Origin: Clostridiales bacterium
GTDB lineage: Bacteria > Bacillota > Clostridia > Christensenellales > Aristaeellaceae
NCBI GenBank assembly: GCA_017569285.1
Contig: CP069419.1
Location: 1,302,001-1,366,000 of the forward strand
DNA length: 64,000 nucleotides
Reading direction: 5' to 3'
This document shows, in pieces, positions 1 to 64,000 of this stretch. A model generated the notes under the pieces. It made no database searches and had not been told where the DNA came from. It saw only the letters and a program-made list of their open reading frames with translations. The position numbers were made by a program, and so were the translations under genes. Within the stretch, counting starts at the first letter, position 1. Each line of letters opens with the position of its first letter.

Positions 1-1081
1 GCCAGGTGATGGTGACCCCCACCGCGTCCTTCCGGCGGCCCAGGACGTCCACGGCCAGGATGGTCCCGTCCGCGGTGATCCCCATGGCCATCCGCGGGGC
101 CCGGTCCGTGGTCCGCCACTTTTTCAGGTCCGGGCACACCGTGCCGTTCTCCACCAGGATCGGGCCGAAGGCAAATGTGCTCACGACGCCCATGTCCAGG
201 TATTCCTGCGCGGTGTGCGAATCCGATTCATATGTTTTCATGTGCCCGTCGTCAAAAAGGGCAATCAGGTCCAGGGGCGGCCATACCCGGCTGTCCCCTT
301 TTTTCGTTTTTTCGGACCAGACCCGGCCGTTCCGGATCACAATGCCCGTTGTCTGCTTGTTCAGCATCCGGTATCCGAAGAAATCGTCGGAAAACGCGAA
401 TACGGCCTTGTGGTCCCGGACAATCGTCGTCGGTTTGGAAAGGAACGTGCCGGATTTGGTCATTTTCTCCGGCGGCGCTTCATTCACCATCGCGCCGAAA
501 AACGCCGGTTCCCGGTAGCGGATGGCCGCTTCCAGCCACTGGTGCGGCACGGATTTGTCCACACGCTGCCGGACCTCCACATGGATATCCCGGCTCACAT
601 AGCTCCATACCCCGGCCTTCCGGTCCGCGTAGACGTAGGGCTTCTCCGCGTCATAGAACCCTTCCTCATCCAGCGGGATCTTCGTCTTCCCGGCCGGTTC
701 AGGCATAAGGAACCGGGCCGGCGCCTTCCCGTTGCTGCTGTCGGCCGCCGCCCGCTTCTTTCCGTCCTTTCCGATGCAGTTATCCGAAAAAATCAGTTCC
801 TGCAGTTCGGGGGTGGCGATTCCCGTCTGCCGGAGTCCGTTCTTTTTCTGGAGCTGCCGGATTCGTTCCACTGTGTTTTTGTTATAGTCATCCCCAAAGT
901 TCCGGGAGGTAATGTAGCCGAGGTCAAACAATCTTTCCTTCAGCGCCGTCACGTCCGGGCCGCTGTCTCCTTTTTTCAGCTCCCGGTAGGAAGCCTCCGC
1001 GAAAACCCCGGTAACAATCACCGCCAGCAGCAATAACACGGCCACGGCCGCCGCTGCCGGGAGCGCTTTATATTTCTTCAT
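1..1081 (-). CDS. Exported peptidoglycan-binding and phosphodiester glycosidase (NAGPA-type) protein, 3' end cut by window
   Basis: The minus-strand frame opens at ATG 1079-1081 and runs off the left edge after 360 codons. Residues 1-28 form a signal peptide (basic MKKYK, then an Ala/Val/Leu core). Residues about 30-90 match a PG_binding_1 repeat (KKGDSGPDVTALKERLFDLGY-like). From about residue 215 the protein carries hallmarks of the phosphodiester glycosidase (NAGPA/DUF2233) family: TTGIVIRNGRVW, FAFGPILVENG and PRMAMGI. The C-terminal NLDGGxS motif would lie outside the window. It sits 12 bp after the Cthe_2159-like gene, so the two probably share a transcript. A wall-associated hydrolase of sugar phosphodiesters is inferred from the domains; the substrate is unknown. 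Confidence 0.85.
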   Translation of the reverse strand, partial: MKKYKALPAAAAVAVLLLLAVIVTGVFAEASYRELKKGDSGPDVTALKERLFDLGYITSRNFGDDYNKNTVERIRQLQKKNGLRQTGIATPELQELIFSDNCIGKDGKKRAAADSSNGKAPARFLMPEPAGKTKIPLDEEGFYDAEKPYVYADRKAGVWSYVSRDIHVEVRQRVDKSVPHQWLEAAIRYREPAFFGAMVNEAPPEKMTKSGTFLSKPTTIVRDHKAVFAFSDDFFGYRMLNKQTTGIVIRNGRVWSEKTKKGDSRVWPPLDLIALFDDGHMKTYESDSHTAQEYLDMGVVSTFAFGPILVENGTVCPDLKKWRTTDRAPRMAMGITADGTILAVDVLGRRKDAVGVTITW

Positions 1082-1093
1082 TTTTCTGCCTGC

Positions 1094-1846
1094 TTATTCG
1101 TTCACAATAATCCGGACCTTGGCATTCTCGATGGTATAGTGGGTTTCGGCCTGGATCGGCTCATCGCCGCTCCGGATGGTGATCCTTCCGCCGATAATCT
1201 CCACATAACCCAGGGAGGATTTTTCCTTATTGGTGCTCTTGATGCCGTCCTTGCCCGCGTTGATCTCGATCTCGCCGCCGGCAATCTGCACGCTGTCCTT
1301 CCCCTTGATGCCGTGCCGGACAGCTTCCACCACAATCTTCCCGCCGCGGATGACCAGGGTGTCCTTGGACGCGATTCCGTCCACCCGTCCGCCGGTCACC
1401 TGCAGGCTTCCGCTTCCCTCAATCACAAGGTCTGCCGCGGAAAACAGCACCGCGCTCGGATCCTCATCCGGATCCGCGTTGCTCTGCGGTCCGTCGGAAA
1501 TAATGTTCTCTGTTCCTTCCGCCAGGGAGATCACCGCCTGCCGGCCGCACCTTTCCACTTCGATGGCCGCGCTCGCCTTGTTGTGGATTTCCACCCCGCT
1601 CAGGACAAGGACAACGTCGCCCTTTTCCTTCACGTCCACATGAATCTGCCCGTCGGTCAGTGTGCCGGAGAGCACGTAGGTTCCGGGTTTTTCAATCCGG
1701 ACCACCCCGTTGTCAAAGGACACGCCCTCTGTTTCCTGCTCCAGCCCCATGTCTGAAAAAGAAACAACAGCCGCGTCTTCTCCAAGGACAGGTACTGCTG
1801 CGAACAGCATGATCACCAGCAGGATAATCACGCTTTTCTTCATCAT
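1094..1846 (-). CDS. Exported carbohydrate-binding Cthe_2159-like (DUF4353) protein
   Basis: The 250-residue protein starts with a clear signal peptide (MMKKSVIILLVIMLFAAVPVLG). The mature part is a run of short beta-strand repeats with regular Gly, Asn and Asp turns (for example VEIHNKASAAIEVE, GGRVDGIASKD, GGEIEINAGKDGIKST). This is the parallel beta-helix pattern of the Cthe_2159 family, whose Clostridium thermocellum founder binds cellulose and pectin-like polysaccharides. At about 250 residues it is a minimal version of the family. It is the first gene of a probable operon with the downstream peptidoglycan-binding NAGPA protein, and a good sigma-A promoter lies upstream. Polysaccharide binding is family knowledge; the ligand here is unknown. 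Confidence 0.82.
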   Translation of the reverse strand: MMKKSVIILLVIMLFAAVPVLGEDAAVVSFSDMGLEQETEGVSFDNGVVRIEKPGTYVLSGTLTDGQIHVDVKEKGDVVLVLSGVEIHNKASAAIEVERCGRQAVISLAEGTENIISDGPQSNADPDEDPSAVLFSAADLVIEGSGSLQVTGGRVDGIASKDTLVIRGGKIVVEAVRHGIKGKDSVQIAGGEIEINAGKDGIKSTNKEKSSLGYVEIIGGRITIRSGDEPIQAETHYTIENAKVRIIVNE

Positions 1847-1926
1847 CCGGGTTCCTCCATTCCTCCATATTCTGCCGGTCCTGCCGTTCGTTCCGGGCAG
1901 GGGGCAGAACGATATTCTCCAGATTA

Positions 1927-1955
1927 AATATATATGATTCAGTTTTCTATGTCAA
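1927..1955 (-). promoter_or_regulatory. Sigma-A promoter of the Cthe_2159-like gene
   Basis: On the minus strand TTGACA (1950-1955), 17-bp spacer and TATATT (1927-1932) lie about 80 bp upstream of the start codon. Confidence 0.7.
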
Positions 1956-2035
1956 TGGACACCCGTTTCGGCAGGCAGATCCTGGGTTTGCGGAAATCCC
2001 GGGGCGGCAGGTCTTTCCGGCGCCCTCCGGAATAC

Positions 2036-2074
2036 AAAAAAAAGCCGGGACTGCAGGATCCCGGCAGTCCCGGC
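2036..2074 (-). terminator. Intrinsic terminator after the diguanylate cyclase gene
   Basis: An 11-bp GC-rich inverted repeat (2044-2054 with 2064-2074) is followed on the minus strand by eight T residues (2036-2043). Confidence 0.85.
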
Positions 2075-2088
2075 CTGGAAGCCGGTTT

Positions 2089-3261
2089 TCAGGTGTCCGT
2101 CCGGACGGCCTTCATGGCAATCTTGTCCCGGTACATGGCCTCATCGGCCCGGCGCAGCACTTCCTCGGTGGATGCGTCGCGGCCTTTTTCGTATTTTGCG
2201 ATCCCCGCCGCGGCGGAAACCTTTTCCCATGGCTGCAGGGAATCATCCGCCTGCAGCTTTGCCGCTTCCTCCTTGAATGCGCGGATGCGTTCCTCCGCGC
2301 CTTCCTGGGCTTTTCCTTCCAGGATCACCGCAAACTCATCCCCGCCGATCCGGTATACATGTTCTTCCTCGAACACCTTCCGGATCAGGTTCGCGGCATG
2401 CTGCAGGTAAAGGTTGCCCTGCTCATGGCCGTAGGTATCATTCATCCGTTTCAGGAAGTTGATATCGATCATCACAATGGAGAAATCCGCGTCCCCGGTA
2501 TCTTCCTTTTTGTTCAGCACGTCATTGTAATCATAGTATGCGGTCCGGTTCTGCAGTCCGGTCAGCGTGTCCTGGTAGGCCCGGTCCTCCAGTTTATCCA
2601 TCTTCCGGATCACACCCCGGTCTGTGGCAAAAATGCTCACAGCCAGGATGATTCCCAGCACAATCAGGAAAATGAGCCCAACCTGGCTGATGACGTTCCA
2701 GGTATATTCCCGCAGCATATCCATGGAACTGTCCGCGCCGACGTAGCACCGGCAGTTTCCTTCCGCGTCGCGGACCGGGGTCAGCACCGTCAGCACATGG
2801 CCGTATTTTTCATTGGACTCAATCGACGGAACTTCTTTTCCCACCAGCAGGTCCGGAATATACGGCTGGTATGCCGGGAAGAACGGTTCCACCGTTCCCG
2901 GTTCCGACCCGGCAAACTGCTCCGTGTTCAGGTCAAACACCACATGGAAACCGTCCTCCCGGACCTGGTAGACGTACAGGTAAACGATATCCGGGTAGGC
3001 TTCCCGCAGCAGGTACAGCTTGTGTTCCGTCTCAGCATAGCCGGGATAATTCCGTCCCTGCTCCAGGTATCCGTCAATATCTTCCACGTCGATGATATCC
3101 CCGGCAATCAGGCCGGTCAGTCCCTTTGAGTAATCCTCAAGGTCCCGGATCTCATATTGCCGGAATGTATGGAAACTGATCAGGATATATGCCGCGGTCA
3201 TCACCAGGAGCACGGCCACCACCGGAATCAGGATCTTCCGTCTGCCGATTCCCTTTTTCAT
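2089..3261 (-). CDS. Membrane sensor diguanylate cyclase (GGDEF)
   Basis: A 390-residue protein predicted to make cyclic di-GMP from GTP. Order: transmembrane segment at about residues 9-30, an extracytoplasmic Cache-like sensor of some 150 residues, a second membrane segment (VGLIFLIVLGIILAVSIF), then a GGDEF domain starting DTLTGLQNRTAYYDY and holding an intact RIGGDEF active-site loop. No EAL domain follows. The frame stays open well upstream, but ATG 3261 is chosen because it gives a basic N-terminus directly before the first membrane helix and is preceded by AAGGTG. It is monocistronic, with its own terminator, and divergent from two HD phosphohydrolase genes. The sensed signal is unknown. 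Confidence 0.9.
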   Translation of the reverse strand: MKKGIGRRKILIPVVAVLLVMTAAYILISFHTFRQYEIRDLEDYSKGLTGLIAGDIIDVEDIDGYLEQGRNYPGYAETEHKLYLLREAYPDIVYLYVYQVREDGFHVVFDLNTEQFAGSEPGTVEPFFPAYQPYIPDLLVGKEVPSIESNEKYGHVLTVLTPVRDAEGNCRCYVGADSSMDMLREYTWNVISQVGLIFLIVLGIILAVSIFATDRGVIRKMDKLEDRAYQDTLTGLQNRTAYYDYNDVLNKKEDTGDADFSIVMIDINFLKRMNDTYGHEQGNLYLQHAANLIRKVFEEEHVYRIGGDEFAVILEGKAQEGAEERIRAFKEEAAKLQADDSLQPWEKVSAAAGIAKYEKGRDASTEEVLRRADEAMYRDKIAMKAVRTDT

Positions 3262-3343
3262 TTTTTTACACCTTCTGTGTCTTGAAAATCCTTGTTTTTC
3301 TTTTCGCCCCGGAAGGCGTTTTTTCCTGCTTCCGCGCTTTCCC

Positions 3344-3372
3344 TTGTTGCGGGTCCTGTTCCATGGTATGAT
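3344..3372 (+). promoter_or_regulatory. Sigma-A promoter of the HD hydrolase pair
   Basis: TTGTTG (3344-3349), 17-bp spacer, TATGAT (3367-3372), 36 bp before the start codon of the first HD gene. Confidence 0.65.
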
Positions 3373-3408
3373 GAATCCGCAGTACCGGACAGCGGGGGAG
3401 TGGAAAAA

Positions 3409-3984
3409 ATGCAGATGCTGATGGAAGCGGCAAAGGACTATATCCGGACTCTCTTTGCGGAGAATACGGACGGCCACGGATTCGGGCATTCCATGCGGGT
3501 GTACCGGAACGCCCTGCTGATCCTGGAAACAGAACCGGAGGCGGACCGGCTGGTTGTTTCCCTGGGTGCCCTGCTCCATGACGCGGACGACCATAAGCTG
3601 TTCCATACGGAGAACAACGCCAACGCCCGGCGTTTCCTGCGCGGGCAGGGAATCAGTCCGGAAACGGAAGACCGGATCTGTGAGGCGGTCAATTCCGTTT
3701 CCTTCAGCCAGAACGGCGATAAACGTCCCGCAACAACCGAAGGCCGGATTATCCAGGATGCGGACCGGCTGGACGCGATCGGGGCCATCGGAATTGCCCG
3801 GACGTTTGCCTACGGCGGAAAGCACGGACGGCCGCCGGAGGATTCCATCGCGCATTTCCATGAAAAGCTGCTCCTGCTGAAGGACAGGATGAATACGGAA
3901 AAAGCCCGGGTAATGGCGGCCTCCCGCCATGCGTTCATGGAACAGTTCCTGCGGGAATGGGACCGGGAGCAGGAAGAAACTTAA
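3409..3984 (+). CDS. HD-domain phosphohydrolase (YpgQ/YedJ type)
   Basis: A 191-residue HD-superfamily protein. The metal-binding pattern is visible: H in GHGFGHSMRVYRNA, HD in GALLHDADDHKL, and the late Asp in IIQDADRLDAIGAIG. That last motif, with IARTFAYGG, is typical of the YpgQ/YedJ branch, some members of which hydrolyse nucleotides or pyrophosphate. ATG 3409 is chosen because GGGGGAG lies 8 bases upstream; a longer frame from 3292 lacks a ribosome site and would place the promoter inside the gene. The second HD gene begins 32 bp downstream, so the two are probably co-transcribed. The substrate is not deducible. Confidence 0.88.
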   Translation: MQMLMEAAKDYIRTLFAENTDGHGFGHSMRVYRNALLILETEPEADRLVVSLGALLHDADDHKLFHTENNANARRFLRGQGISPETEDRICEAVNSVSFSQNGDKRPATTEGRIIQDADRLDAIGAIGIARTFAYGGKHGRPPEDSIAHFHEKLLLLKDRMNTEKARVMAASRHAFMEQFLREWDREQEET

Positions 3985-4016
3985 TTGAAGATGCACATAG
4001 AAAGGACTATAACTGC

Positions 4017-4649
4017 ATGGAACAGAACACTCCCGCGGCGACGCATGCCCGCAAAGGATATCCCGGCCGTGGCGAAGCGGAGCGGATCCTGGCGGAAGCC
4101 GAACCGCTCAACCCCGGTCCCTGGGGAGATCACAGCCGCACAGCGGCCCACTGCGCGGAGAAAATCGCGCTGTACGCGGGCCTGGATCCCGACAAGGCGT
4201 ATGTCCTCGGCCTGCTCCACGATATCGGCCGCCGTTTCGGCAAGCGCCACCTGGGGCATGTATCCGACGGATATACGTATATGATGTCCCTCGGCTATGA
4301 GGATGCCGCCCGGATCTGCCTCACGCATTCCTTCAACGACAAACGCATGGAAAGCTATGTCGGGAGCTTTGATACCAGTGAGGAGGAAACCCGCCTCATC
4401 CGGGAAAAGCTGCAGGAGGCGGTATATGATGATTACGATCTCCTGATCCAGCTGTGCGATTCCATCTCCGGTGCGGAAGGCGTCATGGACATCATCGACC
4501 GGATGGGCGATGTGAAGCGCCGCTATGGGTTTTATGATCCGGATAAATGGAACAGGAACCTGGAGCTGAAAGCTTATTTTGAGGAAAAAATGGGAAAAGA
4601 CCTGTACGAAGCCGTTGAGAAGGACACTTTTACCCCGGGTGCCGGCTGA
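4017..4649 (+). CDS. HD-domain hydrolase, second of a tandem pair
   Basis: A 210-residue HD-domain protein from a different branch than its upstream neighbour. Visible motifs are DHSRTAAHCAEKIA, LLHDIGRRFGKRH and a late LIQLCDSISGAEGVMDI, which supply the His, His-Asp and Asp metal ligands. Start ATG 4017 has AAAGGA 10 bases upstream; a longer in-frame start at 3957 would overlap the previous gene. Proteins of this type are often annotated as predicted HD phosphohydrolases of unknown substrate. There is no terminator between the pair, so transcription from the promoter at 3344 is likely. Confidence 0.87.
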   Translation: MEQNTPAATHARKGYPGRGEAERILAEAEPLNPGPWGDHSRTAAHCAEKIALYAGLDPDKAYVLGLLHDIGRRFGKRHLGHVSDGYTYMMSLGYEDAARICLTHSFNDKRMESYVGSFDTSEEETRLIREKLQEAVYDDYDLLIQLCDSISGAEGVMDIIDRMGDVKRRYGFYDPDKWNRNLELKAYFEEKMGKDLYEAVEKDTFTPGAG

Positions 4650-4674
4650 TTTTCGGAAAACGGATAATTGATAC

Positions 4675-4704
4675 TTGACGCAGTGCCGGATTACAGGGTA
4701 TACT
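4675..4704 (+). promoter_or_regulatory. Promoter of the leader-ORF/GNAT transcript
   Basis: TTGACG (4675-4680), 18-bp spacer, TATACT (4699-4704). The predicted transcript starts just before the small ORF at 4737. Confidence 0.75.
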
Positions 4705-4736
4705 CACTCCAATGTTTCCGGAAAGGAGCTCTTCCC

Positions 4737-4823
4737 ATGACGATGAACGGTATGGTTTATATGATGGCCGAAGCGTATTGCTGGGGTTATTATTTCACAT
4801 ACCATCGTCCGAAGAGCCGATAA
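4737..4823 (+). CDS. 28-codon aromatic-rich leader peptide (putative attenuator)
   Basis: A short ORF with a near-perfect promoter, an AAAGGAG ribosome site 8 bases before ATG 4737 and TAA at 4821. Codons 14-23 read YCWGYYFTYH, so six of ten are Tyr, Trp or Phe; five Met codons lie earlier. The ORF is bracketed by two copies of the palindrome TTTCCGGAAA (4715-4724 and 4829-4838), and GCTCTTC after the ribosome site can pair with GAAGAGC near the stop. A strong terminator follows, then the GNAT gene with no promoter of its own. I read it as a regulatory leader peptide; a free-standing microprotein is the alternative. No homologue is recognised. Confidence 0.6.
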   Translation: MTMNGMVYMMAEAYCWGYYFTYHRPKSR

Positions 4824-4852
4824 GCCCGTTTCCGGAAAATGCACCCGCATTG

Positions 4853-4890
4853 AAGATCACTTATCGTTCGTCGGATAAGTGATCTTTTTT
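4853..4890 (+). terminator. Terminator/attenuator before the double GNAT gene
   Basis: A perfect 13-bp stem (4853-4865 with 4874-4886), 8-base loop and T run to 4890. CGATAAG at the end of the leader ORF (4818-4824) is complementary to CTTATCG in the stem and loop (4860-4866), so an alternative structure is possible. Confidence 0.85.
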
Positions 4891-4913
4891 ATATTCAGGA
4901 GAAGAAAGGAAGC

Positions 4914-5975
4914 GTGAATGAAATGAACAAACCCGGAACACAGCAGCTGGAAACCCATCGGCTGATCCTTCGCCGTTTCCGCGCGGAGGACGCGGAAGAC
5001 ATGTTCAGGAACTGGGCGTCGGACCCGGAGGTCACCCGATACCTGACCTGGCCGGCCCACGGCAGTGTGGAGATCACCCGGATGGTCCTGGCGGACTGGA
5101 TTTCCCGCTACGATGACGGCAGTTTCTTCAACTGGGCAATCGTCCTGAAGGAAACCGGAGAAGTCATCGGGAATATCGCGGCGGTCAGTGTCATTGAGCC
5201 CCTTGAATCTGCGGAGCTCGGATACTGCCTCGGCCGCGCCTTCTGGGGCCGCGGCATCATGCCCGAAGCCCTCCGGGCGGTCAACGCCTGGCTGTTTGAG
5301 ACCGCGGGGCTCCGCCGCGTCATCGCGCATCACGATGTAAACAATCCCGGTTCCGGCCGGGTCATGGCCAAGGCTGGCATGAAGCTGGAAGGCATCCTGC
5401 ACGGAGCCGGAAGGAATAACCAGGGCTTCTGCGATGTCGCCCAGTATGCTCTCCTCCGGGAAGACGCGGAAGTCCCCGTGCAGGAATCTGCCCTCTCCCC
5501 GGTCGCCGTCCGGCTGGCCCGGGAGGAGGACCTGGACCGCGTCAATGAACTGCGCCGGGAGGTCAATGACCTGCACGTCGCCGGAGTCCCGGATGTTTTC
5601 AAACCGGGTTTCTGCGACGAACTGCGGGATTTCCTGTACGTGATATGGAAAAACCCCCAGCAGGAAATCGTCATCGCGGAGCTGGAAGGAAAGGTCTGCG
5701 GCTTCGCGGTCCTGAACCATATCAATAAGCCGGAAAACCCCTTCATGTTTGAGCGGGATTTCCTGGATATTGACGAATTCGGCGTCGATGCCTCCTGCCG
5801 CCGGCAGGGCGTTGCCTCCGCGATGATCCGGTTCATCCGGGAATTCGCGCGGGAAAAAGGCTTCCGCCGGATTGAGCTGAACATGTGGGAGTTCAACCGC
5901 GGCGCCCTGGCCTTCTACGAGACGGCCGGTTTTTCCACCTTCCGCCGGTACATGGAAATCAAATTCCCGGAATAA
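4914..5975 (+). CDS. Fused double GNAT-family N-acetyltransferase
   Basis: A 353-residue protein made of two acetyltransferase domains. Residues 8-180 are a RimJ/RimL-type GNAT (ETHRLILRRF, GYCLGRAFWGRGIMPEAL, NNPGSGRVMAKAGM). Residues 195-353 are a classical Acetyltransf_1 domain (VDASCRRQGVASAMIRFI, ELNMWEFNRGALAFYETAGF), each with an acetyl-CoA loop. Most family members have one domain, so this is a fusion. GTG 4914 is used (AAAGGAA just upstream); ATG 4923 is the alternative. The gene lies 23 bp after a strong terminator with no promoter between, so its expression must depend on readthrough. Substrates could be an amine, a protein N-terminus or an antibiotic; sequence alone does not tell. 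Confidence 0.9.
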   Translation: MNEMNKPGTQQLETHRLILRRFRAEDAEDMFRNWASDPEVTRYLTWPAHGSVEITRMVLADWISRYDDGSFFNWAIVLKETGEVIGNIAAVSVIEPLESAELGYCLGRAFWGRGIMPEALRAVNAWLFETAGLRRVIAHHDVNNPGSGRVMAKAGMKLEGILHGAGRNNQGFCDVAQYALLREDAEVPVQESALSPVAVRLAREEDLDRVNELRREVNDLHVAGVPDVFKPGFCDELRDFLYVIWKNPQQEIVIAELEGKVCGFAVLNHINKPENPFMFERDFLDIDEFGVDASCRRQGVASAMIRFIREFAREKGFRRIELNMWEFNRGALAFYETAGFSTFRRYMEIKFPE

Positions 5976-5983
5976 TCCCCCAT

Positions 5984-6005
5984 GCCGCCATTCCGGCGGC
6001 TTTTT
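5984..6005 (+). terminator. Terminator after the GNAT gene
   Basis: GCCGCC (5984-5989), 5-base loop, GGCGGC (5995-6000), then TTTTT. Confidence 0.8.
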
Positions 6006-6011
6006 CTTTTT

Positions 6012-6076
6012 TGAGAACGGTTCTCATTTTTCTTGACATGTATCCCATCGATGCATATAATTGAGAACGGTTTTCA
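6012..6076 (+). promoter_or_regulatory. znuA promoter flanked by two 7-1-7 Fur/Zur-type operators
   Basis: Consensus promoter TTGACA (6033-6038), 17 bp, TATAAT (6056-6061). A perfect 7-1-7 palindrome TGAGAACGGTTCTCA (6012-6026) lies just upstream of the -35 and a second copy with one mismatch, TGAGAACGGTTTTCA (6062-6076), begins at the last base of the -10. The 7-1-7 layout is typical of Fur-family repressors; control of a zinc-binding protein gene makes Zur the best guess. Confidence 0.75.
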
Positions 6077-6100
6077 AATTCGGCATATGCCGAAGGACCC

Positions 6101-6155
6101 GGTTCAATGACTGGAGCAACCGGTTTTTGATCTCGTCCGGTCAGTCATTGAAACC
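6101..6155 (+). other. Long hairpin in the znuA 5' leader
   Basis: GGTTCAATGACT (6101-6112) pairs with AGTCATTGAAACC (6143-6155, one bulged base), with an inner ACCGG/CCGGT pairing. The hairpin ends just before the ribosome site CTGGAGGATG. Confidence 0.5.
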
Positions 6156-6170
6156 CTGGAGGATGATCCT

Positions 6171-7133
6171 ATGAAGCGCAGAAAACTGCTGGCCGTATTG
6201 CTGGCTTCCGTTCTTTTCCTGGTTTCCGCAGCCGTCCCGGCTGTGGAAGCGGAGGGGGAAAAGCTGGATATTGTCACCACCATTTTCCCGGTATACGACT
6301 GGATCCGGCAGGTATCCGGCGGCGCGGAGCACGCGCAGGTCACCATGCTGCTGGACAGCGGGGTGGATCTCCACAGCTACCAGCCCACCGCGGCGGATAT
6401 GATGCGAATCGCCTCCTGCGATGTATTTGTCTATGTCGGCGGGGAATCGGACAAATGGGTGGAGGATGCCCTGAAAAGCTCTGTCAACCCGGACCAGGTG
6501 GTCATCAGCCTGCTGGATCTCCTGGGTGATGACGTGAAGGCCGAGGAGCTCATCGAGGGGATGGAGCCGGAATCCCATGAGGAAGATGAAGAGGAGGAAG
6601 CAGACGAGCATGTCTGGCTTTCCCTGCGCAATGCCCGGAAACTGGTCACCGGGATTGCCGCCCGGCTTGCGGAAGCCGACCCGGACTGCGCGGAAGCGTA
6701 TACCGCCGGCGCCGCTGCCTACTGTGACCGCCTGGACGCGCTGGACGCGCAATATTCGGAAGTCATCGCCTCCGCCGCGCATCAGGTGGTTCTTTTCGGC
6801 GATCGTTTCCCGTTCCGTTATATGGCGGATGATTACGGCCTCACCTGCTATGCCGCCTTCTCCGGCTGCTCCGCGGAAACGGGCGCCAGCTTCAAAACCA
6901 TCGTTTTCCTGGCGCAGAAACTCGACGAGCTGGACCTGCCGGTCGTACTGGCCATCGAAGGATCCGACTGCAGGATCGCGGAAACCGTCATCCAGTCTTC
7001 CGCGAAGAAAGACCGGAAAATCCTCACGCTGGATTCCATGCAGGGGGTCACCGCCGCGGAGATTCAGGCGGGAGCCAGCTATCTGTCCATCATGGAGCAA
7101 AACCTGGAAGTGCTGCGGGAAGCGCTGAACTGA
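6171..7133 (+). CDS. znuA: ZnuA-like zinc ABC transporter substrate-binding protein
   Basis: A 320-residue exported protein of the cluster A-I (ZnuA/TroA) family. It has a signal peptide of about 28 residues and no clear lipobox. Metal-site motifs are visible: His in SGVDLHSYQPTAADM, His in DEHVWLSLRNA, and the FGDRFPFRYMADDYGL segment, in which the usual His is replaced by Asp or Arg. The flexible loop before the second His is acidic (EEDEEEEADEH) rather than His-rich. No permease or ATPase genes adjoin, so it must use a transporter encoded elsewhere or act as a zinc chaperone. The promoter carries two Fur-family-type operators, consistent with zinc repression. Confidence 0.88.
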   Translation: MKRRKLLAVLLASVLFLVSAAVPAVEAEGEKLDIVTTIFPVYDWIRQVSGGAEHAQVTMLLDSGVDLHSYQPTAADMMRIASCDVFVYVGGESDKWVEDALKSSVNPDQVVISLLDLLGDDVKAEELIEGMEPESHEEDEEEEADEHVWLSLRNARKLVTGIAARLAEADPDCAEAYTAGAAAYCDRLDALDAQYSEVIASAAHQVVLFGDRFPFRYMADDYGLTCYAAFSGCSAETGASFKTIVFLAQKLDELDLPVVLAIEGSDCRIAETVIQSSAKKDRKILTLDSMQGVTAAEIQAGASYLSIMEQNLEVLREALN

Positions 7134-7209
7134 ACCCTCCCGCCTCCCTTGCCATCAGGGCGGATTCCTGGTATCCTTACCGGTAAATTCCGCTCACAGG
7201 AGGAACCGT

Positions 7210-7971
7210 ATGAAACGCCTGCCCTGCCTGGCCGCCATCGTTGATTTCGACCGGACGCTGCTCCGTACGGATAAAACCATCTCCGGCTACACCGTCCGCG
7301 TCCTGCAGCTCTGGCAGGAAAACGGGGGCCGGCTCTTCGCCGCCACCGCGCGGCCGGAGCGGGCCATCGGGGAATACTGCCGGCAGGTCGCCTTCGATGC
7401 GGTCTGCACGCTGAACGGTGCCCGGACGATCACGAAGGATTCCGTGATTGAGAACCCCATCCCGGAAGGCAGTGCCCTTTCCGTGCTGGAACAGTTTTCC
7501 GCCATCCCCGGCATCGTCCTTTCCGTGGAAGCGGAAAACGGGATTTACGCCAATATGGATATCCCGCCCTGGGCGCCGAAGGTCACGGACCGCCTCCTGG
7601 ATCTTCCCCTGGCGGAGAAAATCTATAAAATTCTCGCCAGCCATCCGGAGCTCCCGGCGGATCAGCTGGCGGTCCGCCTGCCGGATGATACCTACTTTTC
7701 CGTGGCCGAGGGGAAACTGCTCCAGGTCATGAGCCGCTCCGCCACCAAATGGAACGGCGTCCGGAATATGCTGGACGCATTCGGGATTGATCCGACCCGG
7801 GCGGTCTTCTTCGGCGATGACAATGATGATATTGAGCCCATCCGGCAGTGCGGCTGCGGGGTTGCGGTCCGCAATGCCCTGGAGGATGTCCGGGCGGCCG
7901 CGGATGAAATTGCGGAAAGCAACGATGAGGACGGGGTTGCCCGGTTCCTGGAGCGGCTGATGAATTCGTAA
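7210..7971 (+). CDS. Cof-type HAD-superfamily phosphatase
   Basis: A 253-residue HAD-IIB (Cof/YxeH-like) hydrolase. Motif I is DFDRTLLRTD, with the nucleophile Asp and acid/base Asp present but Arg in place of the usual Gly. Motif III/IV region reads SRSATKWNGVRNML and FFGDDNDDIEPIRQCG, the usual K...GDxxND pattern, and a C2-type cap lies between. Such enzymes dephosphorylate sugar phosphates or cofactors with broad specificity. ATG 7210 has AGGAGG 6 bases upstream. It lies 76 bp after znuA with no terminator or obvious promoter between, so it may be read from the zinc-controlled promoter. Confidence 0.9.
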   Translation: MKRLPCLAAIVDFDRTLLRTDKTISGYTVRVLQLWQENGGRLFAATARPERAIGEYCRQVAFDAVCTLNGARTITKDSVIENPIPEGSALSVLEQFSAIPGIVLSVEAENGIYANMDIPPWAPKVTDRLLDLPLAEKIYKILASHPELPADQLAVRLPDDTYFSVAEGKLLQVMSRSATKWNGVRNMLDAFGIDPTRAVFFGDDNDDIEPIRQCGCGVAVRNALEDVRAAADEIAESNDEDGVARFLERLMNS

Positions 7972-7984
7972 TGAAGAAACAAAA

Positions 7985-8013
7985 GCGCCGGAAGTGCTGT
8001 GCACTTCCGGCGC
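7985..8013. terminator. Bidirectional terminator
   Basis: A perfect 13-bp stem (7985-7997 with 8001-8013) with T-rich flanks on both strands ends the HAD gene and the converging M28 peptidase gene. Confidence 0.85.
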
Positions 8014-8028
8014 CTTTCATTTTCCCGG

Positions 8029-9258
8029 TTACTCTTTCCGGCGCTTCCGGAGCAGGTATTCATCCAGTTTGGTTTTCACGCTGTCCGGGATTTCCCGGGA
8101 AACGGGGCACTTCACCGCGTCCGCCATGGCCAGCGTAAAGTCGGTGAGGAAATCGATATCCTCAGCCAGCTGCGTTTCGGAAAGCAGCGTCTTGGTATCA
8201 TAGCGGTTATGAATGGTCGCCTGGGACTTGGGGGCGATCCGCGCAAAGGACAGTGCCGGCACTCCGTGATCCGCGAAGGGGGTGGAGTCGCTGGAATAAA
8301 CATCCTGCCGCCCGTACAGGCCCCATCCGCGCAGGGCGCAGAAATACTCAATGAAATGGAGCAGCTTGTCTTCCGCGCTGACGCAGGTGATGAACCGTCC
8401 CATATAGGTGCCGATCATATCCAGGTTGATGTTCAGCGCAACCTTCCCCAGTTCTTTTTCATGGGCCGCGGTATACGCCTTGGAACCCAGCAGGCCGACT
8501 TCCTCGCTGCCGCAGAACACGAACCGCAGCCCGTAGCGGAGCGGGGCCTTTTCGCGCAGCGCTTCCATGATTCCCAGCAGTCCCACGCAGCCGGACATAT
8601 TGTCATACGCGCCGTGGGAAAGCGGCGTGGAATCGTAATGGGCCGTCAGCACGATCCATTCGTCGGTTCTCCCGGGAATCTCCGCTACCACGTTCTGGGA
8701 TTCCCCGGCGGTTTCCTCCTGCTCAATCCGGATCGATACCGACGCGGGAGCGGATTTCACCAGCTCAAAGGCGTCCTTCGCGTTGATATTGACGCACGGC
8801 ACCTTCTTCCCCAGGGATACGTAGGGGCGCAGCATCTTCTGGTCGATATCCCGGTCTTCAAAGTGGATATCCCCGTCGTAGGTAATGAATCCGACCGCGC
8901 CGGCATTCAGCAGGTCATGGTAAACCCAGTAGGTAATCCCCGTATCCAGCAGGACGATCTTTCCCTTCGCCTGCGCGCAGGAAGCCGGGTCCGTATTGGG
9001 CAGGTAGCACAGCGGCGCTTCCACGCTTCCGCTGCCGCACAGCTTGTACCCCTTGCAGGGGATCTCCCGGCCGTCGGCGGTCAGCACCGCTTCCCGGATC
9101 TCCGCCGTCCATACGTCAAACGGCTCCAGGGCGGCCTGTACGCCGTATTTCCGGCATTCCTCCGCCAGGTAAACCGCCGCCGTCTTTTCCGCCTCCGAAC
9201 CGCTGGTCCGGATGTAGTCCGTCCTGTCCAGAATCTCCCTGATCTTTTCCTGTGTCAT
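8029..9258 (-). CDS. M28-family metallopeptidase (aminopeptidase)
   Basis: A 409-residue di-zinc peptidase. Ligand motifs appear in order: LTAHYDSTP (His, Asp), GAYDNMSGC (bridging Asp), FCGSEEVGLLGS (catalytic Glu and Glu ligand), LNLDMIGT-like Asp, and ATIHNRYDT (His). A PA-like insertion sits between the N-terminal helices and the catalytic core (residues about 70-190). There is no signal peptide, so it is probably cytoplasmic. ATG 9258 is chosen because AAGGAG lies 9 bases upstream; the frame is open 40 codons further but without a ribosome site. A terminator separates it from the SGNH gene upstream. Confidence 0.92.
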   Translation of the reverse strand: MTQEKIREILDRTDYIRTSGSEAEKTAAVYLAEECRKYGVQAALEPFDVWTAEIREAVLTADGREIPCKGYKLCGSGSVEAPLCYLPNTDPASCAQAKGKIVLLDTGITYWVYHDLLNAGAVGFITYDGDIHFEDRDIDQKMLRPYVSLGKKVPCVNINAKDAFELVKSAPASVSIRIEQEETAGESQNVVAEIPGRTDEWIVLTAHYDSTPLSHGAYDNMSGCVGLLGIMEALREKAPLRYGLRFVFCGSEEVGLLGSKAYTAAHEKELGKVALNINLDMIGTYMGRFITCVSAEDKLLHFIEYFCALRGWGLYGRQDVYSSDSTPFADHGVPALSFARIAPKSQATIHNRYDTKTLLSETQLAEDIDFLTDFTLAMADAVKCPVSREIPDSVKTKLDEYLLRKRRKE

Positions 9259-9325
9259 GCTGTTTTTCTCCTTCAGCCGGGTCTTCTCTTCCATTGATCC
9301 GGTATATATTCGTATATATTCGCCG

Positions 9326-9363
9326 AAAACAGGCGCTGCCCCTGCTTTTCGCAGGGGCAGCGC
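9326..9363 (-). terminator. Terminator after the SGNH hydrolase gene
   Basis: A 13-bp perfect stem (9333-9345 with 9351-9363) and a short minus-strand T run (9327-9330), 12 bp past the stop codon. Confidence 0.75.
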
Positions 9364-9374
9364 GTAAACCGGAT

Positions 9375-9998
9375 TCACAGGAGCGCCCGGAGCGCCTCCC
9401 GGACCGCCGCGGCAAACCGGGCGTGTCCTTCCGGGTCCATATGTTCTTCATCGGCCGGGCTGGCCGCCGCGTAATCGGACGCGGCCAGGAAGCTGTTCCC
9501 CCGCCGGGCCGCGATCCCGCGGTAAATTTCCCGCAGCGCTTCGCACACCCGCACGGACTGCCGGTCAAACGCCGGGTCCTTGTCCGGTCTCCATACGTCT
9601 TCTCCCAGCCGCAGCGGGGAGCAGACCAGGATCCGTTCCGGAGGCACCAGGTTTTCGAACCGGTCCAGGCATTGTTCCAGCCCGCGGCCGATTTCCTCCG
9701 GTGCGGCATGGAAAGCGGCCTTGCAGTCGTTGGTGCCGAGCATCAGGATCACGGCATCCAGGTTTTCCGTCCCGGCATACCGGGCAATATCGTCGATTCC
9801 CCGGAGGCCCGGCCGCACCGGATCCTCATACACGGTGGTGCGTCCGCATACGCCGTCCTCCAGGATCCGGATCCCCCGGCTTTCCAGTTCCTTCTGCAGC
9901 CGGCCCGTCCAGCGGACGTCCGCGGGATACCGTTCCCCCGCGGAGGCGGGAACCAGTCCCCATGTGTTGGAATCCCCGAAAGCCAGTACCTGTTTCAT
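9375..9998 (-). CDS. SGNH/GDSL-type hydrolase
   Basis: A 207-residue esterase-like protein with the four SGNH blocks: FGDSNTWG (nucleophile Ser), GVCGRTT (block II Gly), MLGTNDCK (Asn) and DEEHMDPEGH (catalytic Asp-x-x-His). No signal peptide is present, so an intracellular ester or acyl hydrolase is likely. The family includes lysophospholipases and carbohydrate deacetylases; the substrate here is unknown. It starts 13 bp after nifU and probably shares the nifS-nifU transcript, which ends at the terminator at 9326. Confidence 0.9.
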   Translation of the reverse strand: MKQVLAFGDSNTWGLVPASAGERYPADVRWTGRLQKELESRGIRILEDGVCGRTTVYEDPVRPGLRGIDDIARYAGTENLDAVILMLGTNDCKAAFHAAPEEIGRGLEQCLDRFENLVPPERILVCSPLRLGEDVWRPDKDPAFDRQSVRVCEALREIYRGIAARRGNSFLAASDYAAASPADEEHMDPEGHARFAAAVREALRALL

Positions 9999-10011
9999 GC
10001 CGTTTCTTCCT

Positions 10012-10401
10012 TTATTCTGCGGCCCCTTTCTCCTGCCGTTTCCGGTAGTCCTCCAGGGCGGACTGGATGGCCTCCTCCGCGAGTACGGAGCAGTGGAGCT
10101 TGTGGGCCGGAAGGCCGTCCAGCGCTTCCGTCACCGCCTGGTTCGTCAGCTGCATCGCTTCGGAAAGCGGCTTGCCCTTGATCATCTCCGTGGCCATGGA
10201 GCTGGAGGCGATCGCGCTGCCGCAGCCGAATGTTTCAAACTTCACGTCCTGGATGATGTCATCCTCAATCTTCAGGTACATCTTCATGATGTCCCCGCAC
10301 TTGGCGTTGCCGACTTCGCCCACGGCATTCGCGTCCTCAATGACGCCCACATTCCGCGGATGAAGGAAATGGTCCATGACTTTTTCACTGTACAGTGCCA
10401 T
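10012..10401 (-). CDS. nifU: NifU/IscU-type Fe-S cluster scaffold protein
   Basis: A 129-residue scaffold of the IscU N-terminal class. Three conserved cysteines are visible in NAKCGDIM, FGCGSAIASSS and LHCSVLAEEA, with the Asp after the first Cys that favours cluster release. ATG 10401 is chosen because GGGAGG lies 9 bases upstream and the protein then begins MALYSEKVMDHFLHPRNVG, as is usual for the family. It follows nifS by 17 bp, giving the standard minimal clostridial Fe-S assembly pair: the desulfurase supplies sulfur that is built into clusters on this protein. Confidence 0.95.
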   Translation of the reverse strand: MALYSEKVMDHFLHPRNVGVIEDANAVGEVGNAKCGDIMKMYLKIEDDIIQDVKFETFGCGSAIASSSMATEMIKGKPLSEAMQLTNQAVTEALDGLPAHKLHCSVLAEEAIQSALEDYRKRQEKGAAE

Positions 10402-10418
10402 CTTGCTGTCCCTCCCGG

Positions 10419-11606
<1,188 letters not shown>

Positions 11607-11648
11607 TCCGTAATCTCCTTTGCTTGGGTCTGGGTCGTTACCACGGGC

Positions 11649-11681
11649 ATTATATTCCATTTTGCCTACTATGTCAATAGG
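11649..11681 (-). promoter_or_regulatory. nifS promoter with overlapping inverted repeat
   Basis: Minus strand: TTGACA (11672-11677), 17 bp, TATAAT (11649-11654). The imperfect inverted repeat CCTATTGACATAGTAGG (11665-11681) covers the -35, a layout suited to an Rrf2-type repressor. No such regulator gene is nearby. Confidence 0.75.
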
Positions 11682-11805
11682 TAATTAAACGGCCTCTTTC
11701 GCGCTTCAAAATTCATGTTTGACATAAAGTGAACTCGAAGGTTTACCATTCTTTTCAGGAAGGAAAAATACACATCGGATCATCATTCATCGGGAGGAAG
11801 GTCAT

Positions 11806-12336
11806 ATGTTCGGTTTCAATTACTACACCCCCACCAAGGTCGTTTTCGGAAAGGGCACGGAGTCCCGGGTGGCGGAGCTGGTCCGGGAATTTGGCGGCAA
11901 AAAGGTCCTGATTCATTACGGCGGCGGGAGCGTCATCCGCTCCGGCCTCCTGCAGCGGGTTACGGATACGCTGGATGCGGCCGGTATCCCCTACGTCACA
12001 CTGGGCGGCGCGGGCCTTGCCGCCGTATGGGGAAGCTGGGCGCGCTATGTCTGCCCGGAATGCCTGCCCCGGTTCAAACGCTTTGCCCTCAATGTGATGG
12101 GCGTGGATCCGTCCGGTACGGATGCGGAAATCGCCCTGCGGGGAATCGAAGCGCTGGAGGCCTTCTTCCGCCGGATCGGAATGCCCACGAACCTGCGGGA
12201 GCTGGGAGTGGCCGCCACGGACGAGGACCTGGCCCTCATGGCCCACAAGTGCGCGGTCGGCGTCGGCGGCGCCATGGGCTCCGCCCGCCTGCTGAAAGAA
12301 GAGGATATGCTGGCCATCTACCAGGCCAGCCGGTAA
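11806..12336 (+). pseudogene. Iron-containing alcohol dehydrogenase with large internal in-frame deletion
   Basis: The 176-codon frame has the N-terminus of a butanol-dehydrogenase/YqhD-type Fe-ADH (FNYYTPTKVVFGKG, GGKKVLIHYGGGSVIRSG) joined near residues 67-70 (about 12003-12015) directly to the family's C-terminal third (AGLAAVWGSWARYV, GIEALEAFFRRIGMPTNL). Full-length relatives are about 385 residues, so roughly 210 residues are missing, including the second NAD-binding part and all Asp/His iron ligands. The remaining frame is intact and keeps a GGGAGG ribosome site. It is almost surely inactive as a dehydrogenase: a decayed gene, or less likely a repurposed fragment. Confidence 0.8.
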
Positions 12337-12346
12337 ATCCCGGTGT

Positions 12347-12374
12347 CCCGGACCGTACGATCCGGGGTTTTTTT
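12347..12374 (+). terminator. Terminator after the ADH remnant
   Basis: CCCGGA (12347-12352), 8-base loop, TCCGGG (12361-12366) and seven T residues. Confidence 0.75.
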
Positions 12375-12458
12375 GATTCCCCGGCAGATGGATGGTTCGG
12401 GGAACCGGAAAGCCCGTGCCCCGGGCGGTCGGAACAGAAAAGGTAAGATTTTTTCGAT

Positions 12459-12554
12459 CGCAATCGATTACGTTTAAAAATGATTTGCATATTTGCATTT
12501 GTTGCTGAAATCGGCTTTGATTCTGTTGACAGTAGGTCCGTTTTGTGCTAAATT
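12459..12554 (+). promoter_or_regulatory. chvE promoter with LacI-type operator-like site
   Basis: TTGACA (12526-12531), 17 bp, TAAATT (12549-12554). About 55 bp upstream lies the near palindrome CGCAATCGATTACG (12459-12472), centred on ATCGAT, with the shape of LacI-family operators that often control sugar ABC operons. The rest of the 308-bp gap between the ADH remnant and chvE is AT-rich leader without other signals I can see. Confidence 0.6.
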
Positions 12555-12644
12555 ACGACCAGATGTGAAATGGTTTGAACCCATATATCTTTTGAATTTA
12601 TAGGACAGTTGTCCTGTAAAAAATAAAAAGGAGTGTGTAACCCT

Positions 12645-13706
12645 ATGAAGAAGATCTTGGCTCTGGTTATTGCCCTGGCTCTGTGTCTCGGCTGCGCTTC
12701 CGCGTTCGCGGATACCGTCGGTGTTTCCATGCCGACCAAGGATCTGCAGCGTTGGAATCAGGATGGTGCCAACATGGAAGCCCTGCTGAAGGATGCCGGC
12801 TATGATGTCGACCTTCAGTTCGCCTCCAACGACGTTCAGCAGCAGCTGAACCAGGTAACGAACATGATCAACAACGGCTGCAAGGTCGTCGTGATCGCCG
12901 CCATCCAGGGCGATGCTCTGGGTTCTGCGCTGGAACTGGCCAATGAAAAGGGCGTCAAAGTCATCGCTTATGACCGCCTGCTGATGGCCTCTGAGTTCGT
13001 TGACTACTATGCCACCTTCGACAACTACATGGTCGGCACCGTGCAGGGCACCTATGTGAAGGAACAGCTGGACCTGGACAATGCGGAAGGCCCCTTCAAC
13101 CTCGAAATCACCGCTGGCGACCCCGGTGACAACAACGCCCTTTACTTCTATCAGGGTGCAATCGATGTCCTGAAGCCCTACATCGACGCTGGCAAGCTGG
13201 TCATCCCGTCCAGCCAGTTCGAATTCGCTGATGTTGCCACCCCCAGCTGGAAGACTGACGTTGCCCAGACCCGTGCGGACGGCATCCTGGCTTCCTTCTA
13301 TGCCGGCGGCGAAAACATCGATGCCTGGCTGTGCTCCAACGACTCCACCGCCCTGGGCGTCACCCTCGCTCTGGAAGCGAACTACGATGGCGAATGGCCG
13401 ATCATCACCGGTCAGGACTGCGACGTTTCCAACACCAACAACATGATCGATGGCAAACAGTCCATGTCCGTATTCAAGGACACCCGGACCCTGGCTGCTC
13501 AGGTCGTGAAGATGGTTGGCCAGATCCTGAAGGGTGAAGAGGTTGACGTCAACGACACCGAAACCTATAACAACGGCGTCAAGGTCGTTCCTTCCTTCCT
13601 GTGCGAGCCCGTATTCGCGGATGCCAACAACTACAAGACCCTGCTGATCGATTCCGGCTACTACATTGAGACGGCTGACGGTCACGTTGACAAGCTTCCC
13701 GAATAA
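12645..13706 (+). CDS. chvE: ChvE-type multiple-sugar ABC transporter substrate-binding protein
   Basis: A 353-residue periplasmic-binding protein of the ribose/galactose (PBP1) fold. An export signal (MKKILALVIALALCLGCASA) is followed by VGVSMPTKDLQRWNQDG, where W and the charged residues suit sugar stacking. AYDRLLMASEFVDYY and ITGQDCDVSNTNNM lie where the sugar ligands usually sit. The LGC in the signal might serve as a lipidation site, though the -3 residue is not canonical. ATG 12645 has AAAAGGAG 11 bases upstream. The codon choice is more biased toward C-ending and a few preferred codons than its neighbours, suggesting high expression. It heads the chvE-mmsA-mmsB operon; ChvE relatives bind aldoses such as arabinose, galactose, glucose and xylose. 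Confidence 0.93.
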   Translation: MKKILALVIALALCLGCASAFADTVGVSMPTKDLQRWNQDGANMEALLKDAGYDVDLQFASNDVQQQLNQVTNMINNGCKVVVIAAIQGDALGSALELANEKGVKVIAYDRLLMASEFVDYYATFDNYMVGTVQGTYVKEQLDLDNAEGPFNLEITAGDPGDNNALYFYQGAIDVLKPYIDAGKLVIPSSQFEFADVATPSWKTDVAQTRADGILASFYAGGENIDAWLCSNDSTALGVTLALEANYDGEWPIITGQDCDVSNTNNMIDGKQSMSVFKDTRTLAAQVVKMVGQILKGEEVDVNDTETYNNGVKVVPSFLCEPVFADANNYKTLLIDSGYYIETADGHVDKLPE

Positions 13707-13731
13707 TTGAACCCGAATCCGATTTTGTCCT

Positions 13732-13762
13732 GGATGCAGGCGGGCAAGGCCCGCCTGCATCC
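13732..13762 (+). other. Intercistronic hairpin between chvE and mmsA
   Basis: A perfect 14-bp stem (13732-13745 with 13749-13762) with an AAG loop and no proper T run. Such hairpins after binding-protein genes usually stabilise the upstream mRNA or stop only part of transcription. A second 8-bp hairpin (13802-13820) precedes the mmsA ribosome site. Confidence 0.75.
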
Positions 13763-13842
13763 TTTAGGAATTCTGAGATTTCTCACCGCTCAAACGTCCT
13801 GCAGACCGTGGGACGGTCTGAAAGGAAAGCTGGAGGAGAGCC

Positions 13843-15387
13843 ATGGCAAAAATATTGCTGGAAATGCGGAACATTACCAAAACATTCCCGGGTGTCAAGG
13901 CCCTTGACAACGTGAATTTTCAGGTGGAAGAAGGGGAAATCCATGCGCTGGTCGGTGAAAACGGCGCCGGAAAATCCACCCTCATGAATGTATTGAGTGG
14001 CATTTACCCCTACGGCACCTATGAAGGGGACATCGTCTACGATGGAAAAGTCTGCCAGTTCCATACGATTAAAGACTCCGAAAAACTGGGCATCGTCATC
14101 ATCCACCAGGAGCTGGCGCTGGTTCCGGAAATGACGATCGGCGAAAATATGTACCTGGGCAATGAATGCGGTCACAAATTCGCCATCAACTGGAATAAAA
14201 CCTATTCTGAAGCTGATAAATACCTGAAGATGGTCGGGCTTTCCGAAAGTTCCAAGACATTGATCAAGGATATCGGTACCGGCAAACAGCAGCTGGTGGA
14301 AATTGCGAAGGCCCTGGCCAAGAACGCGAAGCTGCTGATCCTGGACGAGCCCACATCCTCCCTGAACGAAGAAGATTCCCGCGCGCTGCTCGACCTCATG
14401 CTCGAGTTCAAAAAGCAGGGGATGACCATGATCATCATCTCCCATAAGCTGAATGAGGTCGCCTACGTAGCGGATACGATAACGGTGGTCCGCGATGGAG
14501 CCACGATTGAAACAATCGATAATCGGGGAACGGAGCCGGTCTCCGAGGAACGGATTATCAAAGGAATGGTCGGCCGTGAAATGACGAACCGGTTCCCCAA
14601 ACGGGAAGGGGTTCAGATCGGCGACATCAAAATGGAAATCAGCAACTGGACCGTTCATCATCCGCTCTATCCGGAGCGCAAGGTGGTGGACAATGTTTCC
14701 ATGTATGTCCGCAAAGGCGAAGTCGTAGGAATCTACGGCCTGATGGGTGCCGGACGGACAGAGCTGGGCATGAGCATCTTCGGTCAGAGCTACGGTGTCA
14801 ACTTTTCCGGCAAGCTGAAAATTGACGGAAAGGACGTTCACCTGAAAAAGAGCGAGGCCGATGCCATTAAACACAAGATCGCCTATGTCACCGAGGATCG
14901 GAAGGGAAACGGCCTGGTCCTGAGCCAGTCCATCAAGGTCAACACTTCCCTGGCCAACCTGGATGAGATTTCCAGCCATACGGTCATCGACGGAGATAAG
15001 GAATACGCCGTGGCTGAAGAATACCGCGACAAGCTGAAAATCAAAACTCCTTCCGTGGAACAGCTGGTGGGCAACCTCTCCGGCGGTAACCAGCAGAAGG
15101 TGCTGCTGGCCAAATGGATGTTCGCCCATCCCGATATTATGATCCTCGATGAGCCGACCCGCGGTATTGACGTCGGCGCCAAATACGAAATCTACTGCAT
15201 CATCAACGACCTGGCAGCAGAAGGAAAATCCGTGATCATGATTTCCTCCGAGCTGCCGGAAGTACTGGGCATGAGCGACCGGATCTACATCATGAACGAA
15301 GGAAAATTCGTCGGTGAGATGAAGGCGGAAGAGGCAACACAGGAAAGCATTATGGCTGTGATCCTCCAGTCGGGAAGAGGTGATTGA
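13843..15387 (+). CDS. mmsA: Sugar ABC transporter ATP-binding protein, double NBD
   Basis: A 514-residue protein with two fused nucleotide-binding domains, as in RbsA/XylG/GguA. The first has Walker [10 protein letters not shown], a signature-like [13 protein letters not shown] and Walker [12 protein letters not shown]. The second has the degenerate P-loop GLMGAGRTE typical of the family, a full [14 protein letters not shown] signature and [26 protein letters not shown] is a family marker. ATG 13843 follows GGAGGAG. It energises the two permeases encoded directly downstream and is fed by ChvE. The stop codon is two bases before the mmsB start. Confidence 0.95.
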
Positions 15388-15389
15388 TC

Positions 15390-16637
15390 ATGAGTGAACG
15401 GAATTTCAACGCCGGGGCATTCTTCCGTAAATATACGATGACCATTGCCCTGTTTGTTGTCACGATCGGCTTTGCCATCTTAACCCAGGGGAAAATCCTG
15501 CTTCCGGCCAACATCACCGGCCTGATTTCTGAAAACGCCTATGTGTTTGTACTGGCCACCGGTATGCTGTTGTGCATCCTCACCGGCGGAAACATCGACC
15601 TTTCCGTCGGTTCGGTTGTCTGCTTTACGGCAGCGGTCGGATGTACGATGATGGTATCCGGTGTCAATGTATGGATTGTCGTGCTGACCATGCTGGCCAT
15701 AGGTCTGGTGATCGGCGCTTTCCAGGGCTTCTGGATCGCCAAGCTGCATGTTCCGGCATTCATCGCAACGCTGGCCGGCATGTATGCCTTCCGTGGCTTG
15801 ACCAATGTAGTGCTGAACGGCCTGCGCGTGGACGTTACCAACCAGACCTTTCTGGACCTCTTCGGCAACGGCAAGACCAGCTATATCCCGGATTTGATCC
15901 GGCAGTCCAGTGAAAGCCTCAACGGGTTGTTCACCAAGGACAATGCCTTCCTGAGCGGGCTGATCGGAACCAACTTTGTCGAAAAGTTCAACCTGACCTG
16001 CCTGGTCATCGGCGTGATATTCGTCCTGGTGTTTATCATTCTGAGAATCCGGAAAATCCTGGTGCAGAAAAAGTTGGGAATCAGCCAGTCCATTCCGGGG
16101 CAGGTCATTTCAATGGTGATCATCTCCGCGCTGGTGATCTGGATTACGTTCAAAATGGCGTGTTACCGGGGCTTTCCGAATGTGCTCATCTGGATCGGCC
16201 TGGTATTGGGCGTCTATGCCTATGTGACCACCAAAACAGCGATGGGCCGCCATCTGTATGCGGTCGGCGGCAATGAAAAAGCCACTGCCCTTTCCGGTGT
16301 CAAAACGCGGAATGTCTATTGGTTTGCCTATGCCAACATCGGCCTGCTGGCCGGTCTGGCAGGCATCCTGACAGCCGCCCGCGCGAAGGGCATCGACCCG
16401 GTATACGGCGAAGGCTATGAGATGGATGCCATCGCATCCTGCTTCATCGGCGGCGCCTCCGCATACGGCGGAACCGGCAAGGTTTCCGGTATGATCATCG
16501 GTGCCCTGCTGATGGGTATTATCAACAAAGGTATGATCATCATCGGTGTTGACGCGAACTACCAGAAGGTGGTCAAGGGCCTGGTGCTGCTGATCGCCGT
16601 AATCTTCGACGTGCTGTCCAAACGGCAGAAACGGTAA
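15390..16637 (+). CDS. mmsB: Sugar ABC transporter permease (GguB/MmsB type)
   Basis: A 415-residue BPD_transp_2-family permease with about ten hydrophobic segments. Family motifs are LTGGNIDLSVGSVVCF near the N-terminus, HVPAFIATLAGMYAFRGLTN in the middle and YEMDAIASCFIGGASAYGG near the end. ATG 15390 is used, with AGAGGTGA upstream and a near overlap with the mmsA stop; an in-frame TTG at 15384 is less likely. A paralogous permease follows, so the membrane part may be a heterodimer. Confidence 0.93.
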   Translation: MSERNFNAGAFFRKYTMTIALFVVTIGFAILTQGKILLPANITGLISENAYVFVLATGMLLCILTGGNIDLSVGSVVCFTAAVGCTMMVSGVNVWIVVLTMLAIGLVIGAFQGFWIAKLHVPAFIATLAGMYAFRGLTNVVLNGLRVDVTNQTFLDLFGNGKTSYIPDLIRQSSESLNGLFTKDNAFLSGLIGTNFVEKFNLTCLVIGVIFVLVFIILRIRKILVQKKLGISQSIPGQVISMVIISALVIWITFKMACYRGFPNVLIWIGLVLGVYAYVTTKTAMGRHLYAVGGNEKATALSGVKTRNVYWFAYANIGLLAGLAGILTAARAKGIDPVYGEGYEMDAIASCFIGGASAYGGTGKVSGMIIGALLMGIINKGMIIIGVDANYQKVVKGLVLLIAVIFDVLSKRQKR

Positions 16638-16657
16638 CGCAGGGAGGAGGACATAGT

Positions 16658-17827
16658 ATGAAAGGGAAAAATCTGGCCGCATCGTTGAAAAAGAATGCGA
16701 TGCTGATCGTCCTGGTCCTTGTGTACCTGTTTTTCCTGGTGCTCACCCAGGGCGGTATCTTCAAACCATCCAGCTTTTCAGAGCTCATCAACCAGAACGC
16801 GTACGTTTATATCCTGGGCACCGGCATGATGATGTGCATGCTGACCGGCGGCAACATCGACCTGAGCTGCGGCGCGGTGGTATGCCTGCTGGGCGCGCTG
16901 GGCGGCGTATTCATGATCGTTGCCAAACTGGGAACCGGCGTCTCAATCCTGCTCCTGCTGCTGATCGGTATCGCATACGGCTGCGGACTGGGCGCGCTGA
17001 TTGCGTATGTGCATGTTCCGCCGTGGATTGCAACGCTCGCCGGATATCTTTCTTTCCGTGGGCTGGGAACTTCCATCCTTTCAAGCAATTCCAAAACCGG
17101 TTCGCTTGCGCCGTTCCCGGTTGATTTCCAGAATCTGTTCTACGGCAGGGTATTCCCTTCAGAAAAGGGCGTGCTCAATATCCCCTGCCTCCTGTTCGGT
17201 ATCCTGGCCGCTGCGCTGGTTGTCTTCGTGGTTTTCCGGACCCGCGCTGTCCGCTTAAAGAAGGGATATGAAGCAGATACTGTCCGTCAGGCTGCCGCCA
17301 AGAGCGGGATCGGCGCTGCCGCCATCCTGCTGGTGATGACCCGCCTGTCCCTGGACGGCGGCATTCCGACCACACTCCTGTGGGTAGCCGGCGTCATCCT
17401 GATTTACAGTTTCATCACCAGCAAGACCACCATTGGCCGCCATTTCTATGTCGTGGGCGGCAACCAGGAAGCCGCCCGGCTCTCCGGCGTGAGCACCAAG
17501 CGGATTATGTTCCTGGCTTACCTGAATATGGCTTTCCTGACCACTGTTGCCACCATGACCGTCATTGCCCGTTCCCAGTCCGCATATGCGGATGTCGGAA
17601 AGAACTTTGAGATGGACGCGATCTCCGCCTGCGTGGTGGGTGGTGTTTCCGCCAGCGGCGGCGCAGGAAGCGTACTGGGCATGGTGATCGGTGCCACCCT
17701 GATCGGCGTAATCAACCTGGGTATGAGCCTGATCAGTCTGGACGCGAACTACCAGCGCGTGGTCAAGGGCTTTGTCCTGCTGGCTGCCGTGGTGTTCGAT
17801 ATCCTGTCCCAGAAAAAGAGCAAATAA
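16658..17827 (+). CDS. Second, divergent sugar ABC transporter permease
   Basis: A 389-residue paralogue of the preceding permease, with the same motif order (LTGGNIDLSCGAVVCL, HVPPWIATLAGYLSFRGLGT, FEMDAISACVVGGVSASGG) but clearly different sequence. GGAGGAGG precedes ATG 16658. ChvE-GguAB systems normally have one permease that homodimerises; two adjacent copies with one ATPase point to a heterodimeric pore or to alternative assemblies. It is the last transporter gene of the operon. Confidence 0.92.
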   Translation: MKGKNLAASLKKNAMLIVLVLVYLFFLVLTQGGIFKPSSFSELINQNAYVYILGTGMMMCMLTGGNIDLSCGAVVCLLGALGGVFMIVAKLGTGVSILLLLLIGIAYGCGLGALIAYVHVPPWIATLAGYLSFRGLGTSILSSNSKTGSLAPFPVDFQNLFYGRVFPSEKGVLNIPCLLFGILAAALVVFVVFRTRAVRLKKGYEADTVRQAAAKSGIGAAAILLVMTRLSLDGGIPTTLLWVAGVILIYSFITSKTTIGRHFYVVGGNQEAARLSGVSTKRIMFLAYLNMAFLTTVATMTVIARSQSAYADVGKNFEMDAISACVVGGVSASGGAGSVLGMVIGATLIGVINLGMSLISLDANYQRVVKGFVLLAAVVFDILSQKKSK

Positions 17828-17846
17828 TCATCAGTCTCCGGCTTTT

Positions 17847-17880
17847 CGGAACCCCCGTGACAGCTGTCACGGGGGTTCCG
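17847..17880. other. Perfect 17-bp inverted repeat after the sugar operon
   Basis: 17847-17863 pairs exactly with 17864-17880 with no loop bases left over. No T run follows on the plus strand. It is probably an mRNA 3'-end stabilising hairpin or weak terminator. Confidence 0.6.
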
Positions 17881-17905
17881 GGTCCACAAGGAGGGTTTTG
17901 GATCC

Positions 17906-18154
17906 ATGAATAATCGGAAAAACCGTGCTTATCTCCTGGGAATTGCAGGCGGTTATCTGGGATACCTTGCCTATGAGCTCTTCCGTGACCGGAATCTCCC
18001 GGATACAACCATGACTCCCCTCGCACGCTGGCTGTTCATCGGGCTGTTCGTCCTCTGCGGAGCCGGCCTGGTCATATATGCCGTTATCTCATGGATAAAA
18101 GCCGGTAAGGAAAAGCAAGAGGCGGAAAGCGACAATCCGGACAGCCTGAAATGA
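17906..18154 (+). CDS. Small two-helix membrane protein, function unknown
   Basis: An 82-residue protein with a basic start (MNNRKNRAY), two hydrophobic stretches (LLGIAGGYLGYLAYELF, LARWLFIGLFVLCGAGLVIYAVISW) and a charged, acidic tail. I do not recognise a family. AAGGAGG lies upstream of ATG 17906. It is followed after 21 bp by another unknown gene, and the two end at a strong hairpin, so they form a small unit after the sugar transporter. Both genes use AT-richer codons than much of the window. Confidence 0.75.
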   Translation: MNNRKNRAYLLGIAGGYLGYLAYELFRDRNLPDTTMTPLARWLFIGLFVLCGAGLVIYAVISWIKAGKEKQEAESDNPDSLK

Positions 18155-18175
18155 TACCGGGAAGGAAAACAACCA

Positions 18176-18616
18176 ATGAACGAATGGATCGCAAAGCTGG
18201 AACAGGCTTTCACTGATTATCGGCAGGAGCTGGAAGAATGCGAAAAAAAAGCAAAGCCGACAGATGGCCTGCTGGGCTTCGGAAAGTCGGTCAAGGACGA
18301 TGCCTGCCATGACCGCTTTGACGCCAGGATCAGCGAAATCACAGAAGCGATCGCCGCAGGCAGGCCTTCCGCAGAAGACGCGGAGCAGGCGCTTCGCCTG
18401 CTGTTGATGCGCAGCTGTGAAGAGGGATGGCATCTTTCCGCGCAATGGATGCTTCGCGCGGCAGAGCGCCATTGTCTTTCCCTGATTCCGTTCCTGAAAC
18501 CCGAATCGGCAAAAGCCATTTGCCGGGAATACGGTGAATGCTATAAGCGCTGGGATCGTCTGCCGGCGCAGAAGGAAGTATACAAAGCCCTGAAAGCACA
18601 GGGAAAGGAATCATGA
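18176..18616 (+). CDS. Hypothetical soluble helical protein
   Basis: A 146-residue protein with no signal peptide or membrane segment, rich in Glu, Lys and Ala and predicted mostly helical. It has several cysteines (ECEKK, DACHDRF, RSCEEGWH, AICREYGECY) but no paired metal motif. No family is recognised. The ribosome site GGGAAGGA precedes ATG 18176. Its neighbour is the small membrane protein just upstream; a soluble partner of that protein is conceivable but only a guess. Confidence 0.75.
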   Translation: MNEWIAKLEQAFTDYRQELEECEKKAKPTDGLLGFGKSVKDDACHDRFDARISEITEAIAAGRPSAEDAEQALRLLLMRSCEEGWHLSAQWMLRAAERHCLSLIPFLKPESAKAICREYGECYKRWDRLPAQKEVYKALKAQGKES

Positions 18617-18645
18617 AAAATCATACTGCATTTGGACCATACTGA

Positions 18646-18675
18646 AAGGAGCTCTCCCGTCCGGGAGAGCTCCTT
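18646..18675. terminator. Hairpin terminator between converging genes
   Basis: A 14-bp perfect stem (18646-18659 with 18662-18675) between the hypothetical gene and the converging GH43 gene. T runs are short on both sides. Confidence 0.6.
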
Positions 18676-18691
18676 GTGATATTCCGAGTTT

Positions 18692-20188
18692 TTACCGTTC
18701 CGCCTGCCAGGAATAAAACTCAATATTGCTGTCAAACACAAAGTACACATCCACCTGGCCGGAGAGGTTCAATTCTGCTGTAAATTCTGCGGGCTCCTCC
18801 GTACCGGCCGGAATCTCAATCTGACCGGCGACTTCCCCGTCCAGTGAACCGGAAGCGATATAGATCGTGCCGCCGGAAGCAGATGAAGCACAAACCTTCA
18901 CCCGGGCCGCGCCTTCCCCGAAATCCACGCCGGACAGCGTCATCCATGCGCCGGGCTTGGTGGTAACCCACGTCTTCCAGTCCTTCACGGATACCTGGAT
19001 TCCCGCCTGCCGCGCCATGGTCGCGGCATCGACCTCCCGGTACGGGTCAAAGGGCTTCAGCTGGCTGATTCCGCGCATCGTGCCGATCACACCCTTCATC
19101 GTCCCGTCCTCGTTCACGGTGATCCGGTCCGCCTGCGGGCTGCGGTAATTGCCGCTGATCTTCATGGCCTTTTCCACCGGCCGGTTGTGGTAGAACAGGT
19201 AGTATTCCCCGTTCAGGCAGGCGATGGAATGGTGGTTGTTGCCGTACATGCCGAAGAACTTGCCTTCGTTCGGGAACAGTTCCCCCACGTAGGTATACGG
19301 GCCCATCGGGTCGTCGGACATCATGTACTGGATCGCGCCGCTGCTCAGGCGCAGGGCGTTTCCGTCCGTCTGCCAGTTGGAGCAGTAGGAATAGATGTAT
19401 TTCCCGTTGATCTTGTTGATGCCGGAATCCTCAAACAGGTACGGAACGTCCAGCGCCACCGGGTCGCAGTCCAGGCTCATCATGTCCTCCCCGAGGCGCA
19501 CGATCCGCCCGGTACCGGGCCTTGCCTGCTTTCCGCTCGGCACGCCGCCGCCGAACGCCAGGTAGCCGGTGCCGTCGTCATCCACCATCACCGCCGGGTC
19601 AAACAGCCATGTCACATTGGCGCAGTTCGGCGTATTCCGGGTAATCAGCAGCTTGCCGAGTTCATCCCGCCAGGGGCCGGTCGGGCTGTCCGCAGTCAGG
19701 ACGCCGATGCCGTTGCCGCCGTTGCAGAAGTACAGGAAGAACTTTTCCTGCCCGCCAATCGTCTTGTGGGCGGCGCACGGCGCCCAGGAATTGTTCGCGC
19801 CGCGGGCGATCCCGCCGGCGCCGGCCACGCGGATACGCCCATGATCCGTCCAGTTCACCATATCATCGGAGGAGATGCAGTTGATGCACCGGATCTGGCT
19901 GTAGGAATTCTCCTTCACATTTCCGGCGGTATCCCGCTCGATGATGTCGTCCGTCATAAAGACGTACAGCCGCCCGTCATATTCCATCACGCCGGGGTCC
20001 GCCCCGAACCGCTGGGTATAGAGGGGATTGTTCTCTCCTTTTTTCTTGTACGATACAATCAGCTTGATGTCCTTGCCTGCCATAATGTCCCGGACTCCTT
20101 CCATAAAGGCCGAACCCGGTGTCAGGATCACCAGCGCCGACACGACCGCCGCGATGCGGATGATCCAGGGTCTCCCGCGTCTGATCAT
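18692..20188 (-). CDS. Secreted GH43 glycosidase with C-terminal CBM6
   Basis: A 498-residue protein with an N-terminal signal or anchor (residues 9-29) and a five-bladed GH43 domain. The catalytic set is visible: Asp64 in GADPGVMEY (base), Asp197 in FDPAVMVDDDG (pKa modulator) and Glu253 in LFEDSGI (acid). Residues about 400-495 form a CBM6-like beta-sandwich (GVDFGEGAARVKVCASSASG, GTIYIASGSLDGEVAGQIE). Family members cleave beta-xylosides or alpha-arabinosides in arabinoxylan. Being next to a ChvE-type operon, whose relatives carry arabinose or xylose, it may supply sugars for that transporter. GGGAGG precedes ATG 20188. Confidence 0.92.
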   Translation of the reverse strand: MIRRGRPWIIRIAAVVSALVILTPGSAFMEGVRDIMAGKDIKLIVSYKKKGENNPLYTQRFGADPGVMEYDGRLYVFMTDDIIERDTAGNVKENSYSQIRCINCISSDDMVNWTDHGRIRVAGAGGIARGANNSWAPCAAHKTIGGQEKFFLYFCNGGNGIGVLTADSPTGPWRDELGKLLITRNTPNCANVTWLFDPAVMVDDDGTGYLAFGGGVPSGKQARPGTGRIVRLGEDMMSLDCDPVALDVPYLFEDSGINKINGKYIYSYCSNWQTDGNALRLSSGAIQYMMSDDPMGPYTYVGELFPNEGKFFGMYGNNHHSIACLNGEYYLFYHNRPVEKAMKISGNYRSPQADRITVNEDGTMKGVIGTMRGISQLKPFDPYREVDAATMARQAGIQVSVKDWKTWVTTKPGAWMTLSGVDFGEGAARVKVCASSASGGTIYIASGSLDGEVAGQIEIPAGTEEPAEFTAELNLSGQVDVYFVFDSNIEFYSWQAER

Positions 20189-20226
20189 GATGCATTCCTC
20201 CCGGTATCGGATATTTTTCCGGCGTC

Positions 20227-20255
20227 ATTATAGCATAACCGGAAAAGCATTGCCA
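20227..20255 (-). promoter_or_regulatory. Promoter of the GH43 gene
   Basis: Minus strand extended -10 (TGC then TATAAT, 20227-20232) with a weak -35 TGGCAA (20250-20255) at 17 bp. Confidence 0.55.
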
Positions 20256-20285
20256 CCGAGCCGGAATCTCCCGCCGCCAGATCAG

Positions 20286-20311
20286 GAAAAAACGGAGGGC
20301 ATCTGCCCTCC
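20286..20311 (-). terminator. Terminator of the large surface-protein gene
   Basis: GGAGGGC stem (20294-20300 with 20305-20311) followed on the minus strand by a T run (20286-20292). Confidence 0.85.
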
Positions 20312-20333
20312 GCTCCGCCGTTCAGGGGGATTT

Positions 20334-23300
20334 TTACCGGATCTTTTGGATATCGAACGCCGCGTTCCGGTACAGGTTCATCAGCGCTTCTTCCACCGTC
20401 GTCCGGTTGTCGGGATAGATCAGGTTCATCAGGGCTTTCTCCGCGCTGTAGAGCGTATCCAGCGCCTTGCGCCAGGTCACGATCCGCTTGCGGGCGTCCT
20501 TGTCCGCCGCCTTGTAGGCTTCGTTCACAGTGCCGTCCAGGGCAACCTGCCAGATCCGCTGTCCGCGGAGGAAAACTTCGTCGTAGTTGTACTGCTTTGC
20601 GCTGCGCAGCAGGTTCATCACGTCGCCCAGTGCAGGGGCTTCGCCGGCACCGTAGTGCTCGGTCACGTCGCTGTCGCTGCCGTTGAGTTCGCTGATAATG
20701 CGCTCACTCAGGCTGTATGCCGGACCGCTGACCATCTTCGCATAGCTGCCGGCCAGGCTGTCAGGCAGTTCCGCGGGCAGCGTATGGATGATGCAGCACA
20801 TCTGCGTGCACTTCAGCCGCAGCAGCTCCGCGGCGGCTTCGTCGCCCAGCAGCGCCTGCTGCGCGTTCGCAAAGTCGAAGAACACCGCGCGCTCCTGGAT
20901 CAATGCGGCCTTGCCTTCGTCGTCCGCTGCTTCATGGAAGATTTCATACAGCTTGTTGACTTCCTCGCGCCAGATATTCACAGCTTCCGTGGGATTTCCG
21001 GCCTTGCCGGCCGCTTCCGCGGCCTGCGCGGCAGCGGCATGTTCGCCGCAGGCGTGCAGGGTGTACCGGGCTTCGGTTCCGCCCAGGAGGTCCAGCCGGA
21101 GTTCACAGTTCACAGCCCCGCCGGATCCGCTTCCGTCCGCGGTGCTGCCGTCCGCAGCGCCGCCGTCCGTACTGCCGTCCTTGCCGGTCGGCGGGATGGG
21201 CGTGAAGTGGCTGCTGCCGCTGCCGGTGATACCGCCGGTAATGCTGCCGCCGGTGATCATGCCGGTCATCCCGCCGCCGGTGATGCTGCCGCCGGAGATA
21301 CCGCCGCCGGTAATACTGCTGCCGGTCAGGCCGCCGCCGGTCATGATGCCGGTCACAATGTCGGGCCCTTTCTCTCCGGCCGGAACGATCACATAGTTGC
21401 TCTTCACCGGTGTGCCGGCAATGCCGCCGTTGAACTCATAACCGATGGTCGCGCTGTTCAGCACGTAGCCCTTGTCGATATCCCCCTGCGTAACGGTCCA
21501 CGTAAAGGGGAAGGATTCCTCATTGCCGGGATCGATGGCTGTGATCGAGCCGATCGGCATGAAGCCGCCCAGGCTGTCCAGCACATATACGTTCTCCAGC
21601 GGGACCGCGCCTGTATTCTTCACCGTGATCACGAAGTCCACGGCTTCATTCAGTTCATAGTACAGGCCGTTTGCCGGAGCATGGGCTTCGGCCTTCACCG
21701 CCGCCGCGCCGACCTTCAGGCCGTAAATCGGTCCCTTCGGATCGCCGGCGTCGTCCTTCTTGGTTTCACCGCCGCCCTTCTTCAGTTCGCCGCCGTCCTT
21801 ATCCTTCTCAGTAGTCAGGATGGTCTCCGACCACTCGCTGGTCGGCGCCTGTGCCATATTGCTGACCCAGGTATGGGCCGTACCCTTCAGGTCTTCGCCC
21901 GTCGCGCAGGCGTAATTGCTCACCGTGCCGGCAAGCACGTCATATTCCGAAACAAGGTGGCCCGGAAGCGCCACCGGCACGGAAGCGCCCGCTGCGATCT
22001 CGGGGAAGCTGCCCACAGTATTCCCCTGATCCGTCACGGTCACGTTCCGGATCGGTTCTTTGCTGTTGTTGGTCACGGTCAGCTTCCACTGGATTTCCTC
22101 CCCTTCGGTGAAGAAGGTGGAATTGGCCGGGGTGTTCGCCACGGATTTGGCCAGCACCAGGCCGGGATCGTTGATCACCGGCAGTGTCAGGGAATTGGAA
22201 TATGCCGTCTTTACGTTTCCGCTTTCCGGATCAGTGAAGGTAATCTCAGCGGGTGGGTAGTAGAAAGAACCCTTTGCCACGTCTGCTTCGGTAACTTTTC
22301 CCCACATCCAGAACCACCACTCATTGGATTCGCCGGGCATAATCGTATATTCTATTTCAGAAGTAAAGCCGTCATATGGATCATGTGTGTTTGTCACTGT
22401 AATGGGTACTTTTCCGGTGTTGTATTCAGTAAGGATTATCCACCAAACTTCTCCCAGCCGGTAACCCGCCGGATCCGCAGATTCATAGCCCGGTTTAACC
22501 AACATCGTTATCGTCATATCGCTCTCGTCCGGAATCAGCCATTCCGCCGGTCCGGGCTTCCTGACTTTGTAGGTGCGCTCAACCGCATTGGATTCGCACA
22601 GCTTTTCGCCGGTATCCTTGTCATAACCGATATACCGGTATACCAGGGGCACGGTTCCCATCAGCTCTTCGGTTTCCGTGCCGGGGGCCACATGGCTTCC
22701 CAGGTCGGAAAGGGTGCACGGGCCGGAGAACCAGTCACCCGGAACCAGCGTGAATTTCAGTTCCTCATCCACGCCGTCGGCGGCCAGCTCCACGGTCAGC
22801 ACAACATTGCCGGTATTCATGAGCGTGTGGTGGGACTGGACCTTACCGTCCGGTTCATAGATATCCTGATTCGGATCGTCATATTCATGGATCAGGGTCA
22901 GTTCCGGATGCGGTTCTTCCCCTTCCATGCCGTCCGGGTAGGTCAGCGGGATGCTGAATTCTGTTTCGCACCAAGGGAGTTCCACCCAATCATTACTGTT
23001 ATCGTCCGGTGAGTTGTCATAGTATCCACGGCCAAATCCCCACGAATCTTTCAGAACTCCTGCGTCAGCTTCTTCCTGACTTACCCAGTACGGGATCTTC
23101 GAGAACGTGACGGACTGGCCGGGCTTCAAGTAGTCAGGGCCATCCTCCCCATAGTTAATGATCGGACCAGTAATCATTTCTCCGTTGACGAACGTACCAA
23201 AAACCTCATCCTCAGTAAGTGACAGCATTATGTCACAGTTGCCGGTATTGGTCAGAATATGATCCACATATACGATCGCACCGGCGTACCGTTTCCCCTC

Positions 23301-24680
23301 GCCGGCATCTTCCGCCCAGGAAGTGGAAGCGGTCAGCGACGGATGCAGTTCTTCCATGCCGTCCGGGTAGGTCAGCGGGATGCTGAAGTCTGCACTGTTG
23401 CAAACGACCATCTGCGTCTTCCAATAGTCATAATTTTCGTCGTGCTCCGTGCCGTCCCAATAGAATGCACGGTCACCGATTCCAAAATGATCTTTCAGGA
23501 CTCCCGCATCCACTTCTTTCTCATATACCCCGTACGGGATATTCGAGAACGTAATGGACTGGCCGGGCATCAAATGGAAGGTACCGTCGCCTGCATCAGC
23601 GCCGCCCGAAACGCTGCTGATGCGTTCGACCTCATCCTGAGCAAGCCACAACCGGAGTTCACAATTGCCGGTATTGGTCAGTATACCGTCCACATATACG
23701 GTCGCCTCGTAGTATCGTTTCCCCTTACCGGCATCTTCCGCCCAGGAAACGGAAGCGGTTAGCGATGGATTCAGGTCGGGAACCGGATTGGTCGGCGGAA
23801 TCTCCCGCTGCTCCATGTGGCTGGGATCAATCTCACAGACGCGTTCCTCCAGGCCGGTCTTTTCCGGAGTCGGCGCCTGCACCTGGTGCCATTCTCCCCA
23901 GACGTGGTCGCCGTAATCGCCGTAGCGGTATTCGGTCTCGCCGCAGCCGCTGCAGGTCCGGTACAGCATTTCCCGCTGGATGCAGCTGGCATGGACGGTT
24001 TTGTCGATCTTCCATTCACCCCAGTTATGCACATGCGCAGCCGGTGCCGGTTCCTGTCTCGGTGTCGGGGTTGGAGTCGGCGTTGGAGTGGGTGTTGGAG
24101 TTGGTGTTGGAGTTGGAGTGGGTGTTGGAGTTGGTGTTGGAGTCGGCGTCGGGGTGGGCGTCGGCGTCGGGGTGGGCGTCGGCGTCGGCGACGGCGACGG
24201 AGTCCACATCGGGATTGGTTCCCGCTTGATGTGGCTCTGGTCATTCTGGCAGGTATATGTCCGGATGCCCTCTTCCGTGTAGGAGGCGGGCTTCGTCACC
24301 ACACCGTTGTCCCATTTGTGCCCGATAGGAGGGATATACTCTAATCCCTGCAGCGTCGCGCCGCAGCGGCTGCAGCGGGCGCCGGCATGCCACCCGCTTT
24401 CCTCGCAGGTCGGCTCCTTCGCATCCACGCTCAGGGGCGAATGCCCCAGGGCGCCGATCGGATCGTAGTCCGTAGTAGCCCCGCATAGGCTGCAGCGCAT
24501 ACAGGCGTAGCCGTCTTCCGTACAGGTGGGCTCGTGTTCTTCCCACACCCAGTTATGCCCGCCCGTTGCGCTGGCCGGGCAGTAGTCCGCGCCAACCGCC
24601 GTTGCCGTTGCGGCCGTTGGCGCCAGCGTCAGCAGCATGGCCAGGGCCATGATCAGTGCAAATAGCCTTTGTTTCTTCAT
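20334..24680 (-). CDS. Large secreted surface protein with CxxC repeats, Pro-Thr linker and DUF11/CARDB-like domains
   Basis: A 1448-residue exported protein with a signal peptide ([19 protein letters not shown]). Residues about 40-160 hold repeats of the form [15 protein letters not shown] and GHxW, a Cys-rich module common in clostridial surface proteins. A Pro-Thr linker of about 50 residues follows, then another Cys module, then two similar domains that each start SLTAS-SWAEDAG and end [12 protein letters not shown]. Further Ig-like domains follow ([45 protein letters not shown]), then a Gly-Thr-Ser repeat linker and a helical C-terminal domain of some 270 residues. No LPXTG or SLH motif is seen. 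ATG 24680 has AAGGAGGAG upstream. Adhesion or scaffolding is inferred. Confidence 0.85.
21226..21351 (-). repeat. Short tandem repeat encoding a Gly/Thr/Ser/Ile linker
   Basis: Degenerate repeats of GCCGCCGGT-type units encode TGGGITGGSIT-like sequence between the Ig-like domains and the helical C-terminus of the surface protein. Confidence 0.8.
24061..24201 (-). repeat. Hexanucleotide tandem repeat encoding the Pro-Thr linker
   Basis: About 140 bp of a degenerate 6-bp unit (plus strand GGNGTN) encode an uninterrupted (Pro-Thr)n stretch in the surface protein. Third positions vary, so it is not a clean microsatellite, but length variation by slippage is plausible. Confidence 0.9.
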
Positions 24681-24735
24681 TCGAACTCCTCCTTGTTCTG
24701 ATGAATGATGGACAACGCACAATGTCTTCACTGTG

Positions 24736-24777
24736 ATTGTAGCATGGAGGAATTCGGTTGACCCTGTCAGAAACAAC
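24736..24777 (-). promoter_or_regulatory. Surface-protein promoter with 20-bp regulator element
   Basis: Minus strand -10 TACAAT (24736-24741) has no good -35; in its place, 16 bp away, is a 20-bp element (24758-24777). An element identical at 17 of 20 positions lies at the same distance from the -10 of the signalling operon (28407-28426). Confidence 0.75.
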
Positions 24778-24782
24778 AGTAT

Positions 24783-25412
24783 TTATTGAATTCCCGGAAC
24801 GGTAATTCCGCTGCGGACCGCCTGGACCGCCAGTTCGGTCCGGGATGACAGGCCGGTCTTGCTCATCAGGTTGCCCACGTGGTACCGGACCGTCGTGATG
24901 CTCAGGAAGAGCCGCTCGGCAATCTCCTTGTCGGTCAGCCCGTCAGCCAGCATGCGCAGCACGTCCAGCTCCCGCTCGGTAAACTCCGTACTCCGGGCGA
25001 TGCCCAGCTGCATCACCGGCGGATGATCCGGCCAGATCCGCTCCCCGGCCATGGTCCGGTTCATGACTTCCAGCATGGGATGGGCCTGGACTTCCTTATA
25101 CCAGAAGGAATCCACGCCGATCGCCCGGGCGCGGCGAAGGATGGCGGCGTCCGGCATGGACGTGACGACGATGATCTTGACCCTGGGATAGGATTTTCGG
25201 ATCCGCTCCGCGGCGTCCAGCCCGTTGGAACCGTCGTTCATCACCACGTCCATCAGCACCAGGTCCACGTCTCCCCGGGCGCAGTAGGTATCCGCAACGG
25301 ACGCTGTGTCGATCATGTCCACGATCTCATAGAGGTCCGTCGCGGCGATGATTGCCTGGAACAGCTGGCGGGGAACGACCTGGTCGTCAACGATCAATAC
25401 TCTGTACGGCAT
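24783..25412 (-). CDS. NarL/LuxR-family response regulator
   Basis: A 209-residue two-domain regulator. The receiver domain (residues 1-120) has acidic DD near the N-terminus (LIVDDQ), phospho-acceptor Asp in LVLMDVVMNDG, Thr/Ser in VVTSMPD and Lys in FWYKEVQ. The C-terminal LuxR helix-turn-helix reads TERELDVLRMLADGLTDKEIAERL and SITTVRYHVGNLMSKTG. ATG 25412 follows GGAGGT and overlaps the kinase gene by 26 bp, so translation is probably coupled. The large surface-protein gene lies just downstream and shares a promoter element with the signalling operon, suggesting that it is a direct target. Confidence 0.95.
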   Translation of the reverse strand: MPYRVLIVDDQVVPRQLFQAIIAATDLYEIVDMIDTASVADTYCARGDVDLVLMDVVMNDGSNGLDAAERIRKSYPRVKIIVVTSMPDAAILRRARAIGVDSFWYKEVQAHPMLEVMNRTMAGERIWPDHPPVMQLGIARSTEFTERELDVLRMLADGLTDKEIAERLFLSITTVRYHVGNLMSKTGLSSRTELAVQAVRSGITVPGIQ

Positions 25413-26688
25413 GATGCACCTCCCCGGGCAGTTCAAGAGTCAGCCGGAATACGGGATCCACCGAGATGGACATCCTTCCGCCGGCCTGTTCAGCCAGGCC
25501 GCGCAGGGCGGCCAGCCCGCCCTTTTCCGATATCGGACCGGATGGCGGGATTCCGTTGTTCGTAAAGGAGATCCGCAGTCCGTTCTCCGTTTTTTCCGCA
25601 TCCACGTCCAGGCGGTCGCCCCGGGCGTGGCGCAGGGTGTTGGTAAAGCATTCATGGAGCCCGGTGACCGCAATATGCTTCCAGGGTTCTGCCTGCGGCA
25701 GTTCCCCGGTCACCGAAATATGCACGCCCAGCTTTTCGGCCGTCTCCGCCAGCACTTCATATTCATCCCGGCGGACCGGATTGAACCCGGTCTTCAGGAA
25801 GGTGATGTTCCGGCGCAGCATGGCTTCGATTCCCTGCCGGTCCTCTTCCGTCCCGCTTTCCCGGAGATAGCGTTTCATGGTCAGCAGGTCTTCACCCATC
25901 TGGTCGTGCATCCGCACCCGGGCGTTCAGCAGTTCCTTCTCCGCGGTCAGTGCGACGATCTCCCGGTTGTAGGCGGTCAGCCGTTCGTTCAGCGCCGCGA
26001 GGGATTGCTGCATTTCCTGCAGGGACTGTGTTTTGCGGTAGGTTTCCGTAATCTCCGATACCAGCAGGCGGCGGACCGGCGTGCTGCGGAAGCTTTCGTC
26101 ACTCACCGAGACGGACCAGACCGTCCCGTCCGCCAGCAGGATCACCGGCATATCCCCGGCCATGATCCGTTCGCATCCGTCCTGCAGGCTTCCGTCCCGC
26201 AGCTGCCGGCATACCCGTTCCCCGTTGATGGGCGCTTCCCCGGTCGCCGCCCGGCAGAACCGTTCCATGGTCCGGTTGGTCATGATCGTCTGGCCGCCGG
26301 GCAGCCAGATGCAGACCCCGGTGGGCAGGCTGTCCACCGCCTCCTTGACGGACATCGGGGTGATCCGGTTCCGGTCACGGCGGCGCACGGCCAGGATCAG
26401 TCCGGCCAGGCCCAGGACCGCCGCCGCGTACAGTCCGATGTGGACGGAAACGGGCCGGGAAAGGATCCAGCTGAGGGACGTCTCCGCCGCATTGAAGGAC
26501 ACCCCGTCCCAGGCGCTGAGAATGGCGATCTGGAACATCAGGTAGCATCCGGCGGTCAGCGCCAGCGCTGCGGCCAGGAGCAGGCCGCGCTTCTGGCGGT
26601 ACAGCAGCGTGGAAACCACCACGGCGGTCATAAACAGCGGCAGCCAGGCGATGGCCGCCCAGGACCAGGAAAAAGAGGAGGCAATCAT
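25387..26688 (-). CDS. Membrane histidine kinase (DesK/NarX-like)
   Basis: A 433-residue kinase. Three hydrophobic segments lie at about residues 8-28, 36-58 and 82-102, then a PAS-like region (residues 115-230, GVCIWLPGGQTIMTNR), a coiled coil, a HisKA_3-type H box with the phosphorylated His in RMHDQMGEDLL, and an HATPase domain with N box HECFTNTLRHARG and G box FTNNGIPPSG. The start ATG overlaps the stop of the upstream sensor gene (ATGA). It should phosphorylate the LuxR-type regulator encoded next; the stimulus is unknown. Confidence 0.92.
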   Translation of the reverse strand: MIASSFSWSWAAIAWLPLFMTAVVVSTLLYRQKRGLLLAAALALTAGCYLMFQIAILSAWDGVSFNAAETSLSWILSRPVSVHIGLYAAAVLGLAGLILAVRRRDRNRITPMSVKEAVDSLPTGVCIWLPGGQTIMTNRTMERFCRAATGEAPINGERVCRQLRDGSLQDGCERIMAGDMPVILLADGTVWSVSVSDESFRSTPVRRLLVSEITETYRKTQSLQEMQQSLAALNERLTAYNREIVALTAEKELLNARVRMHDQMGEDLLTMKRYLRESGTEEDRQGIEAMLRRNITFLKTGFNPVRRDEYEVLAETAEKLGVHISVTGELPQAEPWKHIAVTGLHECFTNTLRHARGDRLDVDAEKTENGLRISFTNNGIPPSGPISEKGGLAALRGLAEQAGGRMSISVDPVFRLTLELPGEVHHAVQSIDR

Positions 26689-28307
26689 GGAAGCCCGACC
26701 CCCTTCCCATAGGCCAGCTGCAGGATCAGGTCCGTGCTCTCCCCGCTTACGGAAACCTCGCGGGAAAACCCGCCGTCGCTCCACGGGGCAAACTCCGGCA
26801 TGGTATACCAGTCGTGCGTGCTCAGCATGACGCGGACGGACAGGCCCTCCGGGTCAGCGGTCGTATTCAGGACGATCATCAGGTCGGACAGGACGTTCAC
26901 GAACGCTTCGATAATCCGCTGGATCTGCAGCAGGGCGTCCACCACCACGGGAGCCGGCAGGTCCCCGTGGGCGCCGGATACCGAGATCGCGTTGACGCCG
27001 CAGAGCTTCAGCGTCTCCGTCATCTCCAGCACGGCCATGGACAGCTCTTCCAGCGGGAGCGTTCCGTCCTTTTCCGCCAGCAGCTCCATATTGCTGCGGC
27101 GTTTGATATAGGTGCATCGCGGCACAATCTGCCGGAGGCGGGAATCAAAGGGAGGCTCCTTCTGCTCCAGCAGTTCGTGGATGCTGTCCAGCTGGGGCTG
27201 CACGGCATGCATGATATGCTCATAGATCCGGTTCCGGGTTTCCAGGGCGGATTTCTCTTCCTTCACCTTGGCCTCGTCCGCCAGGTACGCGTTGCGGGCC
27301 TCCAGCTGCTGGGCGGCGTCCCCGATGGCCTGGTTCAGTTCATGCAGCGGGGAAAGATCCACCGTCCACTCCACGGATCCCCCGGCGATCGGATGGTCCA
27401 TTTGCTGCAGCCATGCGTTGCCGGAGGACGGCTCGGGATCCGGGCCGGAGGAAAAACGCACGGCGCCCTCCGTGTCCCGGATCACAGCGGAAAGGCCGGA
27501 CAGCGGAAAAAGCTCCCCGTAAACGGTATTCGCGGGGATCAGCCCCACCTGGATACAGGCCTCCAGCGAACCGACCAGGCAGAACACCAGGACCTCGCCG
27601 ATATTCCATATGCGCATGCCGAACAGGCGGGAATCGATTTTCAGGGAATACAGCAGGTAGTAGGCAATGCCCATGCCCAGCGGGACGAGCGGCAGCCAGC
27701 GGAGCCTGCGGTTTTCGATATGCCGGCCTTTCCGGAGCATGATGATGATGGCGGCGGCATAGGTCAGGAAAACGAGGGCATAGATCGGATCGGACAGGAT
27801 TCCTTTCTTCTCTGAACCGTTGTCGATCATAACGCCGTCCGGAAAGGACCGGAACAGGAAATGAAGGTCGTTGGTCAGGATGATGAGCCCCGCCAGGAAA
27901 CAGGCGGCGGGGATGAGGAAGACGCGGGCCGGAAGGCGTTCCTCCGGCGGCCGGTGCACGCTGACGGCCGTCAGGTAGCAGAAAGCCGGCGCCATGGTGA
28001 AGGGCAGGTAGAATGCGTACCAGAGGTACCTTCTCATGGGGATGCTTTCCGGAAAGAGGTTGTACTTGGCGGCCTGCAGTATCACGTACAGGACCAGGGA
28101 AAATACGATCGCCAGCAGGAAACGGCGCAGGCGGGTATCCGTGATCCGTTTCTGGATGGAAATGCCCCAGATCAGGGAAAACGCGGCGCAGTAGAGCTGG
28201 GTAAAACCATCGAAGAAGTCCACGTCATACAGCGCCATGTGCAGGACACCGCTCAAAAGGGCGCACAGGCAGATCAGGCAGAGATTCCTTTTCCCGATGC
28301 CCAGCAT
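26685..28307 (-). CDS. Multi-TM sensor protein with degenerate kinase-like cytoplasmic half
   Basis: A 540-residue protein with seven or eight membrane helices in residues 8-265, followed by a small PAS-like part, a coiled coil (residues about 330-365, EARNAYLADEAKVKEEKSAL-like) and a region that resembles histidine kinases. The segment EHIMHAVQPQLDSIHELL sits where the H box would be, but I find no N, G1 or G2 ATP-binding boxes. The gene starts the signalling operon and overlaps the true kinase by 4 bp. I read it as a co-sensor that works with the adjoining kinase, not as an active kinase. AAAGGAGG precedes ATG 28307. Confidence 0.82.
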   Translation of the reverse strand: MLGIGKRNLCLICLCALLSGVLHMALYDVDFFDGFTQLYCAAFSLIWGISIQKRITDTRLRRFLLAIVFSLVLYVILQAAKYNLFPESIPMRRYLWYAFYLPFTMAPAFCYLTAVSVHRPPEERLPARVFLIPAACFLAGLIILTNDLHFLFRSFPDGVMIDNGSEKKGILSDPIYALVFLTYAAAIIIMLRKGRHIENRRLRWLPLVPLGMGIAYYLLYSLKIDSRLFGMRIWNIGEVLVFCLVGSLEACIQVGLIPANTVYGELFPLSGLSAVIRDTEGAVRFSSGPDPEPSSGNAWLQQMDHPIAGGSVEWTVDLSPLHELNQAIGDAAQQLEARNAYLADEAKVKEEKSALETRNRIYEHIMHAVQPQLDSIHELLEQKEPPFDSRLRQIVPRCTYIKRRSNMELLAEKDGTLPLEELSMAVLEMTETLKLCGVNAISVSGAHGDLPAPVVVDALLQIQRIIEAFVNVLSDLMIVLNTTADPEGLSVRVMLSTHDWYTMPEFAPWSDGGFSREVSVSGESTDLILQLAYGKGVGLP

Positions 28308-28384
28308 CTCCGGCGCCTCCTTTGCAGACTGCTCCCCGGTTCAGGATTTTTATGAAAGCATTTGTCTTCCGGGATTCTGCCTGT

Positions 28385-28426
28385 ATTATACATCATCCGG
28401 CAGGTCTTGTCCCTATCAGAAATAAC
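28385..28426 (-). promoter_or_regulatory. Signalling-operon promoter with the shared 20-bp element
   Basis: Minus strand -10 TATAAT (28385-28390), no consensus -35, and the 20-bp element (28407-28426) 16 bp upstream of the -10. The same element and spacing occur before the surface-protein gene, which suggests autoregulation by the LuxR-type regulator. Confidence 0.75.
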
Positions 28427-28438
28427 GGGGATTACAAA

Positions 28439-28464
28439 GGGGCTGCCTCAGATGAGACAGCCCC
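28439..28464 (-). terminator. Terminator of the amino-acid binding-protein gene
   Basis: GGGGCTGYCTCA-type stem spanning 28439-28464, with a short T stretch on the minus strand. It also separates this unit from the signalling operon. Confidence 0.7.
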
Positions 28465-28483
28465 GGTTTTCGGTTCCGGAAAC

Positions 28484-29311
28484 TCAGATGACGCCGCCTT
28501 CCACCACGAGGCTGTCCGCATCCGCGTTCTCGCCGTAGGTTTCCCGCAGGGTCGCTTCATAATCCGCGTGGAAGAAGTTCTCTTCGCCCAGCGCCTTGAT
28601 TTCGTCGTTGACCCAGTTCAGCAGGGTTTCATTGCCCTTCGAAACGGCGGGGTTGATCGTGTCCAGGTCGCCCAGGGACTCAACGCCCACGGTGAATCCG
28701 GGATTCTCAATCGCCCAGGCCAGCACTTCGGTGTTGTCCGTGGACAGGGCGGCTCCGCGGCCGTCCAGCAGGGCCAGGTATGCTTCGGTGTAGCTGTCAT
28801 ACCGGTCGAGGATCACTTCGGGATAGTTGTTGGTGAAGTAGGTCTCCGCGGTGGTGCCCTTGGAAACGATCAGGTGCTGTCCGTTCAGCTGTTCCGCTTC
28901 GGTGATCAGCGCGCTGTCCGGGCTGACGATGCCCAGGGCGACCTTCATGTAGGGCAGGGCGAAATCGACCTGTTCGGCGCGTTCCGCGGTGTAGGTGAAG
29001 TTCGCCAGCACCAGGTCCACCTTGAAGGACTGCAGGTATTCAATGCGGTTCGGGGCATCCAGGGACACGATGTCGAGCTCCACGCCCAGGTCGGCGGCCA
29101 GCCGGCGGGCCAGGTAGACGTCATATCCCTGGTATTCGCCGTTCTCGTCCACATAACCGAAGGGCTTCTTGTCGGAGAAGAGGCCGACGGTGATCTTTCC
29201 GCTCTGCTTGATCTCATCCAGGGTGCGGAAGCCTTCCGCGGAAGCGGCCGTAGCGGCCAGCAGCAGGACCAGGGCCAGGGTCAGGGCAAATACTTTGTTC
29301 AGCAGTTTCAT
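28484..29311 (-). CDS. Polar amino-acid ABC transporter substrate-binding protein
   Basis: A 275-residue family 3 solute-binding protein. A signal peptide (MKLLNKVFALTLALVLLLAATAASA) is followed by KITVGLFSDKKPFGYVDENG, GYDVYLARRLAADLG and the ligand-binding segments FTYTAERAEQVDFALPYM and VSKGTTAETYF. This subgroup includes cystine, glutamate and aspartate binders. Its permease and ATPase genes lie directly upstream, but this gene has a separate promoter, a Cys/Met-rich leader ORF and a terminator in between. That arrangement makes cystine or another sulfur amino acid the likely ligand. AAGGAAGG precedes ATG 29311. Confidence 0.92.
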   Translation of the reverse strand: MKLLNKVFALTLALVLLLAATAASAEGFRTLDEIKQSGKITVGLFSDKKPFGYVDENGEYQGYDVYLARRLAADLGVELDIVSLDAPNRIEYLQSFKVDLVLANFTYTAERAEQVDFALPYMKVALGIVSPDSALITEAEQLNGQHLIVSKGTTAETYFTNNYPEVILDRYDSYTEAYLALLDGRGAALSTDNTEVLAWAIENPGFTVGVESLGDLDTINPAVSKGNETLLNWVNDEIKALGEENFFHADYEATLRETYGENADADSLVVEGGVI

Positions 29312-29468
29312 ATCGGGTTACCTTCCTTTCGTTTATCCGTTTTTTTTTCTTTATTTCTCCGTCTGGATTGTTCCCTTTTCATGTGCATGCGCCGGAACAT
29401 CGATCCCTCGCCGTTCGGGTGTGAATCATCCGCGTCATCCTTTCCGTTGGTTCTTTGCCTCCGGCACA

Positions 29469-29499
29469 GAAAAAGAGCCGGAACGATCATGTCCGGCTC
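29469..29499 (-). terminator. Attenuator-type terminator before the binding-protein gene
   Basis: Minus strand stem GAGCCGGA (29492-29499) with TCCGGCTC (29475-29482), 9-base loop, then TTTTT. It lies 27 bp past the leader-peptide stop and about 160 bp before the binding-protein gene, with no second promoter seen between. Confidence 0.85.
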
Positions 29500-29526
29500 C
29501 CGGAAAAGCGCCTGCTTCTGCGCGCG

Positions 29527-29598
29527 TCAGCCGCGCTCCGGATGAGACGGACTCATGGAACAGCACATCATACAGGGACACATGCACATCTTTTTCAC
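29527..29598 (-). CDS. 23-codon Cys/Met-rich leader peptide
   Basis: A short ORF with GGAAGGAG 8 bases before GTG 29598 (ATG 29589 is an internal alternative) and TGA at 29527. Its peptide contains MCMCPCMMCCSM, so 10 of 12 consecutive codons are Cys or Met. It is the first ORF after a consensus promoter and is followed by an intrinsic terminator, then by an amino-acid ABC binding-protein gene. This is the layout of a ribosome-mediated attenuator that senses supply of charged tRNA-Cys (or tRNA-Met). A metal-binding microprotein is the alternative. No T-box or riboswitch motif is seen in the leader. Confidence 0.72.
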   Translation of the reverse strand: MKKMCMCPCMMCCSMSPSHPERG

Positions 29599-29624
29599 GG
29601 TTCCGTCTCCTTCCTGATTCATTT

Positions 29625-29678
29625 CCTATCATTCCGATAGGTTAAGTGGATTATAATGCCGGCAGACTGCCTTGTCAA
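29625..29678 (-). promoter_or_regulatory. Promoter and inverted repeat of the Cys-leader transcript
   Basis: Minus strand TTGACA (29673-29678, overlapping the ATPase stop codon), 17 bp, TATAAT (29650-29655). Just past the expected start site is CCTATCGGAATGATAGG (29625-29641), a 6-5-6 inverted repeat matching the nifS promoter element at 12 of 17 positions. Confidence 0.78.
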
Positions 29679-30457
29679 TCCTCCGGATTGTTTTTTGGCT
29701 GTACTTCAGATTTTTTGAACGAATAGGTAAAGCTCTTCAGGAACTGCTGTGCACGCTCCGTCTCCGGCGCGTGGAAGAACTTTTCAGGAGGGCCCTGCTC
29801 CACAACGACGCCGTCCTCCAGGAACAGCACCTCGTCGGCCACGGCCTCGGCAAACCGCATCTCATGCGTCACAATCGCCATGGTCATGCCGCCCCGGGCC
29901 AGGTCAATCACCACATTCAGCACCTCGCTGACCATTTCCGGGTCCAGCGCGGCGGTAATCTCATCCAGCAGCAGGATTTCCGGATGCATCATCATGGCGC
30001 GCACCAGCGCCACGCGCTGCTTCTGCCCGCCGGACAGGGTGCGGGGATAGACGTCCGCCTTTTCCCGGAGCCCGACACGTGCGAGCATTTCCAGCGCTTC
30101 CTTCTCCGCCTCTTCCCGCGGCCTTCCCAACGCGCGGACCGGGCCCAGCAGCAGGTTGTCCATCACCTTCATATGGGGGAACAGGTCATAGCTCTGGAAC
30201 ACCATGCCGATCTTCTGGCGGACCAGGTGCAGGTCCTTCGTCCGGCCGGAGATTTTCTCCCCCCGCAGGAAGATTTCCCCGCTGTCAATGGTTTCCAGTC
30301 CGTTGATGCACCGCAGCAGCGTGCTCTTTCCGCATCCGCTCGGCCCGACGATCACCACGACCTCGCCTTCCCGGATGTCCAGGGAGACCCCGTGCAGCAC
30401 ACCGGTTTCGTCAAATGATTTATGAACGTCCTTCACCCGCAGAATCGGTTCATTCAT
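29675..30457 (-). CDS. Polar amino-acid ABC transporter ATP-binding protein
   Basis: A 260-residue GlnQ/TcyC-type ATPase. Walker A GPSGCGKST, Q-loop FQSYDLFPHMKVMDNL, signature LSGGQKQRVALVRAMM, Walker B ILLLDEITAALDP and switch VTHEMRFAEAVADEV are all intact. It is the third gene after two permeases and ends where the promoter of the leader/binding-protein transcript begins. With the neighbouring genes it makes a complete importer, predicted for cystine or a related amino acid. Confidence 0.95.
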   Translation of the reverse strand: MNEPILRVKDVHKSFDETGVLHGVSLDIREGEVVVIVGPSGCGKSTLLRCINGLETIDSGEIFLRGEKISGRTKDLHLVRQKIGMVFQSYDLFPHMKVMDNLLLGPVRALGRPREEAEKEALEMLARVGLREKADVYPRTLSGGQKQRVALVRAMMMHPEILLLDEITAALDPEMVSEVLNVVIDLARGGMTMAIVTHEMRFAEAVADEVLFLEDGVVVEQGPPEKFFHAPETERAQQFLKSFTYSFKKSEVQPKNNPED

Positions 30458-30475
30458 CCGGTCTCACCTTCCCTT

Positions 30476-31147
30476 TCACGCCCATTTCTTTTCCAGCCGT
30501 TTAGCCAGCATGGAGATGGGCCAGCAAACCAGGAAATACATCACGAAAATCACAAAATAGATCCAGAACGCCGCGTCCGGCGACCGGTAAAACTGTCCGA
30601 TAATCTGCTGCCCGACTTTCAGGACCTCGGTCACGTTGATCATCTTCACCAGCGCGGTCGTCTTGATGATGCGGGTGGACAGGTTGATCGCCTGCGGAAG
30701 CAGGCGCCGCAGCATCTGCGGAATCAGCACATGCCGATAGATCTGCCACTGGGTCAGGCCGATCGCGGCGGCGGATTCCGTCTGGTGCAGCGGGATGGAG
30801 GTCAGCGCGCCGCGGATCAGGTCGCCCATCTCCGCCGCTCCCCAGAAGGTGAACACCAGGATTCCGCTGGTTTCCCCGTCCAGGTCCCAGCCGAACAGCC
30901 GGGCAAACCCGAAATACACGATATACAGCAGCACCAGCTGAGGCATAAACCGGACGATCTCCAGCCATACGCGGCAGAAGACCTGCGCGACCTTCCGGCG
31001 GGAAAGCATCAGCAGGCCGAACAGCAGGCCCAGCGCGCAGGAAAGGCCGATGCTGACCAGCGCGATGCGCAGCGTGACCCACAGCCCGCCGAGGAGGCGC
31101 TGGAAGTTGATTCCCTTAAGCAGGATGGCGATTCCCGAATCCTGCAT
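30476..31147 (-). CDS. Polar amino-acid ABC transporter permease 2
   Basis: A 223-residue HisM/GlnP-family permease with about five membrane helices. Family segments include LGGLWVTLRIALVSIGLSCALG, MPQLVLLYIVYFG, the EAA-type loop ESAAAIGLTQWQIYRHVLIPQ and INLSTRIIKTTALVKMI. It overlaps the first permease gene by 32 bp, and AAAGGAGG precedes its ATG. The two permeases are related but distinct, as is usual for heterodimeric amino-acid importers. Confidence 0.93.
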   Translation of the reverse strand: MQDSGIAILLKGINFQRLLGGLWVTLRIALVSIGLSCALGLLFGLLMLSRRKVAQVFCRVWLEIVRFMPQLVLLYIVYFGFARLFGWDLDGETSGILVFTFWGAAEMGDLIRGALTSIPLHQTESAAAIGLTQWQIYRHVLIPQMLRRLLPQAINLSTRIIKTTALVKMINVTEVLKVGQQIIGQFYRSPDAAFWIYFVIFVMYFLVCWPISMLAKRLEKKWA

Positions 31148-31787
31148 AGCGCAGCCTCCTTTCCACCAGCGTCGCGATCAGGGAAACCGGGAGCAGGAGC
31201 ACCAGGTAGGCGGCCACCAGCATGAACAGCACCTCAATCGTGCGTCCGCCGCTGGTCCGCAGGGTATCCGCCACATTCATCAGGTCCATCATGGCGAGCA
31301 CCGAGAACATGCTGGTTTCCTTGATCAGGAAAATGATATTGGCAAACAGCGCGGGCACGGCGGTGGCCAGCGCCTGCGGGAGAATCACAAAGCGGATATT
31401 CTGGGCCGCGGTCAGGCCGATACACTGCCCGGCTTCCGTCTGGGAGCGGTCCACCGCCTCCAGGCCGCTGCGGAACGCTTCCGCCATATAGGCGCCGCCC
31501 AGGAAGGTCAGGCCGATCACCGCGCAGGCCTGCGCGCTGAACCGGATACCGATCCGCGGCAGTCCCGCGTACAGGAAAAACAGCTGCACCAGCAGCGGAG
31601 TGTTCCGGGCGACTTCGATATACGCCCCCACAATCCGCCGCAGGACCGGAACGCGGAAATACTGCGCCAGGCAGCACAGCAGCCCCAGCACCATCGAGCA
31701 GGCCACCCCGTAAAGGCCGAACCGCAGGGTGACCCAGGCGCCGCCGATGTAATCCGGCACATGCGCGCCGATAAACAACCAGTCCAC
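31116..31787 (-). CDS. Polar amino-acid ABC transporter permease 1
   Basis: A 223-residue permease of the same family (GGAWVTLRFGLYGVACSMVLG, YIEVARNTPLLVQLFFLYAG, DRSQTEAGQCIGLTAAQNIRF, NIIFLIKETSMFSVLAMMDL). GTG 31787 is taken as start because AAGGA lies just upstream and the N-terminus then fits the family; an in-frame TTG at 31808 is a weaker alternative. It heads the transporter operon, whose promoter contains a sequence like the inverted repeat at the Cys-leader promoter. Confidence 0.92.
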   Translation of the reverse strand: MDWLFIGAHVPDYIGGAWVTLRFGLYGVACSMVLGLLCCLAQYFRVPVLRRIVGAYIEVARNTPLLVQLFFLYAGLPRIGIRFSAQACAVIGLTFLGGAYMAEAFRSGLEAVDRSQTEAGQCIGLTAAQNIRFVILPQALATAVPALFANIIFLIKETSMFSVLAMMDLMNVADTLRTSGGRTIEVLFMLVAAYLVLLLPVSLIATLVERRLRYAGFGNRHPA

Positions 31788-31828
31788 GCGATCCTTCCTT
31801 TCCGGCAAAATGCCCTTTATGGTTATCC

Positions 31829-31856
31829 ATCATAATCATACCGATAGAAAAAGCAA
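31829..31856 (-). promoter_or_regulatory. Promoter of the amino-acid permease operon
   Basis: Minus strand TTGCTT (31851-31856), 16 bp, TATGAT (31829-31834). The spacer holds TCTATCGGTATGATTAT (31832-31848), which shares CTATCGG-N-ATGAT with the element at 29625-29641. Confidence 0.6.
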
Positions 31857-31890
31857 ATAGCCGGAATGCACTTTTTCTGTTTCCGGCCGC

Positions 31891-31920
31891 AAAAACAGGG
31901 GAGCGGAAACTCCGCTCCCC
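31891..31920 (-). terminator. Terminator of the putP gene
   Basis: A 10-bp stem GGGGAGCGGA/TCCGCTCCCC (31898-31907 with 31911-31920) and a minus-strand T run at 31891-31895. Confidence 0.88.
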
Positions 31921-31953
31921 TGGATTTCATGGTTTTCCGTGAATCCGTGCGGC

Positions 31954-33432
31954 TTATGCCTGGGCCGGATCCTCGTAACGGACGCCGGCTTCGAACAGCT
32001 CTTCCACTTCTTTGGAGGGCTTCTTCGTCACCAGGGAAACCACCACCGCCACGACCAGGCCGGCCGCGAAACCGGGGATGATCTCGTACAGTCCGGTACC
32101 GGCGAGGAAAGCCAGCCAGGCGATATCCACCGCCGCACCGGCCACGATTCCGCTCAGCGCGCCGAAGAAGTTCAGCCGCTTCCAGAACAGGCTCAGCAGG
32201 ATCACCGGGCCGAACGCGGCGCCGAACACGCCCCATGCGTTGGAAACCAGGCTCATGATCGTGCCGGATTCGGGGTTCGTTGCGATCACCAGCGCCACCA
32301 CCGCGATGATCAGCACGACCATGCGGCCGGTCCAGAGCATCTCACGGTCGCTGGCCTTGTTGCCCCGCACGATGGGCTTGTACACGTCGCTGGAAAATGC
32401 GGATGCCGCGGCAAGCAGCTGGCTGTCCGCCGTGGACATGGAAGCCGCCAGGATCGCGGACAGCAGGATGCCGGAGATCACCGCCGGGAACATCTGCCGG
32501 ACCATCGTGATGAACACGGTCTCATTCTTCACCATTTCCGCGTCATACGCCAGCATCTGGCGTCCGAAGATACCGACCAGCGCCGCGAAGATCAGGATCA
32601 GCGTGGTCCAGGAGATGCCGATGCCCGCGGACTTGCGGATATCCTTCTGGGACCGCACGGACAGGAAGCGGATGATGATATGGGGCATTCCGAAGTATCC
32701 GAGGCCCCAGCCCAGGCCGGAGGCAATATCCTGCCAGCTGGTGATGGGATTGTAGAAAGCCGGGGTTTCCGCAGCAATCGCCTCGGGGGTGATATTCATC
32801 AGGTTCAGGGCAAAGAGCGGAGCCAGCAGCAGGGCGCCCAGCATCAGCAGGCCCTGGAAGAAGTCCGTCCAGCACACGGCGGAGAAACCGCCCAGGAAGG
32901 TATAGCCGATGATGATCGCCGCCGCCAGGTACATGGCCACGGTGGTATCCAGCCCGATCACCTTGTTGAACAGCGTGCCCGCAGCCGAAATGGAAGACGC
33001 GGCATAGATGGTATAGGCGATCAGGAAGATCACCGCGCACACCACCTGCAGCGCGTAGGACTTGGACTTGAACCGGCGGGTCAGGTACTGGGGAATCGTG
33101 ATCGCGTCATCCGATACGATGGAGAATGCCCGCAGGCGTTTCGCCTCAAACAGCCAGCTCAGCGCATAGCCGATTGCCAGACCCACGGCAATCCACACCT
33201 GGCCGAGGCCCTTGGCATAAATCGCGGTCGGCAGGCCCATCAGCACCCAGGCGCTCATGTCCGAGGCGCCCGCGGAAAGCGCGCTGACCCAGGGGCCCAT
33301 CTTCCGGCCGCCCAGGAAGTATTCCTTCTCGCCGGCGCCCTTGCTGCGCAGGAAGAAGAACAGTCCGACACCGATCATAAATACCAGGTAAACGATAAAT
33401 ACGATCGCTTCTGTCCAGTTGGTCACGTTCAT
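31954..33432 (-). CDS. putP: Sodium/proline symporter, PutP type
   Basis: A 492-residue member of the sodium:solute symporter family with about 13 membrane helices. PutP-like segments are visible: GGRKMGPWVSALSAGASDMSAW, IPQYLTRRFKSKS, TFLGGFSAVCWTDFFQG, GYFGMPHIIIRFLSVRS and ILAASMSTADSQLLAAASAF, the last near the sodium site. ATG 33432 has GGAGGAG upstream, and the frame before it lacks a ribosome site. The gene stands alone, with a strong terminator after it, divergent from the MBL-hydrolase gene. Proline as substrate is inferred from the overall PutP resemblance. Confidence 0.92.
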   Translation of the reverse strand: MNVTNWTEAIVFIVYLVFMIGVGLFFFLRSKGAGEKEYFLGGRKMGPWVSALSAGASDMSAWVLMGLPTAIYAKGLGQVWIAVGLAIGYALSWLFEAKRLRAFSIVSDDAITIPQYLTRRFKSKSYALQVVCAVIFLIAYTIYAASSISAAGTLFNKVIGLDTTVAMYLAAAIIIGYTFLGGFSAVCWTDFFQGLLMLGALLLAPLFALNLMNITPEAIAAETPAFYNPITSWQDIASGLGWGLGYFGMPHIIIRFLSVRSQKDIRKSAGIGISWTTLILIFAALVGIFGRQMLAYDAEMVKNETVFITMVRQMFPAVISGILLSAILAASMSTADSQLLAAASAFSSDVYKPIVRGNKASDREMLWTGRMVVLIIAVVALVIATNPESGTIMSLVSNAWGVFGAAFGPVILLSLFWKRLNFFGALSGIVAGAAVDIAWLAFLAGTGLYEIIPGFAAGLVVAVVVSLVTKKPSKEVEELFEAGVRYEDPAQA

Positions 33433-33583
33433 GGTATTTCTCCTCCACTCCGGCCTCTGCCGGAAATAATGCATACAGTATACTATATTTTTTCTTGGAT
33501 AAAACCCGTTCCGGAAAAAGAAAACAACGTCTGTACAACCTTCCGTGCCTTATATATCGGCAGGTTTACGGGGCCGGGCGTCT

Positions 33584-33612
33584 TTGACACCGGAAACCGG
33601 CAATAGTATAAT
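33584..33612 (+). promoter_or_regulatory. Promoter of the MBL hydrolase gene
   Basis: TTGACA (33584-33589), 17 bp, TATAAT (33607-33612), a full consensus match. Confidence 0.85.
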
Positions 33613-33643
33613 CTTTGCATATTCATCCGCAGGGGGCTTCAGC

Positions 33644-34459
33644 ATGTTCACCAGTCAGGAAGTATTCCCGGGCATTTTCCATATCACCGACGCGATGGGC
33701 GTCAGCTTCACGCTGCTTGCAGGATCGGAGCGGGCGCTCCTCATCGATACCGGCTACGGGCTGGAGGACGCTGCCGCGTATGTGCGCACGCTCACTTCCC
33801 GTCCCGTGGACGTCCTCCTGACCCACGGCCATCATGACCATGCCCTCGGCGCGCGCTGGTTCCCGTCCGTACAGATGAGCGCAGAGGACCTGCCGGTATT
33901 CCGCCTCCGGACCGCGGATGCCCAGCGCGCCCGGGTGCTGGAACAGGCTGCCGCCAAAGGCCTCCGCGCGCCGGAGGATTTCATGGCCGCGCCCATCCCG
34001 GATCCGGAGCCGGTGGCCTGGGACCGCACGCTGGCCGGTTTCCCCTGCCGCCTTTACAATCCCGGCGGCCTGGAGGTGCTGGCCGTCCAGGTTCCCGGGC
34101 ATACGCCGGGAAGCGTCATGGCGTTCGTTCCGAAGTACGGCCTGCTGCTGACCGGGGACGACTGGAATCCCTGCACCTGGATGTGGTTCCCGGAATCGCT
34201 GGGTGTGGTTACCTGGCGGAAAAACATGCGGGCCGTTCTTCCGGCAATCGAAAAAGAAACGGGAGCAGGCATCTCCCATGTGCTCTGCTCCCATCAGCCG
34301 GCCCCGCGCGAAGGCGCGGAGCTCCGGGAATATATGGACTATATGACGGATGAGCGGCTGGATTCCGCGCCCGCCGTGGATATGAACAGCCCGGTCCGCA
34401 CCCGGCAGGTCACCTGTCCCGCCCGGGACTGGGTGCTGGTATTCGACGCCGCGAAATAA
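33644..34459 (+). CDS. MBL-fold metallo-hydrolase
   Basis: A 271-residue metallo-beta-lactamase-fold protein. The metal motifs are LLTHGHHDHALGA (HxHxDH), VPGHTPGS (His), LLLTGDDW (Asp) and CSHQP (His), all in the expected order. There is no signal peptide. ATG 33644 has AGGGGG 7 bases upstream. The family is catalytically diverse (glyoxalase II-like, lactonase, phosphodiesterase), and this member could be a lactonase or general hydrolase. It converges on the EEP-family gene with a 12-bp gap. Confidence 0.9.
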   Translation: MFTSQEVFPGIFHITDAMGVSFTLLAGSERALLIDTGYGLEDAAAYVRTLTSRPVDVLLTHGHHDHALGARWFPSVQMSAEDLPVFRLRTADAQRARVLEQAAAKGLRAPEDFMAAPIPDPEPVAWDRTLAGFPCRLYNPGGLEVLAVQVPGHTPGSVMAFVPKYGLLLTGDDWNPCTWMWFPESLGVVTWRKNMRAVLPAIEKETGAGISHVLCSHQPAPREGAELREYMDYMTDERLDSAPAVDMNSPVRTRQVTCPARDWVLVFDAAK

Positions 34460-34471
34460 CCGCTGGCCGGG

Positions 34472-35542
34472 TCAGTCGGCATCCCCCTCCAGGGTAAACC
34501 GGAGCCGGACCGGATTGTGGTCCGAGTGGACGAAGCCCTGGTCCAGCGTCTTGATTCCGTCCGGATGGACGTTGTCCGATACGATAAACCCGTCAATCAT
34601 GTAAAACTGGAAACCGTCCGGATTCTCCCCCGCGTACGCGCGGTCCAGCGACCGGCAGGTCGGCACCGCCGGATCCATCAGCAGGGAGAAGCCGCCCATG
34701 AACGTGTCCGCGTCAATGATGCCGGGCTGCCACATGCCGCTGTAAACGGGATACGGGCTGTCCACATTGCTGAACAGCTGGTTGAAGTCACCGCCGGCAA
34801 TCACGTAATTGCCCTTCCCATATTCGTCCCGCAGCAGTTCCAGCAGCTGCCGCGTCTGGGCTTCCTTGCCCTCGCCGCTGTCATAGGCTTCCAGGTGCAG
34901 GTTCACCAGCACCAGCTCCCGGTCCGTGCCTTCCACCGGAAAGCGGCTCACCAGCAGGCACCGCTTCAGATTGGCAATCCGCAGCGGCCAGGAGAACGGG
35001 CACGGCAGGGAAATCCGTTCCGCTTCCCGGGCCTCCGCGCGGCTGAGCGTCACCAGGCCGCTTTCCACGTGGCCGATCGGCGGCAGCGGATACGGGACAA
35101 ACAGCGAGTTGAAGTTATACGCGAACGCTTCCGACCCGCCGGGAATCACGTCCCGCAGCGCTTCCCGCTCATCCGTGCGGTAGCTGCGGTCCGATCCGAT
35201 GTCCACTTCCTGCAGTGCGATGATATCGGCATCCAGCCCCGCCAGCGTCTCCCGGATTCCGGCCAGGTTCTGCTGCACCCGGTCCCGGTCCGCCGTATAG
35301 ACACCGGTTCCGCCGTCCATGAAGAAATCCGCGTTGTCGCCCAGCGCGCCGTATCCGATATTCCAGATCACCAGCGTCATGGGATCCCCCGCCTTCAGGA
35401 CGGCGGGCACCGGGTGGTCCGCAGTCACGGTTTCCGTGGCCGCGGGGCGGTATTCCGTGATGGTCAGCACGCCCAGCGCCAGGGCAAGCACAATGACCAG
35501 CGCCAGGATGATCCCGCCGATGATTTTCAGGACTTTTTTCAT
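34472..35542 (-). CDS. Membrane-anchored endonuclease/exonuclease/phosphatase-family protein
   Basis: A 356-residue protein with an N-terminal membrane anchor (IIGGIILALVIVLALALGVLTI) and an EEP (DNase I-like) domain. Motifs are VIWNIGYGA (Asn), IIALQEVDIG (metal Glu), VNLHLEA (His), AGGDFNQLF (Asp, Asn) and FVHSDHNPVRL (SDH). The active site is complete. The anchor places the domain outside the membrane, so a surface phosphodiesterase, sphingomyelinase-like enzyme or nuclease are all possible. A TATAAT box lies 54 bp upstream of the start. Confidence 0.9.
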   Translation of the reverse strand: MKKVLKIIGGIILALVIVLALALGVLTITEYRPAATETVTADHPVPAVLKAGDPMTLVIWNIGYGALGDNADFFMDGGTGVYTADRDRVQQNLAGIRETLAGLDADIIALQEVDIGSDRSYRTDEREALRDVIPGGSEAFAYNFNSLFVPYPLPPIGHVESGLVTLSRAEAREAERISLPCPFSWPLRIANLKRCLLVSRFPVEGTDRELVLVNLHLEAYDSGEGKEAQTRQLLELLRDEYGKGNYVIAGGDFNQLFSNVDSPYPVYSGMWQPGIIDADTFMGGFSLLMDPAVPTCRSLDRAYAGENPDGFQFYMIDGFIVSDNVHPDGIKTLDQGFVHSDHNPVRLRFTLEGDAD

Positions 35543-35595
35543 ATTCCGGTCCTCCTTTGGACAGGTTTTTTCAGTTGTTCAGGGTTTCTGCAATG

Positions 35596-35624
35596 ATTAT
35601 ACCACGTCCGCGGCACTTTGTCCC
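35596..35624 (-). promoter_or_regulatory. Probable promoter of the EEP-family gene
   Basis: Minus strand TATAAT (35596-35601) with a poor -35 GGGACA (35619-35624) at 17 bp. Confidence 0.45.
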
Positions 35625-35701
35625 GGCCGGCCGTTTTTCCGGCAGGCACTTCCGCGGCCTGTGTCGAATTATCTGGTTAGATCCATCGGGGAGGTGATCA
35701 T

Positions 35702-38134
35702 ATGGACCGTCCGGACGCCCTCGCGGCGTATATCCGGGAGCTGCGCAAGGAGCGGGACGCGTGGCTGTACCAGCATGCCTTGAACAAGGTCCGCGTCATC
35801 ACCCGCAGCATGAAGCCCGATGAAAAGGAAGCCTACCTGCGCAGCTCCGCGTTCGGCAACACGCTGGCCGCGATCCGCCGCAGGGACAGCGTGGACCAGG
35901 CCCTGTCCCGGGGAGAGCTGCCCCTTTCCTGGCAGCGGGCGGAGTTTGACCGCCTCGCGCCGCTGATCCGCCAGGAGCTTTCCCGCGGGAATGACATCCG
36001 CCTGGGCTTCCTGCGCGCCGTATCCCAGAGCCGCGTGTCGCCGGAAAAGGCGCACCGGGCCCGGGACCTCATCATGAACAATGCCCCGGAGGAGTTCTTT
36101 GCCTCCCGGGCCGAAAAGCTGGCCAAAACCGCCGACCAGAAAACCGCCCGTTACCTGCAGACCGGGAACCTGGCCCGGATGTACGCCGTGCAGCTCTCCC
36201 GGGCGGAGCATATCATTCCCCGCCTGATGGACACGGTCTTTGCCCGGGGGCTGACCCTCCCGGTGATCAACCAGGCTTTCCATCCGGCCAGCCTCACCCG
36301 CTTCCTGCAGGATGAGCTGTTCCGGGAGTATCCGGAGCTCTCCGCATGCAAATCCGTTCCGTTCTCCCCCACGGGGGAAACCACCGGCAACCGGGTGCAG
36401 GCATGTGTGGAGGATGCGAAGAACGACCTGGTCAAGGCCCTTAAGAAACGGTTCACCGCCCCGCGCATGATCCGGCTGATGCGGACGAACCCGTCCCTGA
36501 CCCGCCTGCAGCAGCAGGCGGATGAAGCCTTCGCGAAGGAGCGGAAGCTCCGCACGGCGCTGCTCCACGCGATCCCGGAGCACTACAGGGACCTGTATCC
36601 CATGGCCCGGAGCATGCACCGGAAGTTTATCCTGCACCTGGGCCCCACCAACTCCGGCAAAACCTATGAGGGCGTGGAGCGCCTGCGCTGGGCCCGGCGC
36701 GGGATTTACCTCGGGCCGCTGCGCCTGCTGGCCGCCGAACAGTTTGAAACGCTGAACATGCAGGACGTCCCCTGCTCCCTGGTCACCGGGGAGGAGCAGA
36801 TCCGCGTGCCGGACAGCCGGGTCCAGTCCTCCACGGTGGAGATGGCGGACCTCGAAACGCATTATGATATCGCAGTCATCGACGAATGCCAGATGATCTC
36901 GGACCGCGACCGCGGCGGCGCGTGGACTGCGGCGGTCCTGGGCCTGTGCGCGGATGAAATCCACGCCTGCGCCTCGCCGGATGCCGAGGCGCTGTTGACC
37001 CGGATGATCCTCGAGTGCGGGGATGAGCTGTCCATTGTCCGCCATGAGCGGATGACCCCGCTGGAAGTGGAAAAGGAGGGCTTCCGGTTCCCGGAATCCG
37101 TCCGTCCCGGCGACGCGCTGATCGTCTTTTCCAAGGCGCGGGTGCACGCGGTCGCCGCGGAGCTGCGCGGCCGCGGATTCCGGGTATCCCTGATCTACGG
37201 TGCGCTGCCGCCGGATGTCCGCCGGAACCAGGCGGAGCGCTTCCACCAGGGCGAAACGGACGTGGTGGTCTCCACCGACGCCATCGCCATGGGCATGAAC
37301 CTGCCGATCCAGCGGGTCGTCTTCCTGGAATCCGAAAAATATGACGGGGATACCACCCGGACCCTGACGGACGCGGAGATCAAGCAGATTGCCGGCCGCG
37401 CGGGGCGCTACGGGATTTACGATATCGGCTATGTCAACGCCTTCGGCTTCCGGAGCATGATCGCGCAGGGGCTGGCCCGCCCGCTGATGCCCCTGACGGA
37501 AGCGGTCATCCGCTTCCCGGAATCCCTGCTGGGACTCCCGCTGACGTTGACGGAAACCATCAACCAGTGGCTGAACATGCAGGACAAGGAATGCTTCTCC
37601 AAGGCCTCCGCCACGCGGATGGCCCTGCTGGCCTCCATGATGGAGACCCGCCACACGGACAAGCAGCTGCTCTACCGGTTCCTGTGCATCCCGTTCGATG
37701 AGACGGATCCGGACCTGCTGCAGCGCTGGAAGCTGATGTACCAGGCGGAAACCCGCCGCGAACATATCGACGTCCTGCCGGAGATGCCGCCGATCCGCGA
37801 GCCGGAAAGCTGCACCGTCCAGATGCTGGATATGCTGGAGGCGGATTACCGCCGCTGTGACCTGTATTACAACTATGTCCGGCTGTTCCTGGACCGGCCG
37901 GACCGGCTGCTCGACGAAATCCAGCGCCGGAAGGACCTGATTTCCGGGGGAATCGTCCATATCCTGTCCACGCAGCGGCTGCAGCAAAAAACATGCCGCG
38001 CCTGCAAGCGTCAGCTGCCGTGGAACTGGCCGTACCGGCTCTGCGACAGCTGCTACAGGAAGCAGCATGCTTTTCGTGGAAAAAGGCGGTATCACGGTTG
38101 GGAGGATGACCGCCCGTTATGGGACAATGAATAA
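35702..38134 (+). CDS. SUV3-like DExH RNA helicase with C-terminal zinc ribbon
   Basis: An 810-residue helicase resembling mitochondrial SUV3. The first 300 residues are helical and of unknown role. Walker A HLGPTNSGKTYEG is at residues 314-321, motif II DECQ near 394, SLIYGALPPDVRRNQAERF and VSTDAIAMGMNLP form the second RecA domain, and motif VI QIAGRAGRYG starts near 562. The tail has CRACKRQLPWNWPYRLCDSC (about residues 764-783), a four-Cys zinc ribbon not typical of SUV3. SUV3 unwinds structured RNA or RNA-DNA hybrids with a 3'-5' exonuclease partner. GGGGAGGTG precedes ATG 35702. It converges on the GT2 gene with 5 bp between stops. Confidence 0.9.
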   Translation: MDRPDALAAYIRELRKERDAWLYQHALNKVRVITRSMKPDEKEAYLRSSAFGNTLAAIRRRDSVDQALSRGELPLSWQRAEFDRLAPLIRQELSRGNDIRLGFLRAVSQSRVSPEKAHRARDLIMNNAPEEFFASRAEKLAKTADQKTARYLQTGNLARMYAVQLSRAEHIIPRLMDTVFARGLTLPVINQAFHPASLTRFLQDELFREYPELSACKSVPFSPTGETTGNRVQACVEDAKNDLVKALKKRFTAPRMIRLMRTNPSLTRLQQQADEAFAKERKLRTALLHAIPEHYRDLYPMARSMHRKFILHLGPTNSGKTYEGVERLRWARRGIYLGPLRLLAAEQFETLNMQDVPCSLVTGEEQIRVPDSRVQSSTVEMADLETHYDIAVIDECQMISDRDRGGAWTAAVLGLCADEIHACASPDAEALLTRMILECGDELSIVRHERMTPLEVEKEGFRFPESVRPGDALIVFSKARVHAVAAELRGRGFRVSLIYGALPPDVRRNQAERFHQGETDVVVSTDAIAMGMNLPIQRVVFLESEKYDGDTTRTLTDAEIKQIAGRAGRYGIYDIGYVNAFGFRSMIAQGLARPLMPLTEAVIRFPESLLGLPLTLTETINQWLNMQDKECFSKASATRMALLASMMETRHTDKQLLYRFLCIPFDETDPDLLQRWKLMYQAETRREHIDVLPEMPPIREPESCTVQMLDMLEADYRRCDLYYNYVRLFLDRPDRLLDEIQRRKDLISGGIVHILSTQRLQQKTCRACKRQLPWNWPYRLCDSCYRKQHAFRGKRRYHGWEDDRPLWDNE

Positions 38135-38139
38135 GATGA

Positions 38140-39462
38140 TTATGCGGCCTTGACCTTCACCTTGTGGTGAACGGGGGCGATATTCCGGATCTGCTCGTCA
38201 TCGGCGTCGATCGCGTGCTCCGTCTTGACCCAGTGCAGCTGGTCACGCCAGCGCAGCAGGCCGACCACCTGGTTGAACACGCCCACGATGGAGCTGGCGG
38301 CAAACCCGCCGACCATCACCGGGAGCGTCCGGAGGCTGAACCGGATATTGTTGTCCTTCCGGTCGGCATAATAGAACAGGAACATATAGCTGTAAACAAA
38401 CAGCCCCAGTCCGAAGAGCGTCGTATCCAGTGAAAAAGTGAACATCGGTTCTCCCGGGGACATCAGCGCCAGCGCGATGCTGACCACCAGCTGGACCGCC
38501 GCGGCGATGTACGTGGTAATGCTGTACATATACGTCAGCAGGCTCAGGAATTCCCCGACGCTGATCCTGCCCGTCAGCACCGAAGCGAACAGCTTTCCGG
38601 TGTTGCTCAGGGCCACAAACCAGTGTCCCTGGCCCCAGCGGATCTTCTGTCGGATGGATGCCCGCATGGAGGTGGGCTTTTCGTCATACACGCGCGTGTT
38701 GTGGTTCCAGAGGATCCGCCGGCCTTCCAGCGTCGCCTCCACCTGGATCTCGAAGTCTTCCGTCAGGGAGCGCGTGGTCCAGCCGCCCCGTTCATGCAGG
38801 TAGGCGGTCGACATGGCGAAGCCCGTTCCGCCGATCGCGCAGTTCAGCCCCAGCCGGTGCTTGGCCAGGTCGAAGAAGCGGTTGGTCAGCGTGTAGCCGG
38901 TGTAGTAGAACCAGGCCACAATGCCCTTCTTGTTCTTCGCGCCCAGGTAGCACTGGATGAAGTCCGGCTTGTCCTTGTCCAGGTACTGGCTGTTCACCTC
39001 GCGGAACATGTTGGTGTCAATCAGGTTGTCCGCGTCAAAAATCATCATCAGGTCATACCGGCTGCGGTAATCCCCGATCGCTTCCAGCGCCTTGCGCAGG
39101 GCGATCGGCTTTCCGGTCGGCGCGTCCGGGCTTTCCTTCCGCGTCTCAATCACGTTCGCGCCCAGCTCCCGCACGACGTCCGCCGTCCGGTCCGTGCAGT
39201 TGTCCGCGATGATGTAAAAGTCATACAGTTCCTTCGGATAATCCATCTCCTGCAGGTTCTGCACAATATCCCGGATGACCTTTTCTTCGTTATGGGCCGG
39301 CACGAGCACCAGGAACCGGGATTCCGGATCATGGTCCTCATAGTCCTTGGTTCTCTTTCCGAATCCGAAAAATCCCAGAATCAGCTGGTAGATCATCATC
39401 CCGGCCAGGTACAGGCCCGTGAATCCGCCAATGATCTGCAGGATCGTTTTCAATACAGACAC
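38140..39462 (-). CDS. Processive membrane glycosyltransferase family 2
   Basis: A 440-residue GT2 enzyme. An N-terminal helix (FTGLYLAGMMIYQLILGFFG) precedes the catalytic domain with LVPAHNEEKVI, IADNCTDRT, FDADN (nucleotide/metal Asp), TEDFEI (catalytic Asp) and QKIRWGQGHW (Q-x-x-R-W), the last two diagnostic of processive synthases such as those for poly-GlcNAc, hyaluronan and cellulose. At least four helices follow. GTG 39462 is taken as start because GGAGGAGG lies 8 bases upstream. It probably makes an exported polysaccharide. The CapA / phosphodiester glycosidase / Lgt-like cassette begins about 1.1 kb away on the other strand. Confidence 0.9.
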   Translation of the reverse strand: MSVLKTILQIIGGFTGLYLAGMMIYQLILGFFGFGKRTKDYEDHDPESRFLVLVPAHNEEKVIRDIVQNLQEMDYPKELYDFYIIADNCTDRTADVVRELGANVIETRKESPDAPTGKPIALRKALEAIGDYRSRYDLMMIFDADNLIDTNMFREVNSQYLDKDKPDFIQCYLGAKNKKGIVAWFYYTGYTLTNRFFDLAKHRLGLNCAIGGTGFAMSTAYLHERGGWTTRSLTEDFEIQVEATLEGRRILWNHNTRVYDEKPTSMRASIRQKIRWGQGHWFVALSNTGKLFASVLTGRISVGEFLSLLTYMYSITTYIAAAVQLVVSIALALMSPGEPMFTFSLDTTLFGLGLFVYSYMFLFYYADRKDNNIRFSLRTLPVMVGGFAASSIVGVFNQVVGLLRWRDQLHWVKTEHAIDADDEQIRNIAPVHHKVKVKAA

Positions 39463-39524
39463 TGTGGTTCCTCCTCCACTCACGGAGCACCCGCTCCGTC
39501 CCATCCAAAAAACACAACGGAGGT

Positions 39525-39553
39525 ATTAAACACCACATGCTTTTTTTTGTCAA
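39525..39553 (-). promoter_or_regulatory. Promoter of the GT2 gene
   Basis: Minus strand TTGACA (39548-39553), 17 bp, TTTAAT (39525-39530). Confidence 0.7.
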
Positions 39554-39573
39554 GGTTGGTGCCCGTTCGGCAA

Positions 39574-39602
39574 TTGTTTTTTCCTTATTTGTACGGTATA
39601 CT
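39574..39602 (+). promoter_or_regulatory. Promoter of the alpha/beta hydrolase gene
   Basis: TTGTTT (39574-39579), 17 bp, TATACT (39597-39602), divergent from the GT2 promoter. Confidence 0.7.
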
Positions 39603-39641
39603 TGCGTATGTGCGTTCTGCACCGGAAGAAAGGACATCTGT

Positions 39642-40475
39642 ATGAGACTGATTCGGGAAATCCGCCATATCCCCGCCCGCACCGGGCACCAGAAGCTGAT
39701 CATCCTCCGCCCCGCCAGGCAGGATGGGCCGGTTCCGGGCATCCTCTGGATCCACGGCGGCGGATACATGACCGGCATGGCCGCCATGGTCTACGGCTCC
39801 TGCGGCCGGATGCTCGCGCGGAAGTACGGCGCCGTGGTGGTTTCACCCGGATACCGCCTGGCCTGGAAAAAACCCTACCCGGCCGCGCTGGAGGACTGCT
39901 ATACCGCCCTGGAATACATGGCGGACCATGCGGAGGAGCTGGGCATCCGGCGGGACCAGCTGATCGTCGGCGGCGAAAGCGCCGGCGGCGGGCTGGCGGC
40001 CGCCGTCTGCCTTTACGCGCGGGACAAAGGCCGGATTCCCGTCGCATACCAGATCCCGCTGTATCCGATGCTGGACTGCTTTGATACCCCGTCCTCCCGG
40101 GACAACCACGGCCGCAACTGGAATACCCGGCGCAACCACTGGGGCTGGAAGCATTATCTGGGAGACCTGTACGGCTCCCCGTCGGTGCCGAAATACGCTT
40201 CCCCTTCCCGGGAGACCGACTATACCGGGCTTCCCCCGGCCTATACCTATGTGCTGGACGGGGAACCGTTCCTGGATGAAACCCGGACCTATATCCGGAA
40301 CCTGCAGGAAGCCGGCGTGGACGCGGCGGTCGACGTGTATCACGGCGATTTCCACGGGTTTGACGTCTTCTTCTGGACCCGGAACGCGAAGACCGCCAAG
40401 CGGAAGCTGTGCGAGCATTACGCGGCCCGTTTTGCCGCCCCGTCCCAAACGCCAAAGAAACCCGCGCCGCGTTGA
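39642..40475 (+). CDS. Alpha/beta hydrolase of the HSL/acetyl-esterase type
   Basis: A 277-residue alpha/beta hydrolase_3 family esterase. WIHGGGYMTG is the oxyanion-hole motif, GGESAGGGLAAAV holds the nucleophile Ser, VLDGEPFLDETR supplies the acid and YHGDFHGFDVF the His. No signal peptide is present. ATG 39642 has AAAGGA 9 bases upstream; the longer frame would run through the promoter. Such enzymes deacetylate or de-esterify small substrates, sometimes acetylated sugars. It lies directly upstream of the CapA-like gene but has its own promoter. Confidence 0.9.
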   Translation: MRLIREIRHIPARTGHQKLIILRPARQDGPVPGILWIHGGGYMTGMAAMVYGSCGRMLARKYGAVVVSPGYRLAWKKPYPAALEDCYTALEYMADHAEELGIRRDQLIVGGESAGGGLAAAVCLYARDKGRIPVAYQIPLYPMLDCFDTPSSRDNHGRNWNTRRNHWGWKHYLGDLYGSPSVPKYASPSRETDYTGLPPAYTYVLDGEPFLDETRTYIRNLQEAGVDAAVDVYHGDFHGFDVFFWTRNAKTAKRKLCEHYAARFAAPSQTPKKPAPR

Positions 40476-40500
40476 CAACCCGCGGCGGTTTTCATAAAAT
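40472..40500 (+). promoter_or_regulatory. Promoter of the first CapA/NAGPA/Lgt-like cassette
   Basis: TTGACA (40472-40477, overlapping the previous stop codon), 17 bp, TAAAAT (40495-40500). Confidence 0.8.
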
Positions 40501-40551
40501 AAGTGTTGATGATTTTCGGTTTTGTCCGGTGAAATGATAGGAGATTTTCGA

Positions 40552-42435
40552 ATGCGGAAAACCCTGCTCTCCCTGCTGCTCACAGTCCTGCTCCTGCTTC
40601 CCGCCGCAGTCCTGGGGGAAGAAATGCGCGGGTACGTCAAAGGCGAGGGATACCAGTATGTGAATCTCGGTGAGTATCCGTACGAGGCGGACGGGACCGT
40701 CCGCCCGGTGCTCTGGCGCATCCTGGGCATCGGGGACGGGACAGCCCTGCTGCATATGGAAAACGTGATCGACGTGAAGCAGGTCATCTTCGAAACAGAC
40801 CCGAAAGTCATTGAAAAGCATTCTTTCCGCCGGATCAGCACCTACGCCGAAAGCGACCTGTTCCCCTGGATCAATTCCGAAATGCTGGACACCCTGATGG
40901 GCGGCGATCCCCTGCGCGAAGCGCTGGTTTCCGATCCGGAGCTCGGTACGCTTCGTCCCTTGACGCGGGATGAGTGCCTCGATCCGGCCTACGGTTTCTC
41001 CCGCAATCCCTGGGGCGAAGAGATCAACGCCCACCCGGAGCGGCAGGCGGTCAGCACGCCGTATGCCCGTTCAAAAGGCCTGTATGTAGAGAGTGCCAAC
41101 GGAAAAAGCCCCTGGTGGTGCATCGCCATCAAAAACCCGACCGATTTCAAGTTCGGCCTGGTCGGCTTTAACGGCCATATCAGCTGGGGCGCCTATACCA
41201 ATACCAAGGTGGCCGGCCTGCGGCTGGCCGTCCGGCTGGACCTGAACCGGGTCCGGATTGTCGGCGGAGCCGGCACCCGGAACGATCCCTGGATCCTGGC
41301 CTGTACGGATGCCGGGCCCGCGGTTACCCCGGCCCCGGAAGCGCCGGCGGATGCGCCGGTCCCGGATGAATCCGTCCCGGAATCCCCGCTCCCGGCGGAG
41401 CCCGCAGAAACCCCGGTCCCGGAACCCGCGTCCGAAGGCACGGCGCTCCTGTCCTTCATCGGGGACTGTTCCATCGGCGACGGATACCGGACCATCAAGT
41501 CCGAAAACTCCTACCATTCCGTGGTGGACCGGGAAGGTTATGCCTGGCCGTTTTCGCTGGTGAAGGAATACCTGGCATCCGATGACCTGACGATTGCCAA
41601 CCTGGAAGTGGTGCTGACGGAGCAGAACAAGCACAAGGACATCATGTACCCCCTGCGGGCCGCGCCGGATCATGTGAATATCCTGCTGGAAGGCAGCATC
41701 GAGGTCGTCAACACGGTCAACAACCACTGCATGGATTACCTGCGCCAGGGATACCTCGACAGCCTGGCCGTCCTCGATGAGGCGGGAATCGCGCGTTTCG
41801 GCTCCGTCTCCTACGGTATGGCCAACGGCTTTGACGACCTGCTCGTCCGGGATGTCAACGGCATCCGTTTCGGCTTTGTCGGAATGACCTACCCCCAGAG
41901 CGGCGATACCCCGAACCTGATCAAGCGCATCCGGAAGCTGAAGGAAGAGAACGGCTGCGATATCGTCATCGTCAGCCTGCACTGGGGGCGGGAAACCTAC
42001 CTCACCCAGTCCGCCGGGCAGGTCACCATGGCCAAACAGCTCATCGACGGCGGGGCGGACGTGATCTACGGCCACCATCCCCACGTCCTGCAGCCCATGC
42101 TCTTCTACCAGGGAAAACCGATCATGTTCTCCACCGGGAATTTCACCTTCGGCACCATGTCGAAAGTGGATCCGCACACCGGCATCTTCCGGTTCACTTA
42201 CCGGAAATCCGGGGACGGCGCGGTCCTGTCCGGGATCGAGGTCGTTCCCTGCCAGACGTCCGGCAGCGGGGATTACCGTCCCGTTGTGCTGACCGATGAA
42301 ACGGAGATCCGGAAGACCTTCAAAATCCTGACCGTAAGGAATGTCCCGGCCAAATGTGAGAATCCCCCGGAATATTTTCTCGAGACCGGACGTATTATGT
42401 TTGATGAGAATGGTATGATCATACCGGAAATTTAA
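40552..42435 (+). CDS. Exported CapA-family metallophosphatase with N-terminal extension (cassette 1)
   Basis: A 627-residue exported protein. After the signal peptide, residues 25-245 form a domain like those annotated DUF6273 (VNLGEYPYEADGTVRPVLWRI, PFSL context, NPWGEEINAH). A Pro-rich linker (about 265-300) follows, then a PGA_cap/CapA domain: IGDCSIGDG, TIANLEVVLT, VVNTVNNHCMDY, VSLHWGRETY, YGHHPHVLQPM and FSTGNFTFG supply the metal ligands. CapA/PgsA proteins belong to poly-gamma-glutamate synthesis but many relatives are stand-alone surface phosphoesterases. ATG 40552 has AGGAG 8 bases upstream. The NAGPA-domain gene follows after 9 bp. Confidence 0.88.
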   Translation: MRKTLLSLLLTVLLLLPAAVLGEEMRGYVKGEGYQYVNLGEYPYEADGTVRPVLWRILGIGDGTALLHMENVIDVKQVIFETDPKVIEKHSFRRISTYAESDLFPWINSEMLDTLMGGDPLREALVSDPELGTLRPLTRDECLDPAYGFSRNPWGEEINAHPERQAVSTPYARSKGLYVESANGKSPWWCIAIKNPTDFKFGLVGFNGHISWGAYTNTKVAGLRLAVRLDLNRVRIVGGAGTRNDPWILACTDAGPAVTPAPEAPADAPVPDESVPESPLPAEPAETPVPEPASEGTALLSFIGDCSIGDGYRTIKSENSYHSVVDREGYAWPFSLVKEYLASDDLTIANLEVVLTEQNKHKDIMYPLRAAPDHVNILLEGSIEVVNTVNNHCMDYLRQGYLDSLAVLDEAGIARFGSVSYGMANGFDDLLVRDVNGIRFGFVGMTYPQSGDTPNLIKRIRKLKEENGCDIVIVSLHWGRETYLTQSAGQVTMAKQLIDGGADVIYGHHPHVLQPMLFYQGKPIMFSTGNFTFGTMSKVDPHTGIFRFTYRKSGDGAVLSGIEVVPCQTSGSGDYRPVVLTDETEIRKTFKILTVRNVPAKCENPPEYFLETGRIMFDENGMIIPEI

Positions 42436-42444
42436 GGAGCCGCC

Positions 42445-43425
42445 ATGAAGAACGTACTGAAAGCCCTTGTGATCCTCCTGCTGCTGTTCTGCTTCCTGTT
42501 CCTGGTCCCCTCCGCCACCCATGTGGGCTGGGCGGAAATCATTGATATCCCCATGGATGCGGAAACAAAGCTGGCCAAAGTCCCGGATGCGATCCCGGTC
42601 CCGCAGGAAAGCGGCCGGATTTCAGATACGGAATATTCCGATCCTTCCATCTCCGTCACCTTCGAAACCGGGCGGATGTATGACACCAATTATATGCTTG
42701 CCCGGGTGAAAATCGCGAACGCCACCCAGATCCGTTCCATGATGTCCGGAAGCTACGGCAATTCATCGGAAGTCCGGTGCGACCGGCTGGCCAAACGGGC
42801 CAACGCGGTCCTGGCCATCAACGGCGACTATTTCACCAAGCGCCGCAACACCGGCATCACCATCCGGCAGGGGCGCGCGTGGTACGTACCGAGGAGCGAC
42901 CGGAACCTGTCCTACAACGGAAGCATCCAGTTCGACGTCCTGCTGATTGACAAAGCCGGTGACCTGCATATCCTCAAGTCGGCCGTCATGGCGGACCTGG
43001 AGGCGTACGAGCCGCTGGCGGAAAACATCGTCAACTCCTTCACCTTCGGCCCCGCCCTGGTGATCGACGGGGTCCGGCAGAGCGATTTCCCGAACACCAA
43101 TAACGGCCCGACCAAGAACACCCAGCGGATGGCCATCTGCCAGACCGGCCCGCTGGAATACATGTGCATCTGCTGCGAAGGGCCGGACGATCCCGGCTCC
43201 ACCGGCATGACGCTGGAGCAGTTTGCGGACCTGGTTTCCTCCCAGGAAGGCGTCCAGCAGGCTTACAACCTCGACGGCGGCGCTTCCTCCAGCATGCTGT
43301 TCCTCGGCGAGAAGGTCAACTGCCCGAACCGCAGCGCCCGGCGGGAGATCGTGGACATCCTGTACTTTGCCTCCGCCTATATCCCGGATGCGCCGGCTGA
43401 AACCGCGGAACCCGCGGCCGAATAA
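42445..43425 (+). CDS. Exported phosphodiester glycosidase family protein (NAGPA/DUF2233, cassette 1)
   Basis: A 326-residue exported protein with an N-terminal hydrophobic signal (LVILLLLFCFLFLV) and a NAGPA domain over most of its length. Motifs are AVLAINGDYFTKR, TGITIRQGRAWY, FTFGPALVIDG, QRMAICQTGPLEYMCICCEG and YNLDGGASSSMLF, the last being the family signature. The family is named for the human uncovering enzyme that removes GlcNAc from GlcNAc-1-phosphodiesters; bacterial members are thought to act on envelope glycans or teichoic-type polymers. AAGGAG precedes ATG 42445. It is the middle gene of a trio repeated at 59.7-63.8 kb. Confidence 0.92.
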   Translation: MKNVLKALVILLLLFCFLFLVPSATHVGWAEIIDIPMDAETKLAKVPDAIPVPQESGRISDTEYSDPSISVTFETGRMYDTNYMLARVKIANATQIRSMMSGSYGNSSEVRCDRLAKRANAVLAINGDYFTKRRNTGITIRQGRAWYVPRSDRNLSYNGSIQFDVLLIDKAGDLHILKSAVMADLEAYEPLAENIVNSFTFGPALVIDGVRQSDFPNTNNGPTKNTQRMAICQTGPLEYMCICCEGPDDPGSTGMTLEQFADLVSSQEGVQQAYNLDGGASSSMLFLGEKVNCPNRSARREIVDILYFASAYIPDAPAETAEPAAE

Positions 43426-43460
43426 TCCGCCGGCCCCTTTGGAAAGGAGATGCTTTCCCC

Positions 43461-44411
43461 TTGGAACAGATGCCCCTGTGGACAATCCCGGTCGGGGATA
43501 CGGAACTCTCCGTCATGCCCTATGCGGTCTGTGTGGTCGCCGCAATTGCCTGCGGCCTCCTGCTGCTGGGCTGGACGGCCCGCGGAAAGCTGAAAAACGG
43601 GACCGTCAGTACGCTCGCCGTCCTGATGCTGCCTCTCGGGCTGGTATTTGCCAAGCTGTTCCATGTCGCGGGCGACTGGTACTGGTATGAGGCGGCCGGG
43701 CTGGACAGCATCCTCCGCCTCTGGGAAGGCGGTTACGGCCTGTGGGGCGCTGTCCTGGGCTGCGCGATCGCGGTGGTCCTGACCTCCCGGATCGCGAAGG
43801 AACCGTGCTCCGTCCTGTTTGATGCCTGCGCCGCTCCGGCCGCGCTCGTCATTGCGGTATGCCGCTTCGCCGAGTATCCGTTCACCGGGCAGGGAATCGG
43901 CATGGGCGTGGATTCCGATTCCGTATTCTGCCGTTTCCCCTTCGCGGTGTTCAATGAGTGGGAGGAAGGATACTGGGCCATCTTCATGCTGGAAGGCCTG
44001 ATCGCGCTCATCATCCTGGTACTCCTGTTGGTTTCCCGGCGTTCCGGCGGCGGAAAGGCCCGGATGTTCCTGATCCTGTATTCCGCGACGCAGATTGTCT
44101 GTGAAAGCCTGCGCCGGGACCAGTACCTGGTCTGGTCCTTTGTCCGGGTTTCCCAGCTGACGGCCGCGCTGGTGCTGGCCGGCCTGATTGCCGCGGCGCT
44201 GGTCCGCCGGCACGGCCCGGACCGGAAGGACTGGGTTTATCTCATTCTTTTCCTGCTCGGCATCGGGATCGTCATCGGCATGGAATTCGCCAAGGACAAA
44301 CTGCCCGCCCTTCCGATCTGGAGCTGCTATGCCATCATGGCCGCGGCAAGCGCCATGATGGGGGTTGTCACCTGGCGCCTGGTTTTCCGGAAACCGGCAG
44401 CGCAGCTGTAA
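43461..44411 (+). CDS. Lgt-like (prolipoprotein diacylglyceryl transferase family) membrane protein (cassette 1)
   Basis: A 316-residue integral membrane protein with about eight helices. EGGYGLWGAVLGCAIAV and the loop CRFAEYPFTGQGIG match the positions of the Lgt segments GGLxxxGxxxG and GRxGNFxNQExxG, but the Asn-Phe-x-Asn part of the Lgt signature is altered, so normal diacylglyceryl transfer is doubtful. The start is TTG 43461, with AAAGGAG 11 bases upstream; an ATG lies three codons further in. It follows the NAGPA gene by 35 bp. A homologue occupies the same place in cassette 2, so it probably serves the same envelope process. Confidence 0.8.
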   Translation: MEQMPLWTIPVGDTELSVMPYAVCVVAAIACGLLLLGWTARGKLKNGTVSTLAVLMLPLGLVFAKLFHVAGDWYWYEAAGLDSILRLWEGGYGLWGAVLGCAIAVVLTSRIAKEPCSVLFDACAAPAALVIAVCRFAEYPFTGQGIGMGVDSDSVFCRFPFAVFNEWEEGYWAIFMLEGLIALIILVLLLVSRRSGGGKARMFLILYSATQIVCESLRRDQYLVWSFVRVSQLTAALVLAGLIAAALVRRHGPDRKDWVYLILFLLGIGIVIGMEFAKDKLPALPIWSCYAIMAAASAMMGVVTWRLVFRKPAAQL

Positions 44412-44448
44412 ATCGTGAAGGAATTGTTACAAATTCGTTGCACTTTTG

Positions 44449-44477
44449 TTGACTTATTCCCCGGCTTATCGTATAAT
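44449..44477 (+). promoter_or_regulatory. Promoter of the DUF3048 gene
   Basis: TTGACT (44449-44454), 17 bp, TATAAT (44472-44477). Confidence 0.85.
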
Positions 44478-44544
44478 GGGCAGGTATTCATGCGGACCCT
44501 GCTTCCGGGCAGCGTTCCATGAAAGAAAAGGAGGTCAATCGATT

Positions 44545-45669
44545 ATGAAGAAATTGACTGCACTGCTTCTGCTGGTGATCATGGTTTTCACCGCCTGCGC
44601 GCCCCTGGCCGCCGCGGAAACCGCCATCGAGCCGGATATGAAGCTGAAAGTTTCCAAGCCCGCTTTTACCGCCAACAATCCCGTCATCGACGGAGTGGAC
44701 CCGGTGACCGGCCTGCCCACCAACGGGGAAGCCTATACGCCGATCCTGCAGGTGCTGGACGGATCTGAAATCGCCTATCCGCACTGGGGTGTGGAATCCG
44801 CCAGCGCGATCTTCCAGGTGCCGAACCAGGGCACCGGCAACAACAAGCTGCTGGCCCTGTACACCACCGAATTCCCGGAAAAAGCCGGCGGCAGCCGTTC
44901 CGCCCGGATGGCTTTCCTGCCCATCGCGAACATGTTCGGCGCCGTTTTCATCGCGGCCGGCGCGCCCCCGATTGATGCGGGCGACAAGCTTCCCGTCAAT
45001 GTGGAATACTGGCGGCGGCAGTGGGGCATGACCACCACGTCCGGCCGGTGGTACGACATGAACGGCAACGATTCCCTGAAGGAACGTTCCAGTGAGGTTG
45101 CCGCTCCGCATAACCTGCTGGTATTCATCAGGAAGATCCATGAAAAGGCCCTTGCGGACGGCCTGCAGTTCGAGCAGCGCCCATTCCTCTTCACGGATGA
45201 ACCGCTCACCCGCGGGGAAACCGCCAATGTCATCAACGCGCGGTTCTATGAGAACAACGACCACAAAACGTCCAACAAGGCTTCCAACTGTGCCTTCTAC
45301 TACCAGGAGGGAATCAACTGCTACTTCCGCCAGTCCCTGATGGGCAAGGCGGAAAAGAACAACGTCGATTTCAACTATGACCGGGCAACGGAAAACATGC
45401 TGACCTTCAGCAACGTCATTGTCCTGCGGATTCCCTTCAAGAGCCAGAACGCGTACGGCACCTGGTACTCCTATACGGAGGGCAATTATACCGGCAGCGG
45501 CCAGGCCGATATCTTCCAGAGCGGCCGCTATATCAAGGGCGCCTGGTACCGGGATGAACTGATGGGCCGGCTGGTCCTCATCGACGACGAGGGGAACGAG
45601 CTGAAGCTCCAGCGCGGCAAAACCTTCTTCATTGTCAACGACAGCCGCTGCGTCATCTCCTACGAATAA
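44545..45669 (+). CDS. Exported DUF3048 (YerB-like) protein
   Basis: A 374-residue exported protein of the DUF3048 family. The signal (LTALLLLVIMVFTACAPLA) has a Cys in TAC that could be lipidated, although Phe at -3 is not ideal. NPVIDGVDPVTGLP, GGSRSARMAFLPIA and FLFTDEPLTRGETANVINARF lie in the N-terminal DUF, and YSYTEGNYTGSGQADIF with GRYIKGAWYRDELMG in the C-terminal part. The function is unknown; B. subtilis YerB is a lipoprotein. ATG 44545 follows AAAGGAGG. It has a separate promoter, so it is a neighbour of cassette 1 and not clearly part of it. Confidence 0.9.
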   Translation: MKKLTALLLLVIMVFTACAPLAAAETAIEPDMKLKVSKPAFTANNPVIDGVDPVTGLPTNGEAYTPILQVLDGSEIAYPHWGVESASAIFQVPNQGTGNNKLLALYTTEFPEKAGGSRSARMAFLPIANMFGAVFIAAGAPPIDAGDKLPVNVEYWRRQWGMTTTSGRWYDMNGNDSLKERSSEVAAPHNLLVFIRKIHEKALADGLQFEQRPFLFTDEPLTRGETANVINARFYENNDHKTSNKASNCAFYYQEGINCYFRQSLMGKAEKNNVDFNYDRATENMLTFSNVIVLRIPFKSQNAYGTWYSYTEGNYTGSGQADIFQSGRYIKGAWYRDELMGRLVLIDDEGNELKLQRGKTFFIVNDSRCVISYE

Positions 45670-45684
45670 TCCGGCCAAAACAGC

Positions 45685-45714
45685 AAGCGGGCATCCATGA
45701 GGATGCCCGCTTTT
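45685..45714. terminator. Bidirectional terminator
   Basis: A 12-bp stem (45685-45696 with 45701-45712) with T residues on both strands, between the DUF3048 and FNT genes. Confidence 0.88.
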
Positions 45715-45732
45715 CGTATCTCCCGAAGCAGT

Positions 45733-46359
45733 TTACGCCTGCTTCGCCAGCCGGCGCAGCAGCGGAATGACCACCCCGCCCAGGGCGTTTCCGGCCGTCA
45801 TCAGCAGCAGGTATCCGGCCGCCTTCCAGCTCCACGCGGCACCCATCGTAAAGTAATACATGTTGGCGACGCAGTGCTCAAAGCCGCACAGGATAAACAC
45901 GATCACGCCGAACAGGATTGCCAGGTACTTCCCCAGCTCGTGCGGGATGGTTTTGTATCCTTCCACGGCAATGTAGATCATGATATTGCAGAAAACCGCC
46001 AGGATCAGCGCGCTCAGCGGGGACTGAGCCAGCTTTGCCTCCGACGCGGCGGCGGCTTTTTCCGCAAGGGCCGGCCCCATCCGGGTCAGCGATTCCAGCA
46101 GGGCGGTGCATACCGCACCGACCAGGTTGCCGGTCCAGATCACCGGCAGCATAAGGGCGTATCCCGCGTCATTGTCCAGTACGTAACAGACCTTCCCGGT
46201 AAACAGGTTGAATCCGAACACACATACGCAGAACAGCCCGACCGAGAACAGCAGGGCTCCCACCGTTTTGTCCGCTGAAAGCAGATAAACCGTGCCGCCA
46301 AGGGAAATGCTGATTCCGGCCAGCACGCCCAGGATAAACGTTTTTCCGGTCTTCACCAT
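45733..46359 (-). CDS. Formate/nitrite transporter (FNT) family channel
   Basis: A 208-residue membrane protein of the FNT family with six hydrophobic segments. GFNLFTGKVCYVLDND and the diagnostic CGFEHCVANMYYFTMGA loop are present; the latter includes the central His of the pore and the MYY part. It is shorter than common FNT proteins (about 260-280 residues), lacking the usual N- and C-terminal tails. Substrate may be formate, nitrite or hydrosulfide; an anaerobe would fit formate or HS-. ATG 46359 follows GGAGGAG. It is divergent from the reverse rubrerythrin gene. Confidence 0.9.
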   Translation of the reverse strand: MVKTGKTFILGVLAGISISLGGTVYLLSADKTVGALLFSVGLFCVCVFGFNLFTGKVCYVLDNDAGYALMLPVIWTGNLVGAVCTALLESLTRMGPALAEKAAAASEAKLAQSPLSALILAVFCNIMIYIAVEGYKTIPHELGKYLAILFGVIVFILCGFEHCVANMYYFTMGAAWSWKAAGYLLLMTAGNALGGVVIPLLRRLAKQA

Positions 46360-46394
46360 ACCTGTCCGCTCCTCCGTTCTTTTTCTCCCCCTGC

Positions 46395-46422
46395 ATTATA
46401 CCGGCTTTTCCCTTTTTCGCAA
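46395..46422 (-). promoter_or_regulatory. Promoter of the FNT gene
   Basis: Minus strand TTGCGA (46417-46422), 16 bp, TATAAT (46395-46400). Confidence 0.7.
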
Positions 46423-46439
46423 GATTATTTCGTTCCCGT

Positions 46440-46468
46440 TTGCTTTTCCCAAACCGGAATGATATAAT
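46440..46468 (+). promoter_or_regulatory. Promoter of the reverse rubrerythrin gene
   Basis: TTGCTT (46440-46445), 17 bp, TATAAT (46463-46468). Confidence 0.75.
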
Positions 46469-46516
46469 GACGGTATGCTTCAGAGGAAAGCAAATTTAAT
46501 ATCGGAGGTAACGAAT

Positions 46517-47056
46517 ATGAAGTGGGTATGTCCCGTATGCGGGTATGTTCATGAAGGACCCGAACCGCCTGAAAAGTGCCCGGTATGTAAGGTTCCCGGT
46601 TCCAAATTCATCAAGCAGGAAGGCGAAATGACCTGGGCAGCCGAGCATGTGATCGGCGTCGCCAAGGATGTGCCGGAAGAGATCAAGGCCGGCCTGCGCG
46701 CCAACTTCGAAGGCGAATGCACGGAAGTCGGCATGTACCTGGCCATGGGCCGCGCCGCTGCCCGGGAAGGCTATCCGGAAATTGCCGAATACTGGAAGAC
46801 CGCCGCGTTTGAGGAAGCCGAGCACGCCGCGAAGTTCGCCGAGCTGCTGGGCGAGGTCGTCTCCCCCAGCACCAAGGAAAACCTGCGCGTCCGCGTGGAA
46901 GCCGAAAACGGCGCCACCCAGGGCAAGACCGACCTGGCCAAGAAGGCCAAGGAGCTCGGTCTGGATGCCATCCACGACACCGTGCATGAAATGGCCCGCG
47001 ATGAAGCCCGGCACGGCAAAGCCTTCAAAGGCCTGCTGGATCGGTATTTCAAATAA
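46517..47056 (+). CDS. Reverse rubrerythrin (N-terminal rubredoxin domain)
   Basis: A 179-residue protein. Residues 1-38 are a rubredoxin-type FeS4 domain ([18 protein letters not shown]) and the rest is a ferritin-like di-iron four-helix bundle ([42 protein letters not shown]). The domain order is the reverse of classical rubrerythrin, as in clostridial oxidative-stress proteins that reduce hydrogen peroxide or oxygen with NAD(P)H-derived electrons. GGAGG precedes ATG 46517. The GlsB/YeaQ gene follows after 16 bp. The stand-alone rubredoxin at 55.1 kb could be an electron donor. Confidence 0.95.
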
Positions 47057-47072
47057 CTGGAGGACATAAAAA

Positions 47073-47315
47073 ATGTTGATTCACCTGCTGGTCTCCCTGT
47101 GCATCGGCGCCCTGTGCGGTTTCGCCGCCAACAAGATCATGAACGGCAGCTCCCAGGGCTTCCTGCGGAACGCGCTGCTGGGAATCGTCGGCGGTCTCGT
47201 CGGCGGATTCATCGGAAACCTGATCGGGATCGGCGACGGCTGGATTTCCAGCATTATCCTCGCCATCGGCGGCTCCTGCCTGGTCGTATGGCTGGTCCGG
47301 AAACTGGGCAAATAA
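47073..47315 (+). CDS. GlsB/YeaQ/YmgE-family small membrane protein
   Basis: An 80-residue protein with three hydrophobic helices and the Gly-rich family pattern (GALCGFAANKIMNGSSQGFLRN, GIVGGLVGGFIGNLIG). It belongs to the Transgly_assoc family of stress-associated inner-membrane proteins of uncertain function; GlsB is the Enterococcus member tied to envelope stress. It starts 16 bp after the reverse rubrerythrin stop and ends at a strong terminator, so both are on one stress transcript. Confidence 0.92.
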   Translation: MLIHLLVSLCIGALCGFAANKIMNGSSQGFLRNALLGIVGGLVGGFIGNLIGIGDGWISSIILAIGGSCLVVWLVRKLGK

Positions 47316-47337
47316 GCACATCCGAGTACGCATCCCG

Positions 47338-47368
47338 GGAACCCTTCCGGCTGGAAGGGTTCCTTTTT
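47338..47368 (+). terminator. Terminator of the rubrerythrin-GlsB unit
   Basis: An 11-bp stem (47338-47348 with 47353-47363), GGCT loop, then TTTTT. Confidence 0.92.
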
Positions 47369-47509
47369 GATTGCGTGATTCCCGGCGGATCCGGTCCCGG
47401 AGCAAAATAAAAACCTCTATTTCTCCAAAATATATATGTACCTTTTTTCATTTTGCCTGTACAATCATTTCCAGAAAAGCAGCAGAAAACGAAGCAGACA
47501 GGAGGAAGT

Positions 47510-48427
47510 ATGAAAACCGACATGAAGAAAAGGATACCGCAGCTGATCCGGCTGGCCTTCTATGTGCTGGCGCCCCTCCTGCTCCTGGTGTTCCTGGCCC
47601 GGCCGGTCCGGAACGCCGTCCTGGCTTCGGATCCGGCCGCCTGGATGATCCTCCTGGCAGTGCTCGCCGCGGTCGGGCTGAACTGGGGCGTATATGCGGT
47701 CATCCGCCGGAAGCGTCCTTCGTTCCTGGTATTCTCCGTGGGCATATTCTGGATCCTGGTCACCGCACTCATCCAGTATACCGGTCTGCCGGGCGGCCAT
47801 CCCCTGATGCCCATCCTGGCGATCGTCATCGCGGTGCTGGCGCTGGTGATCCTGCTCCTGCTGGAACGCTGGTTCACCTTCCGGCCTTCCAAACCCGCGC
47901 ACGCCGCCGCCGTCGTCATCCGGGTCCTTCTGGGAATCATTGTGACCGGCATGGTTTTCCAGGTCCTGGTGGACATTGAAAACGGCATTGCGACCGTCGA
48001 TACATGGATCCTGACGGGGATCATCATCGCGCTGATCGTCGCATTCTTCGCGCACCGGATCCGGGTTTCCGCCCGCCGTTCCGCGACGCGCCGCCGGGAA
48101 TCCGCGCTGGTTTCCGGAAAAGTTATACAGATCATCGGGGAAACCCACCTGGACCTGGACGGCGATCCGGTTACCGAATACCTGGCCCGCGTGGAGTATG
48201 CGATTGATGAAATCCCGTATGAAGCCCGCGCGGATATCGACCTGAAAACCATCCGGAAATACGGGAAGGACGCGTTCGTCGGCCGGGCCGTCCCCGTCTA
48301 CTACAATCCGGCAGATCCGGCCGAAGCGTTTGTCAACAAGCTCGATAAGCGGATGCTGCCGAAACAGCGCTGGAAGATCCTCCGGCTCCTGAAGGAACGG
48401 TTCTTCCCGGCCCGTTCGGCCGCCTGA
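47510..48427 (+). CDS. Multi-TM membrane protein with DUF3592-like C-terminal domain
   Basis: A 305-residue protein with six or so hydrophobic helices in residues 12-185, a basic stretch (RIRVSARRSATRRRE) and a cytoplasmic C-terminal domain with VSGKVIQIIGETHLDLDGDPVTEYLARVEYAIDEIPYEA and PVYYNPADPAEAFV segments, similar to DUF3592 proteins. The function is unknown. ATG 47510 is taken because AGGAGG lies 4-5 bases upstream; the frame is open 19 codons further but has no ribosome site. A TACAAT box (47460-47465) may be its -10. A terminator follows. Confidence 0.82.
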   Translation: MKTDMKKRIPQLIRLAFYVLAPLLLLVFLARPVRNAVLASDPAAWMILLAVLAAVGLNWGVYAVIRRKRPSFLVFSVGIFWILVTALIQYTGLPGGHPLMPILAIVIAVLALVILLLLERWFTFRPSKPAHAAAVVIRVLLGIIVTGMVFQVLVDIENGIATVDTWILTGIIIALIVAFFAHRIRVSARRSATRRRESALVSGKVIQIIGETHLDLDGDPVTEYLARVEYAIDEIPYEARADIDLKTIRKYGKDAFVGRAVPVYYNPADPAEAFVNKLDKRMLPKQRWKILRLLKERFFPARSAA

Positions 48428-48462
48428 CAGGACAGATGCGAAGAAACTGAATTCAGTGCCTG

Positions 48463-48504
48463 AATCCCGGAACGTTTACAGCGTTCCGGGATTTTTGGTA
48501 TAAT
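48463..48504 (+). promoter_or_regulatory. Terminator with the next promoter nested in it
   Basis: A 12-bp stem (48463-48474 with 48482-48493) plus T run ends the DUF3592-like gene. The loop contains TTTACA (48475-48480), and TATAAT (48499-48504) lies 18 bp on, forming the macro-domain gene promoter. Confidence 0.75.
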
Positions 48505-48554
48505 GATTTGAATTTGTGATCCAACTGAAAATGCCGGACGAAGGGAGAAAAGCG

Positions 48555-49673
48555 ATGCCGTTTGAAATTGTCCGCAATGATATCACCCGGATGCAGGTGG
48601 ATGCCATCGTCAATGCCGCCAATCCTTCCCTGCTGGGCGGCGGGGGAGTGGACGGCGCGATCCACGCGGCCGCCGGACCGGAGCTGCTGGCGGAATGCCG
48701 CACCCTGAACGGCTGCCGGACCGGGCAGGCCAAAATGACCCGGGGCTACCGCCTTCCCTGCCGGTTCGTCATCCATACCGTCGGTCCCGTCTGGCGGGGC
48801 GGCACCCATGGGGAGGCCGGCCTGCTGGCCTCCTGCTACCGGGAATCGCTCCGGCTTGCGGAGGAGGCCGGCTGTGAATCCGTCGCCTTTCCGCTGATCT
48901 CCTCCGGGGTCTACGGATACCCGAAGGACCAGGCGCTGGAGGTCGCGACCGGTACCATCCGGGATTTCCTGGCGGATCATGACATGCAGGTTTTCCTGGT
49001 CATCTACGACCGGAATTCATTCGCGATCAGCCAAAAGCTGTACGCGGATATCCGGGCGTTCATTGATGACGCGTACGTCGGCCCGGATTACGAGGAAATG
49101 GAATCCCGGCGCAAATCCTGCAATATCTCATACACGGAAGCGATGCCCGCATACGGCGCCCCCGATTCCGCACCGTTGGAGAATGCCAAAGGGAAGCGGC
49201 GGTGGTCCATCCTTGCTCCGCGAAAAAAAGAAAAGGAAGCCCGGCCGAAACCGTCCATATCGTTTGAGGCGGATACCGCCGAATGCCTTTCCATGCCGGA
49301 GGACCTGAAGTCATTTGTAAGGCAAATCGACGAAGGCTTCCGGGATATGCTGCTGCGGAAAATCGACGAACGCGGGATCACCGATGCGGAATGCTATAAG
49401 CGGGCGAATATCGACCGGAAGCTGTTCAACAAGATCAAGAATGTGCCGGACTACCGGCCCGGAAAAACCACCGTGCTGGCCTTCGCCGTCGCGCTGGAGC
49501 TCCCGCTGGAGGAAACCCGGGAAATGCTGATGAAAGCCGGCTTCTCCCTGTCGCACAGCAGCAAATCCGACCTGATCGTCGAATATTTCATCCGGCACGG
49601 AAATTACGATATATACCAGATTAACGAGGCGCTTTTCGAATTCGACCAGAAGCTGCTGGGATCCCTCTCCTGA
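48555..49673 (+). CDS. Macro-domain (ADP-ribose hydrolase-like) protein with C-terminal helical domain
   Basis: A 372-residue protein. Residues 1-170 are a MacroD/YmdB-type macro domain: [23 protein letters not shown] is the ADP-ribose loop (the first Asn and the Gly stretch are intact) and [13 protein letters not shown] the second loop. A linker ([20 protein letters not shown]) leads to a helical C-terminal domain (residues 250-372) with [17 protein letters not shown] and [19 protein letters not shown], which looks like a helix-turn-helix of the XRE type followed by more helices. This suggests ADP-ribose sensing coupled to DNA or protein binding. ATG 48555 follows AAGGGAG. Confidence 0.9.
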
Positions 49674-49754
49674 GGGACTTTCATTTGTCGCTTCCGAAGC
49701 GACCCCCGGGATTCCTCCTTCTGCTACACTCATGCTGCAGGGCGGCCCCTGCAG
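49662..49754 (+). other. Intergenic hairpins between macro and VWA genes
   Basis: A short weak terminator overlaps the macro-gene stop (TCCCTC 49662-49667 with GAGGGA 49672-49677). A perfect 8-1-8 palindrome follows (49687-49703), and an 8-bp hairpin CTGCAGGG/CCCTGCAG (49735-49742 with 49747-49754) lies before the VWA ribosome site. A TACACT box at 49725 may be a -10. Confidence 0.45.
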
Positions 49755-49775
49755 AAAGCGGAAGGAGGAATTTCC

Positions 49776-50429
49776 ATGAAGAAGAATCTGACAGAAATGG
49801 TCTTCATCCTGGACCGGAGCGGCTCCATGGCCGGCCTGGAAAAGGATACCATCGGCGGTTTCAACAGCATGATCCAGCGGCAGAAAGGCGAAAATGGCGA
49901 AGCCCTGGTTTCCACGGTCCTCTTTGACAATGAAAGCGCCGTCATCCACGACCGGGTGGATATCCGGAAGGTGGAGCCGCTGACGGAGCGGCAGTATTTC
50001 GTCGGCGGATGCACCGCCCTGGTCGACGCGATCGGCGGGGCGATCCACCACATCGGCAACGTCCATAAGTATGCCCGGGAAGAGGATGTGCCGGAACACA
50101 CCGTCTTCATCATCACCACGGACGGGATGGAGAATGCCTCCAACCGGTATTCCAGCGATGAGGTCAAGGCAATGGTGCAGCGGCAGAAGGAAAAGTACGG
50201 CTGGGAATTCCTGTTCCTCGGCGCCAATATCGACGCGGTGGAAACCGCCGCCCGCATGGGCATCGGGCAGGACCGGGCCGTCAATTTCCACAATGATGAA
50301 ATCGGCGTAAAGCTGAATTACCAGGCGCTCAGCGAGGCGGTCTGCAGTGTCCGCCGCAGCGCGCCGCTCGGCGCGGACTGGAAAAGCTCGATTGAGAAGG
50401 ATTACAAAAGCCGGAAACCCCGCCGGTAA
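49776..50429 (+). CDS. VWA-domain protein with intact MIDAS
   Basis: A 217-residue von Willebrand factor A protein. The metal-ion-dependent adhesion site is complete: FILDRSGSM (DxSxS), GGCTALVDAIGG (Thr) and IITTDGMENAS (Asp). It is cytoplasmic, without signal or membrane segment. Small VWA proteins like this resemble TerY-type proteins that pair with kinases or AAA ATPases in stress modules, but no such partner adjoins here; its neighbour is the macro-domain gene. AAGGAGG precedes ATG 49776. A strong terminator follows. Confidence 0.92.
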   Translation: MKKNLTEMVFILDRSGSMAGLEKDTIGGFNSMIQRQKGENGEALVSTVLFDNESAVIHDRVDIRKVEPLTERQYFVGGCTALVDAIGGAIHHIGNVHKYAREEDVPEHTVFIITTDGMENASNRYSSDEVKAMVQRQKEKYGWEFLFLGANIDAVETAARMGIGQDRAVNFHNDEIGVKLNYQALSEAVCSVRRSAPLGADWKSSIEKDYKSRKPRR

Positions 50430-50436
50430 TCCGGCG

Positions 50437-50465
50437 GCGCGGACAGGACTGTCCGCGCTTTTTTT
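50437..50465 (+). terminator. Terminator of the VWA gene
   Basis: A 10-bp GC-rich stem (50437-50446 with 50449-50458) and seven T residues. Confidence 0.92.
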
Positions 50466-50488
50466 CGGTTTCGGATGGTAAAATGCCG

Positions 50489-50517
50489 TTGCGCGCCTCC
50501 TGTCCGTATGCTATAAT
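50489..50517 (+). promoter_or_regulatory. Promoter of the Na/Pi cotransporter gene
   Basis: TTGCGC (50489-50494), 17 bp, TATAAT (50512-50517) with an extended -10 (TGC). Confidence 0.7.
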
Positions 50518-50591
50518 GCCCATGAAATAACGTTTGGGACGGCGCGGGCGTTCAAGGGGACGCCGGGATGGAAACGCGCCACGGAGGGAAT

Positions 50592-52391
50592 ATGGACATT
50601 TCAAGTATTGTGTTGCTCCTGGGCGGAGTGGCGATGTTCCTCTTCGGAATGTCGCTGATGGGTGACGGTCTGAAAAAGGTCGCGGGCAATAAGCTCGAGC
50701 TGATTCTGTACCGGCTTTCCAACACACCGCTCAAGGGCATTTTGCTTGGTACGGGCGTTACCGCGGTCATTCAGTCGTCTTCCGCAACCAGCGTCATGGT
50801 GGTCGGTTTTGTCAACTCCTCCATGATGCGCCTGCGGCAGGCGATTTCCATTATCATGGGCGCAATCATCGGCACCAGCATTACCGGCTGGGTCATCTGC
50901 CTTTCCTCGGTCGGCGGGGACGGCGCTTCCGCGGCGCTGAAGCTGCTCTCCACAGAAAGCCTGAGCGCGATGATTGCCGTGGCCGGCATCCTGATCCGCA
51001 TGATTTCCAAAAAGAAATCCATGCAGCATATCGCGGATATCCTGATGGGCTTTGCCGTGCTGATGTTCGGCATGCAGACCATGAGCCGCTCGGTATCCGG
51101 CCTGCGGTCCGATCCCGCGTTCACCGCGTTCCTCACCAGCTTCAGCAATCCCCTCCTGGGAATCCTGGCCGGCTTTGTGTTCACCGCGATCCTGCAGAGT
51201 GCCTCCGCCTCGGTCGGTATCCTGCAGGCGCTGTCCGCCACGGGCCTGATCTCATTTGACCAGGCGCTGCCCATCATCATGGGTATTGCGGTCGGCGCTT
51301 CCATCCCGGTGCTGATCTCCGGCGCGGGTTCTTCCCGGGACGGCCGCCGCGCGGCGTTCTCCTACCTGGTCATTGAAATCATCCGCACGATCCTGTTCGC
51401 CGCGGTGTTCTACATTCTCCACGCGTTCCTGCAGTTCTCCTTCATGAACATGACGATGAACATGTTCTCCATCGCGCTGCTGAACACCCTGTTCCGGGTT
51501 TCCACCGTGGTGGTGCTGGCGCCGTTCATTCCCCTGTTTGAGAAGCTGATGGTCCGCCTGATCCCGGACGATCCGTCGGAATCCGCCCAGACAGAGGATA
51601 TGAAACGCCTGGAGGAACGCTTCCTGGCCTATCCCACCCTGGCCGTGGAACAGACCCGGCTGACCATCAACAAGATGGCCGAGCTGACCCGGCAGTCCAT
51701 GCAGGATGCCATCGCCCTGCTGTCCGACTTCTCCCCGAAAAAGCTGGAGGAGGTTCGTGAACTGGAGGGAATCGTCGACCGGTATGAGGACAAAATCGGC
51801 AGCTACCTGATGCGCCTGACCGGCCAGGAAATGACTGAGACCCAGAACCGGTCCGTCAGCCAGTACCTGCGCGCCATCACCGACCTGGAGCGGATCAGCG
51901 ACCACGCCCTGAACGTCGCGGAGCGGGCGGAAGAGATCTATGAGAAAAAGATCTCCTTCTCCGACAAGGGCGAAAAGGAAATGGCCAACCTGACCGAAGC
52001 CATCACCCAGATCCTGGACCTGACCATCGACAGCTTCCTGGCGGATGATACGGAAGCCGCCTACCAGGTGGAGCCCCTCGAGCAGGTCATTGACCGGATC
52101 TGCCGCCGGATGCGGGAGCGCCACACCATGCGCCTGCAGAAGGGCAAGTGCACCATCGTAAACGGCTATGTCTTCAATGACCTGGTTTCCGATTTCGAGC
52201 GGGTGTCCGACCACTGCTCCAACATCGCCATCGTGCTGGTGGAACTGGTGGACAACGCGCTGGATGTCCACGAGATGTCCGAAGTCATGCACCAGGACCA
52301 TCCGCACCATTTCGAGGAGTACTTCAACAGCTTCGCCGCGAAGTACATCAAAAAGAAGGACCAGGATCTCCTGCAGGACGACGCGGAGTAA
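50592..52391 (+). CDS. Na/Pi cotransporter family protein with PhoU-like tail
   Basis: A 599-residue protein of the NptA/YjbB type. The first 320 residues hold two inverted Na_Pi_cotrans repeats with the QSSSA motif (TAVIQSSSATSVMVV) and its counterpart (TAILQSASASVG). Residues 340-560 are helical, with two PhoU-like repeats (YLRAITDLERISDHALNVAE, LVSDFERVSDHCSNIAIVL). It imports or exports phosphate driven by sodium; the PhoU-like tail may regulate it. ATG 50592 follows GGAGG. It ends at the hairpin at 52463, in which the SOS-like cassette's promoter is nested. Confidence 0.95.
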   Translation: MDISSIVLLLGGVAMFLFGMSLMGDGLKKVAGNKLELILYRLSNTPLKGILLGTGVTAVIQSSSATSVMVVGFVNSSMMRLRQAISIIMGAIIGTSITGWVICLSSVGGDGASAALKLLSTESLSAMIAVAGILIRMISKKKSMQHIADILMGFAVLMFGMQTMSRSVSGLRSDPAFTAFLTSFSNPLLGILAGFVFTAILQSASASVGILQALSATGLISFDQALPIIMGIAVGASIPVLISGAGSSRDGRRAAFSYLVIEIIRTILFAAVFYILHAFLQFSFMNMTMNMFSIALLNTLFRVSTVVVLAPFIPLFEKLMVRLIPDDPSESAQTEDMKRLEERFLAYPTLAVEQTRLTINKMAELTRQSMQDAIALLSDFSPKKLEEVRELEGIVDRYEDKIGSYLMRLTGQEMTETQNRSVSQYLRAITDLERISDHALNVAERAEEIYEKKISFSDKGEKEMANLTEAITQILDLTIDSFLADDTEAAYQVEPLEQVIDRICRRMRERHTMRLQKGKCTIVNGYVFNDLVSDFERVSDHCSNIAIVLVELVDNALDVHEMSEVMHQDHPHHFEEYFNSFAAKYIKKKDQDLLQDDAE

Positions 52392-52397
52392 GCAGTT

Positions 52398-52444
52398 TTA
52401 TCTTTTTAAGATAATGAATTGAATGTTTTATCTGATTACGATAA
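52398..52444 (+). promoter_or_regulatory. Pair of TTATC-N7-GATAA operators upstream of the S24-repressor gene
   Basis: Two 17-bp inverted repeats, TTATCTTTTTAAGATAA (52398-52414) and TTATCTGATTACGATAA (52428-52444), have centres 30 bp apart, three helical turns. The second ends 7 bp before the -35 of the repressor gene. They are the natural candidates for binding sites of the XRE-S24 protein itself. Confidence 0.7.
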
Positions 52445-52451
52445 TTTTTCA

Positions 52452-52501
52452 TTGACATTCCCCGTTTTCCGGCTTATACTCAGGCCGGAAAACGTTTTTT
52501 T
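52452..52501 (+). promoter_or_regulatory. SOS-like cassette promoter nested in the nptA-type gene terminator
   Basis: TTGACA (52452-52457), 17 bp, TATACT (52475-52480). An 11-bp stem (52463-52473 with 52484-52494) followed by seven T residues surrounds the -10, so transcripts reading in from the cotransporter gene should terminate here. Confidence 0.8.
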
Positions 52502-52533
52502 ATGGGTTCGGATATATGGAAGGGGGTATTTTC

Positions 52534-53334
52534 ATGGCCGGCCGTTTTTCTTCTCCGGAGTTTGACGCGGAATCCGCCCGCGCCCGGAACCTGGTGGGAG
52601 CCCGCCTGGCGGAGCTCCGCCGCAGCCGGGGAATGACGCAGGGGCAGCTGGCGGCCGCGCTGGCCCCGTTCGGCGTCCGGGTGCAGACCGCCGCCGTCAG
52701 CAAATGGGAAAAGGGGGATTCGGTCCCCAGCGCCTACCAGCTGTTTGCGCTGTGCCACGCGCTGGATTTCTCCGCTTGGGCGGACGCCTTCGGCGATCCT
52801 TCCTTCCTGCCGGATCCCGCGCTGAATCCGGAGGGGCAGGCCCTGCTGGCCGAATTCCGGAGCTGGCTGGAAAGCCGCCGCCGGTACCGGGTGCTTCCCG
52901 CGCACCCCGCCCCGCTGGTGGAGATGGACGTCAGCCTGATTCCCGCTTCCGCCGGCTTCGGCGAGGCGCTGGACAACAACGAGTTTGAGCGGGTGTCCTT
53001 TCCCTCCGCGTCCGTGCCGGAAGGGGCGGACTTCGCCGTCCGTGTCCACGGGGACAGCATGGAGCCGGTCCTGTCGGACGGGCAGTATGCCTGGATCCGG
53101 AAATGCGCCGGCCTCCGCCCCGGGGAAGTCGGCCTCTTCATCCTGGACGGGGAAGGATACATCAAGGTTTACAGCGAGCAGGATCCCGCGCCTGCCGACC
53201 GGGACGCCTTCACGGACAGCAGCGGCATCCTCCATCCCCAGCCGGTCCTGGTTTCCTGCAATGGAAACTACGCCCCGAAGCCCGTTCCCGCCGAGTCCGA
53301 ATTCCGGATTGTCGGCCGGGTGCTGAATGGCTGA
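52534..53334 (+). CDS. XRE-family repressor with S24 (LexA/UmuD-like) autopeptidase domain
   Basis: A 266-residue regulator. Residues 20-75 are an XRE helix-turn-helix (NLVGARLAELRRSRGMTQGQ, VSKWEKGDSVPS). The C-terminal half is an S24 peptidase domain with nucleophile Ser175 in VHGDSMEPVLSDG and general-base Lys211 in GYIKVY. Like LexA or HdiR it should self-cleave when RecA filaments form. No clear Ala-Gly or Cys-Gly cleavage site stands out. ATG 52534 has GGGGG 7 bases upstream. It overlaps or abuts the Y-polymerase gene and is preceded by two matching palindromes, so it likely controls its own operon. Confidence 0.9.
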   Translation: MAGRFSSPEFDAESARARNLVGARLAELRRSRGMTQGQLAAALAPFGVRVQTAAVSKWEKGDSVPSAYQLFALCHALDFSAWADAFGDPSFLPDPALNPEGQALLAEFRSWLESRRRYRVLPAHPAPLVEMDVSLIPASAGFGEALDNNEFERVSFPSASVPEGADFAVRVHGDSMEPVLSDGQYAWIRKCAGLRPGEVGLFILDGEGYIKVYSEQDPAPADRDAFTDSSGILHPQPVLVSCNGNYAPKPVPAESEFRIVGRVLNG

Positions 53335-53359
53335 CCCGGCCGGAAACGGGGGCGTGCGT

Positions 53360-54760
53360 ATGCCGGACCGGTCCTGTATCTGCATTGACCTGAAATCCTT
53401 CTACGCATCGGTGGAATGCGTCGCCCGGGGACTGGATCCCCTGAAGGCCCGCCTCCTGGTGGCCGATGCCTCCCGCACGGACAAAACCATCTGCCTGGCG
53501 GTCTCCCCGGCCCTGAAGGCGATCGGCGTATCCAGCCGGCCGCGCCTTTTTGAGGCGAAGCAGGCCATCCGCCTGTATGAGGCCGCCGCCCATACCCATG
53601 TGGACTATATCACCGCCACCCCGCGGATGGCGGAATATATCCGGGTTTCCTCCGAGATCTATGCCGTCTACCGGAAGTACATTGCCGAAGAGGATATCCA
53701 TGTCTACTCCATCGATGAATGCTTCCTGGATGTGACGCCCTACCTGCACCTGTACCGCGATGCGGCGCTGGCTGAAAATGTTTCCCCGGCCCGTTTCCTG
53801 GCCATGGCCATGGTCCGGGATGTGCTGAAATCCACCGGAATCACCGCAACGGTCGGGATCGGCTCCAACCTGTACCTGGCCAAGATCGCCATGGATATCG
53901 TGGCCAAAAAATCCATTCCGGACCCGGACGGCGTCCGCATCGCCGAGCTGGATGAGGAGGATTACCGGTCGCTGCTCTGGTCCCACCGCCCGCTGACGGA
54001 TTTCTGGCAGGTCGGCCCGGGGACGGCCCGCCGGCTGACGACCCACGGAATGCGTACCATGGGGGATATTGCCGCGGTTTCCCAGTCCAACGAAGAGCTG
54101 CTGTACCGGCTGTTCGGTGTCAACGCGGAGCTGCTGATCGACCACGCGTGGGGCATCGAGCCGACGCGGATGAAGGATATCAAATCCTACCGGTCCGCCT
54201 CCCACAGCCTGTCCGCCGGGCAGGTACTGCCCCGCCCCTACCGGTATGATGAGGCGCTGGTGGTCTTCGGGGAAATGGCGGACGGGCTTGCCGCGGACCT
54301 GGTGGACAAACGCCTGCAGACCGCTGCCGTCACCTGGTGGGTCAGCTTTGACCCGGCCAGCCTGGAAGCCTGTCCGGACTATACCGGTCCGGTCTGCGTG
54401 GACTTTTACGGGCGCCTGCATCCGGCCCATACCGGCGGTACGATCCGCTTCCCGGTTTCCACCAGCAGTCCCCGGGAAATCCGGAATGCGGCCGCCGATT
54501 CTTTCCGCCGTCTCGTCCCGCCCATGCTGCTGGTCCGCCGGATCGGCATCTGTGCCGATGAGGTCCGGAATGAATCCACCGCCGCCCAGCTGGACCTGTT
54601 CACGGACTATACCGCCCGGGAACGGGAGCTTCACCTGCAGTATGCCATGCTGGCCCTGCGGAAGAAATACGGACGGAATATCCTCTTCAGGGGGATGAAC
54701 CTGCTCGAGGGTGCCACCGCCATGGAACGGAACCGGCAGATCGGCGGCCACCGGGCATAG
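53360..54760 (+). CDS. Y-family DNA polymerase, UmuC/UvrX type
   Basis: A 466-residue lesion-bypass polymerase. CIDLKSFYASVE (first catalytic Asp), YSIDECFLDV (Asp-Glu pair), the helix-hairpin-helix region WQVGPGTARRLTTHGMRTMGD and the little-finger domain with SYRSASHSLSAGQVL are all present. DLKSFYASVECV and the overall form match Bacillus UvrX/YqjW more than DinB. ATG 53360 is preferred (GGGGG 8 bases upstream); ATG 53327, overlapping the repressor stop, is the alternative. Together with the S24 repressor and the YolD-like gene it forms a DNA-damage cassette. Confidence 0.94.
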   Translation: MPDRSCICIDLKSFYASVECVARGLDPLKARLLVADASRTDKTICLAVSPALKAIGVSSRPRLFEAKQAIRLYEAAAHTHVDYITATPRMAEYIRVSSEIYAVYRKYIAEEDIHVYSIDECFLDVTPYLHLYRDAALAENVSPARFLAMAMVRDVLKSTGITATVGIGSNLYLAKIAMDIVAKKSIPDPDGVRIAELDEEDYRSLLWSHRPLTDFWQVGPGTARRLTTHGMRTMGDIAAVSQSNEELLYRLFGVNAELLIDHAWGIEPTRMKDIKSYRSASHSLSAGQVLPRPYRYDEALVVFGEMADGLAADLVDKRLQTAAVTWWVSFDPASLEACPDYTGPVCVDFYGRLHPAHTGGTIRFPVSTSSPREIRNAAADSFRRLVPPMLLVRRIGICADEVRNESTAAQLDLFTDYTARERELHLQYAMLALRKKYGRNILFRGMNLLEGATAMERNRQIGGHRA

Positions 54761-54778
54761 AAAGGAAAGGCGGCTGCC

Positions 54779-55021
54779 ATGCGTGATTCGATCCCCAACT
54801 GGGACCTCCGGCTGATTCCCGTCTCCGGGCCGTACAGCCGGGTGCGGGCACGGGGCTGCCCGGCTCACACGGACGGCCGCTTCGCGCTTCTCCATCCGCA
54901 GATGGAGCGCGGCCGCCGCGCGAAGATTTTCGCGCCGTTTGACGCGCTGGAGGGCTTCTCGGACCGGATCCGCACCCGGGATGACACCCTGGTCCGGGCC
55001 ATGGAAAAAGCCGGCCGCTGA
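54779..55021 (+). CDS. YolD-like small protein
   Basis: An 80-residue protein with HPQMERGRRAKIFAPFDALEGFSDRI, the hallmark RAxxFAPFxALxGF segment of YolD-like proteins that are often encoded beside UvrX-type polymerases. YolD-UvrX pairs are compared with UmuD-UmuC, although YolD has no peptidase fold. It is short relative to Bacillus YolD (about 110 residues). AAAGGAAAGG precedes ATG 54779, 18 bp after the polymerase stop. Confidence 0.8.
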   Translation: MRDSIPNWDLRLIPVSGPYSRVRARGCPAHTDGRFALLHPQMERGRRAKIFAPFDALEGFSDRIRTRDDTLVRAMEKAGR

Positions 55022-55049
55022 CCGGGCGCTGAAATTGCGGAAGATATGC

Positions 55050-55078
55050 TTGACGAACCCGATCTCCTTGTTTATGAT
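55050..55078 (+). promoter_or_regulatory. Rubredoxin promoter
   Basis: TTGACG (55050-55055), 17 bp, TATGAT (55073-55078). GGACGGGC (55091-55098) and GCCCGTCC (55102-55109) form a leader hairpin before the ribosome site. Confidence 0.75.
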
Positions 55079-55129
55079 GGATACAAACGGGGACGGGCTG
55101 CGCCCGTCCGGATAAAGGAGGTTGTTCCC

Positions 55130-55282
55130 ATGAAGTATGAATGTCCCTGCGGTTACGTGTATGATCCCGAAGTCGGCGATCCGGAAGGCGGCATCGCTCC
55201 CGGCACAGCTTTCGAGGATATCCCGGAAGACTGGGTCTGCCCGGTCTGCGGCCTGGGCAAGGACGCGTTTACCCCTGCCTGA
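55130..55282 (+). CDS. Rubredoxin
   Basis: A 50-residue one-iron electron carrier with both CxxC pairs: [19 protein letters not shown] and [13 protein letters not shown]. The first pair is spaced C-P-C, with one residue between the cysteines, where classical rubredoxin has two, so one turn of the first iron loop is shortened. [14 protein letters not shown] is standard. AAAGGAGG precedes ATG 55130. It is predicted to pass electrons to peroxide- or oxygen-reducing proteins such as the reverse rubrerythrin at 46.5 kb. Confidence 0.95.
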
Positions 55283-55309
55283 TTCTGATCCGAGAAAAGA
55301 GGAACCTGT

Positions 55310-55909
55310 ATGAACATCGTATGCCTGGATCTGGAAGGGGTTCTGGTCCCCGAGATCTGGATCGCGTTTTCCGAAGCCAGCGGCATCCCCGAACTGCGCC
55401 GCACCACCCGGGACGAGCCGGATTACGACAAGCTGATGCGCTGGCGCCTCGGCATCCTGCGGGAGCACGGGCTGGGGCTGAAGGATATCCAGCGCACCAT
55501 CGCGACCATCGATCCCATGCCCGGCGCGAAGGATTTCCTGGATACCCTGCGTTCCGAAACCCAGGCGATCATCCTGTCCGACACCTTCACCCAGTTTGCC
55601 GCCCCGCTGATGGAAAAACTCGGCCGGCCCACCATTTTCTGCAATGAGCTGGAAGTCGGGGAAGACGGCATGATCACCGGGTACCGCATCCGGACCGCGC
55701 AGAGCAAGCTCTCCACCGTGAAAGCGCTGCAGAGCATCGGCTTCGATACCATCGCGGCCGGGGACAGCTACAACGATCTGGGTATGATCCAGGCCAGCAA
55801 GGCCGGATTCCTTTTCCGCTCCACCGAGCAGATCAAGAAGGACCATCCGGAGCTTCCGGCCTGCGAAACCTACGCGGACCTGCTCACCCTGATCCGCGGC
55901 GCGCTGTAA
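55310..55909 (+). CDS. thrH: ThrH-type phosphoserine phosphatase/homoserine phosphotransferase
   Basis: A 199-residue HAD-family enzyme. The N-terminus IVCLDLEGVLVPEIWI holds the nucleophile Asp in the ThrH-specific DLEGVLVPEIW form; ILSDTFTQFA is motif II, and the C-terminal GDSYNDLGMI supplies the metal Asp residues. Pseudomonas ThrH dephosphorylates phosphoserine and can move the phosphate to homoserine, linking serine and threonine synthesis. AGAGGAACCTGT precedes ATG 55310, 27 bp after the rubredoxin stop, so the two may be co-transcribed. Confidence 0.93.
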   Translation: MNIVCLDLEGVLVPEIWIAFSEASGIPELRRTTRDEPDYDKLMRWRLGILREHGLGLKDIQRTIATIDPMPGAKDFLDTLRSETQAIILSDTFTQFAAPLMEKLGRPTIFCNELEVGEDGMITGYRIRTAQSKLSTVKALQSIGFDTIAAGDSYNDLGMIQASKAGFLFRSTEQIKKDHPELPACETYADLLTLIRGAL

Positions 55910-55933
55910 ATCCATACAGGATACGGCTTTCTT

Positions 55934-55958
55934 CCCCGGGCGGCTGGGCCGCCCGGGG
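55934..55958 (+). terminator. Hairpin terminator after thrH
   Basis: A perfect 11-bp GC stem (55934-55944 with 55948-55958); the following T-rich stretch is interrupted. Confidence 0.7.
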
Positions 55959-55983
55959 ATTTCATGTTTTTTCTGCGGCAAGC

Positions 55984-56012
55984 TTGTTTTTTCTGCGGCG
56001 GGATGGTATGAT
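55984..56012 (+). promoter_or_regulatory. Promoter of the DUF1858 gene
   Basis: TTGTTT (55984-55989), 17 bp, TATGAT (56007-56012). Confidence 0.7.
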
Positions 56013-56047
56013 GTCGTCGTCCAAAATGACGAACGGAGGTTCTGATC

Positions 56048-56260
56048 ATGAACGAAACGTATGTTACCGGCGAAACGCTGGTTGGTGAAGTGGTCTCCCG
56101 GTATCCCGAAGCCATCGAAATCCTGCTGTCCATCGGCATGCACTGCCTGGGCTGCCCGGCTTCCCGGAATGAGTCACTGGCGGATGCCTGCGCGGTCCAT
56201 GGCTTTAACGCGGAGGAAATCATCAACGCCATCAACGAGAAGATCGCGGAGAACAAGTAA
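56048..56260 (+). CDS. DUF1858 (hybrid-cluster-associated disulfide redox) protein
   Basis: A 70-residue protein with the DUF1858 pattern: TLVGEVVSRYPEAIEILLSIG, then MHCLGCPASRNESLADAC, whose CxxC is thought to act in thiol-disulfide or Fe-S-related chemistry. Many clostridial genomes encode it near redox genes, and it sits next to rubredoxin here. GGAGG precedes ATG 56048. It is monocistronic, between its own promoter and a bidirectional terminator. Confidence 0.93.
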   Translation: MNETYVTGETLVGEVVSRYPEAIEILLSIGMHCLGCPASRNESLADACAVHGFNAEEIINAINEKIAENK

Positions 56261-56274
56261 CACCGGAAACCAGC

Positions 56275-56308
56275 AAAAGCGCGCGGTTCGCATGAACCGC
56301 GCGCTTTT
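56275..56308. terminator. Bidirectional terminator
   Basis: A 15-bp stem (56275-56289 with 56294-56308) with A/T ends serves the DUF1858 gene and the converging GH4 gene. Confidence 0.9.
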
Positions 56309-56354
56309 GATATGACCGGTTTTTCCGGCCTTCTTCCGGTGCTTCCGCACCGTC

Positions 56355-57752
56355 TCAGGCGAACCAGGCTTCCGGCAGGTACGCCCGCTGGTTCTCCAGC
56401 ATATCGTTGAACAGGCTCTGCCCGTCACGGGGCGTGACGAAGCCCATCATGGGATCATTCATAAACGTGGTAAAGCCCAGCTTCCGGTCGCAGTGCAGCG
56501 CCGTCTTCAGCGTGTTCTCCTGGTTGTAGACATGCCGGGCAATCAGCGGCAGGATCGGGGCCGGTACCGGTCCGGCACAGACCGGTTCGATCCGGTTCAG
56601 CCCGAAGAGGGCATTGGTTTCCACCACAGCGCCCATCGGCAGGTTGGGAATCTGTCCCCGGTTGGGCACATTGACGTTGGATACCAGGTCGCCCAGTCCC
56701 AGCAGGGCCTTCAGCAGCAGGTGGCCTTCCTCACCGGAACCGGTCAGTTCAATTTCCGCCTCCCCGCTGATCAGGTCATCGGACTTCTTCAGCCGGTTCT
56801 GCAGATCCTGGACCCGCCAGTCCACCGGCGTCAGGCTGAACATCCATTCCCGTACGGTTTCCGGGTCCCGGGTATACCAGGGCGCCGTAAACTCGGCCAG
56901 GTGGCGGTCTCCCGCCGCGGCAATCGCGCCGTATTTCCGGAACAGGTCCAGCTTCACCCGCTGGGCGCACCGGAAATGATTGTTCATCCAGTTCGTGTCC
57001 CCGCCCTCGTCATAGCCGGTTTCCGCATACTTCTCCGCGAACCGGGCATACAGCGGCATCAGGTCGGTTCCGCGCCAGGAAGCGCGGGTCAGCCAGGTAA
57101 AGTGGTTGATTCCGGTCACGGTCGTATACAGCTCCTGCCGGGTAACATCCGGAATCCCCTCTTCGGTTTTCAGCATGGAGCACAGCAGCTTCTGGGTGCC
57201 GAATACCTCATGGCAGCAGCCGAACGCCTTGACCTCCGGGAACACCTCATACAGCGTCCGCACGCACAGCGACATCGGATTGGTATAATTGATCACCCAC
57301 GCATCCGGCGCATAATCCCGGATCGCTTCCGCAATCTCCACATACATCGGGATGGTCCGCATCGCCCGCATAAAGCCGCCGGGGCCGACCGTATCGCCCA
57401 CCGGCTGGTAGACGCCCACCCGCTCCGGCAGGTGCACGTCTGACCGCATTTCCTCAAAGGTGGCGGGCAGGATCGAGATCACCACAAAATCCACGCCGGT
57501 CAGTGCTTCCTGCAGGGAATCGCTGACTTCGTATTCCCAGCGGGAAACCGCCTTCGGATGGGCGCTGATCTTTCCGCCGATGATCCGGTTCCGTTCCGCG
57601 GCGCTGCGGTCAATATCATACAGGCGGATCGTGCCGCACATATCTCCGTCCATAGCCAGGTCCTTCATGAATCCCCATGCCCATCCGCGGGACCCGCCGC
57701 CGATATAGGCAATCTTCAGGTTTTTTGCCTTTTCCGCTCCGGTCATCTGCAT
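56355..57752 (-). CDS. GH4-family alpha-glucosidase/alpha-galactosidase
   Basis: A 465-residue NAD- and metal-dependent glycosidase. YIGGGSRGWAWG is the dinucleotide fold, VINYTNPMSLCV and FGCCHEVFG (metal Cys) are the family core, and TGINHFTWL supplies the metal His. Family 4 acts by oxidation at C3 and elimination, on alpha- or beta-linked sugars, often phosphorylated; LplD/AglA-like members take alpha-glucosides, alpha-galactosides or galacturonides. There is no signal peptide. ATG 57752 has AAGGAG 9 bases upstream. The gene stands alone, with no transporter next to it. Confidence 0.93.
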   Translation of the reverse strand: MQMTGAEKAKNLKIAYIGGGSRGWAWGFMKDLAMDGDMCGTIRLYDIDRSAAERNRIIGGKISAHPKAVSRWEYEVSDSLQEALTGVDFVVISILPATFEEMRSDVHLPERVGVYQPVGDTVGPGGFMRAMRTIPMYVEIAEAIRDYAPDAWVINYTNPMSLCVRTLYEVFPEVKAFGCCHEVFGTQKLLCSMLKTEEGIPDVTRQELYTTVTGINHFTWLTRASWRGTDLMPLYARFAEKYAETGYDEGGDTNWMNNHFRCAQRVKLDLFRKYGAIAAAGDRHLAEFTAPWYTRDPETVREWMFSLTPVDWRVQDLQNRLKKSDDLISGEAEIELTGSGEEGHLLLKALLGLGDLVSNVNVPNRGQIPNLPMGAVVETNALFGLNRIEPVCAGPVPAPILPLIARHVYNQENTLKTALHCDRKLGFTTFMNDPMMGFVTPRDGQSLFNDMLENQRAYLPEAWFA

Positions 57753-57783
57753 ATGAATTTTCTCCTTCGGTTTGATGATGCTT

Positions 57784-57812
57784 ATTTTATCACTTCCCCA
57801 TCCGCCCGGCAA
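57784..57812 (-). promoter_or_regulatory. Promoter of the GH4 gene
   Basis: Minus strand TTGCCG (57807-57812), 17 bp, TAAAAT (57784-57789). The gap between this promoter and the CtsR-type sites (57813-57969) is AT-rich near 57900-57950; I see no gene in it. Confidence 0.65.
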
Positions 57813-57969
57813 GACGGCACTTTCCGGCCGGAACCGGTCATTTTCTTCCATTTTGGTCGGAACCGGCGCCGCCTTCGCCCTTTTTTCGCGGATTTGAAAA
57901 AGTGAGAAATTCGTTGATTTGCTTCGTTTTTGCGAGATTTTTATATATAATTGGCGGATCCCGCCGGTG

Positions 57970-58029
57970 TTTGACCTACTTTGACTTTTCCTTACTTTGA
58001 CTTTCTTTGACTTTTGATTATACTATAAT
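57970..58029 (+). promoter_or_regulatory. hsp20 promoter with two CtsR-type operators
   Basis: Two direct-repeat operators, TTTGACC-TAC-TTTGACT (57970-57986) and TTTGACT-TTC-TTTGACT (57996-58012), match the reverse complement of the CtsR heptad repeat (RGTCAAA, 3 bp, RGTCAAA). TTGACT (57997-58002) with TATACT (58019-58024) at 16 bp is the likely promoter, so the second operator covers the -35. TATAAT follows at 58024-58029. Confidence 0.8.
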
Positions 58030-58122
58030 CAGCGTTCGGGAGAACGGGGCGGCCAGTGACCGCATGAAAGCTCTCCCCGCGGCCGGAAGGCCCCGGGGGC
58101 GGCAATGAATGGAGGGTTCATT

Positions 58123-58578
58123 ATGAGTATTCTGCCTGCTGTTTTCGGTGAAAATATGATGGATGTGTTCAACGACTTCGACCGTGATTTCTTCCGCGGC
58201 TTTGCCCGTCCGGAGCATATGCTCTACGGCAAGAACGCCCAGCGGATGATGAAGACGGATGTGAAGGAAACAGACACCGGCTATGAGCTGGACATCGACC
58301 TGCCTGGGTTCAAGAAGGAAGAAATCCACCTGGACCTGGAAAACGGCTACCTGACCATCTCCACGGAAAAGGCCCTGGAGAACAAGGAAGAGAAGAAGGG
58401 CCGGGTCATCCGCCAGGAGCGGTATTCCGGCACCATGTCCCGCAGCTTCTATGTGGGTGAGCATGTGACGGAAGAGGACATCAAAGCGAAGTACGAAAAT
58501 GGCGTGCTGAGCCTGAGCTTCCCGAAGAAGGAAGCCCCGAAGGTTCCGGAAAAGAAGACCATCCTGATCGAAGGATAA
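58123..58578 (+). CDS. Hsp20 small heat-shock protein
   Basis: A 151-residue alpha-crystallin-domain chaperone. The N-terminal arm (NDFDRDFFRGFARP) is followed by the domain: MMKTDVKETDTGYELDIDLPG, GYLTISTEKALENKEEKKG, YSGTMSRSFYVGEHV and the closing AKYENGVLSLSFPKKE, then an I-x-I tail motif (TILIEG). It binds unfolding proteins without ATP. GGAGG lies 7 bases before ATG 58123. The promoter region carries two CtsR-type operators, so heat or protein stress should induce it; no ctsR gene is in the window. Confidence 0.95.
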   Translation: MSILPAVFGENMMDVFNDFDRDFFRGFARPEHMLYGKNAQRMMKTDVKETDTGYELDIDLPGFKKEEIHLDLENGYLTISTEKALENKEEKKGRVIRQERYSGTMSRSFYVGEHVTEEDIKAKYENGVLSLSFPKKEAPKVPEKKTILIEG

Positions 58579-58591
58579 CCCCTTCCGGATG

Positions 58592-58618
58592 CGGCCGCGC
58601 GAAAGCGCGGCCGTTTTT
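58592..58618 (+). terminator. Terminator of hsp20
   Basis: CGGCCGCGC (58592-58600), GAAA tetraloop, GCGCGGCCG (58605-58613), TTTTT. Confidence 0.93.
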
Positions 58619-58642
58619 CTTTTGGCCCGGAATCCCGGCCGG

Positions 58643-58671
58643 TTGCGGATCGGAAACCATCGTTGTAAAAT
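58643..58671 (+). promoter_or_regulatory. Promoter of the NlpC/P60-like gene
   Basis: TTGCGG (58643-58648), 17 bp, TAAAAT (58666-58671). Confidence 0.65.
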
Positions 58672-58713
58672 AGAATCCGTCAGAAACCGGAAAACGGAAC
58701 GGAGGTGGTCCCG

Positions 58714-59589
58714 GTGCGCAGGGCCCTGATGCGGGCGGCAGTCCTGCTCCTGTGTGCCATACTGCTCCCCGCCGCAGCCGTGCGGGCGGAACAGGGGCTG
58801 TCCGCCCTTCCGATGCTGGATCATGCCTTCTCCCTGCTGGAGGAGGGGAACCCGTTCATTGCGCGGTACAACAGCGCCACCGGTGCGTCTGTCCGGGCCC
58901 GGATGCCCCTCGGCGTTCCCTATCTGTGGGGCGGCCGGACTGCCAGCCACGTTTTCGCCAAAGAGCCGGATTATGTCGTCCTGCCCGCCTGGTCCAGCAG
59001 CCCGGCCTATTACCGGAAGGGGCTGAACTACCTGTACGGCTATGACTGCTACGGCTATGTGGCCTGGGTATGGCAGGAAACCTTCGGGTATAAAATGGAC
59101 ACCATGGATATGATGTTCTGGGACCGGGATCACCATGTGATGGACAGTGCCTTGACGCCAGAGGCGGATTTCGCCGCCCTGAAGAAGGCGCTCCGCCCCG
59201 GGGACCTGATGCTGGTGGAGCACCCGGGACGCCATATCGGCATCTATATCGGTACGCTGCGCATGTATGGCTATACGGAGGAGGACGTTCCGGAACTGGC
59301 GGAGCTCCTGGATGAACCGCTGATCATCAACAGCACGGTCAACGCCCAGATTTCCGACCGCTTTGCGGACCTGATTGCCAACGGGCTTCCGAAATACCGG
59401 GGAACCACCGTGACGGATGGCGGCGTATGCGTCTCCCTGGTCTGCCGGGATGCGTCGGCGGTTCCGTATACCGTCCACCAGCAGAACCAGGATACCCGCT
59501 ACTTCATGCTCCCGGACGGCACCTGGCTCCCGGTTTTCCTCTGGGAAACCGTGTTCCGGTACTGCTGGTACCGACCGCCGGTCCGGTAA
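58714..59589 (+). CDS. Exported NlpC/P60-like cysteine hydrolase (cassette 2 neighbour)
   Basis: A 291-residue exported protein with a signal peptide of about 24 residues. YGYDCYGYVAWVWQE holds the likely catalytic Cys, LRPGDLMLVEHPGRHIGIYIG the likely His, in the order and context of NlpC/P60 peptidases that cut peptidoglycan stem peptides. The domain carries long insertions. GTG 58714 is chosen because GGAGG lies 8 bases upstream; a GTG at 58705 would overlap that site. It lies immediately upstream of cassette 2 but has its own promoter and so may only be a functional neighbour. Confidence 0.82.
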   Translation: MRRALMRAAVLLLCAILLPAAAVRAEQGLSALPMLDHAFSLLEEGNPFIARYNSATGASVRARMPLGVPYLWGGRTASHVFAKEPDYVVLPAWSSSPAYYRKGLNYLYGYDCYGYVAWVWQETFGYKMDTMDMMFWDRDHHVMDSALTPEADFAALKKALRPGDLMLVEHPGRHIGIYIGTLRMYGYTEEDVPELAELLDEPLIINSTVNAQISDRFADLIANGLPKYRGTTVTDGGVCVSLVCRDASAVPYTVHQQNQDTRYFMLPDGTWLPVFLWETVFRYCWYRPPVR

Positions 59590-59629
59590 ATCCGGCACGG
59601 CCGCACGCGGCCCTCCGCCGGGCGCGGCG

Positions 59630-59658
59630 TTGACATCCGTTGTTTCATTCAATATAAT
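59630..59658 (+). promoter_or_regulatory. Promoter of cassette 2
   Basis: TTGACA (59630-59635), 17 bp, TATAAT (59653-59658), a full consensus match. Confidence 0.88.
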
Positions 59659-59721
59659 GAAGCGATCTGTTTTTTGGGAAAGCGGGGCTTTCCCGCACAG
59701 AATAACCGATGGAGTGGAAAA

Positions 59722-60846
59722 ATGAAGCAACGGCTCGCGCAACTGCTGTCTGTCCTGTTCCTTGTTTCGGTGTTTTCCGGAATGCCGGCCGGGGCGTCTG
59801 CGGACCGGTCCGTCCTCCTGACGTTCACCGGGGACTGTACCCTGGGCAGTGAGGAAGCGAAGCGGGTCAATGATAATTCCTTCGATTCGGTGGTCGGGCG
59901 GGAAGGTCTCTCCTACCCCTTTGAAAAAGTCCGTTTCCTGTTTGAGGCGGATGACCTGACCGTCGTCAACCTGGAGGGGGTCCTGTCGGATTCCGCCTCC
60001 GGGGAAAATACCGCGAAAACCTATCGTTTCCGCGGCCCGGCAGAATTTGTAAAAATCCTGTCCGGCGCCTCCGTGGAGGCCGCCGGGCTGGCCAACAACC
60101 ACACCGGGGACTATGGAACCCGCGGCCTGGAGGATACGCAGCGCATCCTGTCCGAAGGCGGGATTGCCTGGTTCCGGGCGCGAACCCCGTACCTCCTGGA
60201 AAAGGACGGAATCCGGGTTGCCTTCTATGCGGTCAACAGCTTCCAGGAACCGACGTTCCAGAATGACCTGAACTGGCTGCGGAACGAGATCCGGCGCGTG
60301 AAGCAGGACGGGGAGGCCGATGCCGTCATCGTGCTGTTCCACAGCGGTTCCGAGTATGACGCCTGCCATACAGTCACGCAGGAAAAAATCGGAAAATCCT
60401 TCATCGACAACGGAGCAGACCTGATTATCATGCATCACCCCCATGTGGTGCAGGGCGCTGCGGTTTATGAAAACCGCACCATGCTCTACTCCCTCGGGAA
60501 CTTCGTGTTCGGCGGCAACAGCGAGATCCGTACCAAGCCCTACCACACCTGGGAGGTTTCCTCCCTGTACTCGCTGATTGCGCGGGTCCGCCTGGACTTT
60601 TCCGATGACGGGGTCTTCCTGGGGCAGGCAGTTGATTTGATTCCTGCGTATACCAGCAGTGACGCGCCCCACAACAATTTCCAGCCTGTTCCGGTCTGCG
60701 GGGAAGACGCGGAGCCGGTATACCGCGCGGTGCAGTACGACACCGCCTTCCCGCTCCCGGAGCTTACGGAGGAGGATGGATACAGCGTGATCCGCCTCCC
60801 TTACCTGGATGCCGGATCACCTGTCCCGTCCCGGGACGCCAATTGA
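59722..60846 (+). CDS. Exported CapA-family metallophosphatase (cassette 2)
   Basis: A 374-residue exported CapA/PGA_cap protein without the N-terminal extension found in cassette 1. After the signal peptide come FTGDCTLGSEEAK, TVVNLEGVLSDSA, AAGLANNHTGDYGT, VLFHSGSEYD, IMHHPHVVQGAAV and YSLGNFVFGGNSE, the metal-site blocks of the family; the usual LHWG block is HSGS here. ATG 59722 has GGAG 8 bases upstream. It overlaps the start of the LRR-NAGPA gene, so the two are translationally coupled. It is the counterpart of the CapA-like gene at 40.6 kb. Confidence 0.9.
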   Translation: MKQRLAQLLSVLFLVSVFSGMPAGASADRSVLLTFTGDCTLGSEEAKRVNDNSFDSVVGREGLSYPFEKVRFLFEADDLTVVNLEGVLSDSASGENTAKTYRFRGPAEFVKILSGASVEAAGLANNHTGDYGTRGLEDTQRILSEGGIAWFRARTPYLLEKDGIRVAFYAVNSFQEPTFQNDLNWLRNEIRRVKQDGEADAVIVLFHSGSEYDACHTVTQEKIGKSFIDNGADLIIMHHPHVVQGAAVYENRTMLYSLGNFVFGGNSEIRTKPYHTWEVSSLYSLIARVRLDFSDDGVFLGQAVDLIPAYTSSDAPHNNFQPVPVCGEDAEPVYRAVQYDTAFPLPELTEEDGYSVIRLPYLDAGSPVPSRDAN

Positions 60847-62768
60847 TACAGAAAGTGAGATCAGTGACATTGAAACGCAAATGGTTATGGTGCTGCCTCG
60901 TGATCCTGCTGCTTTTCCCTGCGGTCGTGACGGCAGATGTCGCCTACGAGGGGAAAAGCTATCCTGAAGACGCGGAATACATCGACCTGGGGGACCTGGT
61001 GGTCCGGGATTTTGACGGACTGATCGGTTTCCTGGAGCAGATGCCGGACCTGCGCCGGGTCGATATGTGGCAGACCAAAATGGACCGGGAGCACTGTGAC
61101 TTGCTGGCCTCCCGCTTCCCGGATATCCAGTGGGGATGGACGCTGGTCATCAAAAGCCCCGACCATGAGCACCTGATCCGGACCGATTATACCTCCTGGT
61201 CCACGCTCCACAACAACGCCAGCCTCCAGCACAGCAGCGCGGACTTTGAAATCCTGAAGTACTGCTGGAACCTGCTGGCGCTCGATATCGGTCACAACAA
61301 TGTCACCAGCCTGGATTTCCTTTACAGCCTGCCGAACCTTCGGGTGCTGATCGTTGCCTGCAACCATGTGACGGATATCACCCCGGTCGGGTCCCTGAAG
61401 GACCTGGAATACGCCGAACTGTTCAAGAACGACATCCAGGACCTGTCCCCGCTCTCCGGGCTGTCCCACCTGCTGGATCTGAACATCTGCTTCAACCATG
61501 TGCAGGATTACACCCCGATCAAATCCCTGGCCGCGCTGAAACGCCTGTGGATGTTTGCCAGCCAGAAATACAACGTGAAACCGGATTCTGCTGTGGTGGC
61601 AGACCTGGCCGCAGCGCTTCCGGATACGGAAATCGACTATACACATTACTCCACCACCGGAACCTGGCGCTTTATCTCCGGTGAACGCCGCCACCCCCAC
61701 TACGATGCCATCGTCCGGATGTTCGGCGAAGACAGCAAGCATCCCCACTACGAATATGTCCCCTTTGCGGACAGCTTCCCGCTGGAAAATGCGGAGATCG
61801 GCTACAGCGGGGCGCCCGCTGTTCCGGTTCCGGAAAATCCCGCCGATGCGGAAGCCGCGGCCGCCGCGGATGTCCGGAAGGAAGCAGAACCGCTGGTACT
61901 TCAGCAGCCCCAGGATTTTTCGGACAAAGGATACCTGCTGCCCATTGATTTCTCCGTTGGTCCGGCGCCAAAGGCCGACGGCTATACCACGCCGCTTTCC
62001 TATGAGGATTCCACCATCTCCGTGCAGGTAACCTCTGCAAATACGGGTTCCTGCGCCTACTGGTACAGCGATGTGAAAATCCGGGATGCGTCCCAGCTCC
62101 GTACAATGTCCGCCAGCCGCTCCGGCGCGTTTGACAGCGAAAACGCCGAGCTGCGGGCGGAAACCCTGTTTGACCGTTCCTCCGCGGTCGTCATGATCAG
62201 CGGGGACTTCTGGGGAAGCGCCGAGAAGCGGGGCCTCGGGTACATCGTCCGCCAGGGAGTCCTGTTCAGGGACAGCCTGGATGACGGCGGCCGCTGGGAC
62301 AGCCGGCTGATGGATGTCCTGGTGATTGACGAGGACGGGGATTTCCATATCCTGGACCGTCCGGTCAAAGGATCCATCGGCGGCACGGTGGGCGGAAAGC
62401 GGATCCTGCAGGCGTTCTCCTTCGGGCCCGCCCTCGTGGAAAACGGCCAGGCGTTCACCGCCTTCGAAGGCGAGCAGAAGTGGATTGACATGTCCGCCAA
62501 CGACCGGCGCCAGCGGATGTGCATCTGCCAGACTGGGCCGCTGAGCTACCGGATGGTTTGCTGCGCCGGTCCTTTCCGCGGCAATTCCGGAATGACGCTG
62601 CGGGAGTTTGCCGACCTGGTCGCTTCCCTGGGTGTGGAAACCGCCTACAACCTGGACGGCGGCGATTCCACCTCCCTGTTCTTCTACAAGGGACGGATCA
62701 ACAATTACGGCAGCACCTCCCAGCGAAAGCTGCGGGATATTATCTACTTCGCGTCAGCGGAACAGTAA
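60843..62768 (+). CDS. Exported LRR plus phosphodiester glycosidase (NAGPA) protein (cassette 2)
   Basis: A protein of up to 641 residues. After a signal peptide (WLWCCLVILLLFPAVVTA) come residues 40-250 with leucine-rich repeats (LLALDIGHNNVTSLDFLYSL, LRVLIVACNHVTDITPVGSL, LLDLNICFNHVQDYTPIKSL), a Pro/Ala linker near 325-350, then a NAGPA domain from about 390: MISGDFWGSAEKRG, LGYIVRQGVLF, FSFGPALVENG, RMCICQTGPLSY and YNLDGGDSTSLFF. The start is uncertain: TTG 60843 overlaps the capA stop, and GTG 60864 would also give a good signal. The LRR part probably recognises a polymer or protein for the glycosidase. Confidence 0.9.
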   Translation: MIQKVRSVTLKRKWLWCCLVILLLFPAVVTADVAYEGKSYPEDAEYIDLGDLVVRDFDGLIGFLEQMPDLRRVDMWQTKMDREHCDLLASRFPDIQWGWTLVIKSPDHEHLIRTDYTSWSTLHNNASLQHSSADFEILKYCWNLLALDIGHNNVTSLDFLYSLPNLRVLIVACNHVTDITPVGSLKDLEYAELFKNDIQDLSPLSGLSHLLDLNICFNHVQDYTPIKSLAALKRLWMFASQKYNVKPDSAVVADLAAALPDTEIDYTHYSTTGTWRFISGERRHPHYDAIVRMFGEDSKHPHYEYVPFADSFPLENAEIGYSGAPAVPVPENPADAEAAAAADVRKEAEPLVLQQPQDFSDKGYLLPIDFSVGPAPKADGYTTPLSYEDSTISVQVTSANTGSCAYWYSDVKIRDASQLRTMSASRSGAFDSENAELRAETLFDRSSAVVMISGDFWGSAEKRGLGYIVRQGVLFRDSLDDGGRWDSRLMDVLVIDEDGDFHILDRPVKGSIGGTVGGKRILQAFSFGPALVENGQAFTAFEGEQKWIDMSANDRRQRMCICQTGPLSYRMVCCAGPFRGNSGMTLREFADLVASLGVETAYNLDGGDSTSLFFYKGRINNYGSTSQRKLRDIIYFASAEQ

Positions 62769-62783
62769 CCGGGAGGAATCTTT

Positions 62784-63815
62784 GTGAATTCAGTCATCGG
62801 TTATGGAATCACCATGGCGGCAGGCCTGCTCCTGTCCGCCGTTCTTTACGTTCTCCGGGCGCGCCGGAAAGGGCTTCCGCTGTCCCGGATCCTGGCGGGG
62901 ATCCCGGCCGGAATCCTCCTGGCGTATCTCTGCGCCAAACTGGTTTTCCTGGCCTTTTTCCATGTATCGGTGGAGGACCGGGGGCTCGGGATGCTGGTAC
63001 GGCTGGTTCCCGGGGAATTCTCCTTTGTCAGCGGATGCGCCGGCTTCTGCCTCGGAATCGCCCTGCCCTTCATCCGGAACCGGAGCCGGATTTCCGAAGC
63101 GCTGGATGCCTGGGCTGTTCCCGGCTGCCTGATGGCCGCTTTCGCCCGGTTCGGGGAAATCTTCCTGGACCAGTCCGGCCTGGCGGAGCTGTACGATATG
63201 GGCCTTCCCGACATCGAAGAAGGGTCCCTGCTGGCCCGATTCCCCTTTGCGGTCGGGGATGACTTCGGCATGTGGTATTTCGCCGTCAGCACGCTGACCG
63301 CGATCCTTTTCCTGGTCATCGCGCTGTTTGCCCGGCTGCGGGAAAACCGCGTGCGCGGGATTCCGGAGGATGCCGGGATGACCTTTGCCTTTGCCGCGTA
63401 CCTGATGGGCTGCGTCCGGTTCTTCCTGGAACTGCCCCGGATTGAAAGCCTGATCTTCTATTTTGTCCATGTGGAGCAGGTGCTGGCCGCCCTCGTCATG
63501 CTCTTCCTGACCGTCCGGATCTGCCGCCGGCGGAAAGCGCAGACCGGAAGGTTCCCCCGCTGGCCGCTGGTTTCCTTCTCCCTCTGCATCGTCGTCAACG
63601 GCCTCACCCAGTTCCTGCGGGACAAGCCTTCCAAATTCGAGCCCCTGATGCCGGAAGGCGTATACTGGTGGATCTGTGACCGCCTGTCGCCTTTCTGCTA
63701 CTCCGTCTATCTGCTGACCACGCTGGTGCTGGTCGTCGGATACCTGGTACTGGACGGCCGGCTTTGTGCCGGATACCGGAAAAATAACCTGTCAGGCAGG
63801 GAGGAAACCGTATGA
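62784..63815 (+). CDS. Lgt-like membrane protein (cassette 2)
   Basis: A 343-residue integral membrane protein with about eight helices, homologous in layout to the protein at 43.5 kb. GEFSFVSGCAGFCLGIAL and the loop ARFGEIFLDQSGL correspond to the Lgt GG-box and GRxGNF box, again altered at key residues. The C-terminal part has two further helices before and after a basic RICRRRK loop. GTG 62784 follows GGGAGG. It overlaps the next gene by 4 bp (ATGA), so cassette 2 continues past the window. Confidence 0.8.
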   Translation: MNSVIGYGITMAAGLLLSAVLYVLRARRKGLPLSRILAGIPAGILLAYLCAKLVFLAFFHVSVEDRGLGMLVRLVPGEFSFVSGCAGFCLGIALPFIRNRSRISEALDAWAVPGCLMAAFARFGEIFLDQSGLAELYDMGLPDIEEGSLLARFPFAVGDDFGMWYFAVSTLTAILFLVIALFARLRENRVRGIPEDAGMTFAFAAYLMGCVRFFLELPRIESLIFYFVHVEQVLAALVMLFLTVRICRRRKAQTGRFPRWPLVSFSLCIVVNGLTQFLRDKPSKFEPLMPEGVYWWICDRLSPFCYSVYLLTTLVLVVGYLVLDGRLCAGYRKNNLSGREETV

Positions 63816-64000
63816 AAATCCGTAAAGCCATTCTCCTTCTTCTGATCCTTGTGCTGGCTTCCGGCTGCCTTGGCACGTCCGGAACGGCTGAATCCGTACC
63901 GGATCCGGAACGGGAACTGCTGCGCCTGCACCAGATCAATATCGGCAGTGCCGACGCCTACCTGCTGACCGTCGGAGACCTGGTCATCCTCGTGGACTGC
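63812..64000 (+). CDS. Putative MBL-fold lipoprotein, 5' part only
   Basis: The frame starts at ATG 63812, overlapping the Lgt-like stop, and runs off the window after 63 codons. A lipoprotein signal is clear (ILLLLILVLASGC with the lipobox LASGC). The next part, LRLHQINIGSADAYLLTVGD followed by LVILVDC, resembles the first strands of ComEC-type metallo-beta-lactamase domains, which continue with the metal-binding HxHxD motif beyond the edge. The family call is therefore provisional. GGGAGG precedes the start. Confidence 0.7.
   Translation, partial: MKIRKAILLLLILVLASGCLGTSGTAESVPDPERELLRLHQINIGSADAYLLTVGDLVILVDC

Follow-up and report, generated by a model that had tools for sequence, protein, structure and literature searches.

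The locus studied here raises two questions: how the binding-protein gene of an amino-acid ABC transporter is controlled from the DNA that precedes it, and which amino acid that control, and the transporter itself, responds to. In the window, i.e. the whole stretch of 64,000 nt that was analysed, two ABC permease genes (31116-31808 and 30476-31147), the transporter ATPase gene (29675-30457) and the controlled gene, encoding a family 3 solute-binding protein (SBP; 28484-29311), are all located on the minus strand. The ATPase and SBP genes are separated by a 363-nt gap comprising a promoter, a palindrome directly past its -10 box, a Shine-Dalgarno (SD) sequence, a 23-codon open reading frame (ORF) and a hairpin that runs into five T residues. 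A preliminary description of this DNA had located a promoter, a ribosome site, an ORF and a terminator here and read them as a sulfur amino-acid attenuator; all four were found at the positions given, on the minus strand, and the attenuator remains the best-supported reading, with cysteine a likelier signal than methionine. We consider it likely that the gap encodes a ribosome-mediated transcription attenuator that senses charged tRNA-Cys and controls the SBP gene of an L-cysteine ABC importer. New elements are an operator, a pairing of the leader's SD, a preference for UGU among the control codons and another small ORF (uORF2) that carries a CGA codon.

The leader ORF (VKKMCMCPCMMCCSMSPSHPERG, followed by a stop codon; 29527-29598, minus strand) starts with GTG. 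It has its own ribosome site, with the SD sequence AAGGAG (29612-29607) 8 nt 5' of the start codon; together with segment 1, introduced below, this region spans 29602-29612 on the minus strand. The control codons form a 12-codon run (29554-29589, minus strand) with 5 Cys and 5 Met codons, which bears out the earlier count of 10 Cys or Met codons in 12; to this the GTG start adds a detail. Among the 120 SD-preceded ORFs of 12-40 codons on both strands of the window, the leader ORF reaches 10 Cys plus Met per 12 residues and the next best reaches 5, and the maximum among 8638 such ORFs from 40 first-order Markov windows was 6, attained once. The composition of the leader ORF lies far beyond what chance would give.

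Thirty-six leaders from distinct loci were studied in detail; leaders fetched later were left out of this set. They fall into two shapes, 1a (24 leaders; roughly MMCCxMC...RPSxxxLCLR) and 1b (12 leaders; MCCMCRxRRPxPCRxx). Since each leader carries 3-6 Cys codons and 1-5 Met codons besides the start, cysteine appears the likelier signal, with a possible part for methionine. The leader's control codons match the amino acid handled by the pathway that it would regulate. Its Cys codons are 115 UGU versus 45 UGC over the 36 leaders, whereas the ATPase and SBP genes of the leader loci use 5 UGU versus 82 UGC (45 ATPase readings, duplicate loci kept in). The SBPs themselves contain hardly any cysteine, with 2 Cys codons counted over the first 780 nt of 36 genes, which would fit a protein made under cysteine starvation. 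A second class of Cys-rich ORFs ending in CCLTR (L024, L032, L033 and L096; similar in L062 and L102) was rejected as out-of-frame readings inside the ATPase gene.

To follow the leader through relatives, the upstream DNA of SBP orthologues was read from the genus, from public contigs (best 80 of 536) and from the family, in which 75 of 308 genomes had an SBP match with E <= 1e-90 and 55 of these 75 were ≥70% identical to the window SBP. The preliminary description had proposed conservation of the Cys codons and the terminator in relatives as its check. This largely held, as Cys-rich leaders precede 49 of the 55 close orthologues (44 by script and 5 by eye) and a scripted terminator, i.e. a hairpin with a T-rich tail, is present 3' of the ORF in 33/36 leaders; it failed for six close orthologues without a leader (L006, L007, L013, L016, L017 and L186), five of which belong to the window's own genus. 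Loss of the Cys codons in close relatives was among the outcomes that the preliminary description had named as refuting its reading. The leaders judged by eye were L175, L187 and the degenerate L190, L202 and L203, and some of the scripted ones needed a loosened rule. The strict rule detected no leader in 146 reverse-strand regions or 730 shuffles, the loosened rule one in 153 and five in 765, respectively. More distant SBPs (59-65% identity; 15 of 20 examined) had no leader by script. When 118 distinct SBPs were placed in a midpoint-rooted tree, the leaders were confined to one clade (local support 0.997), where 52 of the 57 tips have one, against 0/61 tips outside; labels were set by eye for L052, L058, L190, L202 and L203, and L187 was counted as a leader against its script label. 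The simplest account of this distribution would be one gain and about five losses. A leader profile found this locus alone in its own genome (E 1.5e-4; next 0.2) and at least five matches in 396 genomes of the order, a lower bound because at most 21 candidates were scored per genome and the own locus was missed. Two of these five were inspected (L131 and L132) and are true leaders in the same place.

Between leader and SBP gene lies an intrinsic terminator, consisting of a hairpin and U tract (segments 3:4; 29470-29500, minus strand). The hairpin (29500-29474) has a computed energy of -15.4 kcal/mol (z = -4.26 versus shuffles) and runs into TTTTT at 29474-29470. It was not listed by a consensus scan because the scan allows loops of 3-8 bases and this loop has 9. 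The three leaders that fail the terminator rule (L040, L066 and L080) have a hairpin visible by eye, with poor U tracts in L066 and L080. Poor U tracts, such as TTTATATA, occur after the long 1b hairpins of L057, L058, L064, L066, L072 and L080.

The terminator would compete with an antiterminator that begins directly past the Cys run, inside the ORF. Its 5' strand is segment 2 (GTCCGTCTCATCCGGAGCGC; 29533-29552, minus strand) and its 3' strand, which is also the terminator 5' arm, is segment 3 (GCGCTTTTCCGGGAGCCGGAC; 29491-29511, minus strand). In the window, GUCCG-U-CUC-AU-CCGGAGCGC pairs with GCGC-UUUU-CCGG-GAG-C-CGGAC, and folding from the ORF tail to the terminator loop yields the antiterminator at -31.9 kcal/mol. 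Over 33 leaders, the duplex of ORF tail and terminator 5' arm averages -26.8 kcal/mol versus -22.3 for synonymous codons and -20.5 for shuffled tails; the own duplex is stronger than the synonymous mean in 29/33, equal in L047 and weaker in L015, L052 and L054. RNAalifold yields the antiterminator unasked for 22/24 1a leaders (L040 and L054 excluded) and, for 10/12 1b leaders (L066 and L080 excluded), a counterpart. In the 1a alignment, 93.6% of the cells are paired with 11 two-sided changes, each value reached by 0/500 shuffles, and no slide and none of the 500 shuffles attained its covariation score, but 144/500 shuffles had as many pairs showing change on both sides (3) and 113/500 as many pair types. 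In 1b, of 500 shuffles 26 were as good in covariation, 62 in cells paired and 303 in two-sided pairs, and slides score far below the real alignment. A predicted antiterminator that would exclude the terminator and starts past the control codons is thus found in both subgroups, more weakly in 1b.

Segment 1 (GAGACGGA; 29602-29609, minus strand) is the SD region itself, which is complementary to segment 2. In the fold of the whole leader, the SD region GAGACGG(A) pairs with (U)CCGUCUC of the ORF tail and the terminator forms as well, so that a computed 1:2 helix would free the terminator when the leader is not translated. The SD:tail duplexes of the 36 leaders average -17.0 kcal/mol versus -13.5 (synonymous), -13.3 (shuffled) and -14.8 (pairs swapped between leaders); the own pairing is stronger than the synonymous mean in 33/36 and than the shuffled one in 31/36, and in L044 both sides have changed (GAGACAGA with UCUGUCUC). 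Permutations as good as the own pairs numbered 0/2000 over all leaders and 3/2000 within each subgroup, counts that are to be read as indications rather than probabilities, as are the other pairing statistics, because the leaders are related and their independence is overstated. When this was repeated with 33 leaders and 5000 permutations, as good were 0 over all, 33 in 1a and 21 in 1b for SD:tail, and 0, 409 and 60, respectively, for the tail and terminator 5' arm; in two negative controls the counts ranged from 306 to 2490. The SD region against the terminator 3' arm showed no own-pair effect over all leaders (814/5000) or in 1b (3834/5000) and a weak one in 1a (149/5000). The fit of own pairs is clear for SD:tail; for the tail and terminator arm it is moderate in 1b and, in 1a with its nearly invariant arms, no better than the controls.

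Taken together, four competing segments would operate the switch: the leader's own SD region (1), the 3' part of the ORF (2) and the two terminator arms (3 and 4). When no ribosome is present, 1:2 and 3:4 would form and transcription would end. When cysteine is plentiful, the ribosome would translate past the Cys codons, reach the stop codon and mask segment 2, so that 3:4 forms and terminates transcription. When Cys-tRNA is short, the ribosome would stall on the Cys run, 1:2 would have been opened by translation, and 2:3 would form and permit readthrough. The weakest step is that 2:3 should win over 1:2. In the window, the tail and terminator arm duplex (-27.4 kcal/mol) exceeds SD:tail (-18.6 kcal/mol); in a fold that includes the SD region and leaves out the terminator 3' arm, the SD:tail helix beats the antiterminator, which is the minimum-energy state only when the fold starts past the Cys run. 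A stalled ribosome leaves the SD unmasked, and a ribosome within the 1:2 loop or a following ribosome would therefore have to keep 1:2 open.

The same terminator and antiterminator could be worked by an arrest peptide, in which the nascent chain blocks the exit tunnel in response to a signal other than tRNA charging, perhaps cysteine, a metal or redox state. The end of the ORF is conserved at the residue level (RPS...CLR in 1a, RRPxPCR in 1b) and Cys/Met-rich peptides can bind metals, both of which would suit an arrest peptide. However, much of this conserved end coincides with the RNA arm complementary to segments 1 and 3, and the leader of the window itself has SPSHPERG as its end instead. 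The Cys residues vary in number and spacing, a variation more in keeping with codons than with one particular peptide. We regard peptide arrest as unlikely. A quite improbable explanation is that the ORF matters through its product, a small peptide that binds metals or thiols, and that the terminator only sets the ratio of SBP to the membrane parts. The CxC and CC patterns of the leaders would agree with this, as would the general need for SBPs in excess over permeases, but length and Cys spacing differ among relatives, the order of promoter, SD, ORF, terminator and SBP gene recurs, and the SD pairs with the tail of its own leader. Moreover, 33 leader peptides had no match in NCBIfam, and a Pfam search with three leaders and five uORF2-type peptides returned one sub-threshold zinc-finger match (E 0.05).

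Control of the SBP gene by charged tRNA-Cys would be combined with control of its promoter. The sigma-70 type promoter TTGACA-17-TATAAT (29650-29678, minus strand) agrees with the consensus in 12/12 letters, with the -35 box at 29678-29673, the -10 box at 29655-29650 and a spacer of 17 nt; its -35 box overlaps the ATPase stop codon. A consensus scan of 28400-29800 gave this promoter-like site alone, as had been claimed for the SBP gene, and 34/36 leaders have a TTGACN-17-TATAAT-like promoter with a 17-nt spacer. Directly after the -10 box lies the palindrome AACCTAT-N6-GATAGGAAAT (29621-29643, no strand), probably the operator of an Rrf2-type (CymR/IscR-like) regulator.

A pattern derived from the leaders' own sites was searched in 45 genomes of the genus and gave 51 sites versus 8 for a reversed control pattern. 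The gene neighbours on either side were inspected at 30 of the 51 loci, with genes named by eye unless checked against NCBIfam. We found cysK-like genes at 11 loci: L138, L147, L155, L156 and, on the divergent side with another ORF on the first side, L136, L142, L151, L154, L160, L163 and L164. Other sites lie beside genes for cysteine desulfurase (NifS; L145, L150 and L144), SufC (L137 and L149), O-acetylhomoserine sulfhydrylase (L152 and L141), a Rid hydrolase (L158) and Rrf2 regulators (L159 and L161), or before the SBP gene of this transporter (L146, L148, L153, L162 and L165); at L139, L140, L143 and L157 no fitting gene was seen on inspection. NCBIfam agreed for the ten proteins checked (L137, L138, L145, L147, L149, L150, L152, L158, L159 and L161), the desulfurases scoring above a subfamily cut-off and the Rrf2 proteins above the superfamily cut-off only. 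The site is thus common to cysteine and Fe-S genes and to regulator genes of the Rrf2 family, and looks like the mark of a CymR/IscR-type cysteine and Fe-S regulon. The own genome encodes two Rrf2 genes above the Pfam cut-off, and an Rrf2 protein would additionally repress the leader promoter. A second copy of the operator with one mismatch is located in the window at 11665-11682, in the promoter of a NifS-like gene (11606-10419) that is followed by an IscU-like gene (10461-10012), both on the minus strand and named by eye. When two mismatches were allowed in a looser pattern, the window had 6 matches, a number reached by 23/100 shuffles and hence no more than chance; only the window sites with 0 and 1 mismatch were used.

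Promoter and operator persist before the SBP gene in the leaderless L006, L007 and L017, as expected if a constitutive partial terminator acted with Rrf2 repression alone and the leader ORF sensed nothing, yet the UGU-rich Cys run before 49/55 orthologues, the antiterminator and the SD pairing make this the least credible of the explanations.

Between the terminator and the SBP gene, uORF2 (MIHTRTARDRCSGACT, followed by a stop codon; 29379-29429, minus strand) carries the motif A-x-D-R-C with CGA as its Arg codon. The form A-[KRT]-D-R-C is common to many 1a relatives, L186 and L190 have [AV]TDAC, L202 is doubtful, and none of these patterns was found in 1b. In 24/24 distinct copies with DRC the Arg codon, directly before the Cys codon, is CGA, whereas the Ala, Asp and Cys codons vary synonymously; CGA accounts for 17/1411 Arg codons in the ATPase and SBP genes. 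The pattern itself is one at the peptide level. A uORF2 profile had its own copy (E 0.0029) as the sole match with E < 0.1 in the own genome. Five uORF2-type peptides had no match in NCBIfam. Among weak matches to the profile, L205, L210 and L211 look by eye to be out of frame in other genes, and L209 is a short frame. In L006 and L007, which lack the leader, uORF2 occupies the ribosome site adjoining the operator. It may provide a second cysteine-linked control. One could tentatively extend the attenuator to a three-tier cysteine switch, in which Rrf2 repression is followed by an attenuator whose leader gates its own translation through the SD as segment 1, and then by uORF2 behind the terminator, which would act on translation or RNA fate; we think of this extension as possible, though doubtful.

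The leader had been claimed to identify the substrate of the transporter. The cysteine reading does fit, but the assignment comes not from the leader alone, since SBP kinship and the operator are independent of it. The nearest solved relatives of the SBP are 1xt8 (E 2e-78) and 2yjp (E 8e-76), the next reaching 3e-34. We take 1xt8 to be the Campylobacter jejuni protein of a study in which cysteine-binding proteins were copurified with their ligand. According to the accessible part of that study, binding proteins of C. jejuni and Neisseria gonorrhoeae retained cysteine through purification and were selective for it (PMC7373191), and 2YJP is named as the L-cysteine SBP NGO2014 in the accessible text of PMC7170509. 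In NCBIfam, the SBP stays below the cut-off of each named transporter matched. From kinship, operator and leader we infer that the importer takes up cysteine, as the attenuator would also mark it to do. PMC7373191 further argues, in the part available, that cysteine can escape oxidation where oxygen is low; this would be consistent with life as a gut anaerobe.

Leader-peptide attenuators are classically those of trp, his, ilv and leu in proteobacteria, and E. coli trp combines a repressor with an attenuator, as proposed here. The present leader shares with the classical ones an SD-led short ORF, a run of control codons, a competing antiterminator and terminator, and a gene concerned with the same amino acid. 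It differs in its cysteine signal, its occurrence in Clostridia before the SBP gene of an importer, its segment 1 being the leader's own SD with segment 2 inside the ORF, and, in this subgroup, a uORF after the terminator. We know of no other attenuator with the leader's SD as segment 1. The control principle is thus classic and probably rarely described for cysteine, and the extra parts are probably unusual.

For actinobacterial cysteine leaders, leaderless ORFs are reportedly the subject of Canestrari et al. 2020, going by its title. PMC13236596, as far as accessible, describes that work as translation attenuation, and the accessible text of PMC1262725 reports that actinobacterial Cys runs lie close to the stop codon and that conserved terminator hairpins are lacking. 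Similar to these leaders, Cys-codon runs lie upstream of cysteine genes here; unlike them, as far as those accounts go, the window leader is SD-led with an intrinsic terminator and an antiterminator, and so is not a leaderless polycysteine ORF of the mycobacterial type, lacking a terminator.

The prevailing means of controlling amino-acid genes in Firmicutes are considered to be T-boxes, riboswitches and repressors. In the window, neither a T-box nor any other Rfam family reached its gathering score. Ten T-box matches (L114-L123) occur in the own genome, two above the Rfam gathering score. They precede synthetase, symporter and other genes, and none of the ORFs behind these ten resembles a cysteine gene by eye, although some were not recognised. 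Among the matches listed in the literature searched, which included few subscription journals, no cysteine leader-peptide attenuator in Firmicutes was found. According to the accessible part of PMC2965389 (2010), no regular leader-peptide system was known in Firmicutes before its histidine case; the hisS/hisZ leaders of bacilli described there likewise represent leader-peptide attenuation in Firmicutes, for another amino acid, in another lineage and before a synthetase instead of a transporter gene. The accessible text of PMC3828012 covers Rrf2-type regulators of Firmicutes that act on cysK, on cystine uptake and on Fe-S genes, the motifs of CymR and IscR being similar. The likeness to those regulons is one of gene content rather than a letter-by-letter comparison of the site with a published motif, and, unlike the regulons described there, one target here also has an attenuator.

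A cysteine attenuator with all its parts, apparently gained once within a clade of clostridia and lost several times, would be a clean system in which to study how attenuators originate. It also lets one ask why the control codon is one that its genes avoid and how an SD can double as a switch segment.

Downstream of the transporter genes, two further large ORFs lie on the minus strand: the first (26685-28307) has a weak HisKA_7TM match and the second (25387-26784) resembles a sensor kinase by eye. The closest named contig, with 99% SBP identity among the best 80 of 536 listed, is a goat-omasum metagenome-assembled genome labelled Clostridia bacterium.
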